This document shows positions 1-64,000 of a stretch of 64,000 nt of DNA, piece after piece. The notes under the pieces were generated by a model. That model worked only from the letters and a program-made list of their open reading frames with translations. It did no database searches and was not told where the DNA came from. The stretch is from Archangium lipolyticum (GTDB taxonomy: Bacteria; Myxococcota; Myxococcia; Myxococcales; Myxococcaceae), in contig NZ_JANKBZ010000013.1 in NCBI RefSeq assembly GCF_024623785.1, positions 186,001-250,000 on the forward strand, given 5' to 3'. Numbering within the stretch: position 1 is the first letter of the stretch; every line of letters starts with the position of its first letter. The position numbers were made by a program, and so were the translations under genes.

Positions 1-392
1 CAGTACGCGCGCGCGGCTTCTGCCACGGCCTCCAGCACGTCTGCGGCTGCCGCGATGGCCTCTGGCGTCAGGGGCAGCCTCGCATGTACCTCGAGCTGGG
101 CCTGACCGCCCGGCGAGATGCCCGCCGGGCTTTCCCATCCCGTCACCGTCACGAGGGCGCTCTCATTGCCGTTGCTGAGGAGCGGAAATCCCCCGTTCGG
201 CCGCTCTTGAGCGACCGTCGCGTCGCGCTGCGGCAATGGGATGAACTGCCCCGTTTCAGAAATCCTCCAACCCAGGCGCAGGCCAGGGAACGCACGCTCC
301 ATTCCATGAACCACGGCCACAGGGCGGCCGTCGGCGCCCACGAGCGCGGGCGCGTAGACGATGAGGGTCATCTTTTTTCGCTTGTCCGTCAT
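1..392 (-). CDS. DUF5953-like protein, presumed immunity partner (3' part cut by window edge)
   Basis: The reading frame starts at an ATG (390-392), one base after the stop of the upstream toxin-like gene, and stays open to the window edge, giving about 130 residues. The N-terminus is charged (MTDKRKKMTLIVYAPALV), then has the motif VVHGMERAFPGLRLGW, which I recall from the myxobacterial DUF5953 family. No signal peptide is seen, so it is probably cytoplasmic. In myxobacteria such small genes commonly follow DUF6310-type nuclease-fold proteins, so an antitoxin or immunity role is inferred from position only. The tight spacing suggests translational coupling. The C-terminus lies outside the window. 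Confidence 0.6.
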   Translation of the reverse strand, partial: MTDKRKKMTLIVYAPALVGADGRPVAVVHGMERAFPGLRLGWRISETGQFIPLPQRDATVAQERPNGGFPLLSNGNESALVTVTGWESPAGISPGGQAQLEVHARLPLTPEAIAAAADVLEAVAEAARAY

Positions 393-393
393 C

Positions 394-1326
394 TCAGCAC
401 CAGTCCATGACCTCGATAAGGCCCCTGAGTCTTGGGTCCGCATCTTCCAGTGCTTCCTTGTGCGCTTCCCTGCGCACACCGACGCGGAAGGCAAATCCGC
501 AGGCTCTGGCGAGTTCGAGTTCGCGCAGCAACTTCGCCACCTGATCGGTGATCACAATTTCTTGAAGGGCCTCCGTGTACGTGTCGAAGTTGTCGGTCTT
601 GACTTCCCAGAGCGTGCGCGTGGCCAATTGTAGCGCGTCGAAGTTTTTCCCATTCACGAACACATCCCCGCCGGGGAAACTGTTGTTCGGAATTCTGTTG
701 GCGCACTTGTCGTGCAGTTTATTACCGCCGAGGTGGTACTTCACCGGGACGGGCTCGCACCTGCTGCGATCTCGCTCCGAGGTTTCGGTTGGCCCAATGG
801 GAGGGAAATCCGGCCCTCTTGGCTCCGGCGTGGGCCTTTGTTTCGGTGAGGGGTTCTGCGGAGTGGGCTTTGTTTCAGGCACGGGCCGCGTTTCAGGCGC
901 GGGCCTTGCGTCCTCGGGATCGGCCCATTTCAGCTCATACGCATCCAGGGCCTCTTTGATGGCGAATCCCACCACCACCACGCCCGCGACGATTACCGCT
1001 CCCACGATGAGCTCCGGGGCCGCCAGGACGCACAGCCCGATTCCCGCTGCACCGGCACCCACCGAGGCCACCGCGCATCGTCCTGTTGTGTCATGAAACT
1101 CGAGCCGGTCATGATCGAGGGCATGAAAGCACCTCTCCACCAGCACGGGCCAGGGCTCGGAAGCTTCGCGGACGGCGCACCGCCCTCCGTCCGTCCAGGG
1201 CAGCGTCGCCGCTAGCTGGAGGTTGGCGAGCCTCGGGTCCCGGGCCGTTGGCTCTCGTGGGCTCGGCGTTGACGTAGCGCGGGCTGCGACAAAGAGCAGA
1301 AGTGCGAAGCACGCTCGGAAACGCAT
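394..1326 (-). CDS. DUF6310-like protein with PD-(D/E)xK-type C-terminal domain (probable toxin)
   Basis: The protein has 310 residues. The start chosen is the ATG at 1326, preceded by a clear GGAGG; an in-frame start 15 bases upstream has no ribosome site. A hydrophobic signal or anchor lies at residues 4-17 and a second long hydrophobic stretch at about 88-124. A Pro/Glu-rich linker (about 138-172) leads to a C-terminal domain with NNSFPGGDV and FDAL...LWEVKTD; D230, E241 and K243 fit a PD-(D/E)xK nuclease core. The architecture (membrane part, proline linker, nuclease-like tail, small gene right behind) resembles polymorphic toxins. That it cuts nucleic acid, and that the next gene neutralises it, are inferences. 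Confidence 0.6.
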   Translation of the reverse strand: MRFRACFALLLFVAARATSTPSPREPTARDPRLANLQLAATLPWTDGGRCAVREASEPWPVLVERCFHALDHDRLEFHDTTGRCAVASVGAGAAGIGLCVLAAPELIVGAVIVAGVVVVGFAIKEALDAYELKWADPEDARPAPETRPVPETKPTPQNPSPKQRPTPEPRGPDFPPIGPTETSERDRSRCEPVPVKYHLGGNKLHDKCANRIPNNSFPGGDVFVNGKNFDALQLATRTLWEVKTDNFDTYTEALQEIVITDQVAKLLRELELARACGFAFRVGVRREAHKEALEDADPRLRGLIEVMDWC

Positions 1327-1421
1327 GGCTACGTCCTCCAATCAGGCGAGGGGAAGTGAGCAGACGCCCCAGCTCAACGGCGCCAGGACCCGGCATCTGA
1401 GGCACGGGTCCGGCTCGAGCC

Positions 1422-2342
1422 TCAATACCCCCAGGAGTGAACGCCCGCCGCATGGGCGCTCACGTGGTACAGGTCGCCGGGCAGGAAGGGCTCGTACTGA
1501 TGGCGCACGAAGAAGAGGGTGCGCCTGTCTGCGGAGAGGGAGGGGTGGTACTCATCCCTCTCCGTGTTCACGACAGGGCCCAGGTTGCGCGCGGGCTTCC
1601 ACTCATCGCGCTGGCGCCTGGCCACGTAGAGGTCTCCCGAGCCGAAGCCGTCCGGTCGGTTGATGGAGGCGAAGAGCAGCGTGTTCCCGTCGGCCGTCAC
1701 GGTGGGGTTGAACTCCCAGTAGGAGGTGTTGAGCGCGGCACCGAGGTTCTCCGCGGGGCCGTAGGAGCCATTGGCCCGCCGGCGCGAGCGCCAGAGGTCC
1801 CAGCCCCCGAAGCCGCCCGGCCGGTCCGAGCCGAAGTACAGCGTGCCCCACGCATCCACGCTGGGGTAGAGCTCGTCCGAGGTGCTGTTGACGGCGGCGC
1901 CGAGGTGACGCGGCTCGCTCCAGCCCGTGCCCTGGCGCTCCACCACCCACAGCTCGGCGTCCTCGCGGGCCACGCCATCCACCGGCCGGATGGACGAGAA
2001 GAAGAGAGAGCGGCCATCCGGCGACACGAACGGATCGATGTCGCTGAACTCGCCGGAGAAGGGCGCCACGCGCGGCTCGCTCCACTGGCCGTGGCGCCAC
2101 TCGGAGAAGACGATGGTGGACTGGCGAGAGCTGGGGAAGAAGCCGGTACTCACGCCCCAGAAGGCGGTGCGCCCGTCGGGGGTGAAGACGATGCGGTACT
2201 CCTCCTGGTCCGGCAACGAGACGAAGCCGGGGGCGAGCACCTCCGGTACGCACGGCGCGGCGGTCTCCTGGGCGAGGGCGGGCGTGGCCAGGGTGAGCAG
2301 CGAGAGCAGCATCGGGGAACGGACGAGGGAAGACACGGACAT
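1422..2342 (-). CDS. Secreted PD40/TolB-like beta-propeller protein
   Basis: 306 residues with an N-terminal signal peptide ending near ATPALAQE (about residue 25). The rest is repeats of the form FVSPDGRSLFFSS, PSVDAWGTLYFGSDRPGG, PTVTADGNTLLFAS and PSLSADRRTLFFVR, the WD40-like PD40 signature seen in the TolB propeller. An AGGAGGAG ribosome site sits just before the ATG. No catalytic residues or extra domain are visible, so it is probably a periplasmic or surface binding scaffold; ligand unknown. The 162 bases between it and the LytTR regulator downstream in the sequence show no gene. Confidence 0.75.
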   Translation of the reverse strand: MSVSSLVRSPMLLSLLTLATPALAQETAAPCVPEVLAPGFVSLPDQEEYRIVFTPDGRTAFWGVSTGFFPSSRQSTIVFSEWRHGQWSEPRVAPFSGEFSDIDPFVSPDGRSLFFSSIRPVDGVAREDAELWVVERQGTGWSEPRHLGAAVNSTSDELYPSVDAWGTLYFGSDRPGGFGGWDLWRSRRRANGSYGPAENLGAALNTSYWEFNPTVTADGNTLLFASINRPDGFGSGDLYVARRQRDEWKPARNLGPVVNTERDEYHPSLSADRRTLFFVRHQYEPFLPGDLYHVSAHAAGVHSWGY

Positions 2343-2504
2343 GACAGACTCCTCCTGAGATGGGGTTGGGCGGCGGAGCGGGGTTCTCTCCGCTCGCCAC
2401 GGACATGGAGGTAGCGTGTTGGCGAGGGGTTGTCCGGGAGGTGGGGACGAAGCGCGCGCGGCGCGGGACGAAGTGCGCGGGCGCGGGGACGGACGCGGCG
2501 GACG

Positions 2505-3302
2505 TCAGTCCCCCTCCAGCCCCAGGGCTTGCTCCACGCGGGCGCGGTGGCCGCGGCCGGTGCGCAGCGCGACGCCGCCCGGGAGGGACAGGAGGTATTC
2601 GCCCTGGGACAGCGGCTCGAGCTCGCGCACGTGGTCCAGGTTGACCAGCACCGAGCGATGGACGCGCAGGAAGCGGCGCGGGTCCAACCGCTCCTCCAGG
2701 TGTGTCAGCGTCTCGCGCATGATGAACTGCTCGCCGCCCGCGTGCACGCGCACGTAGTTGGCCTCGGCTTCCACGTGGGTGATGGCGGCGCAGTCCACGA
2801 AGCGGATGCGGCCGTCCGCCTTGACGGGCAACCGCCGTGGCGGTGCTTCCGCCTGGGCGAGCGCGCAGAGCATCTCTTCCACTCTGTGGGGGGGCGCTTC
2901 CGACCGGCGCACGAGCCGCACGTGCTGACGGGCCCGCAGCAGCGCGGCGCGGAAGCGCTCCCGGTCATAGGGCTTGAGCAGGTAGTCCAACGCCCGCGCC
3001 TCGAAGGCCTGGACCGCGTAGCGCTGCCAGGCGGTGACGAACACCACCACCGGCGTCTGGCCGGGCGGCAGCGCCCGCAGCACCTCGAAGCCGTCGCCCG
3101 ACGGCATTTCGATGTCGAGCAGCAGCACGTCCGGGGTGGTGGAGAGCACCGCGCGCACCGTCTCCGCGCCGCTGGCCGCTTCCGCCACCAACGCCACTCC
3201 GGGCTCACCCGCCAGCAACGTGCGCAGCCGCTCGCGGGCCAGGGGCTCGTCGTCGGCGACCACCACGCGCAAGGGGGCTTCTTCCGAGGTGCCCCCGCTC
3301 AC
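2505..3302 (-). CDS. LytTR-family response regulator (LytR/AlgR type)
   Basis: 265 residues. A receiver domain occupies about 10-125, with acidic residues at VVADDEP, the phospho-acceptor D63 in LLLDIEMPSGDG, and the conserved Lys in LLKPYD. A LytTR DNA-binding domain follows from about 155 to 258 (RIRFVDCAAITHVEAEANYV, then FLRVHRSVLVNLDHV). It starts at a GTG that overlaps the kinase stop in a GTGA junction, so the pair is translationally coupled. It should be phosphorylated by the upstream kinase and bind direct-repeat promoters; target genes cannot be read here. Confidence 0.9.
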   Translation of the reverse strand: MSGGTSEEAPLRVVVADDEPLARERLRTLLAGEPGVALVAEAASGAETVRAVLSTTPDVLLLDIEMPSGDGFEVLRALPPGQTPVVVFVTAWQRYAVQAFEARALDYLLKPYDRERFRAALLRARQHVRLVRRSEAPPHRVEEMLCALAQAEAPPRRLPVKADGRIRFVDCAAITHVEAEANYVRVHAGGEQFIMRETLTHLEERLDPRRFLRVHRSVLVNLDHVRELEPLSQGEYLLSLPGGVALRTGRGHRARVEQALGLEGD

Positions 3303-4426
3303 GCAGCCACCTCACCGCCCCGCGAGGGCAACGGCAGACGCAGCTCGGCCACGGTGCCACGAGGCTGCCCGGGCCTCAGTTCCAGGGTGGCGCGAGTGCC
3401 ATGGAGGGCGGCCAGGCGCGCGCGCAGGTTGGACAGGCCCACGCCCCGGCCATGCCGGGGCAGTCCCGAGGGAGGCAGGCCCACGCCATCGTCCCGCACC
3501 TGCACGTGCAGCGAGTCCCCGTCCCGCGCGGCGCTGATGAGCACCCGGCCGGGCTCGGCCCGGGGCGCGAGCCCGTGACGGATGGCGTTCTCCACGAGCA
3601 GTTGCAGCGCCAGGTGGGGGATGCGCGCGTCGAGCACGTCGGGGGCGAGCCGCCACTCCACCGCGAGCCGCTCGCCGAAGCGCGTGCGCTCGATGTCCAG
3701 GTAGGGCGCGAGCGCGTCCAGCTCCTCGCGCAACGTCACCTCCTGGCGTCCGGAGGACTCCAGGCCATGGCGCAGCAGGTCTCCCAGCCGCGCGAGCATG
3801 CGCTCCGCCGCGTCGGGGTCCTTGTGCACCAGGGCGGCCACGGCGTTGAGGGCATTGAAGAGGAAGTGGGGCCGGAGCTGCGAGGTGAGCACCTGGAGCC
3901 GGGCCTCGGCGAGCCGGGCCTGCAGCCGCGACGCGCGCTGCTGGCGCACGTGGGCGCGGCGGGCGAGCCCCAGCGCGTGGGCCCCGGCGGTCATCAGCAC
4001 GTAGGGCAACACATTGTTGACCACGCTCTGCGCCAGCACGGTACCGAAGCCTGGCGGGCGGGCGTACCAGCCGAAGACGTCCTGGGTGAGGACGACGAAC
4101 AGCGCACGCCCCAGCACCACGGTGGCGAGCATGGCGAGGTGCACGGCGCCCGCGCGCCTCCACCGGGGGCGGAGGAGTGGAAACCACTCGGACAAACGCA
4201 GACACAGCACCGTGATGGGAACCCACAGCAGCGAGCTGCCCAGGGCCATGCGCCACAGCGGTCCCTCGCTGGTGGGCGCCTCTCCCGCGTATTGCAGCAG
4301 TCGCACCTGGCTGACCGTGACCAGTGCGTCCGCCAGCCACCAGCCCAGGGCCCCGCTCCAGAGTGCCCAGGAGGGCAGGGGAGGGACCTCCTCGGGCTCG
4401 GTGATTGTTTCGTCCTGCTCGTCCAT
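3299..4426 (-). CDS. LytS/YehU-type membrane sensor histidine kinase
   Basis: 375 residues from the ATG at 4426. The frame is open much further upstream, but that part is of antisense type and overlaps other signals, so I use the Met before DEQDETITE; no strong ribosome site is seen, so the start is uncertain. Four hydrophobic segments (roughly 20-40, 58-78, 93-115, 130-155) form the membrane part. The histidine motif is RPHFLFNALN with H187, typical of the His_kinase (PF06580) group, followed by ATPase boxes LLVENAIRHG and GVGLSNLRARL. It works with the LytTR regulator through a GTGA overlap. The signal sensed is unknown. Confidence 0.88.
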   Translation of the reverse strand: MDEQDETITEPEEVPPLPSWALWSGALGWWLADALVTVSQVRLLQYAGEAPTSEGPLWRMALGSSLLWVPITVLCLRLSEWFPLLRPRWRRAGAVHLAMLATVVLGRALFVVLTQDVFGWYARPPGFGTVLAQSVVNNVLPYVLMTAGAHALGLARRAHVRQQRASRLQARLAEARLQVLTSQLRPHFLFNALNAVAALVHKDPDAAERMLARLGDLLRHGLESSGRQEVTLREELDALAPYLDIERTRFGERLAVEWRLAPDVLDARIPHLALQLLVENAIRHGLAPRAEPGRVLISAARDGDSLHVQVRDDGVGLPPSGLPRHGRGVGLSNLRARLAALHGTRATLELRPGQPRGTVAELRLPLPSRGGEVAA

Positions 4427-4506
4427 GGGCCGGCAGGCTAGCGAAACGCTCGGGACGGTCGCCACGCCCCCTGGGACGAACGGAGCGCTGGCGGGGACCA
4501 ACCGCT

Positions 4507-4674
4507 CTACGAACGCTCGCTCTCTCGGACGAGAGGGGGGACCTGAGGCGTCGGGAGCAGCGGCCGACGCTGGGGCTTCGTGCCGCGCTTCCAGCAATCG
4601 ACGTAGTTGTTCTTCACGTTGACATCGTCCACCTCGGTGGCGGTGTGCTGCGAGTTCTCGGCTGGGGTCATCAT
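4507..4674 (-). CDS. 55-residue peptide of unknown function, divergent from the cupin-8 gene
   Basis: This short gene starts with tandem ATGs and has a good ribosome site (AAAGGAG, about 8 bases upstream). The product begins MMTPAENSQHTATEVDDV and has an acidic first third, a distinctive central block NNYVDCWKRG with a single Cys and Trp, and a Pro/Arg-rich tail (TKPQRRPLLPTP). There is no signal peptide or membrane segment. It lies 65 bp from, and divergent to, a JmjC/cupin-8 oxygenase-like gene and 80 bp upstream of the LytS-type kinase on its own strand, so it could belong to either unit. A precursor peptide or hydroxylation substrate is possible, but this is only a proposal. It is too short to be certain it is translated. 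Confidence 0.5.
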   Translation of the reverse strand: MMTPAENSQHTATEVDDVNVKNNYVDCWKRGTKPQRRPLLPTPQVPPLVRESERS

Positions 4675-4739
4675 CGCCTTCACTCCTTTGAGGCCTGTTA
4701 GAGTACTCCAACCTTCCAGACCCGCCCGCGGGAATCAAC

Positions 4740-5750
4740 ATGCATACAGGAACCCACCGTCTGGCAACAGAATGGCAACAGTGGCTGGCGGAGAACCTCG
4801 CCCAGGGAGCCACTCCCGAGGAGATCGCCACCGCGCTCCGCGCAGCCGGGGTGAGCGAGGAGGTGGCACGCGAGGAGATCGCCGCCGCCGAGAAACACCC
4901 CTTCGTGCTGGCGGGGCGCAACATCGCCCGCCGCTACGCGCGCATGGAGGCGCTGATGGACCTCTACAGCGAGCTCCATCGCCAGTCAGGGCATCATCAC
5001 GGCGTGGAGAAGCGGGCCGGGCTGTCCGCCGAGGAGTTCTTCACCCACTACTACTTCGGCCACCGCCCCGTCGTGTTGCAGGGGCTCATGGAGGACTGGC
5101 CCGCCCTGCGCCGCTGGTCTCTCGACTACTTCCGTGAGCACTGCGGCGAAGTCGAAGTGGAGATCATGTCCGGCCGCAACGCCAACCCGAACCACGCCTT
5201 CGAGCACGATCGGCACCGTGCCACCGTCCGGCTGGCGGAGTTCCTCCGGATGATTCAGGAGGCGGGCGAGACGAACGACTTCTACATGGTGCCGCGCAAC
5301 GAGAACTGGTCGCGCGAAGGCCTGCGCCGCCTGCGTGAGGACGTCCGTGCCCCCAGCGGCATCATCGACCCGGCGCTCGATCCGATGATGATGACGCTGC
5401 TGCTCGGTCCCGCCGGCACCCTCACTCCGCTCCACCATGACAACATGAACATCCTGTTGTCCCAGGTCCTCGGCCGCAAACACTTCAAGCTCGTTCCTTC
5501 CTTCCAGCCCCACCGGGTATACCCGCGCCACGGCACCTTCAGTCACGTGGACGTCTCCAACCCGGACACCACGCGCCATCCCGCCTTCCAGGAAGCGGAC
5601 ATGGTGGAGGTGGTGCTCGAGCCGGGAGAGATGATCTTCATCCCGGTGGGCTGGTGGCACTGGGTGCGCGCGCTCGACGTCAGTGCGTCGGTCAGCTTCC
5701 ACCACTTCCAGATCCCAGAGGGGAACACCCACCTGATGTTCCCCGCCTGA
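4740..5750 (+). CDS. JmjC/cupin-8-like protein, probable Fe(II)/2-oxoglutarate oxygenase
   Basis: 336 residues. An N-terminal helical region (1-80, with WLAENLAQGATPEEI) precedes a cupin-8/JmjC core. The metal site is visible: HxD at H232-D234 (TPLHHDN) and the distal His H307 (VGWWHWV), with a Lys in GRKHFKLVPS where 2-oxoglutarate-binding Lys residues occur. FFTHYYFGHRPVVLQGLM is the usual domain entry. Such proteins often hydroxylate Asp, Asn, Arg or other side chains in proteins or peptides; the substrate here is unknown. The divergent 55-aa gene is the nearest candidate partner. The ribosome site (GGGAATC) is weak. Confidence 0.8.
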   Translation: MHTGTHRLATEWQQWLAENLAQGATPEEIATALRAAGVSEEVAREEIAAAEKHPFVLAGRNIARRYARMEALMDLYSELHRQSGHHHGVEKRAGLSAEEFFTHYYFGHRPVVLQGLMEDWPALRRWSLDYFREHCGEVEVEIMSGRNANPNHAFEHDRHRATVRLAEFLRMIQEAGETNDFYMVPRNENWSREGLRRLREDVRAPSGIIDPALDPMMMTLLLGPAGTLTPLHHDNMNILLSQVLGRKHFKLVPSFQPHRVYPRHGTFSHVDVSNPDTTRHPAFQEADMVEVVLEPGEMIFIPVGWWHWVRALDVSASVSFHHFQIPEGNTHLMFPA

Positions 5751-5760
5751 GCTCGCGGGG

Positions 5761-5792
5761 CCGGCCCTCTCTGGAAGTGTCCACCGGGCCGG
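5761..5792. terminator. Hairpin between convergent genes
   Basis: CCGGCCC and GGGCCGG form a perfect 7-bp stem with an 18-base loop between the cupin-8 gene and the convergent GbsR/MarR gene. There is no clear T-run, so a bidirectional terminator is plausible but unproven. Confidence 0.35.
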
Positions 5793-5802
5793 AGTCGCAC
5801 GT

Positions 5803-6297
5803 TCAGCCCTGGCTCTTCGCGGAGCGCTGCTCCCGCCATTTCATCAGCAAGCGCGGCATCTCGCTCCGCATGAACTCGAAGAACTGCCGCGTCTCATCCA
5901 ACCGGAGACCGGTCAGGCTCTCCGCGCCCACCGCGTCGATCCCCTCCCGCAGCACCTGCTCGAACCGCAGGAGTATCTGGTCGCGCCGGGCGAGCGCCTC
6001 GTACCAGGCGTTGGAGACGACCCGGTAGTGGTCGCTGCGTTGTCCCGGCTCTCGCCCGCGCTCCACCAGGCCCACCTGCTCCAGATAGCGCACGGCCCCG
6101 GAGATGGCCGCCGCACTCACCCGGAGTTGCTGGGCCAGCTCGGCCGCCGTTCGAGTCTCCTTTTCCGCGGTCAGCAGACCCGCGAACACCCGGGCGGGCA
6201 TGCGTGGGAACCCATTGTCCGACAGGGCCAGGGCGAAACGCTCGACGAACCGGCTCACGGCCACCTCGTCACGCTTCGCCCCCGCTCTCTTCCCCAT
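5803..6297 (-). CDS. GbsR/MarR-type transcriptional regulator
   Basis: 164 residues from the ATG at 6297, which has GGAGG seven bases upstream; an in-frame start 48 bases earlier is less likely. A winged-helix domain spans about 20-95 (MPARVFAGLLTAEK, TAAELAQQLRVSAAAISGAVRYL, then VGLVERGREPGQRSDHYRV), with a long C-terminal helical part for dimerisation. It is divergently transcribed from a two-gene ABC exporter, with a perfect palindrome in the shared promoter region, the standard arrangement for a regulator that represses itself and the exporter. It probably responds to the exported compound; that ligand is unknown. Confidence 0.85.
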   Translation of the reverse strand: MGKRAGAKRDEVAVSRFVERFALALSDNGFPRMPARVFAGLLTAEKETRTAAELAQQLRVSAAAISGAVRYLEQVGLVERGREPGQRSDHYRVVSNAWYEALARRDQILLRFEQVLREGIDAVGAESLTGLRLDETRQFFEFMRSEMPRLLMKWREQRSAKSQG

Positions 6298-6353
6298 GGC
6301 CACATCCTCCCTCCTTGTTCTCCAACATCCGCGAAACTCCCACAATCATTAAT

Positions 6354-6375
6354 GTTTTCACAAATTTGTGAAAAC
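6354..6375. promoter_or_regulatory. Perfect 22-bp palindromic operator
   Basis: The half-site GTTTTCACAAA is followed directly by its exact reverse complement. It lies in the 94-bp divergent region between the GbsR/MarR gene and the ABC exporter, covers the predicted exporter -35 box, and presents TTCACA to both strands, so a bound dimer could block both promoters. Confidence 0.75.
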
Positions 6376-6385
6376 TCGATATCTT
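6357..6385 (+). promoter_or_regulatory. Predicted promoter of the ABC exporter (leaderless)
   Basis: TTCACA (6357-6362) and TATCTT (6380-6385) are separated by 17 bp. The expected transcription start falls at about the ATG (6392), and no ribosome site precedes that ATG, so the message may be leaderless. The -35 box is inside the palindrome. Confidence 0.5.
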
Positions 6386-6391
6386 CACCCC

Positions 6392-7324
6392 ATGTCAATC
6401 GCGATCCAGATCAAGGGCCTGATCAAGTCGTTCGGCCAGACACGGGCGCTCGATGGGCTCGAGCTGTCCGTGCGAACCGGCGAGGTACACGGCTTCCTCG
6501 GCCCGAATGGAGCGGGCAAGTCCACCACGCTCCGGGTGCTGCTGGGGCTGATGCGGGCGGACGCGGGCGAGGTCCGGCTTCTGGACGGGGATCCCTGGAA
6601 GGACGCCACCCGGCTGCACCGACGGCTCGCCTATGTGCCGGGAGACGTGTCTCTGTGGCCAAACCTCACGGGCGGTGAGGTGATCCACCTGCTCGGCCAG
6701 CTGCGTGGAGGACTCGACACCCGTCGTTGCGCGCAGCTCCAGGAGCGCTTCGCGCTGGATCCCCGGAAGCCGGGGCGCACCTACTCCAAGGGGAACCGGC
6801 AGAAGGTCGCCCTCATCGCGGCGCTAGCCTCCAACGTGGAGTTGCTCATCCTGGACGAACCCACCTCGGGGCTCGATCCCTTGATGGAGAGCGTGTTCCA
6901 GGAGTGCATCCTCGAGGAGCGGCGCCAGGGGCGGACCGTGCTGCTCTCCAGCCACATCCTCGGCGAGGTGGAGGCGCTCTGTGATCGCTTGAGCATCATC
7001 CGCAACGGGCGCACGGTCGAGAGCGGCACCCTCGCGCAACTGCGCCACCTGTCCCGGACCACGCTGTCGGCGGAGCTGCGGAACGCTCCGTCCGGGATGG
7101 AGGGATGGCCGGGCGTGCATGCGGTGCAGGTCGATGGCACCCGGCTGCGCTGTGAGGTCGACGCCACCGAGCTCAATGCTGTGCTCCGGCACCTCACCAC
7201 CCTGGGCCTGCGCAGCCTCGTCAGCCAGCCCCCCACCCTCGAGGAGCTGTTCATGCGGCACTACCAGACGCAAGGACCCGCGGAAGCTGTCCCCACGCGC
7301 ACCTCCGAGGCGGTGTCCCCGTGA
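6392..7324 (+). CDS. ABC transporter ATP-binding protein (drug/polyketide export type)
   Basis: 310 residues from the ATG at 6392. An upstream in-frame GTG lies inside the operator and is rejected. Walker A is GPNGAGKST (about residues 37-45). The Q-loop and signature region reads [15 protein letters not shown], where the signature is SKGNRQ rather than LSGGQ, as in many two-component antibiotic exporters. Walker B is [13 protein letters not shown], followed by the H-loop SSHIL. A C-terminal extension (about 210-310) is typical of the DrrA-like group. It works with the permease just downstream through a GTGA overlap and is probably controlled by the divergent GbsR/MarR regulator. Confidence 0.9.
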
Positions 7325-8925
7325 GCGCCTGGGAGGGAACGGGCCTGTTGCTGCGGCATCTCCTGCGGCGCGAGCGGTTCTCCATGCCCGCGTGGCTCCT
7401 CCTGCTCGTGGTCATGGTGGTGGGAACGGTGCTCCACTACGCGCGCGTCTTCCCCACCGAGCCATTGCGCCAGGACTTCGCGGAGTTCGTCCGCCACAAC
7501 ACCCTGACGCTCGCGTTCGGTGGGCAGCTCTCCAACGCCCGCCTCGAGTCACTCGCGGCCTGGAAGATTGGAGACATCCTCTACAGCCTGTTGGGGCTGA
7601 TGACCGCGTTGCTTGTCATCCGGCATACCCGGGCCGAGGAGGAGAGCGGGCGGCTCGAGTTGTTGGCCGCGGGAGGGATTGGGCGCTTCGCCCCGCTGAC
7701 CGCGACGCTCCTCCTGGCGTGCGGAGCCAGCGTGCTGACCGGACTGCTCTGTGCGCTCGGGTGGATCGCCCTGGGGTGCGAGCCCGTTGGGTCGCTCGCG
7801 TTCGGGTGCGCGCTGGCGGCCCCGGGGTGCGTCTTCGCGGCGGTAGCGGCATTGGCGGCACAACTGGGCGCGAGTACGCGCATGGCGGCGGGGATGGCCT
7901 TCGCCTCGCTCGGAGCTGGGTACGTGCTGCGCTTCGTGGCGGATGGAAGCGGACAGCTCTGGTTGAGATGGTTGTCGCCTCAGGGATGGAGCCATCTGGC
8001 CGAGCCGTTCGCGGACCGTCGCTGGTGGGTCCTCGGTCTGCCCGTGCTCGTGACCCTCGTCCTCGCGGGGGTCGCGCATGTGCTGGTGGCGAGCCGGGAC
8101 CTGGGCTCGGGCGTGCTGCCTTCACGACCCGCCCCCGAGGACACTCCCGGACTCAGGAGCCCGCTGGCGCTCGCCTGGCGTCTGCAACGAGGGCTGTTGC
8201 TGGGGTGGATGAGCGCCTTCGCCCTGCTCGGCGCCTTCGTGGGCGGCCTGCTCCAGGGATTGAATGAGGTCGGCAGCCAGAACCCCTGGTGGCGGGAAAT
8301 CGTCAACCGCTATGGCGGTGGCCCGAACGTCCGCTTCAGCGATCTCCTCGCATGGGTCCTCCTGCTCAGCCTGGGATACCTCGCCACGCTCCATCCCATC
8401 CTGGTGACGCTGCGTCTGCGCTCCGAGGAGGAGCAGGGCCGCGCCGAGCTGGTGCTATCGACCGCCGTCGGGCGGGTGCGCTGGGCCGCCAGCCACCTGG
8501 TCTTCGTGGTCCTGGGACCCGTGGCGGTGATGGCCGCGAGCGGCATCGCCCTCGGGCTCGTTCATGGGAGCAACACGGGTGAACTGGCGCTCCAGCTCTC
8601 CCGAAGCCTCGCGGGTGCGCTGATCCAGGTGCCCGCGGTCTGGGTGGTCGCTGGGGTCGCGGTGTTCGCGTACGGTGTTGTTCCGCGCTTCGCCTCCGCC
8701 ATCAGTTGGGCGGCGTTCCTGTTCATCAACGTCTTCGGGGAGGTCCTCGGTCCCATTCTCGGCCTGGAGTACGCCGTGGCGAATCAGGCCATCCCCTTCC
8801 ACCACCTTCCGCGGATCCTCTCGGGCGGAGCATTCACTGTCACCCCTCTGCTGGTGTTGACAGGTCTGGCCGCGGCCCTGGGTACCACGGGAGTCCTGGT
8901 GCTCCGGCGCCGTGATCTCGCCTGA
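7321..8925 (+). CDS. ABC-2-type exporter permease (two fused membrane halves)
   Basis: 534 residues, starting at a GTG that overlaps the ATPase stop (GTGA), so translation is coupled. About twelve hydrophobic segments fall into two similar halves, each beginning with a soluble stretch and containing the RxEEExGRxELL-like motif ([13 protein letters not shown] in half one, [14 protein letters not shown] in half two). This duplicated form belongs to permeases annotated as exporters of polyketide antibiotics. With the upstream ATPase it should form a complete exporter, probably for self-resistance or detoxification. Its substrate cannot be read from sequence. Confidence 0.88.
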
Positions 8926-8979
8926 ACAAGACCTGTCACTTTCCAAGAAATCAGGGAGTGGTGACGACGTTCTAGCCGC

Positions 8980-9009
8980 TTGACACGTAAGCATCTCCTT
9001 ACGCATTAT
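8980..9009 (+). promoter_or_regulatory. Promoter with embedded ArsR-type operator
   Basis: A consensus -35 TTGACA (8980-8985) and a -10 CATTAT (9004-9009) are 18 bp apart. The spacer is a 6-6-6 inverted repeat, CGTAAG at 8986-8991 and CTTACG at 8998-9003. A dimer bound there would block RNA polymerase. The predicted start is a few bases before the ArsR ATG, so the leader is almost absent. Confidence 0.75.
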
Positions 9010-9018
9010 CGGCGGGCG

Positions 9019-9342
9019 ATGATGCACACGGAACCCGGGGTGTTCGGAGCGATCAGCCATCCGGCGCGGCGCCGCATGCTCGACCTGCTGGTCGACGGCG
9101 ACCGCCCGGTGAATGCGATCGCCGAGAACTTCGAGATGAGCCGCCCGGCGGTGTCTCAGCACCTGCGCGTGCTCCTCGATGCGGGTCTCGTCACCGAGCA
9201 ACGGCACGGCAGGGAACGGCGGTACCGCCTCGTGCCGGAGCGACTGGAGCCGGTGCGCGACTGGCTCGCTCACTACGAGCGGTTCTGGGACGACAATTTC
9301 ACCCGCCTGCGGCGGCACCTCGAGAAGGGCAACGAGCGATGA
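9019..9342 (+). CDS. ArsR-family transcriptional repressor
   Basis: 107 residues from the first of two adjacent ATGs; the frame is open further upstream, but that part overlaps the promoter. A winged-helix domain covers most of the protein: ISHPARRRMLDLLV, then AIAENFEMSRPAVSQHLRVLLDAGLV (recognition helix) and RHGRERRYRL (wing). No metal-binding Cys pair is present, so it belongs to the metal-independent group often linked to SRPBCC genes. It overlaps the next gene by ATGA and is the first gene of a four-gene run. The inverted repeat in its own promoter points to autorepression. Confidence 0.9.
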   Translation: MMHTEPGVFGAISHPARRRMLDLLVDGDRPVNAIAENFEMSRPAVSQHLRVLLDAGLVTEQRHGRERRYRLVPERLEPVRDWLAHYERFWDDNFTRLRRHLEKGNER

Positions 9343-9809
9343 TGACGAAGACAATCCGACGGGAGCTGAAGTTCACCCAGTCGCCCGCCGTAGTGTGGCG
9401 CGCGCTCGCGACCAGCGAGGCGCTCGCCGACTGGATGTACCCGAACGACTTCGAGCCGCGCGTCGGGCATCGCTTCACGTTCCGCGTGCCTCCAGACCCT
9501 CGGGCCAGGTTCGATGGTCTCGTCGTGCACTGCGAGGTGCTCCGGTGCCTTCCTCCGTCCGAGCTCGAGTTCACGTGGGTCGTTGGCGAGGGCTGGCTGG
9601 ATACGCGCGTCAGCTACCGCCTCGAGGCCGATGGCGATGGAACGCGCGTGCTCTTCGAGCACTCCGGCTTCAAGGAGGACCAGGCGTTCCACGGCGCCGA
9701 GTTCGGCTGGAAGATGATGCACGGAAAGCTCGCCAAGACGCTCGAGAAGGCGTCGGGCGGCGCCGCTCTGCCTTCTCCTGTCAGCGACAACCCGGCCCTC
9801 AAGGCCTGA
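9339..9809 (+). CDS. SRPBCC/AHSA1-family protein
   Basis: 156 residues with the START-like helix-grip pattern: RELKFTQSPAVVWRALATSEALADWMYP at the start, a central sheet (GHRFTFRVPP, LEFTWVV), VSYRLEADGDGTRVLFEHSGF, and a C-terminal helix ending in WKMMHGKLAKTLEKA. The fold binds hydrophobic ligands or acts with Hsp90 in the AHSA1 branch, but the ligand is unknown. It overlaps the ArsR stop by ATGA. ArsR-SRPBCC pairs are common in bacteria and usually concern small organic molecules rather than metals. Confidence 0.88.
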   Translation: MMTKTIRRELKFTQSPAVVWRALATSEALADWMYPNDFEPRVGHRFTFRVPPDPRARFDGLVVHCEVLRCLPPSELEFTWVVGEGWLDTRVSYRLEADGDGTRVLFEHSGFKEDQAFHGAEFGWKMMHGKLAKTLEKASGGAALPSPVSDNPALKA

Positions 9810-9826
9810 TCACCGAGCCACCACAT

Positions 9827-10213
9827 ATGAACATCGTCTTCTGGAGTCTTCAGGCCGTCCTCGCGCTGCTGTTCCTCGCGGGCGGGTCGTACAAGGCGTT
9901 CTCGTTTCAGCAACTCGCGAGCCAGTTCAGCGAGGTCCCCCACGGGGTATGGCAGGCGCTCGGCTTCCTCGAGATGGCCGGTGGCGTGCTGCTGATCGTT
10001 CCGGCGGCGTTGAAGTGGATGCCTGGTCTCACCGCGCACGCGGCCGCGGTGCTCACGCTCGAGACGTTCGCGCTCGCCGCGCTGTACGCGCGTCATTCGA
10101 CGAAGATGACGCCCGAGAACCCGATGATCTGGGCGCTCGTGATGGGTGTTCTGGTCGCCTTCGTGGCGTATGGTCGCTACGTACTCAAGCCGGTGGTGTC
10201 AGTCGCCGCGTGA
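9827..10213 (+). CDS. DoxX-family small membrane protein
   Basis: 128 residues with four hydrophobic helices (about 4-22, 42-62, 70-88, 100-120) and the family's entry motif LFLAGGSYKAF; the helix-2 region has GFLEMAGGVLL. The ATG at 9827 gives the family-size product; the frame is open upstream only as antisense noise. It lies 17 bp after the SRPBCC gene and is presumably cotranscribed from the ArsR promoter. DoxX proteins are linked to redox or quinone functions, but this branch has no settled role. Confidence 0.85.
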   Translation: MNIVFWSLQAVLALLFLAGGSYKAFSFQQLASQFSEVPHGVWQALGFLEMAGGVLLIVPAALKWMPGLTAHAAAVLTLETFALAALYARHSTKMTPENPMIWALVMGVLVAFVAYGRYVLKPVVSVAA

Positions 10214-10227
10214 CGGAGTGAAGGACG

Positions 10228-10716
10228 ATGCCTGCGAAGTCGCCCTCGAAGCCACGGAAGACCGCGATGAAGTCGGGACGGTCTCGAACCGCCAGCAGCG
10301 GCGCTCCGCGCGCCGCGAAGCCGAAGCTCCTGTCAGGCGGCAACCCTCAGATTCCGAAGGGCGAGGGCGACGCGCCGGTGCGGGCCTTCATCGAAGCGAT
10401 GCCCGGATGGAAGCGCGACATCGGCCGCCGAATCGACGAGATCATCGTCCGCACCGTCCCGGGCGTGAGGAAGGCGGTGAAGTGGAACACGCCGTTCTTC
10501 GGCGTCGGCGAGGTGGGCTACTTCACCTCGTTTCACTGCTTCGACAAGTACGTCAAGGTGACCTTCTTCCGGGGCACGTCGCTCGAGCCGCTTCCCCCCG
10601 GCGCGTCCAAGGTGAAGGACGTCCGCTACTACGACATCTACGAGGGGAAATTCGACGAGGCGCAATTTACCTCGTGGATCCGTCAGGCCGCCGCGCTCCC
10701 GGGCGTGGTCCCGTGA
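10228..10716 (+). CDS. DUF1801-family protein
   Basis: 162 residues. The first 45 are basic, Ser/Lys/Ala-rich and probably disordered. The DUF1801 (YdhG-like) domain follows: FIEAMPGWKRDIGRRIDEIIV, then VRKAVKWNTPFFG, a strand run FTSFHCFDKYVKVTFFRG, and the family's C-terminal pattern VRYYDIYEGKFDEAQFTSWI. Function is not established; some relatives bind iron-chelate or sugar-like ligands. It closes the ArsR operon, 14 bp after DoxX. A terminator follows about 120 bp downstream. Confidence 0.82.
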   Translation: MPAKSPSKPRKTAMKSGRSRTASSGAPRAAKPKLLSGGNPQIPKGEGDAPVRAFIEAMPGWKRDIGRRIDEIIVRTVPGVRKAVKWNTPFFGVGEVGYFTSFHCFDKYVKVTFFRGTSLEPLPPGASKVKDVRYYDIYEGKFDEAQFTSWIRQAAALPGVVP

Positions 10717-10792
10717 CAGGGTGAGTGATTGACGGGTAGGCTACTGCCAGGCTCCCACGAAACTCCGCCAGCCCCGCTCTGGGCGTGCCAGG

Positions 10793-10819
10793 CGGCGGGT
10801 TCGATTCCCGCCGCCTCCA
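10793..10819 (+). other. tRNA/tmRNA 3'-end-like fragment (copy 1)
   Basis: GCGGG, the loop TTCGATT and CCCGC make a perfect T-arm, followed by a CGCCTCC acceptor-like strand and A. The matching 5' acceptor and other arms are missing upstream, so this is a 3' fragment only. Such ends (especially of ssrA) are integration sites; a second direct copy lies at 19816-19841. Confidence 0.55.
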
Positions 10820-10834
10820 TTGGATGTAGCAAGG

Positions 10835-10870
10835 CCCCGGCCGCCATCAGGCGAGCCGGGGTTTTCTTTT
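10835..10870 (+). terminator. Rho-independent terminator (copy 1 of a repeated element)
   Basis: A GC-rich stem (CCCCGGC pairing with GCCGGGG, inner CGCC with GGCG, loop ATCA) is followed by TTTTCTTTT. The same hairpin with similar flanks (GTAGCAAG versus TATAGCAAAG) recurs at 14651. It lies between the DUF1801 gene and the metallo-hydrolase gene; the rest of 10717-11020 holds no gene. Confidence 0.85.
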
Positions 10871-11020
10871 CCCCTTCCCGGTGGAGCGGGGTCCTTGCTT
10901 CAGCACTTGGTGGTGAGAGACGCCTGTCAGCATGACTCTGGAGGGGCTGAACTGAATTTGGGGCGAGGCGGAAGTTGAAGCATAACGCTGGCGGATCCAC
11001 CCCCCATCCGGAGACTCCCG

Positions 11021-11998
11021 ATGAAGCTGCGTACCTTCCCCTGGCGTGCCGCGGTCGCCGCGGTCCTCACCGCCGCGAGCGGTGCCGCGCTCGTGCCCAC
11101 CACCGCGCAGGCCGCCGCGCCCCAGGTCAAGACCCAGGCGCCGGGCTACTACCGCATGATGCTGGGCGACTTCGAGATCACCGCCCTGTCCGATGGCACC
11201 CTCGAATTGCCTTTGGACAAGATGCTGACCAACGTCAAGCCCGCCCAGGTGGAGAAGGCGTTCGCGCGCGCGTTCCTCAAGACGCCCGTGGAGAGCTCGT
11301 TCAATGCCTTCCTCATCAACACCGGCTCCCAGCTGGTGCTGGTGGATACGGGCGCTGGCAACCTCTATGGCCCGACGCTCGGCAAGCTGCTGGCGAACCT
11401 GAAGGCGGCCGGCTATCAGCCGGAGCAGATCGACGCCGTGCTCATCACCCACCTGCACCCGGATCACATGGGCGGATTGATGACCGGGGACAAGCGGAGC
11501 TTCCCGAACGCCACCGTGCACCTGGCCAAGGCCGAGGCGGACTACTGGATGAGCGCCGACAACATGAAGAAGGCGCCCGCGGAGGCGCAGTCGGGGTTCC
11601 AGAACGCCATGGCGATGCTGACCCCGTACGCCACGGCGGGCAAGCTCGAGCCCTTCGAGGGTGACACCGAGCTGGTGCCTGGCATCAAGGCCATCACGGC
11701 CGCCGGCCACACCCCCGGTCACAGCACCTACGCCGTGGAGAGCAAGGGCCAGAAGCTGATGCTGTGGGGAGACCTGTTGCACGTGGCGGCGGTGCAGTTC
11801 CCCGAGCCGTCGGTGACCGTCCAGTTCGACGTTGACTCGAAGGCGGCGGCGGCCCAGCGCAAGAAGGCCCTCGCCGACGCGGCGAAGCAGGGCTACTGGG
11901 TGGGCCTGGCCCACGTCTCGTTCCCGGGCCTCGGCCACGTGAGGTCCGAGGGCAAGGGCTACGTCTACGTCCCGGCCAACTACACCACGAAGCAGTAA
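11021..11998 (+). CDS. Secreted metallo-beta-lactamase-fold hydrolase
   Basis: 325 residues with a signal peptide (basic start, hydrophobic 10-24, cleavage near AQAAA at 29-33). The metal motif HxHxDH is present as THLHPDHMGG (H144, H146, D148, H149), followed by the later ligand His in AAGHTPGHS and the Asp in LWGDLLHV. This arrangement is shared with periplasmic lactonases, including quorum-quenching and quinolone-signal-cleaving enzymes, and not with true beta-lactamases. Substrate unknown; a lactone or ester outside the cytoplasm is likely. GGAG lies seven bases before the ATG. It stands alone after a strong terminator. Confidence 0.85.
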   Translation: MKLRTFPWRAAVAAVLTAASGAALVPTTAQAAAPQVKTQAPGYYRMMLGDFEITALSDGTLELPLDKMLTNVKPAQVEKAFARAFLKTPVESSFNAFLINTGSQLVLVDTGAGNLYGPTLGKLLANLKAAGYQPEQIDAVLITHLHPDHMGGLMTGDKRSFPNATVHLAKAEADYWMSADNMKKAPAEAQSGFQNAMAMLTPYATAGKLEPFEGDTELVPGIKAITAAGHTPGHSTYAVESKGQKLMLWGDLLHVAAVQFPEPSVTVQFDVDSKAAAAQRKKALADAAKQGYWVGLAHVSFPGLGHVRSEGKGYVYVPANYTTKQ

Positions 11999-12142
11999 CC
12001 CCGCAGCGGACCGCGAACTTCAGGAGGTTGGACAAGAGGAGGGTCATCGGACTTTCCTCTCGGTGGTCGCCATGGCGCTTCGCGTCGGGTTGCACGCGAA
12101 GCGTGACTGGAAGATGACTGGGCGGCCGGACCTCTCGCGGGG

Positions 12143-13228
12143 TCAGCGCGTGAAGCGCTCGGACAGGCCGTTGGGGCCGAACACCTGCACCTGCCCGGTG
12201 TGGAGCAGCACCGGGACGGCCGCCCCGCGGATCTGGTTCATGGTCGCGGCGGGGAGCCACGTGTTCGTCGACGGGTCGTACACAGCCGCCCGCCCGGAGC
12301 TGCCCGTCACCAGCACCTCACCCGAGAAGAGCATCGTCGCGGAGTAGGGGCCGCTGAACGGCAGCGTCGGGCCCGCGAACCACCGCTCGTTGTACGGGTC
12401 GAACATCTCCACGGAGGTCTCCGTAGGATGCGCGCCGCCCAGCACCATCACGTAGCCCGAGTAGAGCCGGACCGCGAGGTGGTACTTGCGCGCCCGGGCC
12501 ATGCTGGCGGTGAGCGTCCAGGTGTTCGTGGCCGGATCGTAGAGCTCCGCCGAGGCGTGCGACTCGAGCGAGGAGGCTTCACCCCCCGCCACCAGCACCT
12601 TGCCCGAGTAGAGCAGCGTCGCGGTGTGCGACGACCGGGGGATGAGGGTGCTGCCCGCGATGCTCCACGTGTCCGTCTCCGGGGTGTACAGCTCCGTGCC
12701 CTGGATGGTCCGCTGCTCCCGGTAGCCGTAGCCGCCCACCAGCAGCACCTGACCCGAGTCGAGCAGCGTCGCGGTGTGCCGGTAGCGGGGCGAGCTCAAG
12801 GTGCTCGGGAGGGTGCTCCACGTGGAGGTGGCGGGGTCGTACAGCTCCGTCCTGCTGGCCGAGTACTTCGGGCCGATGTCTCCGCCGGCAGCCAGCACCT
12901 TGCCGGAGGGGAGCTCCGTCAAGGTGTAGGCGCAACGGCTCAGCGAGCTCATCATCCCCGACGACCGCCACGTGTCCGTGTACGGGTTGTACACGTACGC
13001 GATGCCGCAATACTGGGTCAGCACATCGCCCGTGCCACGCATCAAGGTGGCCACCTGGAACGGGCCTCCCGAGGACGCGGTGGTGGACCAGCTCCCGACC
13101 AGATCGGACAGGGACTCGCCCCGGGTTTCCAGCCCGCTGCCGGGCGCTAGAAGGGTTTCCTCGGGCTGGCATCCCAGGGACAGGGACAGCCATCCGAGCA
13201 TCAACAAGGACGAACGCAGGGACTTCAT
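12143..13228 (-). CDS. Kelch-repeat lipoprotein (first paralogue)
   Basis: 361 residues from the ATG at 13228, which has GGAGGAAG upstream. Signal peptide with lipobox LSLGC, Cys20 as the lipid site. About six kelch blades follow, each with the pattern RxxHTATLLxSGxVLLVGG and ELYDPATxTWS. Kelch propellers of this sort in myxobacteria are often labelled galactose-oxidase-like, but no oxidase residues or extra domain are visible, so binding is the safer role. It is probably outer-membrane anchored. Two paralogues with the same Cys20 layout are at 15393-17003 and 26844-28100. The 170 bases upstream hold no gene. Confidence 0.85.
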   Translation of the reverse strand: MKSLRSSLLMLGWLSLSLGCQPEETLLAPGSGLETRGESLSDLVGSWSTTASSGGPFQVATLMRGTGDVLTQYCGIAYVYNPYTDTWRSSGMMSSLSRCAYTLTELPSGKVLAAGGDIGPKYSASRTELYDPATSTWSTLPSTLSSPRYRHTATLLDSGQVLLVGGYGYREQRTIQGTELYTPETDTWSIAGSTLIPRSSHTATLLYSGKVLVAGGEASSLESHASAELYDPATNTWTLTASMARARKYHLAVRLYSGYVMVLGGAHPTETSVEMFDPYNERWFAGPTLPFSGPYSATMLFSGEVLVTGSSGRAAVYDPSTNTWLPAATMNQIRGAAVPVLLHTGQVQVFGPNGLSERFTR

Positions 13229-13398
13229 CGGGCTACTTCCTCCGGGCTTCGCGCTCCCGTGGATCGGGTGCCCGGAGGAGAGTAGGGAAGACCGTTTGTC
13301 GAGCAAGGGGATTTGAAGCGCATAAGAGGAACGGGGGCAATGTGCAGGGGGCAGATACTTCTCTGGAAAATGGCAATCGCAGGGTATGAGGAACGCCC

Positions 13399-13881
13399 AT
13401 GAGCGACGAGCGCACGCCTGCCGAGCCCGAAGTCATGGAGCCCACGTTCTGGCGGAAGAACGGCTGGACGGCCAGGGTCATCAAGAACGAGGAGGACGAC
13501 GGCTGGGCCGTGGAAATCCGCAAGCAGGGGCTCGCCGAGCCTGTCCTCATCAGTCCGTGGGTGATGGGCCGCGACAAGAAGAACCCCAAGCCCTTCGATG
13601 CGACGGCGTTCGCGACCTTCGTGAAAACGGCCTCGGAGGTCCTGGACCGCTCCGCGCGACAGCGCGACCAGGCCATGACCAAGAAGCTCTCCATCGCCTG
13701 GGAGGGCCGCTGGTACGAGGTTCGGCTCGAGATCGTGGCCGATGAGTATGAGCCCCACGCGCTGCTCTCCGCCATCGACGACACTGGCGCGACCGTCGCG
13801 AAGCATCGCGTGCCCGTGACCTTCAAGTTCAACAGAGACGTCGCCAACGAGTGGGTGCGCGGCGGCTTCTGCGAGCCCTGA
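13399..13881 (+). CDS. Conserved hypothetical protein, first gene of a SUKH-type pair
   Basis: 160 residues, no signal peptide or membrane segment. It starts MSDERTPAEPEVMEPTFW and contains GWAVEIRKQGLAEPVLISPWVMGRDKKN; a second half begins near KKLSIAWEGRWYEVRLEIV. I recognise it only as a type of small cytoplasmic protein common in myxobacteria. The next gene (SMI1/KNR4-like) starts seven bases after its stop, so they form an operon. By association it may be part of an immunity or toxin-response locus, but nothing in the protein itself shows that. Confidence 0.65.
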   Translation: MSDERTPAEPEVMEPTFWRKNGWTARVIKNEEDDGWAVEIRKQGLAEPVLISPWVMGRDKKNPKPFDATAFATFVKTASEVLDRSARQRDQAMTKKLSIAWEGRWYEVRLEIVADEYEPHALLSAIDDTGATVAKHRVPVTFKFNRDVANEWVRGGFCEP

Positions 13882-13887
13882 GCTGGC

Positions 13888-14610
13888 ATGAATGTATCCA
13901 TGGATGAGTTCATCGCGCGTGCATCGCAGTGGGATCCAGGCTTCCCAGCGCGAATCCGCGGTGCGACCGCTCAGGAGATTCAGGCGCTGGCTCGTCTGAC
14001 GGGACTCCCCCTCCCCGGGGTTTACGAGGCCTTCCTCGCGCGCATGGGTCATGGAGACGGAGATCTGGACGTGGGGATGGATGGCACGACGGACATCTCG
14101 GCCATGATTGATTACTATCGCGACTCCTTGTCGGAGGACGAAGGGTTCCCGCCCCATTGCATCGTCATCGGGACCGGAAGCATCTCATCTGACATCTGCC
14201 TGGAAATCGTCCCCACAGGAGAGCCACGCGTCGTATTCACGGAAGGCAACAAGGTCTATGGCCTCTACGCAGAATCATTGATGGGGCTCTTGTTCAGAAA
14301 TGCCTTTCTTGGATTTCGGCTGTACACCCGGCCTTCCTATGCCTTCTATGCTTCGTCCTATGCAGCGCTAGGATTGATGAACAGAGTGGATGAGGCCCGC
14401 CGCGTCATTCTCGAGCTTGGCTTCGAGGAAGAATGGTTCTCCGACAGCATCTGTGTTTGCGCGGAGCGCGGCGACACGGCAATTGGTATTACGCAGTTCG
14501 AGAAACAAGGAATGGGCGTCTCGATAGGTTCTCGAGATGCCAGTGAGCTCGCGCGGATTGGAGAGGTATTGAAGAAGAAGCTTGGACTCTCTCTCCAGAA
14601 GCCGCGCTAG
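13888..14610 (+). CDS. SMI1/KNR4 (SUKH)-like protein
   Basis: 240 residues. The N-terminal part (FPARIRGATAQEIQALARLTGLPLPGVYEAFLARMG) is the SUKH entry motif, followed by GTDIS-like and IVIGTGSISSDICLE segments typical of the superfamily. The C-terminal third (from about 150) is extra and unassigned. SUKH proteins are widespread immunity proteins against polymorphic toxins, so that is the leading idea; no toxin gene is adjacent. It is cotranscribed with the preceding small gene and ends at a strong terminator. Its codons use more A/T than most genes here, which may hint at transfer. Confidence 0.72.
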   Translation: MNVSMDEFIARASQWDPGFPARIRGATAQEIQALARLTGLPLPGVYEAFLARMGHGDGDLDVGMDGTTDISAMIDYYRDSLSEDEGFPPHCIVIGTGSISSDICLEIVPTGEPRVVFTEGNKVYGLYAESLMGLLFRNAFLGFRLYTRPSYAFYASSYAALGLMNRVDEARRVILELGFEEEWFSDSICVCAERGDTAIGITQFEKQGMGVSIGSRDASELARIGEVLKKKLGLSLQKPR

Positions 14611-14650
14611 TGTATAGGCGGGATGGGGGCCCTGTTGAGGTATAGCAAAG

Positions 14651-14687
14651 CCCCGGTCGCCATCAGGCGAGCCGGGGTTTTCTTTTT
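14651..14687 (+). terminator. Rho-independent terminator (copy 2 of a repeated element)
   Basis: Stem CCCCGG with CCGGGG plus inner CGCC/GGCG around ATCA, followed by TTTTCTTTTT. Nearly identical to the hairpin at 10835. It terminates the SUKH-type operon 40 bases after its stop. Confidence 0.85.
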
Positions 14688-14767
14688 CCGCTGAAGCCGA
14701 CAGCGCGGGAGCCCACGACGGGAGACGGCCCGGGGGGGATGGGCCCGCCGCGGGGGCCGACGAGTAG

Positions 14768-15217
14768 TTACGTGCTGCTGAGCGCAGTCCGGATGGCAGA
14801 GCCCTGAATGGCCTGCGTGAAGATGGCCGTCCCGCCCCCGGCAATGCCGTCATTGTCGGTGAAGAGCGTCTCAAAGGTGTTGACGTCGAAATTGATTATA
14901 TCCGAGGCGCCCTGACGATTGCTAGGAACGTAACGCAGGGTGTTGTAACCGTTGTTGTCCGAGTTGGGCGTATTCAGGTCGTCGGATGAGCTGCCGTTGT
15001 TGAGGTCGATCTGCTGCACCTCTTTGTTGGTATAGTAGAACTTGGCCTTTCCGCCCGAATATCTCACCTCGAACGTTAGACTCTGGCTCGGCCCCAGATT
15101 GATGGCGCCAGGGTCCGATGCATCCTTCAGCCGGATTTTCACTGGGATGACGTTGTAGTTGTGGTTGAAAAGGATGTAGGAATTGATCGTTGACGGGTTG
15201 AAGGACTGGCTGCTCAT
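14768..15217 (-). CDS. Hypothetical protein, Asn/Ser-rich, AT-richer than its neighbours
   Basis: 149 residues, not recognised. It starts MSSQSFNPSTINSYILFNHNYN, behind an AGAGGAGA ribosome site, and has no signal peptide. The sequence is strand-like with alternating polar and aromatic residues (VIPVKIRLKD, SLTFEVRYSGGKAKFYYTN) and a loop rich in Asn, Ser and Asp (about 72-105), which suggests a beta-sandwich or lectin-like fold. Codon use (AAT, ATT, TAT) is clearly unlike neighbouring genes, a sign of recent acquisition. The gene stands alone; 175 bases upstream separate it from the kelch gene. Confidence 0.6.
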   Translation of the reverse strand: MSSQSFNPSTINSYILFNHNYNVIPVKIRLKDASDPGAINLGPSQSLTFEVRYSGGKAKFYYTNKEVQQIDLNNGSSSDDLNTPNSDNNGYNTLRYVPSNRQGASDIINFDVNTFETLFTDNDGIAGGGTAIFTQAIQGSAIRTALSST

Positions 15218-15392
15218 GTGGACTCTTCTCCTCTGTGTAGGTGTTGAAGTGTCGCGTCACTGCGGTGCTTCGGTTGGGGAAGGGCCTCAACTTGTTCCAT
15301 CGGCCCTACCCATTTTTTCGATCTGGCCTCTGAAGGGCAGTCGATAAATCACTCGCCCGCGGGTTCAATGCAACCTCAGAGAGGCTTTGCGC

Positions 15393-17003
15393 TCAGGGCA
15401 CGTACACTTCCGCCGTGGCAAGTGGGCGGGTGCCATCTTCGCCACCCACGACGAGAACCCTGCCTGAGGGAAGCAGCGTCGCGGTGTGAGCTCCGCGGGG
15501 CGCGGCCATGGAGGCGGTCGCGGACCAGGAAGAGGTGGCTGGGTTGTACAACTCCGCGGTGTTGTCATCGCTGCTGCCGTCGCCCCCCGCGATGAGCACC
15601 TGGCCCGAAGCGAGCAGCGTGGCGGTGTGGCGGGAGCGGCCTTCGACCATGGCGCCAGCCGCGGACCAGCTGTTGGTGCCTGGATCATACAGCTCAGAGG
15701 AAGAGGGAGCGGTGAGCGATTGACCCCCTGAGATGAGCACCTTGCCAGAGGGGAGCAGCGTGGCCGCGTGAAGGCCATGGCCCGTCACCATGGAGGCAGC
15801 TGGAGCCCACGTATTGGTGTCCGGGTCGTACACCTCGGCGCTGCTCAAGCTCCCGGAGCCATTGGACCCCCCTGAGACGAGGACCTTGCCCGAGGGGAGC
15901 AATGTGGCGGTGTGGTTGAAGCGGGCGGTGCTCATGGGGCTGGCCTTATCCCAGCGGTTGACGAGCGGGTCGTACACCTCCGCAGTGGCTAGAGCGTTGG
16001 TGCCATCGGTGCCGCCGGTGACGAGCACATTGCCCGAGGGGAGCAACGTCATGGTGTGATCGTAGCGGCCCACGTAGAAGTAACCGGCGTTGAACCAGGA
16101 GTCGGTCGCTGCATCGTACACCTCCGCAGCGCGCAGGGGGGTCGTCCCATTGGTCCCCCCACTGACGAGCACGTAACCAAAGGGGAGCAATAGGGAGGCG
16201 TGAGCGAAGCGGCCGTTGGACATGGCACGGGCTGGAGACCAGGCGTTGGTCGCTGGATCGTACAACTCCGCACTGCTCAGGGTGGTCGTCCCATTGCGCC
16301 CCCCAGCGATGAGCACCCGGCCCGAGTCGGTCAGCGTGGCGGTGTGGTTGTAGCGGCTCGTGGATATGGACCCCGCGGACGTCCACCCAGTGACGCTGAG
16401 TTGAGCCGTGCCGCTCACGTCACCCAGGGTGGCGGTGATGGTGACGGGCCCACCCCCGGCCACGCCGGTGCCCAGGCCCGTGCTGCTCACGGTGGCAATG
16501 GCGGTGTTGCTCGTCGTCCACGTCGCGCTGCTCGTCACGTCGCCCGTGGTGCCGTCGCTGTAGCTGCCTCGAGCGGTGATCTGCTGTGTCGAGCCCTGGA
16601 TTACCGAAGCCGTCGTGGGGGTGAGCGTGATGGAGGTGAGGAGGCGAGCGGCGGTGACCTCGAGGGTTGCCTCGCCCGAGGCTTCGTCCGCGTTGACTGT
16701 GATGATGGCGCTACCGGGCTCGAGAGCCGTCACTTTGACGGTGCCGTCCGGTTGCGGTTCGACGGAGGCCACTCGAGGAGCGGACGATGTCCATTGCCGT
16801 GAAATGGAGGCGTCGAGGTCGACGACGCGGCCATCGTCATGGACCCGCTGGGCCTTCGCGGTGGTCGTCATACCCGCGGAGATGCGGGTCTCCGCGAGGA
16901 CGACACGGATCGAGAAATCGTCTGATGGAGATGAAGAGCAGTGGCAGCCAGTGACTGCCAGCGTCAAGCAGAAGGCAAGAAGGGAGATCGGTAGGTTTTT
17001 CAT
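15393..17003 (-). CDS. Kelch-repeat lipoprotein with Ig-like (BIG2) domains (second paralogue)
   Basis: 536 residues from the ATG at 17003. Lipobox LAVTGC with Cys20. Residues 30-115 and 118-200 read as two bacterial Ig-like domains (TSITLTPTTASVIQGSTQQITARGSY and ATWTTSNTAIATVSS are BIG2 hallmarks). About six to seven kelch blades follow to the C-terminus, each with FNHTATLLPSGKVLVSGG and SAEVYDPATNxW. The blades are very alike, implying recent internal duplication. Surface-exposed binding or adhesion is the likely role. No catalytic site is visible. Confidence 0.87.
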   Translation of the reverse strand: MKNLPISLLAFCLTLAVTGCHCSSSPSDDFSIRVVLAETRISAGMTTTAKAQRVHDDGRVVDLDASISRQWTSSAPRVASVEPQPDGTVKVTALEPGSAIITVNADEASGEATLEVTAARLLTSITLTPTTASVIQGSTQQITARGSYSDGTTGDVTSSATWTTSNTAIATVSSTGLGTGVAGGGPVTITATLGDVSGTAQLSVTGWTSAGSISTSRYNHTATLTDSGRVLIAGGRNGTTTLSSAELYDPATNAWSPARAMSNGRFAHASLLLPFGYVLVSGGTNGTTPLRAAEVYDAATDSWFNAGYFYVGRYDHTMTLLPSGNVLVTGGTDGTNALATAEVYDPLVNRWDKASPMSTARFNHTATLLPSGKVLVSGGSNGSGSLSSAEVYDPDTNTWAPAASMVTGHGLHAATLLPSGKVLISGGQSLTAPSSSELYDPGTNSWSAAGAMVEGRSRHTATLLASGQVLIAGGDGSSDDNTAELYNPATSSWSATASMAAPRGAHTATLLPSGRVLVVGGEDGTRPLATAEVYVP

Positions 17004-17143
17004 GCGAAGTGGCCCTGGGTCCATGGTGGGAAAGGCCCAGACGGCCAGCAGCCAGAGGAGGTGCCGCGTTCATGTCGGCGCGGCCATCTCTACTCCGAGT
17101 GCCAGGTCATGGATATTGGACCTAGTGCTTACACAGCGCGGGC

Positions 17144-17758
17144 TCAGCCCTGGCCCAGCCGGTCCACGAACCGCACCAGCTCCGCCACCGAGTCCACGTC
17201 CAGCTTCTGGATGACGCGGGCGCGGTGCACCTTGATGGTCTTCTCGGTGGTGCCCAGCCGCTGGGCGACCTCCTTGTTGGTCAGCCCCTGGGCCACCAGC
17301 GCGCATACCTCGCGCTCGCGGGGAGTGAGGTCGGCATGACGGGCATGCAGCGCGGCTGTCTCGGCGCGGCCAGCGCGGGCCGCCGCGTCCTTGAGCAAGG
17401 CCTGGGAGATGGATCCCAGCAGTTGTTGCTCATCAAAGGGCTTGAGGAGGAAGTCCACGGCGCCGGCCTTCATGGCCCTGACGCTGGCCGGTACATCCCC
17501 GTGGCCGGAGATGAAGATGACAGGCAGGTGGCAGTCCTTGGACTCCATGGACTGCTGCAGCTCCAGCCCGTTCAGCCCCGGCATCCGCAGGTCCAGCACG
17601 GCGCAGCCCGGCGTGTCCCCGGACAGCTGCGCGAGGAACTCGGAGGGCGAGGCGAAGGGCTTCGTGGCATAACCGGCGGCCCGTAGCAGCCGCACCAGCC
17701 CCCGCAGCACGGACTCATCGTCGTCCACGAGGAAGATGGTGGCGGGGGCTTGTGTCAT
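17144..17758 (-). CDS. FixJ-type response regulator
   Basis: 204 residues from the ATG at 17758, which overlaps the kinase stop by ATGA. Receiver domain (1-125) with the acidic pair in FLVDDDES, phospho-acceptor D56 in CAVLDLRMPGLNG, and KPFD. The LuxR-type helix-turn-helix at the C-terminus reads LTPREREVCALVAQGLTNKEVAQRLGTTEKTIKVHR. This is the FixJ/TodT arrangement. Partner is the upstream kinase. No neighbouring operon suggests a target. Confidence 0.92.
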   Translation of the reverse strand: MTQAPATIFLVDDDESVLRGLVRLLRAAGYATKPFASPSEFLAQLSGDTPGCAVLDLRMPGLNGLELQQSMESKDCHLPVIFISGHGDVPASVRAMKAGAVDFLLKPFDEQQLLGSISQALLKDAAARAGRAETAALHARHADLTPREREVCALVAQGLTNKEVAQRLGTTEKTIKVHRARVIQKLDVDSVAELVRFVDRLGQG

Positions 17759-19686
17759 GGCGAGGACTCCGTGTGCGCCGAGGGAAGCACGCACCGTAAC
17801 AGAGCCCCCTGCGCCGGAGGGCTCTCGGCCTGCAAGCGGCCGCCGTGCGCCTCGACGATGGAGCGGCTGATGGACAGCCCCATGCCCAGCCCGTGCTCCT
17901 TGGTGGAGTAGAAGGGCTCGAAGATGAGGGCCAGCCGCGACGGCTCGATCCCTCCTCCCGAGTCCTGCACGCTCAGCTCCACCTGCCCCGGGCCTGGCGA
18001 GGCGGTGCGGACCCGCAGCTGGCGCTGGCCCGCGGGGACATCGGCCATGGCATCCATGGCGTTGATGAGCAGGTTGAGCACCACCTGTTGGAGCTGGATT
18101 CCGTCCCCCTGGACGGCGGGCAGCGACGGGGCCAACTCCAGCTGCAGGGTCACGCCGCGCAGGTGCATGTCGTTGGCCAGCAGGCGCGCCACCTCGCGCA
18201 CCAGGTCATTGAGCGAGTGGAGCTCCTGCCGGGGCTCCCCCCGCTTGAGCAGCGCGCGCATGCGGTGAATGACTTCGCCCGCGCGCTTGTCGTCGGAGAT
18301 GATGTCCCCGAGGGCCTCGCGCACCTCGTCCAGCTGCGCGGGGGTGGCGTTCAGCAGGCGGCGTGCGGCCTGGGCGTTGCTGAGGATGGCGGCCAGGGGC
18401 TGGTTGAGCTCATGAGCCAGTGAGGCGGCCAGCTCGCCCAGGGCGGCCACCCGGCTCACGTGGGCCAGCTGATCCAGGGTTCGACGCGCCTCCATCTCCG
18501 CGAGCTTCTCCAGGCGTTGGCGCTCGAGGAGCTCGGCCTGGGCACGCATGCGGCGGCGGCGCTCCACCACGAGCCCCCCGGCCACCAGCGCCTGCAGGCC
18601 GCTGACCGTCAGGGCCCCCAGGACCCACCAGCGGTAGCGCTCCCAGAGCGTGGGCTCGTCGAAGGCGAGCCGCACCCCGGGAGGCACCCGATCGCGGGGG
18701 ATGCCCCAGCGCCGCAGCGCGCGGGCATCGACCGTCAGCGTGTCCACGGGTGCCGGCTTCAGGGGCGCGAGGAATTCCTCCTGCTCTCCGCGCAACACGC
18801 GGGAGGTGAGCATGCCCAGCTGTTGGCCCACGGCCTCGTAGCTGACGAGCGCTCCGCCGACGAACCCCAGACCCAGGACGGTGTCGTGGAGGGCGAAGCA
18901 GGGCCGATTGCTGGCGGAGAGCAACATGCGTGCGATCTCGCGCCCCACGAAGGGTCTCCCGCTGGGATCGGTCATGAAGGTGAAGGTGAGGACAGTGGTG
19001 TCGTCGGGCAGGGTCCTCGCGCGCTCGAGCAGCTCGGCCAGCGGCAGGTTGCTCAGGTCGATGAACTCCAGCCTTCGCCGCGCCAGCAGCGGTTGCAGCT
19101 CTCGCACCATCTGCTCCTGCTGAGCGCGCTCCCAGGGACTGGAGCCGTTGACGAGCGCCAGCCTCCGGGTGCCAGGCAGCAGCTGCAGGGCCAGCTCCGC
19201 GGTGGCCCGCATGTCATAATGCAGCCAGAGGCCCGCCACCCGCTCCGGGCGAGGCTGCTGCTCCCAGAGCCGCTCGTCCTCGGAGAGGACGATCATCGGG
19301 ATATCCGGCCATAGCTCCCGGCGCAGCTGCAGGGCCAACTGGACGGCGTCGGAGCGGAAGGCGATGAGGGCATCCGGCCGACGCTCCCGGTACTTGGCCA
19401 GATACCAGGTGTACAGGGCGTGTGTGTAGGCAGGCCCGCGGGCCCAACCCAGATCCAGGCTCTCGACATCCAGAGTGATCGGGCCGTCCTGGGCCTCCCA
19501 CAAGGAGGAGCGGAGACTGGCGACGAGCGTCGCCATGGCGGGCAGCGCCGTATCCTCGGGAATGAGCAGGAGCACGGACTTTCCAGCCGGACGCGCCTCC
19601 TGGGCCACCGCCTGGGGGGGCAGCAACGATAGGACGCAGAAGACAAAGACCACGCGCCAGGACATGGTGGACACTTTGAACCGCAT
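17755..19686 (-). CDS. Sensor kinase with periplasmic ABC-substrate-binding-like sensor
   Basis: About 643 residues from the ATG at 19686; another ATG at 19665 would also leave a full signal peptide, and neither has a clear ribosome site. After the signal peptide (LSLLPPQAVAQ) comes a periplasmic domain of about 300 residues that reads like an ABC_sub_bind protein (VLLLIPEDTALPAM, RRLALVNGSSPWERAQQEQMV, GGALVSYEAVGQQLG). One membrane helix (WWVLGALTVSGLQALVAGGLVV) and a coiled coil lead to the histidine motif LAHELNQPLAAILSNA and the ATPase boxes (VVLNLLINAMDAM, DSGGGI, GLGMGLSIS). It is the FixL/TodS-like partner of the FixJ-type regulator and probably senses an aromatic or organic ligand directly. 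Confidence 0.88.
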   Translation of the reverse strand: MRFKVSTMSWRVVFVFCVLSLLPPQAVAQEARPAGKSVLLLIPEDTALPAMATLVASLRSSLWEAQDGPITLDVESLDLGWARGPAYTHALYTWYLAKYRERRPDALIAFRSDAVQLALQLRRELWPDIPMIVLSEDERLWEQQPRPERVAGLWLHYDMRATAELALQLLPGTRRLALVNGSSPWERAQQEQMVRELQPLLARRRLEFIDLSNLPLAELLERARTLPDDTTVLTFTFMTDPSGRPFVGREIARMLLSASNRPCFALHDTVLGLGFVGGALVSYEAVGQQLGMLTSRVLRGEQEEFLAPLKPAPVDTLTVDARALRRWGIPRDRVPPGVRLAFDEPTLWERYRWWVLGALTVSGLQALVAGGLVVERRRRMRAQAELLERQRLEKLAEMEARRTLDQLAHVSRVAALGELAASLAHELNQPLAAILSNAQAARRLLNATPAQLDEVREALGDIISDDKRAGEVIHRMRALLKRGEPRQELHSLNDLVREVARLLANDMHLRGVTLQLELAPSLPAVQGDGIQLQQVVLNLLINAMDAMADVPAGQRQLRVRTASPGPGQVELSVQDSGGGIEPSRLALIFEPFYSTKEHGLGMGLSISRSIVEAHGGRLQAESPPAQGALLRCVLPSAHTESSP

Positions 19687-19815
19687 GAGGGGGATCAGGA
19701 GACTCCAACGCTGGACGGCGAGGAGCGGTTCCTCGTGTGGGCACGTTAGAGGGTGTTGAGAAGAGGTAGGCAGGCCCAAGATATAGAGGTCCCCTGCAAC
19801 CGACCCAGCACAAGG

Positions 19816-19841
19816 CACGGGTTCGATTCCCGCCGCTTCCA
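19816..19841 (+). other. tRNA/tmRNA 3'-end-like fragment (copy 2)
   Basis: CGGGTTCGATTCCCGCCGC (19818-19836) is identical to copy 1 at 10796-10814, followed by TTCCAT against CTCCAT. No other tRNA parts are upstream. Same orientation as copy 1, about 9.0 kb apart, so it could mark the far end of an inserted segment. Confidence 0.5.
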
Positions 19842-19926
19842 TGTCGGAGCGCGCTGAGAGGCTCGGAGAACCCGCTGGGCCCACGCACCGCCGCCAGCCC
19901 CAGGCCACCGATGGGGGTAGCCACCG

Positions 19927-19945
19927 ATATATCAGCCTGATATAT
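19927..19945. promoter_or_regulatory. Candidate PadR operator
   Basis: ATATATCA and TGATATAT form a perfect 8-3-8 inverted repeat 20 bp before the PadR start codon. It stands out as AT-rich in a GC-rich region, the expected place for an autoregulatory site. Confidence 0.65.
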
Positions 19946-19964
19946 AGGGGGGGAGGAGGCAGTC

Positions 19965-20552
19965 GTGGCGAGAGAGAGCACCTGTCAGTTCGCCATCCTG
20001 GGGATGCTGTGCCGGGAGCCGATGAGTGGATACGACCTGCGCGGTGCCATCGAGCAGTCGGTGGGGCACTTCTGGCAGGAGAGCTACGGCAACCTGTACC
20101 CGACGCTGGAGCGGATGGAGGAGGAGGGCCTGGTCGAGCTCGACCGGGAGGAGCACTCGCGGGGCGGACGGGTGCGGAAGGTGTACCGGGTGACGGCGAA
20201 GGGGCGGAAGGCGCTCGCGGAGTGGCTGAGGCGGCCGGTGCTTCCCCACGTCGAGCGCAATGAGCTGTTGCTCAAGCTCTTCTTCGGGGCCCAGGTGGGT
20301 CCTGAGGACTCACTGGCCCAGGTGGAGCGCAGCCGCGCCGAGGCGGAGGGGCTGCTGGCGGCGCTGCGTCGCATCGACGAGGACGTCCGCCACTCCCGGG
20401 AGGGCCACCCGGAGCTGCTCTACAGCCACCTGTCCATCCGCGCGGGGCTGCTCGGGCTGGAGGCGCACCTGCGCTGGTGTGACGAGGCGCGCGAAGCGCT
20501 CCAGCGGCTCGCCCGGACGAAGGTTTCGACGAGAGAAGAGGGAATGCGATGA
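19965..20552 (+). CDS. PadR-family transcriptional regulator
   Basis: 195 residues from a GTG with a strong GGAGGAGG ribosome site. The N-terminal winged helix is typical: FAILGMLCREPMSGYDLRGAIEQSV, then QESYGNLYPTLERMEEEGLVE and GGRVRKVYRVTAKGR. The C-terminal half is the helical Vir_act_alpha_C-type dimerisation part. It overlaps the next gene by ATGA, so the Lnt-like membrane protein is its partner in an operon and probably its main target. The palindrome upstream fits autorepression. Confidence 0.9.
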   Translation: MARESTCQFAILGMLCREPMSGYDLRGAIEQSVGHFWQESYGNLYPTLERMEEEGLVELDREEHSRGGRVRKVYRVTAKGRKALAEWLRRPVLPHVERNELLLKLFFGAQVGPEDSLAQVERSRAEAEGLLAALRRIDEDVRHSREGHPELLYSHLSIRAGLLGLEAHLRWCDEAREALQRLARTKVSTREEGMR

Positions 20553-22117
20553 GTGGTCATCCGGATGAAGGCTCGCGGCGCCTGCCCGCGTTCGTGCCGT
20601 GGCTCGCCCTGTTGGGTGGAACCGGGTCGTTGATGCTGTTGAACACGGAGTGGGCCCTGCTGCCCGGCTGGCTGATGGGAGCCCTGTTTCTCCTCTTCTC
20701 CCGGCAGCGTCGTCCGGCGGTTGGCTTCGTGAGCCTCCTGGTGGCGAACACCGTCGCCGTCGGCGTGGCGAACCTGCAGGTGTTCCCGGGCTCCGCCGCG
20801 AGCGCCTTCGGGATGGCCTTCGGTGGAGCCGTGGTCGTCGCGCTGGTGTACCTGGCGGACCGGCTCATCGTGGGGCCGCGGGCGTCCTTCTTGGGGACGC
20901 TCTTCCTGCCGGCGGCGATGACGGGGCTGGAGCTCTTCAGCAGCATGGGCAACCCGTTCGGCACCTGGGGCGTGCTGGCCTACACCCAGGCCCGGGCGCC
21001 GGTGCTGGTGCAGCTCGTGTCGGTGACGGGGCTGTGGGGCCTGACGTTCGTCATGGCGTGGTTCGCCACCGTGGCCAACTGGGCTTTCGAGCACCGGGAC
21101 ACGTGGCGCCGCGTCCTGCCCGGGGTGGCGGTGTACGCGGGAGTGTTGATGGGCATCCTCGCCTTCGGCGCGCTGCGGCTCGCGGGGGCGGGGAGCGTGG
21201 GCGAGCGCGTCCGGGTGGCGGGTATCACCGTGGCGGGGGAGGTAGCCAAGGGCCGCGAGGCGGGGCTGTCCCGGCTCATCAAGGGCGAGGCCTTCGGCGA
21301 CGAGGACTGGCGCGCTTTCGCCGAGGCCTCGCGCGCGGTGAACGAGGAGCTGCTGCGCCTGTCGGAGCGGGAGGCCGTGAGCGGGGCGAAGCTCATCCTC
21401 TGGTCCGAGGGGAACGCGGTGGTGCTGGCCGGGGAGCTGGAGGCCCTCATCGCGCGGGGGAGCGCACTGGCGCGCGAGCGGAGCGTGTGGCTCGGCATGT
21501 CGGTGGCGAGCCTCACGCCCTCGGTGGAGCGGATGCTGCGCAACGAGCTCATCCTGGTGGGGCCGGACGGGGCGGTGGCGTGGCGCTACGTGAAGTCCCG
21601 GCCGGTGCCGGGTTGGGAGGCGGATCACTCCATTCCGGGCAGCACGGAGCTGCCGGTGATCCAGGCCCAGGGAGTGGGGATGCTGGGGGGAGCCATCTGC
21701 TTCGACGGGGACTTCCCCGCGGTGTTCGCCGACGCCTCGGCGCGAGGGCTCGAGCTGCTCCTGCTGCCGTCGAGCGACTGGAAGGGCATCAGCCCGCTGC
21801 ACACGCGGCAGGCGGTGTTCCGCGCGGTGGAGCGGGGCTTCAGCATGGTGCGCCAGGTCAACCAGGGGCTCTCGGTGGCGGTGGATGGCTACGGGCGCGT
21901 GTACGGCGAGCTGGACCACTTCACGGCGGGGGAGGAGCGGGTGCTGCGCGCGGAGCTGCCGGTGGGGCGGGTGCCCACGCTCTATGCGCGCATCGGGGAC
22001 CTGGTGGGTCTGCTCTCCGGGCTGGTGGCGCTGGGCTGGGTGCTCCAGGCCGCCGTCCGAGGGCTCATTGCGCGGCTGCGGGGCACCGTCAGGGCCGTCG
22101 AGGCGAGCCGGGCCTAG
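20549..22117 (+). CDS. Lnt-like membrane protein with nitrilase (carbon-nitrogen hydrolase) domain
   Basis: 522 residues. Residues 12-210 hold about six to seven membrane helices; the nitrilase domain follows. The catalytic triad is visible: E287 (LWSEGN), K349 (YVKSRPVPGWE) and C384 (GGAICFDGDF), close to the spacing of E. coli apolipoprotein N-acyltransferase. One further helix is at the end. It may acylate lipoproteins or a related amine, but control by a PadR regulator is unusual for housekeeping Lnt, so a specialised acyltransferase or amidase is possible. Membrane-bound, active site facing the periplasm. Confidence 0.8.
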   Translation: MSGHPDEGSRRLPAFVPWLALLGGTGSLMLLNTEWALLPGWLMGALFLLFSRQRRPAVGFVSLLVANTVAVGVANLQVFPGSAASAFGMAFGGAVVVALVYLADRLIVGPRASFLGTLFLPAAMTGLELFSSMGNPFGTWGVLAYTQARAPVLVQLVSVTGLWGLTFVMAWFATVANWAFEHRDTWRRVLPGVAVYAGVLMGILAFGALRLAGAGSVGERVRVAGITVAGEVAKGREAGLSRLIKGEAFGDEDWRAFAEASRAVNEELLRLSEREAVSGAKLILWSEGNAVVLAGELEALIARGSALARERSVWLGMSVASLTPSVERMLRNELILVGPDGAVAWRYVKSRPVPGWEADHSIPGSTELPVIQAQGVGMLGGAICFDGDFPAVFADASARGLELLLLPSSDWKGISPLHTRQAVFRAVERGFSMVRQVNQGLSVAVDGYGRVYGELDHFTAGEERVLRAELPVGRVPTLYARIGDLVGLLSGLVALGWVLQAAVRGLIARLRGTVRAVEASRA

Positions 22118-22156
22118 AAGACGGCGTGTGTCCCTCCTGTAACGCGAAGGGCGTGC

Positions 22157-24349
22157 TCAGGCCCCCGCCTGAGCAGGCTGATAAGGGATTTCCAACGTGA
22201 AGGTGGCGCCCTTGCCGGGGCCGTCGCTGTGGCACATCAGGGTGCCCCCCAGTTCCTGGGCCGCCAGGGCACTGGAGTGCAACCCGAAGCCGTGTCCCTC
22301 CGCACGGGTGGTGAAGCCGAACTGGAAGATGCGGGTGCGCATCTCCGGGGCGATGCCCATCCCATTGTCGTGCAGCTCGATGCGGACGCGGTCGTGGGTG
22401 GCACGTTCCAGCTTGATGCGGAGGAGCCGCTCATTCGCGGGCACGTGGTCCATGGCGTACCTGGCGTTGCTGATCAGGTTGACCAGGATCATCAGCAGTT
22501 TGTGCTTGTCGGTGAGCACCTGCGGTAGCGACTCCAGCTGCCGCTCGATCTTCACCTGATGCCGTGACAGCCCCGCCGAGTTGATGCGCAGCGAGTCCTC
22601 CACCAGTTGCTCCAGGAGGACGGGCTCCTGCATCCTGGGCTGCCGGGCATAATCCTGCTGCACCTTGACGATCTCCCCGATGTGCTCGGCGTGACGGCCC
22701 ACATCCTCGAGCAGGGAGACCACCTCCCGGCGCTCGTCCACCAGGTTCTCGCCGAGCTTGTCCAGGAAGGGCAGCAGGTGGCGTCCACGCTCCTCCTGGA
22801 GGAAGGTGGCGAGGTCGGATTGTCGGTCCTGGAGCATGGTGGCGACCCGGGTCACATGCTCCACGCGCATCTTCATCACCCGCTCCTTGGCGACCTGGGA
22901 CGCGGTGTAGACGCTGTTGAGCACGTTGCCCACGTTGTGCAAGACGTTGGTGGCGATCTCCGCCATGCCCGTGCGCCGTGCCGTCTGGACGAGCTGCTGG
23001 TGGACGTCCTTCAGCTCCCGGGTGCGCTCTTCCACCCGCTGCTCCAGCCCCTCATTGGCCATGCGCAGCTCCTCCTCGCGGTGCTGGATCCGATCGGCCA
23101 TGACGCGGAAGGCCCGGGCCAGCTGTCCCAGCTCATCCTGGCGCTGGATGTCCAGCTCGACCTTGAATTCGCCAGCCGCGATGCGCGCCGTGGCCTGGGT
23201 GATACCAGACAGGGGACGGGTGATCTGCTGGCGGAGGACCCAGTACATGAGGGCCAGCTCGATGATCAGCGACAGCACACCGAGCAGCAACACGATGCGC
23301 GCCGCGCGCAGGGCGGCCTGGGTCACTACGTGCTCGGGCTGGATCGTGGCGAAGAACCACCCGGTGCCACGCATGCGTGACACGGCGACATACTCGCCAT
23401 ACTCCGGCAGCGCGAATGCGCCCTGCCCGGGCCCCTGGGTCTTCATGCGCTCGAGGATGCCGCGCAGGTGGACCTGCTGCGCCTCGGCGTTGCTCTGTCC
23501 GGGGGGGCGTTTCAGGTCCACCTTGGGATGGGCGATGATCTCGCCGTCCTCGCTGAAGAGGACGTTGTAAGCGGAGGGCAGATGGTCTCCGAGGGTGCGG
23601 GCCATCAACTCCTCGAGCAGGATGTCGTGGCTGATGGCCGCGACATACCGCCCATCCATGTCCAGGGGCGTGGTGACCGTGGTCAGCCATTTGGAGCTGA
23701 TGCGCTCCTGGTAGACGCTGGTCCAGCGCGTCTCCCGTTGCGGGTTGTTCTCGGGCAGGCTGCCGAGGAAGTACTCCGCGGAAGCCACCGAGGCATCCGC
23801 CGGGGCATCCTGGCTGTAGGTGGGGCGCTCGGGCCAGTAGATGAGGCCCGGTTGCTCGGGCAGGGTGATGAAGGTGCTCTTGAAGCGGACGCGAAAGGCG
23901 GGCCCGTACTGGCTGAGTACCTCATACCCGGCCACGAGCCGGCGGCGCATCCAGCCATCCATGGGAACGCCTCGGGGAACGAACAGTCCCACTTGACGCG
24001 TGCCATCGAAGCTCTCGGGACGGTTGCGGATGCTGCCGTCGGGAAGGCGAGCGAACAAGCGCTCGAAGCGAGCGTCCACCTCCTCCTGGGAGAGGGAGCG
24101 GATGCGCTCCTCCAAGGCCCGATTGAAGGCGGCGTGGTTGTCCTGGGCGAGCAGGAAGATGGCCTCCTCCCGGGTGGTGCGCTCCACCACGTGCCGCTCC
24201 AACCTCTCCAGCGCCTCGGTGCGCAGCATGCGGAACATGTGCAGGTAGCTGAAAAGCGTGGAGAGGACGATGACCACCGCGATGCGTGCGCCCATCTTGA
24301 GGAGCGTCGATCGGGCGAGGGGAGCGCGGGGTGGAGACGTGTGAGGCAT
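22157..24349 (-). CDS. Sensor histidine kinase with periplasmic CACHE-like domain and HAMP
   Basis: 730 residues from the ATG at 24349; no strong ribosome site is seen. A membrane helix (about 20-42), a large periplasmic sensor (about 43-365, with DMDGRYVAAISHDILLEEL and MRGTGWFFATIQPEHV, dCACHE-like), a second helix (IVLLLGVLSLIIELALMYWVL), then HAMP and a coiled coil. The histidine motif is MAEIATNVLHNVGNVLNSV, a variant common in myxobacterial kinases, with ATPase boxes LVNLISNARYAMD, HDNGMGI and GFGLHSSALAAQ. No regulator gene is adjacent, so its partner lies elsewhere. Confidence 0.88.
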   Translation of the reverse strand: MPHTSPPRAPLARSTLLKMGARIAVVIVLSTLFSYLHMFRMLRTEALERLERHVVERTTREEAIFLLAQDNHAAFNRALEERIRSLSQEEVDARFERLFARLPDGSIRNRPESFDGTRQVGLFVPRGVPMDGWMRRRLVAGYEVLSQYGPAFRVRFKSTFITLPEQPGLIYWPERPTYSQDAPADASVASAEYFLGSLPENNPQRETRWTSVYQERISSKWLTTVTTPLDMDGRYVAAISHDILLEELMARTLGDHLPSAYNVLFSEDGEIIAHPKVDLKRPPGQSNAEAQQVHLRGILERMKTQGPGQGAFALPEYGEYVAVSRMRGTGWFFATIQPEHVVTQAALRAARIVLLLGVLSLIIELALMYWVLRQQITRPLSGITQATARIAAGEFKVELDIQRQDELGQLARAFRVMADRIQHREEELRMANEGLEQRVEERTRELKDVHQQLVQTARRTGMAEIATNVLHNVGNVLNSVYTASQVAKERVMKMRVEHVTRVATMLQDRQSDLATFLQEERGRHLLPFLDKLGENLVDERREVVSLLEDVGRHAEHIGEIVKVQQDYARQPRMQEPVLLEQLVEDSLRINSAGLSRHQVKIERQLESLPQVLTDKHKLLMILVNLISNARYAMDHVPANERLLRIKLERATHDRVRIELHDNGMGIAPEMRTRIFQFGFTTRAEGHGFGLHSSALAAQELGGTLMCHSDGPGKGATFTLEIPYQPAQAGA

Positions 24350-24449
24350 GAGAGGATTCGACCTGCGGTGCCCGTGGCGAGACCCTGAGCCCAACGCGAT
24401 GGAGTCCCTGCTGGGAATTGTCCGGCGGAACACCGCGTGGCGCGGTTGA

Positions 24450-24464
24450 CATTATCACCGGTGA
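24450..24464. promoter_or_regulatory. Perfect palindrome upstream of the sensor kinase
   Basis: TCACCGGTGA (24455-24464) lies about 105 bp before the kinase start. On the minus strand GATAAT, a good -10 box, overlaps its edge, but the matching -35 is poor. It may be a regulator site; evidence is thin. Confidence 0.3.
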
Positions 24465-24566
24465 ATTTCCGATGCCTGATTCACCAGGGATGCCGTGCAG
24501 GGCTCGCGCGGACCCTCGCTCGCCCCCATTGGAGGCGAAGGTAAAGGCCCACCGCCTCCATTCAGC

Positions 24567-26522
24567 TCAGGAAGCGCGTACGACCAGCGCCTCCTGCTGC
24601 GCGCGTTCGTCGAACAGCGCGGCCCGTGCGGCGTCTCCCGCCTCCCGCCAGTGGTGGGCGAGGAGGGCGGCGGGAACCTTCAGCGTGGAGAGGTGCTCCG
24701 CGACGCGCCGGTGCAACCACACCCCGACCGGAGCGGGGAGGTGTTGGAGCACGGCCTCGTAGAGGAGGTCGTGCGTGAACCAGTGGTCGCGCACGAGCTG
24801 CGCGGCCAGCAATTCCTCCCACCCCTGCGTGATGTGCAGGGGATGCGCGTCCAGCACCTGCGCGGCCAGCTCCAGCGAGAACTGCTGCCGGGCCACCGCC
24901 AACGTCCGCGCGAGCTGGAGTGCCCGCGCGGACAGCCGCTCGAGTCTGCGCTCGAGGATGGCGCCCACCCGGCCCGCAGGGGGGAGCGCTCGGGGCAGGC
25001 CCTGGGTCAGCTCGCCGGATTCGATGAGACTCTTGAGTGTCTCGATGATGAAGAGGGGGTTGCCCCCGGTGAAGCGCGCCAGGGGCTCGGCGAGTCCCGA
25101 GGCCTCGGGCACGTCCACGCCGCCCAGCAACTCGGCCACCTCGGGCGTGGAGAGCGGCTCCAGCTCCACGCGTACCGCCAGCCCGGCTTCCACCATGCGG
25201 CGGATGAGGGCCTCGGCCTGCGGGGCCTCGCCGCGGCGCAGGCCCGCCACCAGGTGGGGCAACCGCAGCATCATCCCGGCGTCCATGGCGGCGGACACCA
25301 TGTTGGAGACGGCCTCGAAGCTCTCCGCGTCCATGTATTGGAGGTCGTCAGCGACCACCGAGCCAAAGGATTCGCCCGTGAGACGCAGCAGCTCCAGCAT
25401 GGCGCTGAAGAGGCGGACCTTGTCCACTTCACCGGTGGGGGTGAAGCTCCCGTCCTCCAGCTCCGGGAGGATGCACGTCAGCTCGCGGCGGACCCAGGCC
25501 GGCAGCACCACGTCTGGCCGCTGCGCGAGCATCCGCCGCCAGAAGCGCGCGTGGGTGGCGAAGGGCACGGTGGTGTCCCCCGGCCGCGAGGAGAAGAGGA
25601 GGGGCCGGCCGCAGGTGGCGGCGAACTCGGTGAGCAGCCGTGTCTTGCCCAGACCCGGCTCGCCCACGACGAAGGCCGGGATGCGTGCCTTCCACGCCGT
25701 CTCCAGCTGTGCCCACGCCCGCGCCCGTCCGGCCAGTACGCGCGGATGCAGGACGGAGAGGGGCAGCTCCCGCCGCACGGGCCGTTCCGAGAGGAGCGCT
25801 GGGGCGCCGCTCTCGATGTCCCGTGCCAGCGCCTGCGTCTCTTCCATGGGGGACATCCCCAGCTCGTGCTCGAGCACGGCGCAGCAGCGGGCGTAGGCGC
25901 GCAGCGCGGAAGCGCGGTCGCCGAGCAGGCAATGCAGGCGCATCGAGCGGCGCCATGCGGACTCGCGGGTGGGCTCCTTCTCCAGCACGAGCAGGTTCCA
26001 CTCCAGGGCGGCGCGCTGCTGGCCCTCGCGCTCGAGCCGCGCCGCCTCCTCCTCGCCAGCGTGCAGGCGCAGCTCGCGCAGGTGGTCGCGCTGGCCGCGC
26101 ACCCAGCCACTCAGCTCGTCGCAGTCGTCATAGGTGTAGCCGTGGAGGAACTCTCCTTCCAGGCGCGCGACCTCGGCGTAGCGTCCGCTGGAGAAGACCT
26201 CCACCAGCCGGGCCGCGTCGCAGGTGAGCCGGGGAACGAGCCGCAGCGTGTCCTGCGAGGTATCCACCAGCCCGGTGCCAGCGGCCTCCCTCAGACGGCG
26301 CAGGAGTTGGCGCAGGTTGTTGCGTCCCGTCTCGCGTTTGGAGTCGGGCCACAGCAGCTCGGCCAACGGGGCGCGCGCCGTGGCGCCTCGCAGCGCCAGA
26401 TAGGCCAGGAGCGCGGCTGTCTTTCGCTCCAACCGCTCCAGCCGTACCTCCGGTCCGTCGAGGCGCGCGCCGCCGAGCAATTCCAGCCTCCAGCCCGTCC
26501 CGGTTTCGTCGTCGTGCTCCAT
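24567..26522 (-). CDS. SARP-like (BTAD) regulator with AAA ATPase domain
   Basis: 651 residues from the ATG at 26522. An OmpR-like winged helix with LLGGARLDG and RLERKTAALLAYLAL (about 12-95) is followed by a bacterial transcriptional activation domain (about 100-235; EGEFLHGYTYDDCDELSGWV). The ATPase part starts near 262, with Walker A VVGEPGLGKT (about 286-294) and a Walker B-like VVADDLQYMDAESF. It ends in a helical MalT-like region without a LuxR helix-turn-helix or long TPR. SARP-ATPase regulators control pathway genes; no biosynthetic cluster is seen here, so the target is unknown. Confidence 0.82.
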   Translation of the reverse strand: MEHDDETGTGWRLELLGGARLDGPEVRLERLERKTAALLAYLALRGATARAPLAELLWPDSKRETGRNNLRQLLRRLREAAGTGLVDTSQDTLRLVPRLTCDAARLVEVFSSGRYAEVARLEGEFLHGYTYDDCDELSGWVRGQRDHLRELRLHAGEEEAARLEREGQQRAALEWNLLVLEKEPTRESAWRRSMRLHCLLGDRASALRAYARCCAVLEHELGMSPMEETQALARDIESGAPALLSERPVRRELPLSVLHPRVLAGRARAWAQLETAWKARIPAFVVGEPGLGKTRLLTEFAATCGRPLLFSSRPGDTTVPFATHARFWRRMLAQRPDVVLPAWVRRELTCILPELEDGSFTPTGEVDKVRLFSAMLELLRLTGESFGSVVADDLQYMDAESFEAVSNMVSAAMDAGMMLRLPHLVAGLRRGEAPQAEALIRRMVEAGLAVRVELEPLSTPEVAELLGGVDVPEASGLAEPLARFTGGNPLFIIETLKSLIESGELTQGLPRALPPAGRVGAILERRLERLSARALQLARTLAVARQQFSLELAAQVLDAHPLHITQGWEELLAAQLVRDHWFTHDLLYEAVLQHLPAPVGVWLHRRVAEHLSTLKVPAALLAHHWREAGDAARAALFDERAQQEALVVRAS

Positions 26523-26843
26523 GCGTCTTCGAATCACTCCTCGCGAAGGCGCAGCATGCTTCCGAGCTGGGGCGCCAGTCACGCATCAGTCACTCGGGCA
26601 ACTTTAGGTTTTTCGTCCAGGAGGCGGCCCCTGGTGGATGAGTCTCTCGCTGGCACAAACCACCCAAAAATCCACCACGGGCGGACGTGACAAGGCATCT
26701 CAAAGAAAAAATCCGCTCGAACCACAAGACGAAGTGTGACTGACGCTGGGATGGATTCACACCTTCTCAGAGATTGAACAGACCTCACCCTCATCTTTCG
26801 CCATCGTGCGTCTCGTGCGCTGGCTCTTCAAACAGAGGAAGAC
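26523..26843. other. Divergent intergenic region without a gene
   Basis: 321 bases between the SARP-like regulator and the third kelch gene. I see no convincing reading frame, hairpin or repeat. The stretch 26690-26800 is AT-richer (for example CAAAGAAAAAATC) and likely contains the two promoters, but no clear -35/-10 pair stands out. Confidence 0.5.
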
Positions 26844-28100
26844 ATGTATCAAAAGACATCACAAATCCTGCTGTGCCTTGTTTCCGTGGCGCTGTCCGGA
26901 TGCGACTCGCGGCCTGAAGAGGCGGTCCGGTCCCTGGGTTCCCTCCGGCAGACGCAGACGCTCGAGGTATGCAGCACCCCCGGTTCCCTGAACAACGCTC
27001 GTCACCATCACACGGTGACGGTGTTCGGGGATGGCAAGGTGCTCGTGGTGGGAGGGGTGGACAGTAACGGCACGCCCCTCTCCAGCGCGGAGCTGTACGA
27101 TCCGGATACCGGCTGCTGGACCGCGGCCGGCTCGCTCAGCACGCCCCGGTATGATCATGCCGCGACGTTTCTGCCGACTGGCCAGGTGCTGATCACGGGT
27201 GGAGAGACTGACGGCTACACCGACAGTACAGCTGAGCTCTACGACCCGACGAGTCCTGAAGGGTCTAGATGGACTCCGGCAGGCTCCATGAACAGCGCCC
27301 GGGCGGGTCATACGGCGACGCTGATCAACGAAGACGAGGTGCTGGTCGTGGGCGGACGGGCGTATGGCGATGACACGGGCACCTTGGAGATCTACGACAT
27401 CGGGAATGGGACCTGGACGTTGCTCGAGAATATACACCTCGCGACGCCTCGCTCCGGTCACACGGCGACGCTGCTGTCGGAAGACAGGGTGGTCATCATG
27501 GGGGGGAACAGCTTCTACAACAACGTCGCCAGCGTGGAGCTCTACGAGAAAGACACGTCGGCCCCGAGGGGCAGGTTGACCTCGCTCTCGCCCCTGTCAA
27601 CCGAGCGCGTGGGCCATACGGCGACGTTGCTGTCGACTGGCAAGGTGCTCGTGACGGGTGGCCGGGATGCGCTGTCCAACGACTTGAATTCCTCGGAGCT
27701 GTACGATCCCACCGATCTCGATGTCGACGATGGTGCCAAGGGCGATGGTCGTGACGGCTCCACGGTCCCGGCGGGCGGCGATACGGGCACCACCATGACG
27801 TATGGGCGTCGGGGTCACACGGCGACCGAGCTCCCGGATGGGAGGATCCTCGTCCTGGGAGGGATCTTCCAGAGCATCGGCAGACCCACCGAATACCGCA
27901 ACACCGCCGAGCTCTACGACCTTGTCGAGGATCGCTGGTCCACGTTGCCGTGCACGCCCGAGGACACGGCCAGGTGCATGGCCAAAGGTCGTGCGTGGCA
28001 CACGGCGAGCATGTTGCCGACGAAGGGGAAGGTGCTGATCACGGGTGGCTTTGCTGGCCCCGATGGAGCCCTGTCCTCCGTCGAGCTGTACACGCCGTGA
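26844..28100 (+). CDS. Kelch-repeat lipoprotein (third paralogue)
   Basis: 418 residues behind an AGAGGAA ribosome site. Lipobox VALSGC with Cys20, as in the other two kelch proteins of the window. About seven blades follow with GHTATLLSEDRVVIMGG, GHTATLLSTGKVLVTGG and SAELYDPD-type motifs. A Gly/Asp-rich insertion (DVDDGAKGDGRDGS, about 294-307) sits between two blades and may be a calcium-binding or flexible loop. It is likely outer-membrane anchored. A hairpin terminator follows. Confidence 0.87.
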   Translation: MYQKTSQILLCLVSVALSGCDSRPEEAVRSLGSLRQTQTLEVCSTPGSLNNARHHHTVTVFGDGKVLVVGGVDSNGTPLSSAELYDPDTGCWTAAGSLSTPRYDHAATFLPTGQVLITGGETDGYTDSTAELYDPTSPEGSRWTPAGSMNSARAGHTATLINEDEVLVVGGRAYGDDTGTLEIYDIGNGTWTLLENIHLATPRSGHTATLLSEDRVVIMGGNSFYNNVASVELYEKDTSAPRGRLTSLSPLSTERVGHTATLLSTGKVLVTGGRDALSNDLNSSELYDPTDLDVDDGAKGDGRDGSTVPAGGDTGTTMTYGRRGHTATELPDGRILVLGGIFQSIGRPTEYRNTAELYDLVEDRWSTLPCTPEDTARCMAKGRAWHTASMLPTKGKVLITGGFAGPDGALSSVELYTP

Positions 28101-28170
28101 CCCGGGGGCGCCGCTGACCGCGAAGCTGCGCTTCGATCCATGACGGTCGCGTCGGATCAATCCTCTTCGC

Positions 28171-28212
28171 ATGAGCCCCGAGCCGCTCACGGCGCGGGGC
28201 CTCATCATTTCT
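28171..28212 (+). terminator. Hairpin terminator after the kelch gene
   Basis: ATGAGCCCCG pairs with CGGGGCCTCAT with one bulge, around an inner GCCG-CTCA-CGGC hairpin, followed by CATTTCTCC. It lies 70 bases after the kelch stop and before the next gene. Confidence 0.6.
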
Positions 28213-28246
28213 CCTCACGTATAAGCTGAGGGTGTACGTTCTGCAC

Positions 28247-29290
28247 ATGCTCTCACGCATCGCGGTGCTGCTCGTCCTCGGACTGCTGGCCTGGCCCTCG
28301 GGGGCATGGGCGTGCAGTTGTCCCCTGGAGCTGGATGTCCGTGATGCCCTGAAGGAGGCACGTGAGGAGGCGGTTCTCATCTTCCGTGGCCGGGTCGACG
28401 ACATCCACGAGGATTTCGGCAAGGACGAGCAGGGTCCGTACGTCCGCCGGGTGACGCTCACGGTGCTGGAGACGTTCAAGGGAAAGGCCGCTCCCAAGCA
28501 GGTCTTCGACCAGTCCGAGATCATGTGTGAGTACGGCTTCGACAAGGGCGTCGAGTACCTCGTCTACGCGTACGGAGACGAGAAGAAGGGACTCGGGACC
28601 TCCGTCTGCACGCGGACCCAGCCCGTGCGTGGGGCCTCCGTCGAGATGGAGTCCCTGCGCTCGGGAATCCTCCCCCGCCGCCCCGTGGCCATGCGGCGAC
28701 AGCACCTGAGCTGCACCCGGTGCGAGGTGGAGGCCGTGGCGCGAACCCTGGTGTGCGGTAGCAAGGTGCCTTGTGAGCCGAGCAACGGGAAGACCTCGGA
28801 AGACGCCCTGCGCGAGGGCCGCCCCTTCTGGGAGATCGCGGTGAAAGAAGACACCTGGAAGGATCGGAGGGTCTTCGGTGTGGGCCTGGACGGGCGGGCG
28901 TTCCAGCTCGTGCAGCGGCCGTACCTCGGAGCGGAAGAGGCCTGCGAGCAGCGCGTGCTCCGGCGAAGGTGTGAGCGGCTGACCCTGAAGCCCTTGGGGC
29001 ATGGGGCCCGCATGACGTGTACGGGCGTCTCCGAGGAGGAGCCACTCTGTGATGAAAAGGCCACGCGCCGTGCCACGTGGGGTCCGGTGGAAGCTCCGCC
29101 CCGGGGGCGTTGCGACTGGAGTCGCGCGGATGCCCCAGATTGTGAATGGGACTCGGACACCGTACCACTCGCGCCCGGCGCACCGACGCGTCCCGGACTG
29201 GTGTGTACGACCGGGGACCGCGGGAACATGTTCCCCTGCCGGGTCGTCCCCGATGCGGCCGCCATCCCGCCGGCCGCGGACGGCCCGTAG
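28247..29290 (+). CDS. Secreted protein with N-terminal NTR/TIMP-like domain
   Basis: About 347 residues from the ATG at 28247; a GTG 15 bases upstream is an alternative and neither has an ideal ribosome site. A signal peptide ends at GAWA, leaving CSCP at the mature N-terminus, exactly the Cys-x-Cys start of TIMP-like NTR domains. The domain continues with AVLIFRGRVDDI, VTLTVLETFKG, CEYGFDKGVEYLVYAY and TSVCTRTQPV (to about residue 130). The Cys-rich C-terminal half is not recognised. In animals TIMPs inhibit metalloproteases; bacterial NTR proteins have no settled role. It is probably periplasmic or secreted with several disulfides. Confidence 0.75.
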   Translation: MLSRIAVLLVLGLLAWPSGAWACSCPLELDVRDALKEAREEAVLIFRGRVDDIHEDFGKDEQGPYVRRVTLTVLETFKGKAAPKQVFDQSEIMCEYGFDKGVEYLVYAYGDEKKGLGTSVCTRTQPVRGASVEMESLRSGILPRRPVAMRRQHLSCTRCEVEAVARTLVCGSKVPCEPSNGKTSEDALREGRPFWEIAVKEDTWKDRRVFGVGLDGRAFQLVQRPYLGAEEACEQRVLRRRCERLTLKPLGHGARMTCTGVSEEEPLCDEKATRRATWGPVEAPPRGRCDWSRADAPDCEWDSDTVPLAPGAPTRPGLVCTTGDRGNMFPCRVVPDAAAIPPAADGP

Positions 29291-29292
29291 CA

Positions 29293-29317
29293 CGGGCCTG
29301 GAGGACGTTCAGGCCCG
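29293..29317. terminator. Bidirectional hairpin between convergent genes
   Basis: CGGGCCTG and CAGGCCCG form a perfect 8-bp stem with a 9-base loop, placed in the 41-bp gap between the NTR-protein gene and the barrel gene. No long T-run. Confidence 0.55.
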
Positions 29318-29331
29318 CGCTCCCCTTCTGG

Positions 29332-29913
29332 TTAGAAGCGCAGGCCCAGGGTGGCGACGACGTCGAAGAAGCCGCCGCTGGGATTGTCGAGCTGCTCCGA
29401 GAGATCCTCGTCCAGCAGCAGCCGGTAGGTGGCCCGGGCTCCCGCGGTGAACTTGCCCACGTTGAACTCGACGCCCGCGGCCAGCGGCACCTCGCCCACC
29501 AGGCCCGACTGGTAGCCGCCCAGCAGCGTGCCCTCCGCGAAGACGTACGAGCCGCCAAAGCCGGCGCCCACGAAGGGACGCACGGTCTCCAAGAAGGGCG
29601 GGGACAGCTTCACCAGGGCGGAGCCTCCATGGCGCGTCAGGGCCAGGTCGAACACGCCCGCATCGCTGATGACGTTGTGCGCGCCCTCGTAGCCCAGCTC
29701 GAAGCCGAGGAAGCGCATGGGCTGCAGGTTCACCGTCAGGCCCCAGCTCGGACCCGTCTTGGCGATGTCGCCCAGGGTGCCCGTGTAGTTGCCCACGCCG
29801 CCGCGCAGGAAGACCTTCACCTGACCGGTCGGCTCCGCTTCCTTGGCGGCCGCCGTACCCGCCGTGCCCAGCGCCGCTACGAGTCCCAGTACCGCCATCC
29901 CATGACGCGACAT
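29332..29913 (-). CDS. Outer-membrane beta-barrel protein (OmpW/opacity-like size)
   Basis: 193 residues with a signal peptide (LGLVAALGTAGTAAAK). The mature part is alternating strands ending in aromatic residues, with ATLGLRF as the C-terminus; a terminal Phe is the outer-membrane insertion signal. Strand motifs include VKVFLRGGVGNYTG, FLGFELGYEGAHNV and VRPFVGAGFGGSYVF. An eight-stranded barrel is likely. Function unknown; the protein resembles generic small barrels common in myxobacteria. Confidence 0.8.
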   Translation of the reverse strand: MSRHGMAVLGLVAALGTAGTAAAKEAEPTGQVKVFLRGGVGNYTGTLGDIAKTGPSWGLTVNLQPMRFLGFELGYEGAHNVISDAGVFDLALTRHGGSALVKLSPPFLETVRPFVGAGFGGSYVFAEGTLLGGYQSGLVGEVPLAAGVEFNVGKFTAGARATYRLLLDEDLSEQLDNPSGGFFDVVATLGLRF

Positions 29914-30005
29914 CTCATCCTCCAGTGTGGTGTGAGTGCGCGCAGGCTAGCCATCGCGTTCCGCCCGCGCATCCTTTCTGTCTCGATTGTCGGGCCCGGG
30001 GCGGA

Positions 30006-31307
30006 TCAGCGCGGCGTGAGCTTGAGCAGCCGTCCGTTGTCGGCGTCGGTGAGCAGGTAGAGTGCACCCTCGGGGCCCTGGACGACCTCGCGGATGCGCG
30101 CGTGCAGGTCGGTGAGCAGCCGCTCCTCTCCCACCACGCGGTCATTCTTCATGACGAGCCGCACCAGGGCCTGACTGGACAGGCCTCCGATGAAGATGTT
30201 CTCACGCCACTCGGGGAAGAGGTCCCCGGAGTAGATGGCCATCCCCGAGGGGGAGATCACCGGATCCCAGTAGTACACGGGCTGCTCCATCCCCGGGCCC
30301 TGGGTGGACTCGTGGATGGGCTCGCCGGAGTACTCCTCGCCATAGCCGATGGTGGGCCAGCCGTAGTCCTTGCCGGCCTCGGGGCGGTTGAGCTCGTCGC
30401 CACCGCGGGGCCCCATCTCCACCACCCAGAGGCGCTTCTGTTTGTCCAGCGCCGCGGACAGCACGTTGCGGTGTCCCAGGGACCAGATCTCCGGCCGGGC
30501 ATCCTTGCGACCGACGAACGGGTTGTCCCTGGGCACCGAGCCATCGGGGTTGATGCGGACGATCTTCCCGAAGTGGCTCTTGAGATCTCGCGCCTGGACC
30601 CGGCCCTCGCGGATGGAGCGCTCGCCGAGCGTGACGAACAGCTTGCCATCGGGCGTGAACACGAGGCGTCCACCCGCGTGCAGGGTCGACTCGAGCGTGG
30701 GCTGCATGCGGAAGATGACCTTCACGTCCTCCACGCGCGGCTTCTCGCCCTCCACGAGCCGCGCGCGAGCCACCGCCAGACCATTGCCGCCCTCGCGCGG
30801 CTCGTAATAGGTCCAGTAGATGAGGCGGCTCTGGGCGTAGTCCGGACCGATCTCCACGTCGAGCAGACCGCCCTGATTGCGGCCATCCACGGGTGGCAGA
30901 CCCGCGACGGGCGGGGACTTCGCGCCCTGGGGTGTGACGATATAGAGGGAGCCGGTCGGCTTCTCCGTCACGAGCATGCGACGATCCGGCAAGAAGGCGA
31001 TGGCCCAGGGCTTGTTGAAGCCGGAAGCCACCTCGGTGACCTGGAAGGCCGTGCGTGTCTGGACGGCCGGGGCGCGCGTCTGCCCGGGGAAGGCCGGCTT
31101 GAACTCGGGCACGTTGGGGGGAGCCGTCTCGACCGGAGCGCCTCGAGGGTTGGGCCCCTTGCGCGGCACCGACTGCTGGCTGTCGCCCGCGCGGTCGGGG
31201 GCAAGGTTCCCGCTCTGGTCCGAGGCGGGGCGGGGGCTCTGGCCGGATGCCTGCCCCGAGGCAGACAGGAGGGCCGCACAGATCAAGGTCTTCAGGAAGG
31301 TGTGCAT
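30006..31307 (-). CDS. PQQ-dependent sugar dehydrogenase-like protein (GDH-B/YliI type)
   Basis: 433 residues from the ATG at 31307. A signal peptide (CAALLSASGQASGQ) is followed by a Pro/Gln-rich linker to about 80 and then the soluble glucose dehydrogenase propeller. Signature motifs: NKPWAIAFLPDRRMLVTEKP, GLLDVEIGPDY, HAGGRLVFTPDGKLFVTLGER, SLGHRNVLSA and GGDELNRPEAGKDYGWPTIGYG, which carry the expected catalytic His and PQQ/Ca ligands. It oxidises an aldose in the periplasm; the natural sugar is unknown. The gene stands alone. Confidence 0.9.
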   Translation of the reverse strand: MHTFLKTLICAALLSASGQASGQSPRPASDQSGNLAPDRAGDSQQSVPRKGPNPRGAPVETAPPNVPEFKPAFPGQTRAPAVQTRTAFQVTEVASGFNKPWAIAFLPDRRMLVTEKPTGSLYIVTPQGAKSPPVAGLPPVDGRNQGGLLDVEIGPDYAQSRLIYWTYYEPREGGNGLAVARARLVEGEKPRVEDVKVIFRMQPTLESTLHAGGRLVFTPDGKLFVTLGERSIREGRVQARDLKSHFGKIVRINPDGSVPRDNPFVGRKDARPEIWSLGHRNVLSAALDKQKRLWVVEMGPRGGDELNRPEAGKDYGWPTIGYGEEYSGEPIHESTQGPGMEQPVYYWDPVISPSGMAIYSGDLFPEWRENIFIGGLSSQALVRLVMKNDRVVGEERLLTDLHARIREVVQGPEGALYLLTDADNGRLLKLTPR

Positions 31308-31446
31308 GGGGCTTTCTCGGGGGGCAGATAAACATGACACTCGCCCCCCGCCGTCCTGTCGGTGCGCGGCTGTTCTCACTCCGACAAATGAGGCCGTGAA
31401 ACTGCTGGCGGACGCGGTGAAGGCGCGGCGGAGTTGACGGCTCGTC

Positions 31447-32157
31447 CTAGGCAGCCGCGCGTCGGATGGACGCCACCGCTTCTTCGAGACGAACCTCGCC
31501 TTCGAAGCCACCCGCCGAGACGGCCGGCCGCTGCTGTTCGATCGCGTGGGCGAACTTCACGGCCGGATCGGCCTCGAGCTTCTCGACGAGCCGCTGCAGG
31601 TTCGGGAATGCACGGCGGTCGACCACGTCGTGGTACTCGGTCCAGCGGGCGATGCCGATGAAGTAGGCGTCCACCAGGGTGCGGTGCTCGCCGAGCAGCC
31701 ATGGGCCGTCGCCGAGCAGGGCCTCGAGCCTGGCGTGGGCCTTCTGGACCCTGGCCCGACCGTAGTCGGTCAGTGTCTTCTTCGCCTCCGGCTCCAGCTC
31801 GTGCTCGTAGGCATACCAGAGCGGGCTGAACGAGCCGAAGAAGGTCGTGTTGAGGAAGGCCAACATCTGGTTCCAGCGGTCGAAGTCGTGGGTGCCTTGG
31901 GGGAAGGCGAGCCGCCGGTCGATGCCGAGCGTGCCGAGGTGATTCATGATGGCGATGGTTTCGTTGATGACCCTGCCGTCGGCCTTCATCAGGGAGGGCG
32001 TCTCCGCGACGGGGTTGATGTGCTTGTACGTGTCGCTCGTGACGACGCTCGGCATCTCGATACGGCAGAGCCGATAGGGCCGCGCGAGCCACTCGAGCGC
32101 GACGATGGAGCCAAACGAGCAGCCTGACGGGACACCGTAGAAGAGGATGGGGGTCAC
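31447..32157 (-). CDS. Glutathione S-transferase-like protein
   Basis: 236 residues from a GTG start with GGAGAATCTC before it. The thioredoxin-like N-terminus is ILFYGVPSGCSFGSIVALEWLA (Ser-Gly-Cys-Ser at the active-site turn), followed by the cis-Pro segment NPVAETPSL and the glutathione-binding NETIAIM. The C-terminal helical domain has DYGRARVQKAHARLEALLG and TLVDAYFIGIARWTEYH. The role would be detoxification by glutathione or another thiol. It is divergent from a LysR regulator 121 bp away, the usual arrangement for control by that regulator. Confidence 0.87.
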   Translation of the reverse strand: MTPILFYGVPSGCSFGSIVALEWLARPYRLCRIEMPSVVTSDTYKHINPVAETPSLMKADGRVINETIAIMNHLGTLGIDRRLAFPQGTHDFDRWNQMLAFLNTTFFGSFSPLWYAYEHELEPEAKKTLTDYGRARVQKAHARLEALLGDGPWLLGEHRTLVDAYFIGIARWTEYHDVVDRRAFPNLQRLVEKLEADPAVKFAHAIEQQRPAVSAGGFEGEVRLEEAVASIRRAAA

Positions 32158-32278
32158 GAGATTCTCCGTGGTCGAAAGCCCGTTGATTCGGGTGCCATCA
32201 CTCTGTTGCCGTGGACTTCGACCGGGTAGAGGCCGGAGCGGTGACTCAGCGTCTACGCCTGTGTACTTTGGGACCTCG

Positions 32279-33169
32279 ATGCTCAACCTCAACGACCTGG
32301 CTCTCTTCGTGGCAGCAGTCGAACACGGCGGCTTCGCGGCGGCGGCGCGACGTCTCCGCGTGCCGAAGGCGACCATCAGCAAGCGGGTGGCGGAGCTCGA
32401 GGCGAGCCTCGATGCCCGGCTCATCCACCGCACCTCGCGCAGCTTCACGCTCACCGAGGTCGGGCGTGATTTCCACGAGCACGCGCGCGCGGTGCTGATC
32501 GAAGCGGAGGCCGCCGAGCAGGTGGTGCGCAGGCGCGTCGCCGAGCCCAGCGGTACCGTTCGGCTGACCGCCAGCGTGCCGACGGCACAGCTCTACCTGG
32601 CCGAGCAACTGCCGAAGCTCGCGCGCGCCTACCCCAAGCTGCAGGTGCATCTGGATGTGACCGACCGTTTCGTGGATGTCGTGCAGGAGGGATACGACAT
32701 CGCGGTGCGCTCCCACTTCGCACCGCTTCCGGCCTCGGCTCTGGTACAGCGGCAGCTCGCGAGCGAGCCCATCATCCTCGTGGCCGCCCCCGACTACCTG
32801 GCGGCGCGGGAGCCGCTGGAGCGGCCTGAGCATCTCGGGCGCCATGATGGCCTCGTGACCGCGCCGGGCTCGACCGGCTGGCGCCTGCGCGGCTCCGCGG
32901 GCGAGCGCGTCGAGCTCAGCCCGATCACCGTCATGGTGGCCAACGAATCGACCGTGCTGCTGGGAGCCGCCAAGGCCGGCCTCGGCGTGACCTGTCTGCC
33001 CGAGAGCCTCTGTCGTGCGGCCCTGCGATCGGGCGAGTTGGTCCGGGTGCTACCCGAGTGGGATGCGGGGACCGTCACGACGACCCTCTTGATGCCCCAC
33101 CGGCGCGGCCAGTTGCCCGGCGTCCGCGCGACGGTGGATTTCCTGATCAAGAGTCTCACCTTGGATTGA
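32279..33169 (+). CDS. LysR-family transcriptional regulator
   Basis: 296 residues from the ATG at 32279. The N-terminal winged helix is clear (LNDLALFVAAVEHGGFAAAARRL, VPKATISKRVAELEASLDARLIHRTSRS). The rest is the two-lobed effector domain (GTVRLTASVPTAQLYLAEQLPKL, YDIAVRSHFAPLP). The family is closest to the CrgA/YafC group. The divergent GST gene is the probable target. No effector can be read. Confidence 0.92.
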   Translation: MLNLNDLALFVAAVEHGGFAAAARRLRVPKATISKRVAELEASLDARLIHRTSRSFTLTEVGRDFHEHARAVLIEAEAAEQVVRRRVAEPSGTVRLTASVPTAQLYLAEQLPKLARAYPKLQVHLDVTDRFVDVVQEGYDIAVRSHFAPLPASALVQRQLASEPIILVAAPDYLAAREPLERPEHLGRHDGLVTAPGSTGWRLRGSAGERVELSPITVMVANESTVLLGAAKAGLGVTCLPESLCRAALRSGELVRVLPEWDAGTVTTTLLMPHRRGQLPGVRATVDFLIKSLTLD

Positions 33170-33227
33170 GGCCATTCGGCACACCGAGGGCCGCCTTGAA
33201 CCTTCAGCTGTTGGCCCAGCTCGGCTT

Positions 33228-34634
33228 CTAACGATTCACGCGCGGCAGCCGGGTGCCGATGAAGTCCGCGACATTGAAGGCGTGAGGATGCCCGCGATTG
33301 GCCAGCACGATCACCTCGTACCCCGATTGGGGATAGATGGCGAAGTCGGCGTTCACGCCCGGTGCGCTGCCTCCGTGGCCGTACCATGCTTCACCGTTGC
33401 GAACCGCCACGCGCAGGCCGAGCGACCACTGCGCATTCCCTGCCTGGACGTTGGCGGTCGTGAGCATGGCGAGGTGCCTGGCGTCGAGCAGCCGGGCTTC
33501 CCTCAACGCGGTGCCGAAGCGATGCAGATCGTCAATCGTCGAGTAGCCACCACCGGCGGGCAGACCGACGTAGAACGGCAGCGGCTTGAGCCCCGTCCGC
33601 GCGGCGCCGGTATAGGGCAACGCCGTGTTACCGGCGGACGCCAGGGGTGAGGTCGACGACATGCCCGCGGTGCGGAAGACATTCCGCTCCAGATAGACAT
33701 CCCATGCCAGACCCGACACCTGCTCGACGATCGCGCCGAGCAGGATGAAGCCGAAGTTGCTGTAGCCCCAGCGCAAGCCGGGTGGAAATGCGGCCTGCCG
33801 TGTCCCGAACAGCCGGATGAAGTCGGACGGAGTATGGAGCTCCGCGGCATGCGCATCGTAATCGGCACCGAAGAAATCCCCCGTGCCGCCGGTGTGCGTC
33901 AGGAGGTGCTGCACCGTCACCTGCCGCGCGAGCGCCGTGTCTGGATGGGCGGGCAGGAGCGACGCAACCGTGTCGGTCAGGCGAAGTCGGCCGTTCTGTA
34001 CGAGCTGCAGGACGGCAACGGCCGTGAACATCTTGCCCATCGAGCCGATGCAGAAGCGTGTGGCAGGCGTCGCGGCGAGTCCTTTCTCGACATCCCGCGA
34101 GCAGTAAGCCTCCCGAAGCAGAACGACCCCATCTTTCGCGACCAGCACCGCACCGGAGAAGCGATTGGCGGCCGCCTCCACTCGCAGCTTCTGACGAAGC
34201 TGGGTCAACGCTTCGTGCTCGCCGAGCCGGCGAATGGCGAAGTCGTCGGGCGGAGGCGCACCGAGGAAGGAGAGATCGTCGATGCGTCCATCGCCGATGG
34301 AAAGTACGACCTTGGAGAAGCGCTCCCAGTTGCGATCTCGGACCCAGGCTGTGACCTGCCCCGGCGCTGTCTGCTCTCGACGCAACAGGGTGAAGCCACC
34401 CGTCGCCTCGCGGAGCCCGAGGTCGTCGTCCAGATACGGGACCAGGGTGGGAATGTGCGCCTTCACGAAGTCCGGATAGGTCGACGCACGCGCATCGTTG
34501 AACGCGGCGAGCCACCTCTCCAGCCAGTCTCCGGGCGCGGCAACCGGTACGGCCGATTGCACCGGATGCTCGGACCGCGGAACGCAGGCGAGCATCAGCG
34601 AGGCGGCCATGAGCTCGCGTCTCGACCACCTCAT
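33228..34634 (-). CDS. Serine hydrolase of the class C beta-lactamase/esterase family
   Basis: 468 residues. The start ATG (34634) overlaps the MarR stop (ATGA). A short export or lipoprotein-type signal (LMAASLMLAC, Cys17) is followed by a 130-residue N-terminal region and then the beta-lactamase fold. The SxxK motif is S198-M-G-K201 (FCIGSMGK), the YxN motif is YSNFGF, and the third box is HGGSAPG instead of KTG, as in esterases and D-aminopeptidase relatives. It is therefore probably an esterase or peptidase and not an antibiotic-destroying enzyme. The coupled MarR gene suggests induction by a small molecule. Confidence 0.85.
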   Translation of the reverse strand: MRWSRRELMAASLMLACVPRSEHPVQSAVPVAAPGDWLERWLAAFNDARASTYPDFVKAHIPTLVPYLDDDLGLREATGGFTLLRREQTAPGQVTAWVRDRNWERFSKVVLSIGDGRIDDLSFLGAPPPDDFAIRRLGEHEALTQLRQKLRVEAAANRFSGAVLVAKDGVVLLREAYCSRDVEKGLAATPATRFCIGSMGKMFTAVAVLQLVQNGRLRLTDTVASLLPAHPDTALARQVTVQHLLTHTGGTGDFFGADYDAHAAELHTPSDFIRLFGTRQAAFPPGLRWGYSNFGFILLGAIVEQVSGLAWDVYLERNVFRTAGMSSTSPLASAGNTALPYTGAARTGLKPLPFYVGLPAGGGYSTIDDLHRFGTALREARLLDARHLAMLTTANVQAGNAQWSLGLRVAVRNGEAWYGHGGSAPGVNADFAIYPQSGYEVIVLANRGHPHAFNVADFIGTRLPRVNR

Positions 34635-35119
34635 CGCCTGCCTCTGGCATCGTAAGCAGCGGTGATTCGCTCGAAGAGGGACTGCCGCTCCAATGCCGCC
34701 TCCAATCGAGCGAGGGCATCGCCGAGGCCACCTGCCTCCACGTCGAGCGCGAGGGAGGCTTGCTCGAATGCAGCCCACAAGGGCGCGAGTCGGGCCGCGA
34801 GGGCTTTGCCCCTGGGGCTCAAGGACAAGAGGCGCCGACGGGCGTCCGAGGCGTCGGGCTCCTGGCGGATGAGGCCGGCCTTCTCCAGTGAAACACGCGT
34901 CTGGCTGACGGAGACATGGGTGATGCCCAGCGCCTCCGCCAGGGCGCCGACGCTCATGGGCCCGTTCAGCGCAAGCTGGTTCAGCACGCCGAACCAGCGC
35001 TGCTCGAACTCCACACCCTGGGCCGCATAGGCGCGTGCCGCGTCATTGTCGAGCCGCTCGGAAAGCCGGCGCAGACGTGCACCGAGCGCCGCGCCCGCTT
35101 TCGTTCGTACGTAATCCAT
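34631..35119 (-). CDS. MarR-family transcriptional regulator
   Basis: 162 residues from the ATG at 35119 (GAGGGG nine bases upstream); a TTG nine bases earlier is less likely. Winged helix MSVGALAEALGITHVSVSQTRVSLEKAGLIRQEPDASDARRRLLSLSPRG is the MarR recognition and wing pattern. Its stop overlaps the hydrolase start by ATGA, so the two genes are one operon. A GTAGG/CCTAC inverted repeat in the upstream region fits autorepression. Confidence 0.9.
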   Translation of the reverse strand: MDYVRTKAGAALGARLRRLSERLDNDAARAYAAQGVEFEQRWFGVLNQLALNGPMSVGALAEALGITHVSVSQTRVSLEKAGLIRQEPDASDARRRLLSLSPRGKALAARLAPLWAAFEQASLALDVEAGGLGDALARLEAALERQSLFERITAAYDARGRR

Positions 35120-35140
35120 GATCGCCAACCCCTCTCATGC

Positions 35141-35152
35141 GTAGGTGCCTAC
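35141..35152. promoter_or_regulatory. Candidate MarR operator
   Basis: GTAGG-TG-CCTAC is a perfect 5-2-5 inverted repeat 22 bp before the MarR start, in an AT-richer stretch that includes TTATGT on the minus strand, a possible -10 box. Confidence 0.5.
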
Positions 35153-35214
35153 ATAACATGTGGAGAGAGCCGGTCAATGGGCGCGCCGCGTTCACGAAGA
35201 AGGTGTCCGGGGAG

Positions 35215-35460
35215 CGACCTCGACGTGCGGACGAGAGCTCGGGCTCGACCACTACGAGGGCCGCCGCTTTCCGGGCTGGCACCACCACGTCTCCGTCGCC
35301 CTTTGCTGCTACGCGTTCATCATCGCCGAACGCGTGCGGCATTTTTCCCCCTCGACCCGAGGGACGTCACAAGCTCAGCCGCAGCCGCTCCCGGCCTGAG
35401 CGCCATTTCCATGACAGCTTCATCACCGCCCGGCTCGCCATCCGGGCCCTGACGCAATAG
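35215..35460 (+). mobile_element. IS701/IS4-type transposase remnant (C-terminal end only)
   Basis: One frame encodes GRELGLDHYEGRRFPGWHHHVSVA-like sequence, the C-terminal hallmark of IS701-type transposases (LGLDHFEGRS.GWHHH). After a stop at 35397-35399 the homology continues in another frame as RPERHFHDSFITARLAIRAL. So the fragment has lost the front of the gene and carries at least one frameshift. No terminal inverted repeats are visible. The rest of 35120-35497 holds only the MarR operator region. Confidence 0.75.
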
Positions 35461-35497
35461 TGCTAAGGTGTCTTCGCCAATCAGGGCGAGGGACTCC

Positions 35498-36247
35498 ATG
35501 TTTCGACTCACCGTGCTCGCCGCTTGCCTGTGCGCAAGCGCGAGCCTCGCGGCCGAACCGGTGCGGCTTGCGCTGCCCGGACTCACCGGCATCCAGGTTT
35601 CACCCGAAGTTTCTGACTTTTACTCGGAGCACCTGGCGCAGCAGCTGAACTTCCAGGGCATGAGGGGGCCTGCGCCAGAGGTGCCCGCGCCGCAATCGCC
35701 TGTGCCATCGTTACCCGCCCGCCGCTGGGACGTGCCGCTGGCCCACACCGCGGGGCTGGTGGTGGGGATGCGCGCCTCGCTCTCTCTTCTCTGGCCGCGC
35801 CACTATGACCCGAGCCGGCTGCGCGAGGGGTTCTCGCACCTGCGCGAGGCCTACACCCGGCCGCCCGAGTTCCACCGGGACTTGCCGCTGCTCGAGTCGG
35901 ATGGGGACCCGTGGCTACTCAACGCCGTGGGCCATGGCCTCTTCGGCAGCGAGATTTACAGCCGTGCCCGCCACTGTGGTCAGTCTCCGGCGGCGGCCTT
36001 CCTGGCCACCTTCCTGGCCTCCACGGCGTGGGAGTACACGCTGGAGGCCTTCCACCAGCGCCCCAGCGCGGTGGATTTGGTCTGGACGCCGCTGGCCGGG
36101 GCCCTGCTGGGCGAGGGGCGCTACCGCCTGCACCGGGCGCTGGTGCAGGGCGGCGGGCAGAGCCCGGGCGCTGCGCGCAAGGTGCTCTTCTTCGTGGTGG
36201 ACCCGCTGGGCGAGGCGGAGCGGCGGCTGCTGGGCGCGGGCTGCTGA
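35498..36247 (+). CDS. DUF3943 protein with a foreign-looking N-terminus
   Basis: 249 residues from the ATG at 35498 with GAGGG upstream. A signal peptide (VLAACLCASASLAAE) is followed by VRLALPGLTGIQVSPEVSDFYSEH, which I recognise from the start of TolB-like myxobacterial proteins. From about residue 90 the protein becomes DUF3943: PWLLNAVGHGLFGSEIYSRAR, FLATFLASTAWEYTLEAF and PSAVDLVWTPLAGALLGEGRY. The join may be an old recombination product, as transposon remnants flank it. It is probably an envelope protein of unknown function. Confidence 0.7.
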   Translation: MFRLTVLAACLCASASLAAEPVRLALPGLTGIQVSPEVSDFYSEHLAQQLNFQGMRGPAPEVPAPQSPVPSLPARRWDVPLAHTAGLVVGMRASLSLLWPRHYDPSRLREGFSHLREAYTRPPEFHRDLPLLESDGDPWLLNAVGHGLFGSEIYSRARHCGQSPAAAFLATFLASTAWEYTLEAFHQRPSAVDLVWTPLAGALLGEGRYRLHRALVQGGGQSPGAARKVLFFVVDPLGEAERRLLGAGC

Positions 36248-36248
36248 C

Positions 36249-36422
36249 TCAGCGCGTCCGCGCCAGACGTTGCCAGCGCGCGTGGAGGGCCAGGTAGCGC
36301 TCCTGGTCGCGGGCGCGCACCCACCAGCCGAGCGCCGCCGCGTCGTGGCCTGCGAGCAACTCGTTCGGGACGCCGCAGGCTGGGAAGGGGCCAACGCAGT
36401 AGACACTCCCTCGACCCGTCAC
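36249..36422 (-). pseudogene. C-terminal gene fragment, about 57 codons
   Basis: A minus-strand frame reads GSVYCVGPFPACGVPNELLAGHDAAALGWWVRARDQ and ends HARWQRLARTR, one base after the convergent DUF3943 stop. It looks like the natural end of a longer protein (Trp/Arg-rich amphipathic helix, normal stop) but has no proper beginning; a GTG at 36420-36422 lacks a ribosome site. I take it as the tail of a gene lost by deletion. Family not recognised. Confidence 0.35.
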
Positions 36423-36526
36423 TGCTGATTTTGCCCGAAATCAGGAATGAAGAGGTTTTGCCTGAGTTCATTTGTATCCTGTCACTTCCCGTGTTATCTC
36501 ATACCTCCCCAACACGGAGGATTGGC

Positions 36527-37009
36527 GTGAATCGAATGCTGGCTGGAGCTTTGGTCGCTGTCTTCTTTGCCCTTCCCGCGGAGGCCTCGGGCGGCCGAGG
36601 CATGACGTGGATCAAGAGGAGTCACTTCGCCTCGAATGGTGCGGACTGGGTGGGCTGCGACAATGGCATCTTTTGCAATGCCTACTCTGGAGATACGTCC
36701 TGCACCGCGTCGCTGCCGATCCTCTGTATCAAGCAGGACTTCTCGCCCGCGCCCAATGGCCTGCCGCCGGACTGGTACACCGGGTGGGCGTCCGGGCACA
36801 TCACGACGACTCCCCCTGTCCAGGGAATCACCCTGACGAGCGCGGCCGTCGCCGATCAGATCTGCGCCGCCAACTTCGGAAGCGGCTGGCGGATGGCCCA
36901 GTTCCACGACGGCGGCGGGTGGAACTTCTATGCGTACGGCAACGTGCGCGATGACATGCGCTTCTGGGTCCGCATCAGCGATCAGCCCGCGAACTGCTGG
37001 AATCCGTAG
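36527..37009 (+). CDS. Small secreted protein of unknown function
   Basis: 160 residues from a GTG with GGAGG seven bases upstream, which decides the start. A signal peptide (LAGALVAVFFALPAEAS) is followed by a Cys-rich mature part (CDNGIFCNAY, CTASLPILC) and a C-terminal motif FGSGWRMAQFHDGGGWNFYAYGNV...FWVRISDQPANCW. This pattern suggests a disulfide-bonded secreted domain; I have seen similar sequences only as hypothetical proteins. The upstream region (GTTATCTC) may hold the promoter. Confidence 0.72.
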   Translation: MNRMLAGALVAVFFALPAEASGGRGMTWIKRSHFASNGADWVGCDNGIFCNAYSGDTSCTASLPILCIKQDFSPAPNGLPPDWYTGWASGHITTTPPVQGITLTSAAVADQICAANFGSGWRMAQFHDGGGWNFYAYGNVRDDMRFWVRISDQPANCWNP

Positions 37010-37021
37010 TCCATCTCCATC

Positions 37022-37186
37022 CTGGAAATCCACCCCAAGCTCCGCTCTGTCTTCTGTGCATTGCTGTCTGGCTCGATGCTGTCCGCCTGTGGCGGTATGC
37101 CCGAAGAGGTGGGGCTGACTCCAGCCGGGGAGACCCTGGGCATCCAGGAAGCGGCCCTGGATTGCGCCGGAGCCAGCTGCCGCTGA
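37022..37186 (+). pseudogene. Small lipoprotein gene with lost start codon
   Basis: In frame with, and directly after, the preceding gene's stop is a sequence encoding KLRSVFCALLSGSMLSACGG, a perfect lipoprotein signal, followed by MPEEVGLTPAGETLGIQEAAL and a stop after ASCR. This matches the start of small myxobacterial lipoproteins, but where the ATG should be there is CTG, with no ribosome site, and the mature part is very short. It seems to be a start-less, truncated remnant; use of CTG as a start cannot be excluded. Confidence 0.45.
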
Positions 37187-37188
37187 CA

Positions 37189-37797
37189 CGCGCGCCGCGC
37201 TGGTTCTACCGGCTGGCTTGGAGGGGGATGCGGTGGTTCTACAACCCGCTCGTCCTGCCCCTGCTGAACGAGCGGCGCCTCGCGCTGGGGCTCGTGCCGG
37301 TGAAGGACTCCGTGACGCACCTCTTCCCGGCGGAGCACGCGCTGGTGGCGGCGGACCCGGAGCTCTTCCCGCTTCCCCCCGACATCTCCTCGCCGCAGCT
37401 CGGGGCCTTCTGCCTGGCGGACGAGCGCCCGCTGCCGCCGGAGCTGGAGCGCTTCCTGGCGGCGGGCGAGCCCCTGGTCTACATCGGCTTCGGCAGCATG
37501 CCGGACTCGGACCCGGAGCGGACCACGCGCCTCATCGCCGAGGCGGTGCGGCGCGTGGGGTGCCGGGTGGTGCTCTCCTCGGGGTGGGCGGAGCTGGGAG
37601 CCACGGACCTGGGCCCGGACTTCCTTGCCGTGGGCCCGCTGTCCCATTGGCGGCTCTTCCCGCGTCTGGCGGCGGCCTTCCACCACGCAGGCGCGGGGAC
37701 GACGGCCGCGGCGGCGCGCGCGGGCGTGCCGCGAGGCGGCGGCCCGGGTGGGCGAGCGCATCCGCCAGCGCGACGCCCTGGAGGCGGCCATCTAGCA
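37189..37797 (+). pseudogene. UGT/MGT-type glycosyltransferase, N-terminally truncated and internally deleted
   Basis: The frame gives PRWFYRLAWRGMRWFYNPL, then a donor-domain start (EPLVYIGFGSMPDSDPERTT) and HHAGAGTTAAAARAGVP, the GT1 nucleotide-sugar site. The acceptor-binding N-terminal half is missing. Right after RAGVP about 40 expected residues are absent and the true C-terminus, EAAARVGERIRQRDALEAAI and stop (37795-37797), continues in another frame. So two deletions inactivated the gene. The left end joins the lipoprotein remnant, which suggests a recombination scar. Confidence 0.75.
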
Positions 37798-37874
37798 CAT
37801 CACCACCGGAAGGAGCCCCTCGGCGCAGCAGGGCGGGAGTCCTCCCTCCGGGGTGTTCCGCCGTGCGGCGGGCG

Positions 37875-38525
37875 CTACATCGTCGGCATGAAGATCTTCA
37901 ACCCGCTGCGGCCACCGGCGCCCAGCGTGTTGCGCTCGATGAAGTCGCTCACGGACGAGCGGCCGTCGCCGGTGGTGATGGCGGTGTGGCCGTAGATGCT
38001 GCCCAGGCGCGAGGAGGTCTTCTCCCAGGTGAGGACGAGGCCCGGAATCTTCAGCGCCTGCTCGAGTGACATGTTGACCTGCTTGAACTTGTCGCGCGGC
38101 AGGTTGTTGTCGATCTGGTTGCCGTTGCCCCAGACCTTGAAGCCGAAGGCGTTCTGGATGGCCTTGCTCACGCCGGTGGCGCACAGGCCCTGGCTGTTGT
38201 ATCCGCCCATGCTCAGCGCGGCCGCGCGGCCGGCGCTCGCCAACTTGCGCATCGCGGCGGTCGCCTGGCCCGGACCCGCGGTGCCACGGCTCTCCTCGAC
38301 CTGATTGCCGCCCTTCGTACCGCTGCTGCGACCGGGACGCTTCGTTCCCTTGGACGGCTCGAAGCTGTCGCTCTGGCTGTGGCCGGGGATGCGCAGGGTC
38401 TTGCCCGCGTAGATGAGGTTCGGGTTGGCGATCTTGTTGAGCTTCGCCAGCGTCGAGACGCTGGTGTTGAAACGGGAGGCAAGAGCCGAGAGGGTGTCGC
38501 CCTTGCGGATGAGGTAGGTGGACAT
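37875..38525 (-). CDS. LysM protein with Cys/His hydrolase-like C-terminal domain
   Basis: 216 residues, no signal peptide. One LysM domain at 3-48 (YLIRKGDTLSALASRFNTSVSTLAKLNKI, LIYAGKTLRIPG) binds glycan chains. A basic linker (50-105) leads to a domain with C115 (GLCATGVSKAI) and H180 (IYGHTAITTGDG), the order and spacing of CHAP or NlpC/P60-type amidases. The lack of a secretion signal suggests export by another route (lysis or a contact system), as for predatory or toxin-like hydrolases. The upstream 130 bases are followed by an IS3 remnant. Confidence 0.72.
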   Translation of the reverse strand: MSTYLIRKGDTLSALASRFNTSVSTLAKLNKIANPNLIYAGKTLRIPGHSQSDSFEPSKGTKRPGRSSGTKGGNQVEESRGTAGPGQATAAMRKLASAGRAAALSMGGYNSQGLCATGVSKAIQNAFGFKVWGNGNQIDNNLPRDKFKQVNMSLEQALKIPGLVLTWEKTSSRLGSIYGHTAITTGDGRSSVSDFIERNTLGAGGRSGLKIFMPTM

Positions 38526-38660
38526 GCGGAATCTCCTTGAACGATTGTCGCGGCGGCCGTCGCGAAGTTGCGTCCGGATTTTCCAGGCTCTTGGATTTTG
38601 CTCGGGGCTGGAGGGGAGCGCTCCAGGAGTGGGCTTGCCCCGGTTACGTGGACAGTAGGG

Positions 38661-38780
38661 TTATGCTGCCAACTTCGGCGGTAAGGCCGCAAGCTCAAAG
38701 TCCACTGGGCTGACGTAGCCCAGCGACGAGTGCCGCCTTTGGCGATTGTAGAAGACCTCGATGTACTCGAAGAGAGCAGA
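38661..38780 (-). mobile_element. IS3-family transposase (OrfB) C-terminal remnant
   Basis: The minus strand encodes [20 protein letters not shown], then [18 protein letters not shown] and a stop. This is the conserved end of IS3-type OrfB (integrase core, helix after the DDE Glu). Homology stops near 38780 and no terminal repeats are visible, so it is a decayed fragment. Confidence 0.85.
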
Positions 38781-39086
38781 AGAGGTTCGTAGGGTTTCCC
38801 GCTGTCCGCTCGTCTGCCCTGCCGAGAGGCAGGGGCCTCATTCCCGAGGAGAAACGGGCCCTTGGCGGAGTGCGCACTTCGTGGGGGGCCCGCTCGAGGC
38901 GGAGTGGGGGAGGGGGGCGGAGCGTCCCCGCAATCCTTGCGGACACCGGGGTCGCCGCGCGCAAGCTTCGCGAGCAGGGCATCCCAGGACTTGTTCCAAC
39001 TGGACTGGGCGCCTGCCCGTCACATCCAGCACACAGCCGCTCCTTCCGGGTGAAAAGAACCCACGAACCAAGGAAGGAGGTCTACC
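38781..39086. other. Intergenic stretch without a recognisable gene
   Basis: 306 bases between the IS3 remnant and the 68-aa gene. GC-rich, with open frames on both strands that look like composition noise. No repeat or hairpin is seen; a promoter for the 68-aa gene may lie near its end (GTGAAAAGAACC). Confidence 0.4.
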
Positions 39087-39293
39087 GTGAGCACGCTGGT
39101 TCCAAAGCCATGCAAGGATTTGCAGAACACGCTCATCGGGCTGGAGTCGGAGCGGGATGGCTTGCAGGAGATGTTACAAGGCGCCGCCACCACCTCGAAA
39201 GGAGGTCTGGTCGCACAGATCAGAAAGCTCAACAAACAGATCGAGAAGACCCAGAAGGCGTTGAACGCTTGTCTCGAGAAGCACCGGCCTTGA
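39087..39293 (+). CDS. Small coiled-coil protein, 68 residues
   Basis: It starts at a GTG with a near-perfect ribosome site (AAGGAGG, about seven bases upstream), which supports translation. The protein is alpha-helical: LQNTLIGLESERDGLQEMLQG and LVAQIRKLNKQIEKTQKAL have heptad spacing, so two short coiled-coil segments joined by a Gly/Thr loop are likely. No signal peptide. It has one Cys near each end (C9, C63). Function unknown; possibly an adaptor or a regulator of a larger coiled-coil partner. Confidence 0.7.
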   Translation: MSTLVPKPCKDLQNTLIGLESERDGLQEMLQGAATTSKGGLVAQIRKLNKQIEKTQKALNACLEKHRP

Positions 39294-39357
39294 TGAGGAT
39301 TCCGGGTCGTCGTGACCCATCCCTCCGGGCTCCTTTGAAATCAGAAGCTCTTTCGCT

Positions 39358-40053
39358 ATGGTCCGCTCGATGCGACAGACCGCCCTGGAGGCTGCGAAGG
39401 TGCTGCGCAGCTCACTCGTGCGCAACGGGCCCTCGCCTGCGACCTTCAGGGCGGCGCTGACCGGGATTCGCGCGGAGGACCGCGATGCCTGGCTGGACCT
39501 CCTGTGGGACATCGACGAGCTGCCCGAGGACGATCCCCTCCTCCCGCGCGGGTGCGTGCCGTACTTGCCTTGTCCCGTGGCAACGGTGCTCGAAGCCGTG
39601 CAGCAAGCCGCGGTGACGAGCGACGACGTTTTCGTGGACGTCGGATCTGGACTGGGACGGGCCGTCGTGCTGACGCACCTGCTCACGGGAGCCGGGTGCA
39701 TCGGCCTCGAGCTCCAGCCTGGACTGGTGCAGGCCGCACGCGGACGCGCGGCGTGGCTGAACCTGAGTCGCGTGCGCTTTGTCGAGGGCGACGCCGTGGA
39801 CCTGATCCGCTTCATCACCATCGGCACTGTTTTCTTCCTGTACTGTCCTTTCGGCCAAGACCGGCTCCAGCGCGTCCTCGACGACCTGGAACACACCGCG
39901 CGTACTCGGCCGATCCGGGTCTGTTGCGTCGGCCTCCCGCCCCTGGACCGCCCTTGGCTCGCTCCGGTCCCATCCACATCCGTGGACCTGGTCGTGTACC
40001 GGAGCACCCTGCACCAGGACCGACCCTCACCAACCCCCATCAAACTCCCATGA
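39358..40053 (+). CDS. Class I SAM-dependent methyltransferase-like protein
   Basis: 231 residues (another ATG is four codons inside). The SAM-binding motif I is VFVDVGSGLGRAV (91-103), followed by motif II-like GLELQPGLVQAARGRA and a motif III region FVEGDAVDLI, then FFLYCPFG at strand 4. This pattern resembles the DOT1-like/small-molecule methyltransferase fold. N-terminal 70 residues are helical and may bind the substrate, which is unknown. The gene stands alone. Confidence 0.8.
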   Translation: MVRSMRQTALEAAKVLRSSLVRNGPSPATFRAALTGIRAEDRDAWLDLLWDIDELPEDDPLLPRGCVPYLPCPVATVLEAVQQAAVTSDDVFVDVGSGLGRAVVLTHLLTGAGCIGLELQPGLVQAARGRAAWLNLSRVRFVEGDAVDLIRFITIGTVFFLYCPFGQDRLQRVLDDLEHTARTRPIRVCCVGLPPLDRPWLAPVPSTSVDLVVYRSTLHQDRPSPTPIKLP

Positions 40054-40221
40054 CCGGGTATCGGCTCGCCCCATCGGCCCCGGTTGACTTCGATTGAGCC
40101 GGGTTCGTGCTGCTTTCGACTCGCAGCGTGGCGGGTGAGAGATGACCCACGTGCGAAGGTCGAAGCGGTTCGCGACTATTCCTGGTATTTTAGGATCTGG
40201 AAATGTCGGGGTTATCTGTTA

Positions 40222-40236
40222 CAACAGTTACTGTTG
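40222..40236. promoter_or_regulatory. Inverted repeat upstream of the protease gene
   Basis: CAACAG-TTA-CTGTTG is a perfect 6-3-6 inverted repeat 41 bp before the protease ATG, inside an AT-rich run (40180-40260) that likely carries the promoter. Candidate operator; no regulator gene is adjacent. Confidence 0.45.
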
Positions 40237-40276
40237 CACTTACAACTTCCTCGATGATGGGAGATCGGGAACCCTG

Positions 40277-42247
40277 ATGAAGAACATCCGATTGGCGTGT
40301 CTCGCCGTGAGCCTCGCGTTCTGCGCCACCGCGCAGGCCGCGGCGCCGGAGAGCGAAGCGGTGTGCAAGGCGTCACCGGCGTCACAGAGCATCCGAAAGG
40401 TGGGCGAGGAGGTGGTGCGCCGCCTCGAGTCCCCGCACCCGTACGCCGCGGTGGAGCAGCGTGGCCTGAGGGGGATGCTCCACAAGGACACCATCACCCA
40501 CCCCGGGGCCTCATACATCGCCCCGCATTTCGCCACGCTCGAGCTCGAGGAAGGGGACTACGTCGTCGTCCGCTCACCGGATGGCTCGCGTTCCTGGCGC
40601 TATGACAACACGCACCCTCGCGCGCGAGATGGCTTCTGGGGCATCCACATCCCCGGAGACACCGCCATCATCGAGCTGCACAGCAAGGCGGTGGACCGCC
40701 GCGGTGTGCTCAACAAGTACGGCTACCGCATCGACAAGTACGCGCGCGGCTACGCGGCGCAGGAGCTGGGCACCGCCAGCTTCGAGACCGAGGCCCTGTG
40801 TGGCGCGGATGACTCCGGCTGGGCCCGCTGCTACGAGACCAGCGAGGCGCAGATCTACAACCACGCCCGGGCCGTGGCGCGCCTGCTCATCAACGGCACC
40901 AGCGCGTGCACCGGCTGGCTCGTGGGCAACCAGGGCCACCTGCTGACGAACAACCACTGCATCAGCGCGGCCGCGGATGCGCAGAACACCGATTACGAGT
41001 TCATGGCCGAGGGGACGACCTGCTCCACCAGCTGCGCCTCGTGGGGCGCCTGCCCGGGCACGGTGGTGGCCACCAGCGCCACGCTGATCAAGACGGATGC
41101 CCCCCGGGACTACACGCTGCTGCAGCTGCCCACCAACCCCACCGGCACCTACGGCTTCCTCCAGCTGCGCTCCACCGGCGCGGTGCTCGAGGAGCGCATC
41201 TACGTTCCCCAGCACCCGTCGGCGTACGGCAAGAAGATCGCCGTCACCTCCACCGCCGCGTCTGACGCCTCCGGCTACGCCGAGGTGTACAGCCTCGACG
41301 CGGCGGCCTGCCAGAGCGGCGGCCCCAATGACGTGGGCTACTACGCGGATACCCAGGGCGGCTCCTCGGGCTCGCCGGTGCTCGGCTACGCCGACCACCA
41401 GGTGGTGGCGCTGCACCACTGCGCCAACTGCCCCAACCGAGGCGTGCCCATCCAGTCGGTCATCAGCCACCTGGGCAGCAGCCTCCCGCAGTGCGCCATC
41501 CGCAGTGAGGCGTGCCCGGACCCGTGGGGCGCCAACGGCGAGCCGCCTCCGCCGCCGCCTCCTCCTCCCCCGCCTCCCGCCGAGTCCTTCACCTACACTG
41601 CCAGCAACACCAACAGCGCCCAGCAGAACACGGTGAACCAGAACATCACCGTCAAGGAGGGTGACGTGGTGGAGGTGGGCACCTGCAACCTCACCGGCGC
41701 CACCGCCTCCGGTGACACCTACCTGCGCCTGTTCGATGGCTCGAGCGTCCAGGCCGCCTCCAACGACGACTCCTGTGGCGGCAACTCGTCCTACCTCAAG
41801 TACACCGTGCCCGCGGGCAAGGGCGGCACCTACGCGATTCGCGCCGGCTGCTACTCGAGCGGCTCCTGCGGCGGCACCGTGGTGTGGAAGATCACCCCGG
41901 GGACGACCCAGCCGCCTCCCAATCCCACGTCCGGCTCGTTCAACTTCAGCGCCAGCGACACCCAGAGCGCCACCCGCAACACCACCAACTACGACGTGAC
42001 GGTGGCCGCGGGACAGACGCTCAAGCTCGGCACCTGCACCGTGGCGGGCTCCTCCGGCACCGGTGACACGTACCTGCGGCTCTTCACCGCCGCCGGCGCC
42101 GAGGTGGGCTCCAACGACGATTCGTGCAGCAGGCTTTCGTACCTGAGCTACACCGTCCCGGCGGGCGCGGGCGGCAAGTACCAGATCCGCGCCGGGTGCT
42201 ACTCCACCGGTAGCTGCAGCGGCACGGTGGCCTACACCATCCAGTAG
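40277..42247 (+). CDS. Secreted trypsin-like serine protease with two PPC domains
   Basis: 656 residues from the ATG at 40277. Signal peptide (LAVSLAFCATAQAA), a propeptide-like region to about 190, then a chymotrypsin-fold protease with the triad H227 (TNNHCIS), D278 (RDYTLLQL) and S364 (GGSSGSP), and several Cys pairs. This is the lysyl endopeptidase (Achromobacter protease I) type. A poly-Pro linker leads to two similar bacterial pre-peptidase C-terminal domains (GDTYLRLFDG.. and GDTYLRLFTA..), each ending in a strand with paired Cys. Likely a secreted degrader of prey proteins. A strong terminator follows. Confidence 0.88.
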   Translation: MKNIRLACLAVSLAFCATAQAAAPESEAVCKASPASQSIRKVGEEVVRRLESPHPYAAVEQRGLRGMLHKDTITHPGASYIAPHFATLELEEGDYVVVRSPDGSRSWRYDNTHPRARDGFWGIHIPGDTAIIELHSKAVDRRGVLNKYGYRIDKYARGYAAQELGTASFETEALCGADDSGWARCYETSEAQIYNHARAVARLLINGTSACTGWLVGNQGHLLTNNHCISAAADAQNTDYEFMAEGTTCSTSCASWGACPGTVVATSATLIKTDAPRDYTLLQLPTNPTGTYGFLQLRSTGAVLEERIYVPQHPSAYGKKIAVTSTAASDASGYAEVYSLDAAACQSGGPNDVGYYADTQGGSSGSPVLGYADHQVVALHHCANCPNRGVPIQSVISHLGSSLPQCAIRSEACPDPWGANGEPPPPPPPPPPPPAESFTYTASNTNSAQQNTVNQNITVKEGDVVEVGTCNLTGATASGDTYLRLFDGSSVQAASNDDSCGGNSSYLKYTVPAGKGGTYAIRAGCYSSGSCGGTVVWKITPGTTQPPPNPTSGSFNFSASDTQSATRNTTNYDVTVAAGQTLKLGTCTVAGSSGTGDTYLRLFTAAGAEVGSNDDSCSRLSYLSYTVPAGAGGKYQIRAGCYSTGSCSGTVAYTIQ

Positions 42248-42273
42248 GCCCTCCGCGCTTCGTGGTTCTCATG

Positions 42274-42308
42274 ACGGCGGCCCTCTTTCCGGGGGCCGCC
42301 GTTCTTTC
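42274..42308 (+). terminator. Rho-independent terminator after the protease gene
   Basis: ACGGCGGCCC and GGGCCGCCGT form a perfect 10-bp stem with a 9-base loop, followed by TCTTTC, 27 bases after the protease stop. Confidence 0.85.
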
Positions 42309-42435
42309 GTCGAGAGGACCCCATGTCAGCCTCAGGGTGTCGAGGAGCCAGTCGAGTCACGACGAAGTGACTTGGCTCCGCATGGCGGAAGTGCTTGCCT
42401 CCGCTGTTTCCTTCACCTTGGAAAGGTTCTCCTCC

Positions 42436-42861
42436 ATGCGGAACATCCTCGCGGCGTCTGTGTCCCTCCTCTCACTCTCCCTGCTCGGCTCCGTGGCCTG
42501 TGGTGGCACGGTTTCCGAGCAGGCCCAGGTGCTGTCGGAGCAGAAGCAGGGCCTGAATGCCGTGGGCACCGGCTGCTCCTCCGACGCGCAGTGTTCGACG
42601 GGGCTGTGCTGGACCGTGGAGGACTCGTATCCCCTCTACAACCCGGCGTGGATCAGCGCCGACAGCTGCACCGAGGAGTGCGGTGGCCCTGGTGACAACG
42701 CGTACTGCCAGCAGCTCGCTGCGGAGTTCAACGCCCCGAATCCCGGTGCGGCGCGATGCATCACCGCCCGGGGCGTCTATGACAACAACCCGTACGACCA
42801 CATGGTCTACGTGTGCGACCTGATCCCCGCTGGTCTGGGCAAGGTCCACTGGGTCGAGTAG
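42436..42861 (+). CDS. Small Cys-rich lipoprotein
   Basis: 141 residues from the ATG at 42436, after a run of open frame that has no start context. A signal peptide with lipobox GSVAC (about residue 22) is followed by CGGTVSEQ and then a cysteine-rich stretch (GTGCSSDAQCSTGLCW, DSCTEECGG, YCQQL, RCITARG, YVCDLI). About ten Cys suggest several disulfides in a small surface domain. This is a typical myxobacterial outer-membrane lipoprotein of unknown function. Confidence 0.72.
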   Translation: MRNILAASVSLLSLSLLGSVACGGTVSEQAQVLSEQKQGLNAVGTGCSSDAQCSTGLCWTVEDSYPLYNPAWISADSCTEECGGPGDNAYCQQLAAEFNAPNPGAARCITARGVYDNNPYDHMVYVCDLIPAGLGKVHWVE

Positions 42862-42899
42862 TCACGCGCGCGCGGACGGTGCGCATGGCCAGGCGGGGA

Positions 42900-43448
42900 C
42901 TACTGGCCAGCCGGAGTGCCCTGGGGCCGCGAGGTCCCGGGCGCGGGCGTGGGCTTCACGTCGGTGTTCTGACCCGCGACGATCTCCCACCGCTTGCCGT
43001 TCTTCTTCATCACGTAGCGCATGCGGGTCTTCAGCACGCCGGCCTCCGTGGGCTGTACGCCGGGAGGCAGCCCGGCATACCCGGTCACCACGTGCTCCAT
43101 GTCCGTCACCGCCACGTCGCCACCGAGGAAGCGCACTCCGGTCACCGTCACCTGGGTCCGGCTGCCCTTGAAGAGTTTGTCGAAGACGAAGGCGTGCCGC
43201 GTCTCGATCTCCGCCCGGCCCTTGAAGACCGTTCCGACGATGTTGATGAACTCGGCATCCGGAGCGAAGTCCTTGCTCCATGCGGCCGCGTCCGAGCGGT
43301 TCCAGGCCTCGGTCTGATCCGCCACCAGCTTGCGGATGGCGGCCTCATCCGCGCCCCGCGCCTTGGCCGACTCGGCGGTGGCTGGCGGCACGAGCACGAA
43401 CGTCAGGGCCACGGCCGCGGTCGTCATGAGATGGAAGAAGGCTTTCAT
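42900..43448 (-). CDS. SnoaL-like (SgcJ/EcaC, DUF4440) secreted protein
   Basis: 182 residues from the ATG at 43448, with AGGAGA upstream. A signal peptide (MTTAAVALTFVLVPPATAES) precedes the cystatin-like alpha+beta fold: IRKLVADQTEAWNRSDAAAWSKDFAPDAEFINIVG and RHAFVFDKLFKGS are the SgcJ signature, followed by strands VTVTGVRFLGGDVAVTDMEHV and KTRMRYVMKKNGKRWEIVAGQNT. The family binds small ligands or acts as an isomerase or dehydratase; no activity can be assigned. The export signal is unusual but seen in some relatives. Confidence 0.82.
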   Translation of the reverse strand: MKAFFHLMTTAAVALTFVLVPPATAESAKARGADEAAIRKLVADQTEAWNRSDAAAWSKDFAPDAEFINIVGTVFKGRAEIETRHAFVFDKLFKGSRTQVTVTGVRFLGGDVAVTDMEHVVTGYAGLPPGVQPTEAGVLKTRMRYVMKKNGKRWEIVAGQNTDVKPTPAPGTSRPQGTPAGQ

Positions 43449-43518
43449 GTGGAATCTCCTGGATGGAATGGGGTGAGCAAAGCACGGGGAGCGCGTTTCC
43501 TGGAGCGCTTCCGTCCGC

Positions 43519-44754
43519 TTACGGTCCGCCGGCAGCGTCATCGGAGGACGCTGGCGCGGCGGCCAGGTGACGCTCCTCGATGCGGGAGCCCGCCGCGAAC
43601 GCGATCAACCCCGTGCCGAGGATGGCCATGGTCCATGACAGCGACCACTCGGCGAGCAGCCCGATGAGGGGGTTGATCACCACGATCGCCAGGGTGCGCA
43701 CCATCGAGACGAAGGAGAGCACCGTGGCCCGCTGGTTGGACGGGATGTGGTGATTGATGTAGGCGCTGAAGAGGGGGATGCGCGGCAGGCTGAAGGTGAA
43801 GCCCAGGATGATCCCCACGATGACGAGTGGGGTCCACCGCGTGGCCCCGAGCATGAGGAAGCTCACCCCGGCGAGGACGGTGGCCCCGAGCAGGAGCCTC
43901 CTCATCGAGCCGATCCACCGCTCGATTCGCGCCACGTTGCCGAGGAAGAGGATCTGCCCGACGCACGAGAGGGCATGCACCACGCCGAAGAAGCGGAGGG
44001 GCACCCCACTGCGCTCGAGCAGCGGCTGGAACAACCAGATGAGCCCCCAGGCCAGCGCGTTGGTCAGGGCCAGCTCGATGGCGAGCAGCCGGACGACCTT
44101 GTGGCCGAGGAAGTACCGGCCTCCCTGGGTGAGGATCCGCACGTAGCCGGTCCGGGTCCGCCGCTCCTGGCTGGACGTGGGAGGCTCGCGCAGGGTGAGC
44201 GCGAGCAGGAAGGCGAGGGTGGCAGGGAGGACATAGGCCCGCATGGGAGCGCTCAGGCCGAAGGCGCTCGCGATGAAGCCCCCGATGAGCGTCGCGGTGA
44301 TGATGCCGCCGAGCTTGAAGGACTCCATGCGGCCGAGGACGTGCGCCGCCCGCTCCGTGTGCCCGGTGGCCTTGAGGCTGTCATAGGCGAGCGCCTCGTC
44401 CGCGCCGGAGTGGAGCGTGTAGGCGATGGCGAAGACGGCCTCGGCGGCCATGAACACGGGGAAGGCGGGCCGGGACACGTAGAGCAGCGCGGCGCCGATG
44501 GCCACCAGGCTGCCCAGGGCGAGCGACACCTTGCGGCCCAGGTAGTCCGCCACGGTGCCGGTGGGGACCTCGAAGAGGAAGTTGCAGAGGAAGAACCAAG
44601 CGTTGAGGTACAGCACCTGCGCCAGGGAGATGCCGCCCCAGTCCGTGAAGAACGGCACGAGGACCGCGGAGAAGAACTGCATGTAGAACAGCAGCCGGAT
44701 GGCCTGGAGCTTCCAGATGTTGGAGCCCAGGCGAGCGTCCGAGTCGGTCGGCAT
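43519..44754 (-). CDS. Major facilitator superfamily transporter
   Basis: 411 residues from the ATG at 44754; an upstream in-frame ATG (near 44793) overlaps the divergent gene and lacks a ribosome site. Twelve hydrophobic helices. The MFS motif A region is VPTGTVADYLGRKVSLALG between helices 2 and 3, with a partly conserved repeat in the C-terminal half. It belongs to the drug-efflux-like group; substrate unknown. Divergent from a small lipoprotein gene 45 bp away. Confidence 0.87.
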   Translation of the reverse strand: MPTDSDARLGSNIWKLQAIRLLFYMQFFSAVLVPFFTDWGGISLAQVLYLNAWFFLCNFLFEVPTGTVADYLGRKVSLALGSLVAIGAALLYVSRPAFPVFMAAEAVFAIAYTLHSGADEALAYDSLKATGHTERAAHVLGRMESFKLGGIITATLIGGFIASAFGLSAPMRAYVLPATLAFLLALTLREPPTSSQERRTRTGYVRILTQGGRYFLGHKVVRLLAIELALTNALAWGLIWLFQPLLERSGVPLRFFGVVHALSCVGQILFLGNVARIERWIGSMRRLLLGATVLAGVSFLMLGATRWTPLVIVGIILGFTFSLPRIPLFSAYINHHIPSNQRATVLSFVSMVRTLAIVVINPLIGLLAEWSLSWTMAILGTGLIAFAAGSRIEERHLAAAPASSDDAAGGP

Positions 44755-44799
44755 GGGCGCGCATTCTGCATCCGCCCGGGTTGGTGGCACCATGGGCTC

Positions 44800-45366
44800 A
44801 TGACTCGGAAGCTGTTGATGTTGTGGGTGTCCCTCTCGCTCGTCGCCTGTGCCCGGTCCACGGCCTCCCAGCGCGACGACGCGCCGGTGAACATGGAGCT
44901 CAAGTCCTCGCTGTCGGTGCTGCTCGACCACCGGAGCGAGCTGGCCCTCGACGAGGACCAGGTGAAGCGGTTCGGGGAGATGGAGCTCACCCTGCACGAG
45001 AAGAACGTGTTGCTCCAGCAGCGGCTCGAGGAGCTGCGCGCCCAGCACAAGGTGGCCGAGAAGTCCTGGCACGGAGGCTACAAGGGCGGCGGCACCCATG
45101 ACGTCTATGGCGGGAGGGGCGGAAGCTCGACCGCGCCGGGGGAGGCGGAGGATCAGCAACGGCGCGCGAGGAGCCAGCGGCTGGAGCAGATGCAGTCCAC
45201 GCTGCGCGAGATGCAGGACAACGACACGCGGGCCTATCTCGAGGCGGAGACGCTGCTGCGCGAGGAGCAGAAGCCCCGGGCCCGCGAGCTCTTCTCCCAG
45301 GAGCGCGAGAAGCTGTTCAAGCGGGTGGAGGCGATGATCCTCCAGGTCCGGCGCAAGGGCTTCTGA
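44800..45366 (+). CDS. Coiled-coil lipoprotein
   Basis: 188 residues. Lipobox SLVACAR (Cys17). The mature protein is mostly helical with charged heptads (DQVKRFGEMELTLHEKNVLLQQRLEELRAQHK and SQRLEQMQSTLREMQDND), interrupted by a Gly/Ser-rich loop (GGYKGGGTHDVYGGRGGSS, about 88-108). It resembles periplasmic helical chaperone-like proteins of the Spy/CpxP type in style, but the LTxxQ motifs are not present. Function unknown. Confidence 0.72.
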   Translation: MTRKLLMLWVSLSLVACARSTASQRDDAPVNMELKSSLSVLLDHRSELALDEDQVKRFGEMELTLHEKNVLLQQRLEELRAQHKVAEKSWHGGYKGGGTHDVYGGRGGSSTAPGEAEDQQRRARSQRLEQMQSTLREMQDNDTRAYLEAETLLREEQKPRARELFSQEREKLFKRVEAMILQVRRKGF

Positions 45367-45378
45367 GCCGGGTCCTCT

Positions 45379-47178
45379 TCAGGTCGAGGCGTGGTGGAGC
45401 CACAGGTTGCGCGTCGCGACCTGGGGCCGCGCGGAGAGGTCCGCGATGCGCTGTCCCGGAGGGAAGGGCCGGTTGAACGGGTAGCCCGGCTCGGGATCCA
45501 ACTCCGGGTCGGTGAGCAGCACCATCAACCGCACGAGCAGGCCCTCGTGCCGGCCGCGAGGCAGCAGCAGGTGGGCGGGCCAGCCGCGCTCGTGCACCAC
45601 GGAGGACAGCCGCGAGGGCCGGTGGATGACCTCCCGCCGCGAGGGCCCCAGCGTGTGGGCGAACCTGTCCAGCTCCATCCACATCCGGCGATCCTCGGCG
45701 AACGCGTCCGCCGCGAGGTAGATGCGCACCGTCACCGTCTGCTCGCGGGGCAGCGGGTTCTCCACCCGGAAGAAGTAGTGGAACGGGTCGTGATCGAGGT
45801 GCGGCTTGAGGAGCTCCCGTCCGTCCGGGAGCCGCACCGGTTGCCGTGCCATGTGGGTGCGCAGCGTGTGCGTCGTCACGGAGAAGGCCGGAGGAGGGCT
45901 GTCCCAGTTCTCGCCGCCGAACAGGGCCTCGCCCCAACGCTGTCCGTCGAAGTCCGGTGCTGTGGCGCCGGGGATGTCCCGGTGCATGCACAGGAGGATG
46001 TCCGGGCTCTGGTGCGCCGGAGCCGTTCCATCGCCGAGCCACTTGCGCATCCGCACCTGGGGCGCGTCGGACAGGTCGTGCGGTGGCAGGTGGGCGCTCT
46101 GCCACGCGTCGAGGATGTCGTTCACGTGGCGGTGCCAGCGGTAGAAGAGCGGATCCCTCGCCGCGGTGGCCGGGGAGGCCATGACCCCGGGAAGGCCCGT
46201 CCTGTCCCGGGGGCCCGTCAGGCACGCGAGGAGCACGTGCCCCAGGTGGTGGTGTGAGCCGTAGGGGCCGAGCGGATCCGCCCAGGCCTCGCCATCCACG
46301 GAGCCCCTGTTGGACTCGGCCGTGTCGGCGAGCTGCTCGAGGCTGTCGAGGAGGATGGGCGAGTCCCCGTGCCACAGCAGCCCCGAGGAGGCCGCGGTGA
46401 AGAGCCGGTCGCGGCGCGTGGCGTGATCCGTGATGCCGTAGCCGGGGATTCCCCTCGGGCTCAGGCCCGGAGGCCGGGGCGCGAAGCCCGGGAGCTGCGG
46501 GTCATAGCCCTCGTTGATGGGGGAGGCGTAGTCGCTCAGGGGGACGACGCGGGGCATGCCGAACGCCAGCCGCTCCGTGTCGTAACGGGCCAGCAGCTGC
46601 TGGTGCGTGTACCAGAACAGCTCGCCGCGCCGGTCCGGGAGGAGGCGGCGCTGAGGGTTCGTGGGATCCGGGTATCCGGCCGCCGGGTGATGCGCGTGCC
46701 ACGTGTCGATGTGGTCGTTGAGCCCGGTGTCCTCGCGGAAGTAGTCGAGCCAGACCTCCGCGCCGGGGGTGCCAGGGTTTCCCTTCCGGGGCAGCTCCTG
46801 GCGTTGCGAGGGCACCACCAGCCGCGGAGCGCGCTCCTGCAAGGGGGGCACGGACAGCACGCGGCCCTCGGGGTGGTGGGCGATGAAGACGCGCAGCGCG
46901 TACTTCACCCACTCGGCGTCTCCCTGCCGCGCCTGCTGCTCGGCCTCGTCGAGTACCGCCGACAGTCCCGCCTCTCCGGGCCGGGCATTGGCCAGCTCCA
47001 TGAAGCGGGCCGCCAGGGACACCGCCTGCTCCTGGTGGGAAGGCAGGAAGGGGAGGAAGCGCTGGCCGGGGGAGGGGGGCACCAACGGCGCGAGCTCCCC
47101 TCGGGGTGTCATCGGCAGCGGAGGAAGCGGGGACTCCCGACACAGCAGGGCCCGGGCCCGGGCGTGCAGCTCCACCAT
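45379..47178 (-). CDS. Arthropod-type hemocyanin/prophenoloxidase homologue
   Basis: 599 residues, no signal peptide; GGAGGAGG precedes the ATG at 47178. The middle domain matches prophenoloxidase: DYFREDTGLNDHIDTWHAHHP, DRRGELFWYTHQQLLARYDTER (CuA side) and PYGSHHHLGHVLLACLTG plus RDPLFYRWHRHVNDIL (CuB side). CuB ligands H310, H314 and H349 and CuA ligands H161 and H192 are in place; the first CuA His is one position off (H156, with I157 at the usual site). The C-terminal domain (MWMELDRFAHTLGPSRREVI) is the hemocyanin-C pattern. It may be a cytoplasmic phenol oxidase, an oxygen carrier or a storage-like protein. It follows YebC by 22 bp. Confidence 0.85.
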   Translation of the reverse strand: MVELHARARALLCRESPLPPLPMTPRGELAPLVPPSPGQRFLPFLPSHQEQAVSLAARFMELANARPGEAGLSAVLDEAEQQARQGDAEWVKYALRVFIAHHPEGRVLSVPPLQERAPRLVVPSQRQELPRKGNPGTPGAEVWLDYFREDTGLNDHIDTWHAHHPAAGYPDPTNPQRRLLPDRRGELFWYTHQQLLARYDTERLAFGMPRVVPLSDYASPINEGYDPQLPGFAPRPPGLSPRGIPGYGITDHATRRDRLFTAASSGLLWHGDSPILLDSLEQLADTAESNRGSVDGEAWADPLGPYGSHHHLGHVLLACLTGPRDRTGLPGVMASPATAARDPLFYRWHRHVNDILDAWQSAHLPPHDLSDAPQVRMRKWLGDGTAPAHQSPDILLCMHRDIPGATAPDFDGQRWGEALFGGENWDSPPPAFSVTTHTLRTHMARQPVRLPDGRELLKPHLDHDPFHYFFRVENPLPREQTVTVRIYLAADAFAEDRRMWMELDRFAHTLGPSRREVIHRPSRLSSVVHERGWPAHLLLPRGRHEGLLVRLMVLLTDPELDPEPGYPFNRPFPPGQRIADLSARPQVATRNLWLHHAST

Positions 47179-47200
47179 CAACCTCCTCCGGCCACGGGCC

Positions 47201-47902
47201 TCACTTCAGGCCGACGTAGATGTTCTGGACGTCGTCGTCCTCGTCCATGGCCTCGAGGAACGACTCGACCTCGCTCCGGGCCTCACCCTCGAGGTGCACC
47301 GGGTTCTTGGCGATCCACGCGAGGTTCTGCGAGCTCACCGTCCAGCCCATCCCCGTCAGGGCCCGGCTCACCGTGTCGAGGTCCGTCGCGGCGGTGAGGA
47401 AGCGGGTGGCGCCCTCCTCGGCGGCCTCCAGGTCCTGCGCGCCCGCCTCGATGGCGGCGGCCTCGGCATCGGCACCGCCCTCGGGAGGCGTGGCCTCGAT
47501 GACGCCCAGGCGGTTGAAGTCCCACGACACCGCGCCGCTGGTGGCGATCTGCCCCTTGCGGAAGAGCACCCGGATGTTGGTGGCGGTGCGGTTCTTGTTC
47601 TCGGTGAGGCACTCGACGATGACCGGCACCTGGTGCGGGGCGAAGCCCTCGTAGGTGACGAGCTCGTAGTTCACCGGCTCATCCAGCAGCCCGGCGCCCT
47701 TCTTGATGGCGCGCTCGAGCGTGTCGCGCGGCATCGACGCCTTCTTCGCCTGCTCGACGGCCATGCGCAGCCGCGGGTTGGTGGAGGGGTCGGCTCCCCC
47801 CGCCTTGGCGGACACGATGAGTTCCTTGACCAGCTTGGTGAAGAGCCGGCCCTTCGCGGCCGCATGCTCGGTGCGGCCCTTGTGTTTCCACTGCGCGCCC
47901 AT
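47201..47902 (-). CDS. yebC: YebC/PmpR-family protein
   Basis: 233 residues with the family N-terminus ([10 protein letters not shown], ..[19 protein letters not shown]), [28 protein letters not shown], the central [26 protein letters not shown] and the C-terminal [17 protein letters not shown]-type ending. The first residues ([10 protein letters not shown], not MAGHSKW) mark the second subgroup. Members act as transcription regulators or help ribosomes through difficult sequences. It is followed after 22 bp by the hemocyanin-like gene, so it may be cotranscribed; a link in function is speculative. Confidence 0.9.
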
Positions 47903-47997
47903 GGTGTGCGCTCCTACCTCATTCGGGGTCCGGGTTCACACGATTTCGACCGGGACGGGGCCTGGCAGCCGGGCCCCGGGAGGAGCGGCCGGGCGGC

Positions 47998-48495
47998 TCA
48001 GAACGTGATGTCGTCGTTCACGATCTCCGAGTCCCACTGCCACAGGCCATCGCGCAGCTTGTACCGGACGATCCGGACGTTCAGCACCCCGTCATGATCC
48101 AGATCGCTCTTGGCGGTCACCTCCAGGACGTCGTCCTGCGGCTTGGTGACGTCATAGGTGTAGTAGAGGAGGCCATCGGGCTGCCAGCCCAGCGTCGCCC
48201 ACCCGGGCAACGTCTTGTCGAAGGGCTTCTTGGTGCCGTACTCCGTGCCCGCGGGGTTCTGCGCCAGGCTCGTCAGTCCACCCGGCAACGAGTTGTGGAC
48301 CGACCAGTACTCGGACACCGTGCGGATGAGCGAGGTGATCATCGCATCCCGCTCGGCCCGCTTCGTGCGCATCTGGAAGCTCTGCATCTGCGGAATGGCC
48401 ACGGAGGCCAACAGGCCGATGATGCCGACGACGATCATCAGCTCGATCAGGGTGAAGCCCTGGTGCTTGCGGCGGTGAAGCGTCGGGTGAGCCAT
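47998..48495 (-). CDS. Type IV pilin-like protein (prepilin)
   Basis: 165 residues. The prepilin signal is clear: HRRKHQG-FTLIELMIVVGIIGLLASVAIPQ, cleavage after G13, Glu5 of the mature protein at E18. The C-terminal head has only charged and strand-like segments (DDVLEVTAKSDLDHDGVLNVRIV) and lacks the Cys pair of typical pilins. It may be a minor pilin or pseudopilin processed by PilD. It lies 49 bp after the gene for a membrane protein in the same direction, and the pair may be an operon. Confidence 0.85.
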   Translation of the reverse strand: MAHPTLHRRKHQGFTLIELMIVVGIIGLLASVAIPQMQSFQMRTKRAERDAMITSLIRTVSEYWSVHNSLPGGLTSLAQNPAGTEYGTKKPFDKTLPGWATLGWQPDGLLYYTYDVTKPQDDVLEVTAKSDLDHDGVLNVRIVRYKLRDGLWQWDSEIVNDDITF

Positions 48496-48544
48496 GACAT
48501 ACCCCCTTGAAGGGTGGAAGGCGTGGTGAAGAGGTGCGGGTGGG

Positions 48545-49459
48545 TCAGGGGCTGCCAGTGTCGGCGGTGGCCGGAGCTTTCGGCGCGGGACTGAGCAGCC
48601 AGGTTCCCGGATCCAGCTCCTTCACCTCCAGACCCTTGGCCTTCTGTTGCTCGAGCCACGCCCGCAGCTCTGGAGAGGCCGGGCCCACGAGCGTCGAGCG
48701 CACCACCTGGGTGCCGGTCTTCGCATCGGTGGTGATGAGCGTGTTGTTCGGCGCGCCCGTCTGGTTGGACGGCTGGCTCCTGGGCATGCTGGTGAAGTGG
48801 TACGCGCCCACCGCGAGCATCACCACGGCCAGGGCGGAGATCTGAAGGAGCTGCACCTTCTTCCTGCGACTGGCCTGCTCCTGACTCTCCGTATCGAACG
48901 ACACCTTGCCGGTGGCGGCGGGTTTGTGGTGCGCCACGGGAGCGGGGGCGGGGGGCTCCGGCTGGTTTGACGCCGCCTTCACGTCACTGGAGAAGTCGAC
49001 GGCCTCCTGGGTCAGCGTCTCCCAGGTGCGATCGATGGCGAGCCCCAGCTCTGGCGTGGAGGGGGTCGCCGCCCGGAGCGTCTCCAGGGAATGGTCCACC
49101 TCGGCCAGCAGCGCGTTGAGCGCCTCGGAGTCCACCTTGCCCCCAGCCGTCAGCAGCAGATCCCTCGCCGCCGCCAGGCGCCAGCGCGCCACGAGCGCCT
49201 CGCGCAGCGCGTCGGCCTGGCCATCCACCAGGAGGGCCTCGCGCTCGGGCTGGGTGAGCTTCTCCAGGAGCTTGCGGGCTCCGGGCAGCGACACCGCCAA
49301 CGACAGCCTTCCGCGCAGCACCTCCAGCGCCTGGGCTTGCGAGGGCACGTTGCCGGGCCACATCGCCGGTTGCTCCCGTTTCCTGGGGGCGGGGGCCTGC
49401 GCGGCGACCGCGCTCTCATCCGGGGTCGAGGGAAGTTGGGGATCCTGATCGTTTGACAT
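48545..49459 (-). CDS. Membrane protein of unknown function, partner of the pilin-like gene
   Basis: 304 residues. The cytoplasmic N-terminal part (1-205) is Pro/Ala-rich and helical (QALEVLRGRLSLAVSLPGARKLLEKL, RWRLAAARDLLLTAGGKV). One membrane helix (LLQISALAVVMLAVGAYHF) lies at about 206-226, followed by a periplasmic domain of about 75 residues ending in LVGPASPELRAWLEQQKAKGLEVKELDPGTWLLSP. No known family recognised. The arrangement (single-pass, upstream of a pilin) suggests a role in pilus or secretion assembly; this is inference. Confidence 0.62.
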   Translation of the reverse strand: MSNDQDPQLPSTPDESAVAAQAPAPRKREQPAMWPGNVPSQAQALEVLRGRLSLAVSLPGARKLLEKLTQPEREALLVDGQADALREALVARWRLAAARDLLLTAGGKVDSEALNALLAEVDHSLETLRAATPSTPELGLAIDRTWETLTQEAVDFSSDVKAASNQPEPPAPAPVAHHKPAATGKVSFDTESQEQASRRKKVQLLQISALAVVMLAVGAYHFTSMPRSQPSNQTGAPNNTLITTDAKTGTQVVRSTLVGPASPELRAWLEQQKAKGLEVKELDPGTWLLSPAPKAPATADTGSP

Positions 49460-49594
49460 GGGCCACGCGGGTTGACGAGTGCTCCCATCATCCGATCGGT
49501 GGGGGCCTCAATACAATCGGCTCTCGGAGCGCGTTGTCCGCGTGGATGTTTGCAGTTGCAACGGAGCCACGATCTACCCGAGAGGACGAAAGAA

Positions 49595-64000: not shown

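Follow-up and report, generated by a model that had tools for sequence, protein, structure and literature searches.

A prophenoloxidase-like gene of Archangium lipolyticum and its relatives in bacteria: an apparently dismantled CuA half-site in a conserved hemocyanin-type protein

The window considered here is a stretch of 64,000 nucleotides from the soil bacterium Archangium lipolyticum (contig NZ_JANKBZ010000013.1, positions 186,001 to 250,000). A gene of the hemocyanin superfamily lies on its minus strand, and its 599-aa product is referred to below as the window protein. The features of the locus are as follows.

45379..47178, minus strand: hemocyanin-superfamily gene, 599 aa plus stop, start ATG at 47178; backed by Pfam, phmmer, purifying selection and homologues
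46114..46761, minus strand: Hemocyanin_M (copper-domain) stretch, residues ~140-355; Pfam PF00372, 109.1 bits for a cut-off of 20.8, E 2.9e-31
45595..45804, minus strand: Hemocyanin_C best-scoring stretch, residues ~459-528; Pfam PF03723, 47.2 bits for a cut-off of 26.4, E 2.3e-12
47201..47902, minus strand: yebC paralogue, directly upstream; TACO1/YebC domains; adjacent in 10/11 genomes

The open frame spans 45379-47181, with AGGAGG just 5' of the ATG at 47178 and an in-frame TTG at 47181 as alternative start. The yebC frame ends at 47201, leaving a gap of 22 bp before the hemocyanin-type gene, and its domains confirm the YebC-family neighbour named in the preliminary description. In eight of the ten yebC-linked genomes, a GTG of the hemocyanin frame overlaps the yebC stop, which suggests that translation may be coupled. 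In MAG G008, the hemocyanin-type gene is located elsewhere, not beside yebC. Of the three yebC paralogues in the Archangium genome, the copy next to the hemocyanin-type gene is well conserved in the family. Within 1.5 kb downstream of the yebC counterpart, the hemocyanin gene was found in none of eight genomes (L049-L056, from G008, G012 and G018-G023; 62-86% identity).

Further neighbours in the window include a pilin-like gene, a polyphosphate kinase, an MFS gene and a small LTXXQ-type protein, none of which hints at a substrate. A trypsin-like protease at 40142-42247, which has a weak PPC-domain match, was discarded as a partner because it is unmatched in the 10 neighbourhoods compared (reaching 2.8-10 kb on that side). 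A defence context was likewise rejected for the window: when six neighbours and the window protein were searched, the sole match was an ORF at 39358, weak at 26.5 bits, which we read as methyltransferase-like. Rfam returned nothing within 39000-53000 of the window.

Both hemocyanin profiles, for the copper domain and the C-terminal domain, exceed their curated cut-offs, and the window protein is thus assigned by its sequence, and by descent, to the arthropod-type hemocyanin/prophenoloxidase superfamily. The Pfam Tyrosinase profile reaches 26.1 bits (E 1.3e-5) on residues 291-362 only, against 109.1 bits for Hemocyanin_M, and the identity of a classical tyrosinase is rejected. The preliminary description had preferred the arthropod-type family to the short bacterial tyrosinases and had named a better tyrosinase-profile match as counter-evidence; no such match was seen, and its assignment stands. 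The top PDB relative in phmmer is the scorpion hemocyanin 3ixv (E 3.2e-53), followed by Limulus hemocyanin and insect phenoloxidases, then by the fungal AsqI at E 5.2e-21. Of the three hemocyanin profiles put forward in that description, M and C matched above their cut-offs, but the N-terminal domain had no Pfam match in the window protein at E<=1; this domain is suggested by phmmer from residue 37 (Limulus chains) and by Foldseek on a low-confidence model. NCBIfam contained nothing matching the window protein at E<=1. The translation, judged by eye, contains no signal-peptide-like N-terminus, again as first described.

The AlphaFold model was built from a six-sequence alignment (pLDDT 56.1, pTM 0.57). 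All 46 Foldseek matches at E<=0.001 belong to the hemocyanin superfamily and cover 642-697 columns, at an rmsd of 9-12 Å for a model of pLDDT 56; hexamerins are among the matches of this low-confidence model. CuA ligands 1-2 and CuB ligands 1-2 fall in model stretches with pLDDT <50, and the copper sites are discussed below from alignments. These include 15 proteins, namely 11 from myxobacteria and those of Rhizobium, Flavobacterium and two Chloroflexota; a frame-disrupted Rhizobium copy (L022) was excluded. The positions concerned are given below, with their state in the 11 myxobacterial members.

47047..47049, minus strand: codon 44 (Phe), aligned with the beta-subclass placeholder Phe; F 6/11, Y 1/11, S 3/11, A 1/11
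46708..46710, minus strand: codon 157 (Ile), position of CuA ligand 1, lost; non-His in 11/11
46696..46698, minus strand: codon 161 (His), CuA ligand 2; His in 3/11
46603..46605, minus strand: codon 192 (His), CuA ligand 3; His in 8/11
46249..46251, minus strand: codon 310 (His), CuB ligand 1; His in 11/11
46237..46239, minus strand: codon 314 (His), CuB ligand 2; His 6/11, Gln 4/11, Glu 1/11
46132..46134, minus strand: codon 349 (His), CuB ligand 3; His in 11/11

In the window protein, the CuB triad of a type-3 copper site is complete (H310, H314, H349) and CuA retains H161 and H192, as had been noted, with I157 in place of the third histidine. The CuA ligand 1 position is occupied by I, L or V in ten myxobacterial proteins and by Y in one. 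Given this absence across all 11 members, the near-complete two-copper protein implied by the preliminary description is not supported. Its mark of at least five of the six ligands is, by count, just reached by the window protein, which has five, as have two relatives (G003, G004), but the other eight myxobacterial members keep 2-4 and fall short.

The same description had proposed that the first CuA ligand is shifted by one residue, to H156. In a gap-free local alignment, H156 faces the first His of the N-E-H-H-x-H-W-H stretch of the four intact bacterial proteins and I157 the second, and the arthropod chains from the PDB carry the same HH pair. The second His of this pair is the one that we take to be the ligand, by the arthropod H-x3-H spacing. 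A ligand shift to H156 is ruled out by the alignment, in which I157 holds the ligand place, and the H156 position is Y, A or M in five of the 11 myxobacterial members. Read from these alignments, H156 is the non-ligand first His of an ancestral HH pair, and CuA ligand 1 has been lost rather than shifted.

The four non-myxobacterial homologues, from Rhizobium, Flavobacterium and two Chloroflexota, all keep the six ligand His and four Cys. The latter sit in two C-terminal motifs, CxCGWP or CxCGYP, and CGSxSFCG; their four columns hold Cys in 4/4 intact bacterial proteins and in 0/11 myxobacterial ones. These are presumably disulphide-bridge cysteines, and the two disulphides of arthropod hemocyanin and prophenoloxidase would thus be missing from the window protein. 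The Glu three residues before GVM in arthropod chains, presumably the catalytic base in prophenoloxidase, is absent by eye from all 15 bacterial proteins, including the intact ones.

The intact homologues belong to Rhizobium indicum (WP_138333714.1, on a plasmid), Flavobacterium sp. SUN052 and two Chloroflexota records (L024, L033). They align with the window protein over near full length at 27-40% identity, L033 being the nearest, and score 247-357 bits against one another. Comparison of the proteins of L033 and Rhizobium with the top-scoring chelicerate hemocyanins gives 222-262 bits, so that the split between bacterial and animal forms is almost as deep as the splits among the bacterial forms. 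The intact bacterial proteins also have the arthropod Cys motifs, as in the PDB arthropod chains. According to Table 1 of a survey of type-3 copper proteins (PMC3658974, in part), two disulphide bridges occur in arthropod but not in fungal beta-subclass proteins.

A protease is fused to, or lies near, three of the four intact homologues (in one case by motif only), and a defence-type MBL-fold gene neighbours two of the four, in one case near Shedu. On the Rhizobium indicum plasmid pPR13E04, an S8 peptidase, an LmuA-like MBL-fold gene and the intact phenoloxidase-like gene follow in a row (L021:8267-13767). This plasmid is typed as conjugative, and the row lies ~1.2 kb from a Shedu SduA gene (459 bits), in an island with two kinase genes that have defence-library matches and a PP2C gene nearby; its MBL-fold protein matches PADLOC LmuA at 148 bits. 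In a second Rhizobium indicum strain, the phenoloxidase-like gene of plasmid pPR12A203 is frame-disrupted (L022:7956-9766). In Flavobacterium, an HExxH-motif protein precedes an MBL-fold gene (LmuA, 60.6 bits) and then the phenoloxidase-like gene; by this motif, we read the HExxH protein as a probable protease, and it had neither a Pfam nor a PADLOC match. A Chloroflexota MAG combines a subtilase, a complete copper domain and a C-domain in one 1158-aa frame (L024:1-3477) that runs open at the contig 5' end. In the other Chloroflexota record, a stand-alone 121-aa ORF (L033:164-529), 13 bp after the phenoloxidase gene, resembles part of the N-domain (50% identity over 66 residues, E 8e-12). A weak HEPN match lies near that phenoloxidase gene, and no profile-supported protease was found among the ORFs scanned on this 7.2 kb contig. 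There is little similarity between the S8 peptidase of Rhizobium and that of Chloroflexota (E 0.003), the MBL proteins of Rhizobium and Flavobacterium are distant (E 3e-4), and no PADLOC model matched the window protein or the phenoloxidase of Rhizobium.

Bacterial members are rare and patchy in the genomes sampled. A homologue occurs in 9 of 59 relatives' genomes, the own genome counted, and a search of 195 Myxococcota genomes detected PF00372 in 11, which all belong to three genera of a single family; this is the myxobacterial survey that had been suggested. The profile was also found in 2/400 genomes of the phylum Chloroflexota and 1/29 of the class of G414, as well as in 1/395 genomes of the class and 1/296 of the order to which the Flavobacterium record belongs; the four samples share genomes and, besides G414, the matches are genomes already found. 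A contig scan with the alignment reduced 44 pattern matches to six relatives, namely three Archangium, Flavobacterium sp. SUN052, a Chloroflexota MAG and L028; the last has no PF00372 match, matches the Tyrosinase profile instead and was excluded from family counts. Two Rhizobium indicum records came from the plasmid scan, one with the gene frame-disrupted. Viral contigs gave no pattern match with the single protein and 28 with the alignment, none being a relative, and no relative was found in phages. As the contig scan requires exact peptide patterns, it misses relatives, and the rarity figures describe the genomes sampled, not absence elsewhere. Both Chloroflexota proteins come from short contigs (4.1 and 7.2 kb) that may be in the wrong bin.

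In the tree, the 11 myxobacterial proteins form one group (support 100/100), to which the intact Chloroflexota L033 is nearest at 90/92, below the tree tool's mark of firm support; the outgroup and outer branches are long and uncertain in their order, and the tree has midpoint rooting only. The open-access literature, in titles and opening abstracts among the matches listed, contained no report of an arthropod-type hemocyanin or prophenoloxidase in bacteria. In the sections seen of a broad survey, the bacterial genomes examined had only secreted alpha-subclass type-3 copper proteins, and the origin of the arthropod-type beta-subclass was placed on the unikont stem (PMC3658974). Beta-subclass proteins, intact or degenerate, in records of Myxococcota, Pseudomonadota, Bacteroidota and Chloroflexota reopen the question of an ancient bacterial origin versus transfer.

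The hemocyanin-type gene is under purifying selection. The matched frames are without internal stop in 11/11 genomes, and dN/dS ranges from 0.05 to 0.14 (YN00) or from 0.15 to 0.52 (NG86) for the 8 of 55 possible pairs that were calculated. These values, well below 1, together with the open frames and the yebC linkage in 10/11 genomes, make a decaying pseudogene extremely improbable, even though active-site losses vary between species. At the level of sites, ligands were compared with 90 non-ligand control columns that show no variation among the four intact proteins and no gap among the 11 myxobacterial ones; of these columns, 54 are kept in all 11 myxobacterial proteins and nine in none. At site A, 11 of 33 cells are kept (random control triples as low, P 0.038) and there are more distinct residues than in control columns (P 0.004); relaxation at this site is backed moderately by these counts and strongly by chemistry. 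Site B, with 28 of 33 cells kept, is indistinguishable from control columns (P 0.63), so a metal at site B is not demonstrated; the change from H to Q, which takes one base in the codons, was counted against such a metal. The Archangium clade offers a natural series of copper-site dismantling under selection.

Taken together, the window protein is probably a cytosolic hemocyanin-fold protein derived from a bacterial prophenoloxidase-like two-copper ancestor, its CuA half-site dismantled, and kept for a non-redox role, either as an enzyme or in binding a ligand, with no more than a single metal at site B. Starting from an ancestor with a complete two-copper site, the Archangium lineage would have dismantled CuA (ligand 1 in 11/11 members, the others in some) and lost the C-terminal cysteines as well. 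With this half-site gone, dioxygen could no longer be bound between two coppers; given the loss of ligand 1 and the losses in sister species, peroxo-dicopper chemistry is unlikely. The protein would have been retained, most likely as a non-redox enzyme or ligand binder working through the former substrate pocket; H310, H/Q/E314 and H349 would hold one metal at most. AsqI is a repurposed hemocyanin fold that acts as a zinc Lewis-acid cyclopenase with site A only, as described in parts of PMC6053404. In view of this precedent, we favour a non-redox role for the pocket. Site B might hold a single metal, in an arrangement that would be approximately the mirror image of the fungal one; the single metal and the nature of the reaction are a guess. 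Against this explanation, only one ligand of the six is missing from the window protein and from two relatives, so that these three might still take up two metals, and the neighbouring enzymes of the window locus give no substrate clue.

That two metals are indeed loaded, and that the window species has a working two-copper phenoloxidase or oxygen binder in which H156 or a solvent ligand replaces the lost His, is very improbable. The five ligands and the placeholder Phe would fit such a protein, but H156 appears to be the ancestral non-ligand His, replaced in five of the 11 members; it lies five residues from H161, not four, which would place the two on different sides of a helix, and most members have too few ligands left. 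At the other extreme, a metal-free structural or storage protein, similar to insect hexamerins or crustacean pseudohemocyanins, with the fold kept for oligomers or amino-acid storage, is doubtful. The ligand loss parallels that of hexamerins, which are without copper-binding sites according to the part of PMC4092376 consulted, and hexamerins were seen among the structural matches. However, F+Y makes up 5.5% of the window protein and 5.3-6.7% across the 11, compared with 6.0-7.6% in the four intact proteins, so that a storage protein is unsupported by composition; in addition, two site-B His are kept in 11/11 and no secretion signal was seen by inspection.

The protease and MBL-fold neighbours of the intact homologues could also point to a non-catalytic partner or decoy, remaining from a conflict system of intact phenoloxidase, protease and metallo-beta-lactamase-fold effector; this is quite improbable, as the Archangium locus, with its yebC, pilin-like and polyphosphate kinase genes, has no such neighbours. 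A broader and unlikely reading is that bacteria own a protease-linked prophenoloxidase immunity module, either as a subtilase fusion or with a protease and an MBL-fold effector nearby, once in a Shedu island on a conjugative plasmid. This would echo insects, and the Archangium protein would be a derived relative that abandoned two-copper chemistry and now works with a single metal or with none. In insects, prophenoloxidase is the zymogen form, which serine proteases cleave (PMC4092376, in part), and the parallel between this activation and the bacterial protease linkage may be called suggestive only. With the protease-linked intact relatives, the idea of a bacterial prophenoloxidase system can be put to the test.

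Among known systems, the classical bacterial tyrosinases (alpha-subclass, PF00264) are matched by the CuB region of the window protein at 26 bits, whereas the protein is longer and multi-domain, has a different CuA motif and reaches 109 bits with Hemocyanin_M. PvdP is, as we take it, an enzyme of Pseudomonas aeruginosa; no molecule of that name is among the best 25 PDB sequences for the window protein, two relatives and the family profile. A review (PMC11608171, in part) describes the bacterial tyrosinase PvdP as sharing some architecture with insect enzymes. Insect hexamerins and arylphorins have the same fold without a type-3 centre and, unlike these aromatic-rich, copper-free proteins, the window protein is not enriched in aromatic residues and keeps site-B His.

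The closest likeness in animals is to arthropod hemocyanin and prophenoloxidase, with which the window protein shares the predicted fold (by sequence and a weak model), the CuB triad, the placeholder Phe and the motifs RED, LARYD.ER and RDP.FYRWH. Window residue F44 aligns in phmmer with Limulus residue 49, which we take to be the beta-subclass placeholder Phe. This Phe and the absence of a signal peptide, common to both by inspection, are two traits of the beta-subclass in the portion seen of PMC3658974. The window protein differs in its bacterial host and in having neither CuA ligand 1 nor the cysteines of the C-terminal motifs, whereas the intact bacterial homologues keep six His and four Cys. 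Finally, AsqI, the zinc cyclopenase of Aspergillus nidulans (5yy2/5yy3), belongs to the same superfamily, has lost half of the binuclear site and was repurposed. Its metal is held by the His triad of site A, which in the window protein is without ligand 1; thus, AsqI keeps site A and lost B, whereas the window protein lost A.
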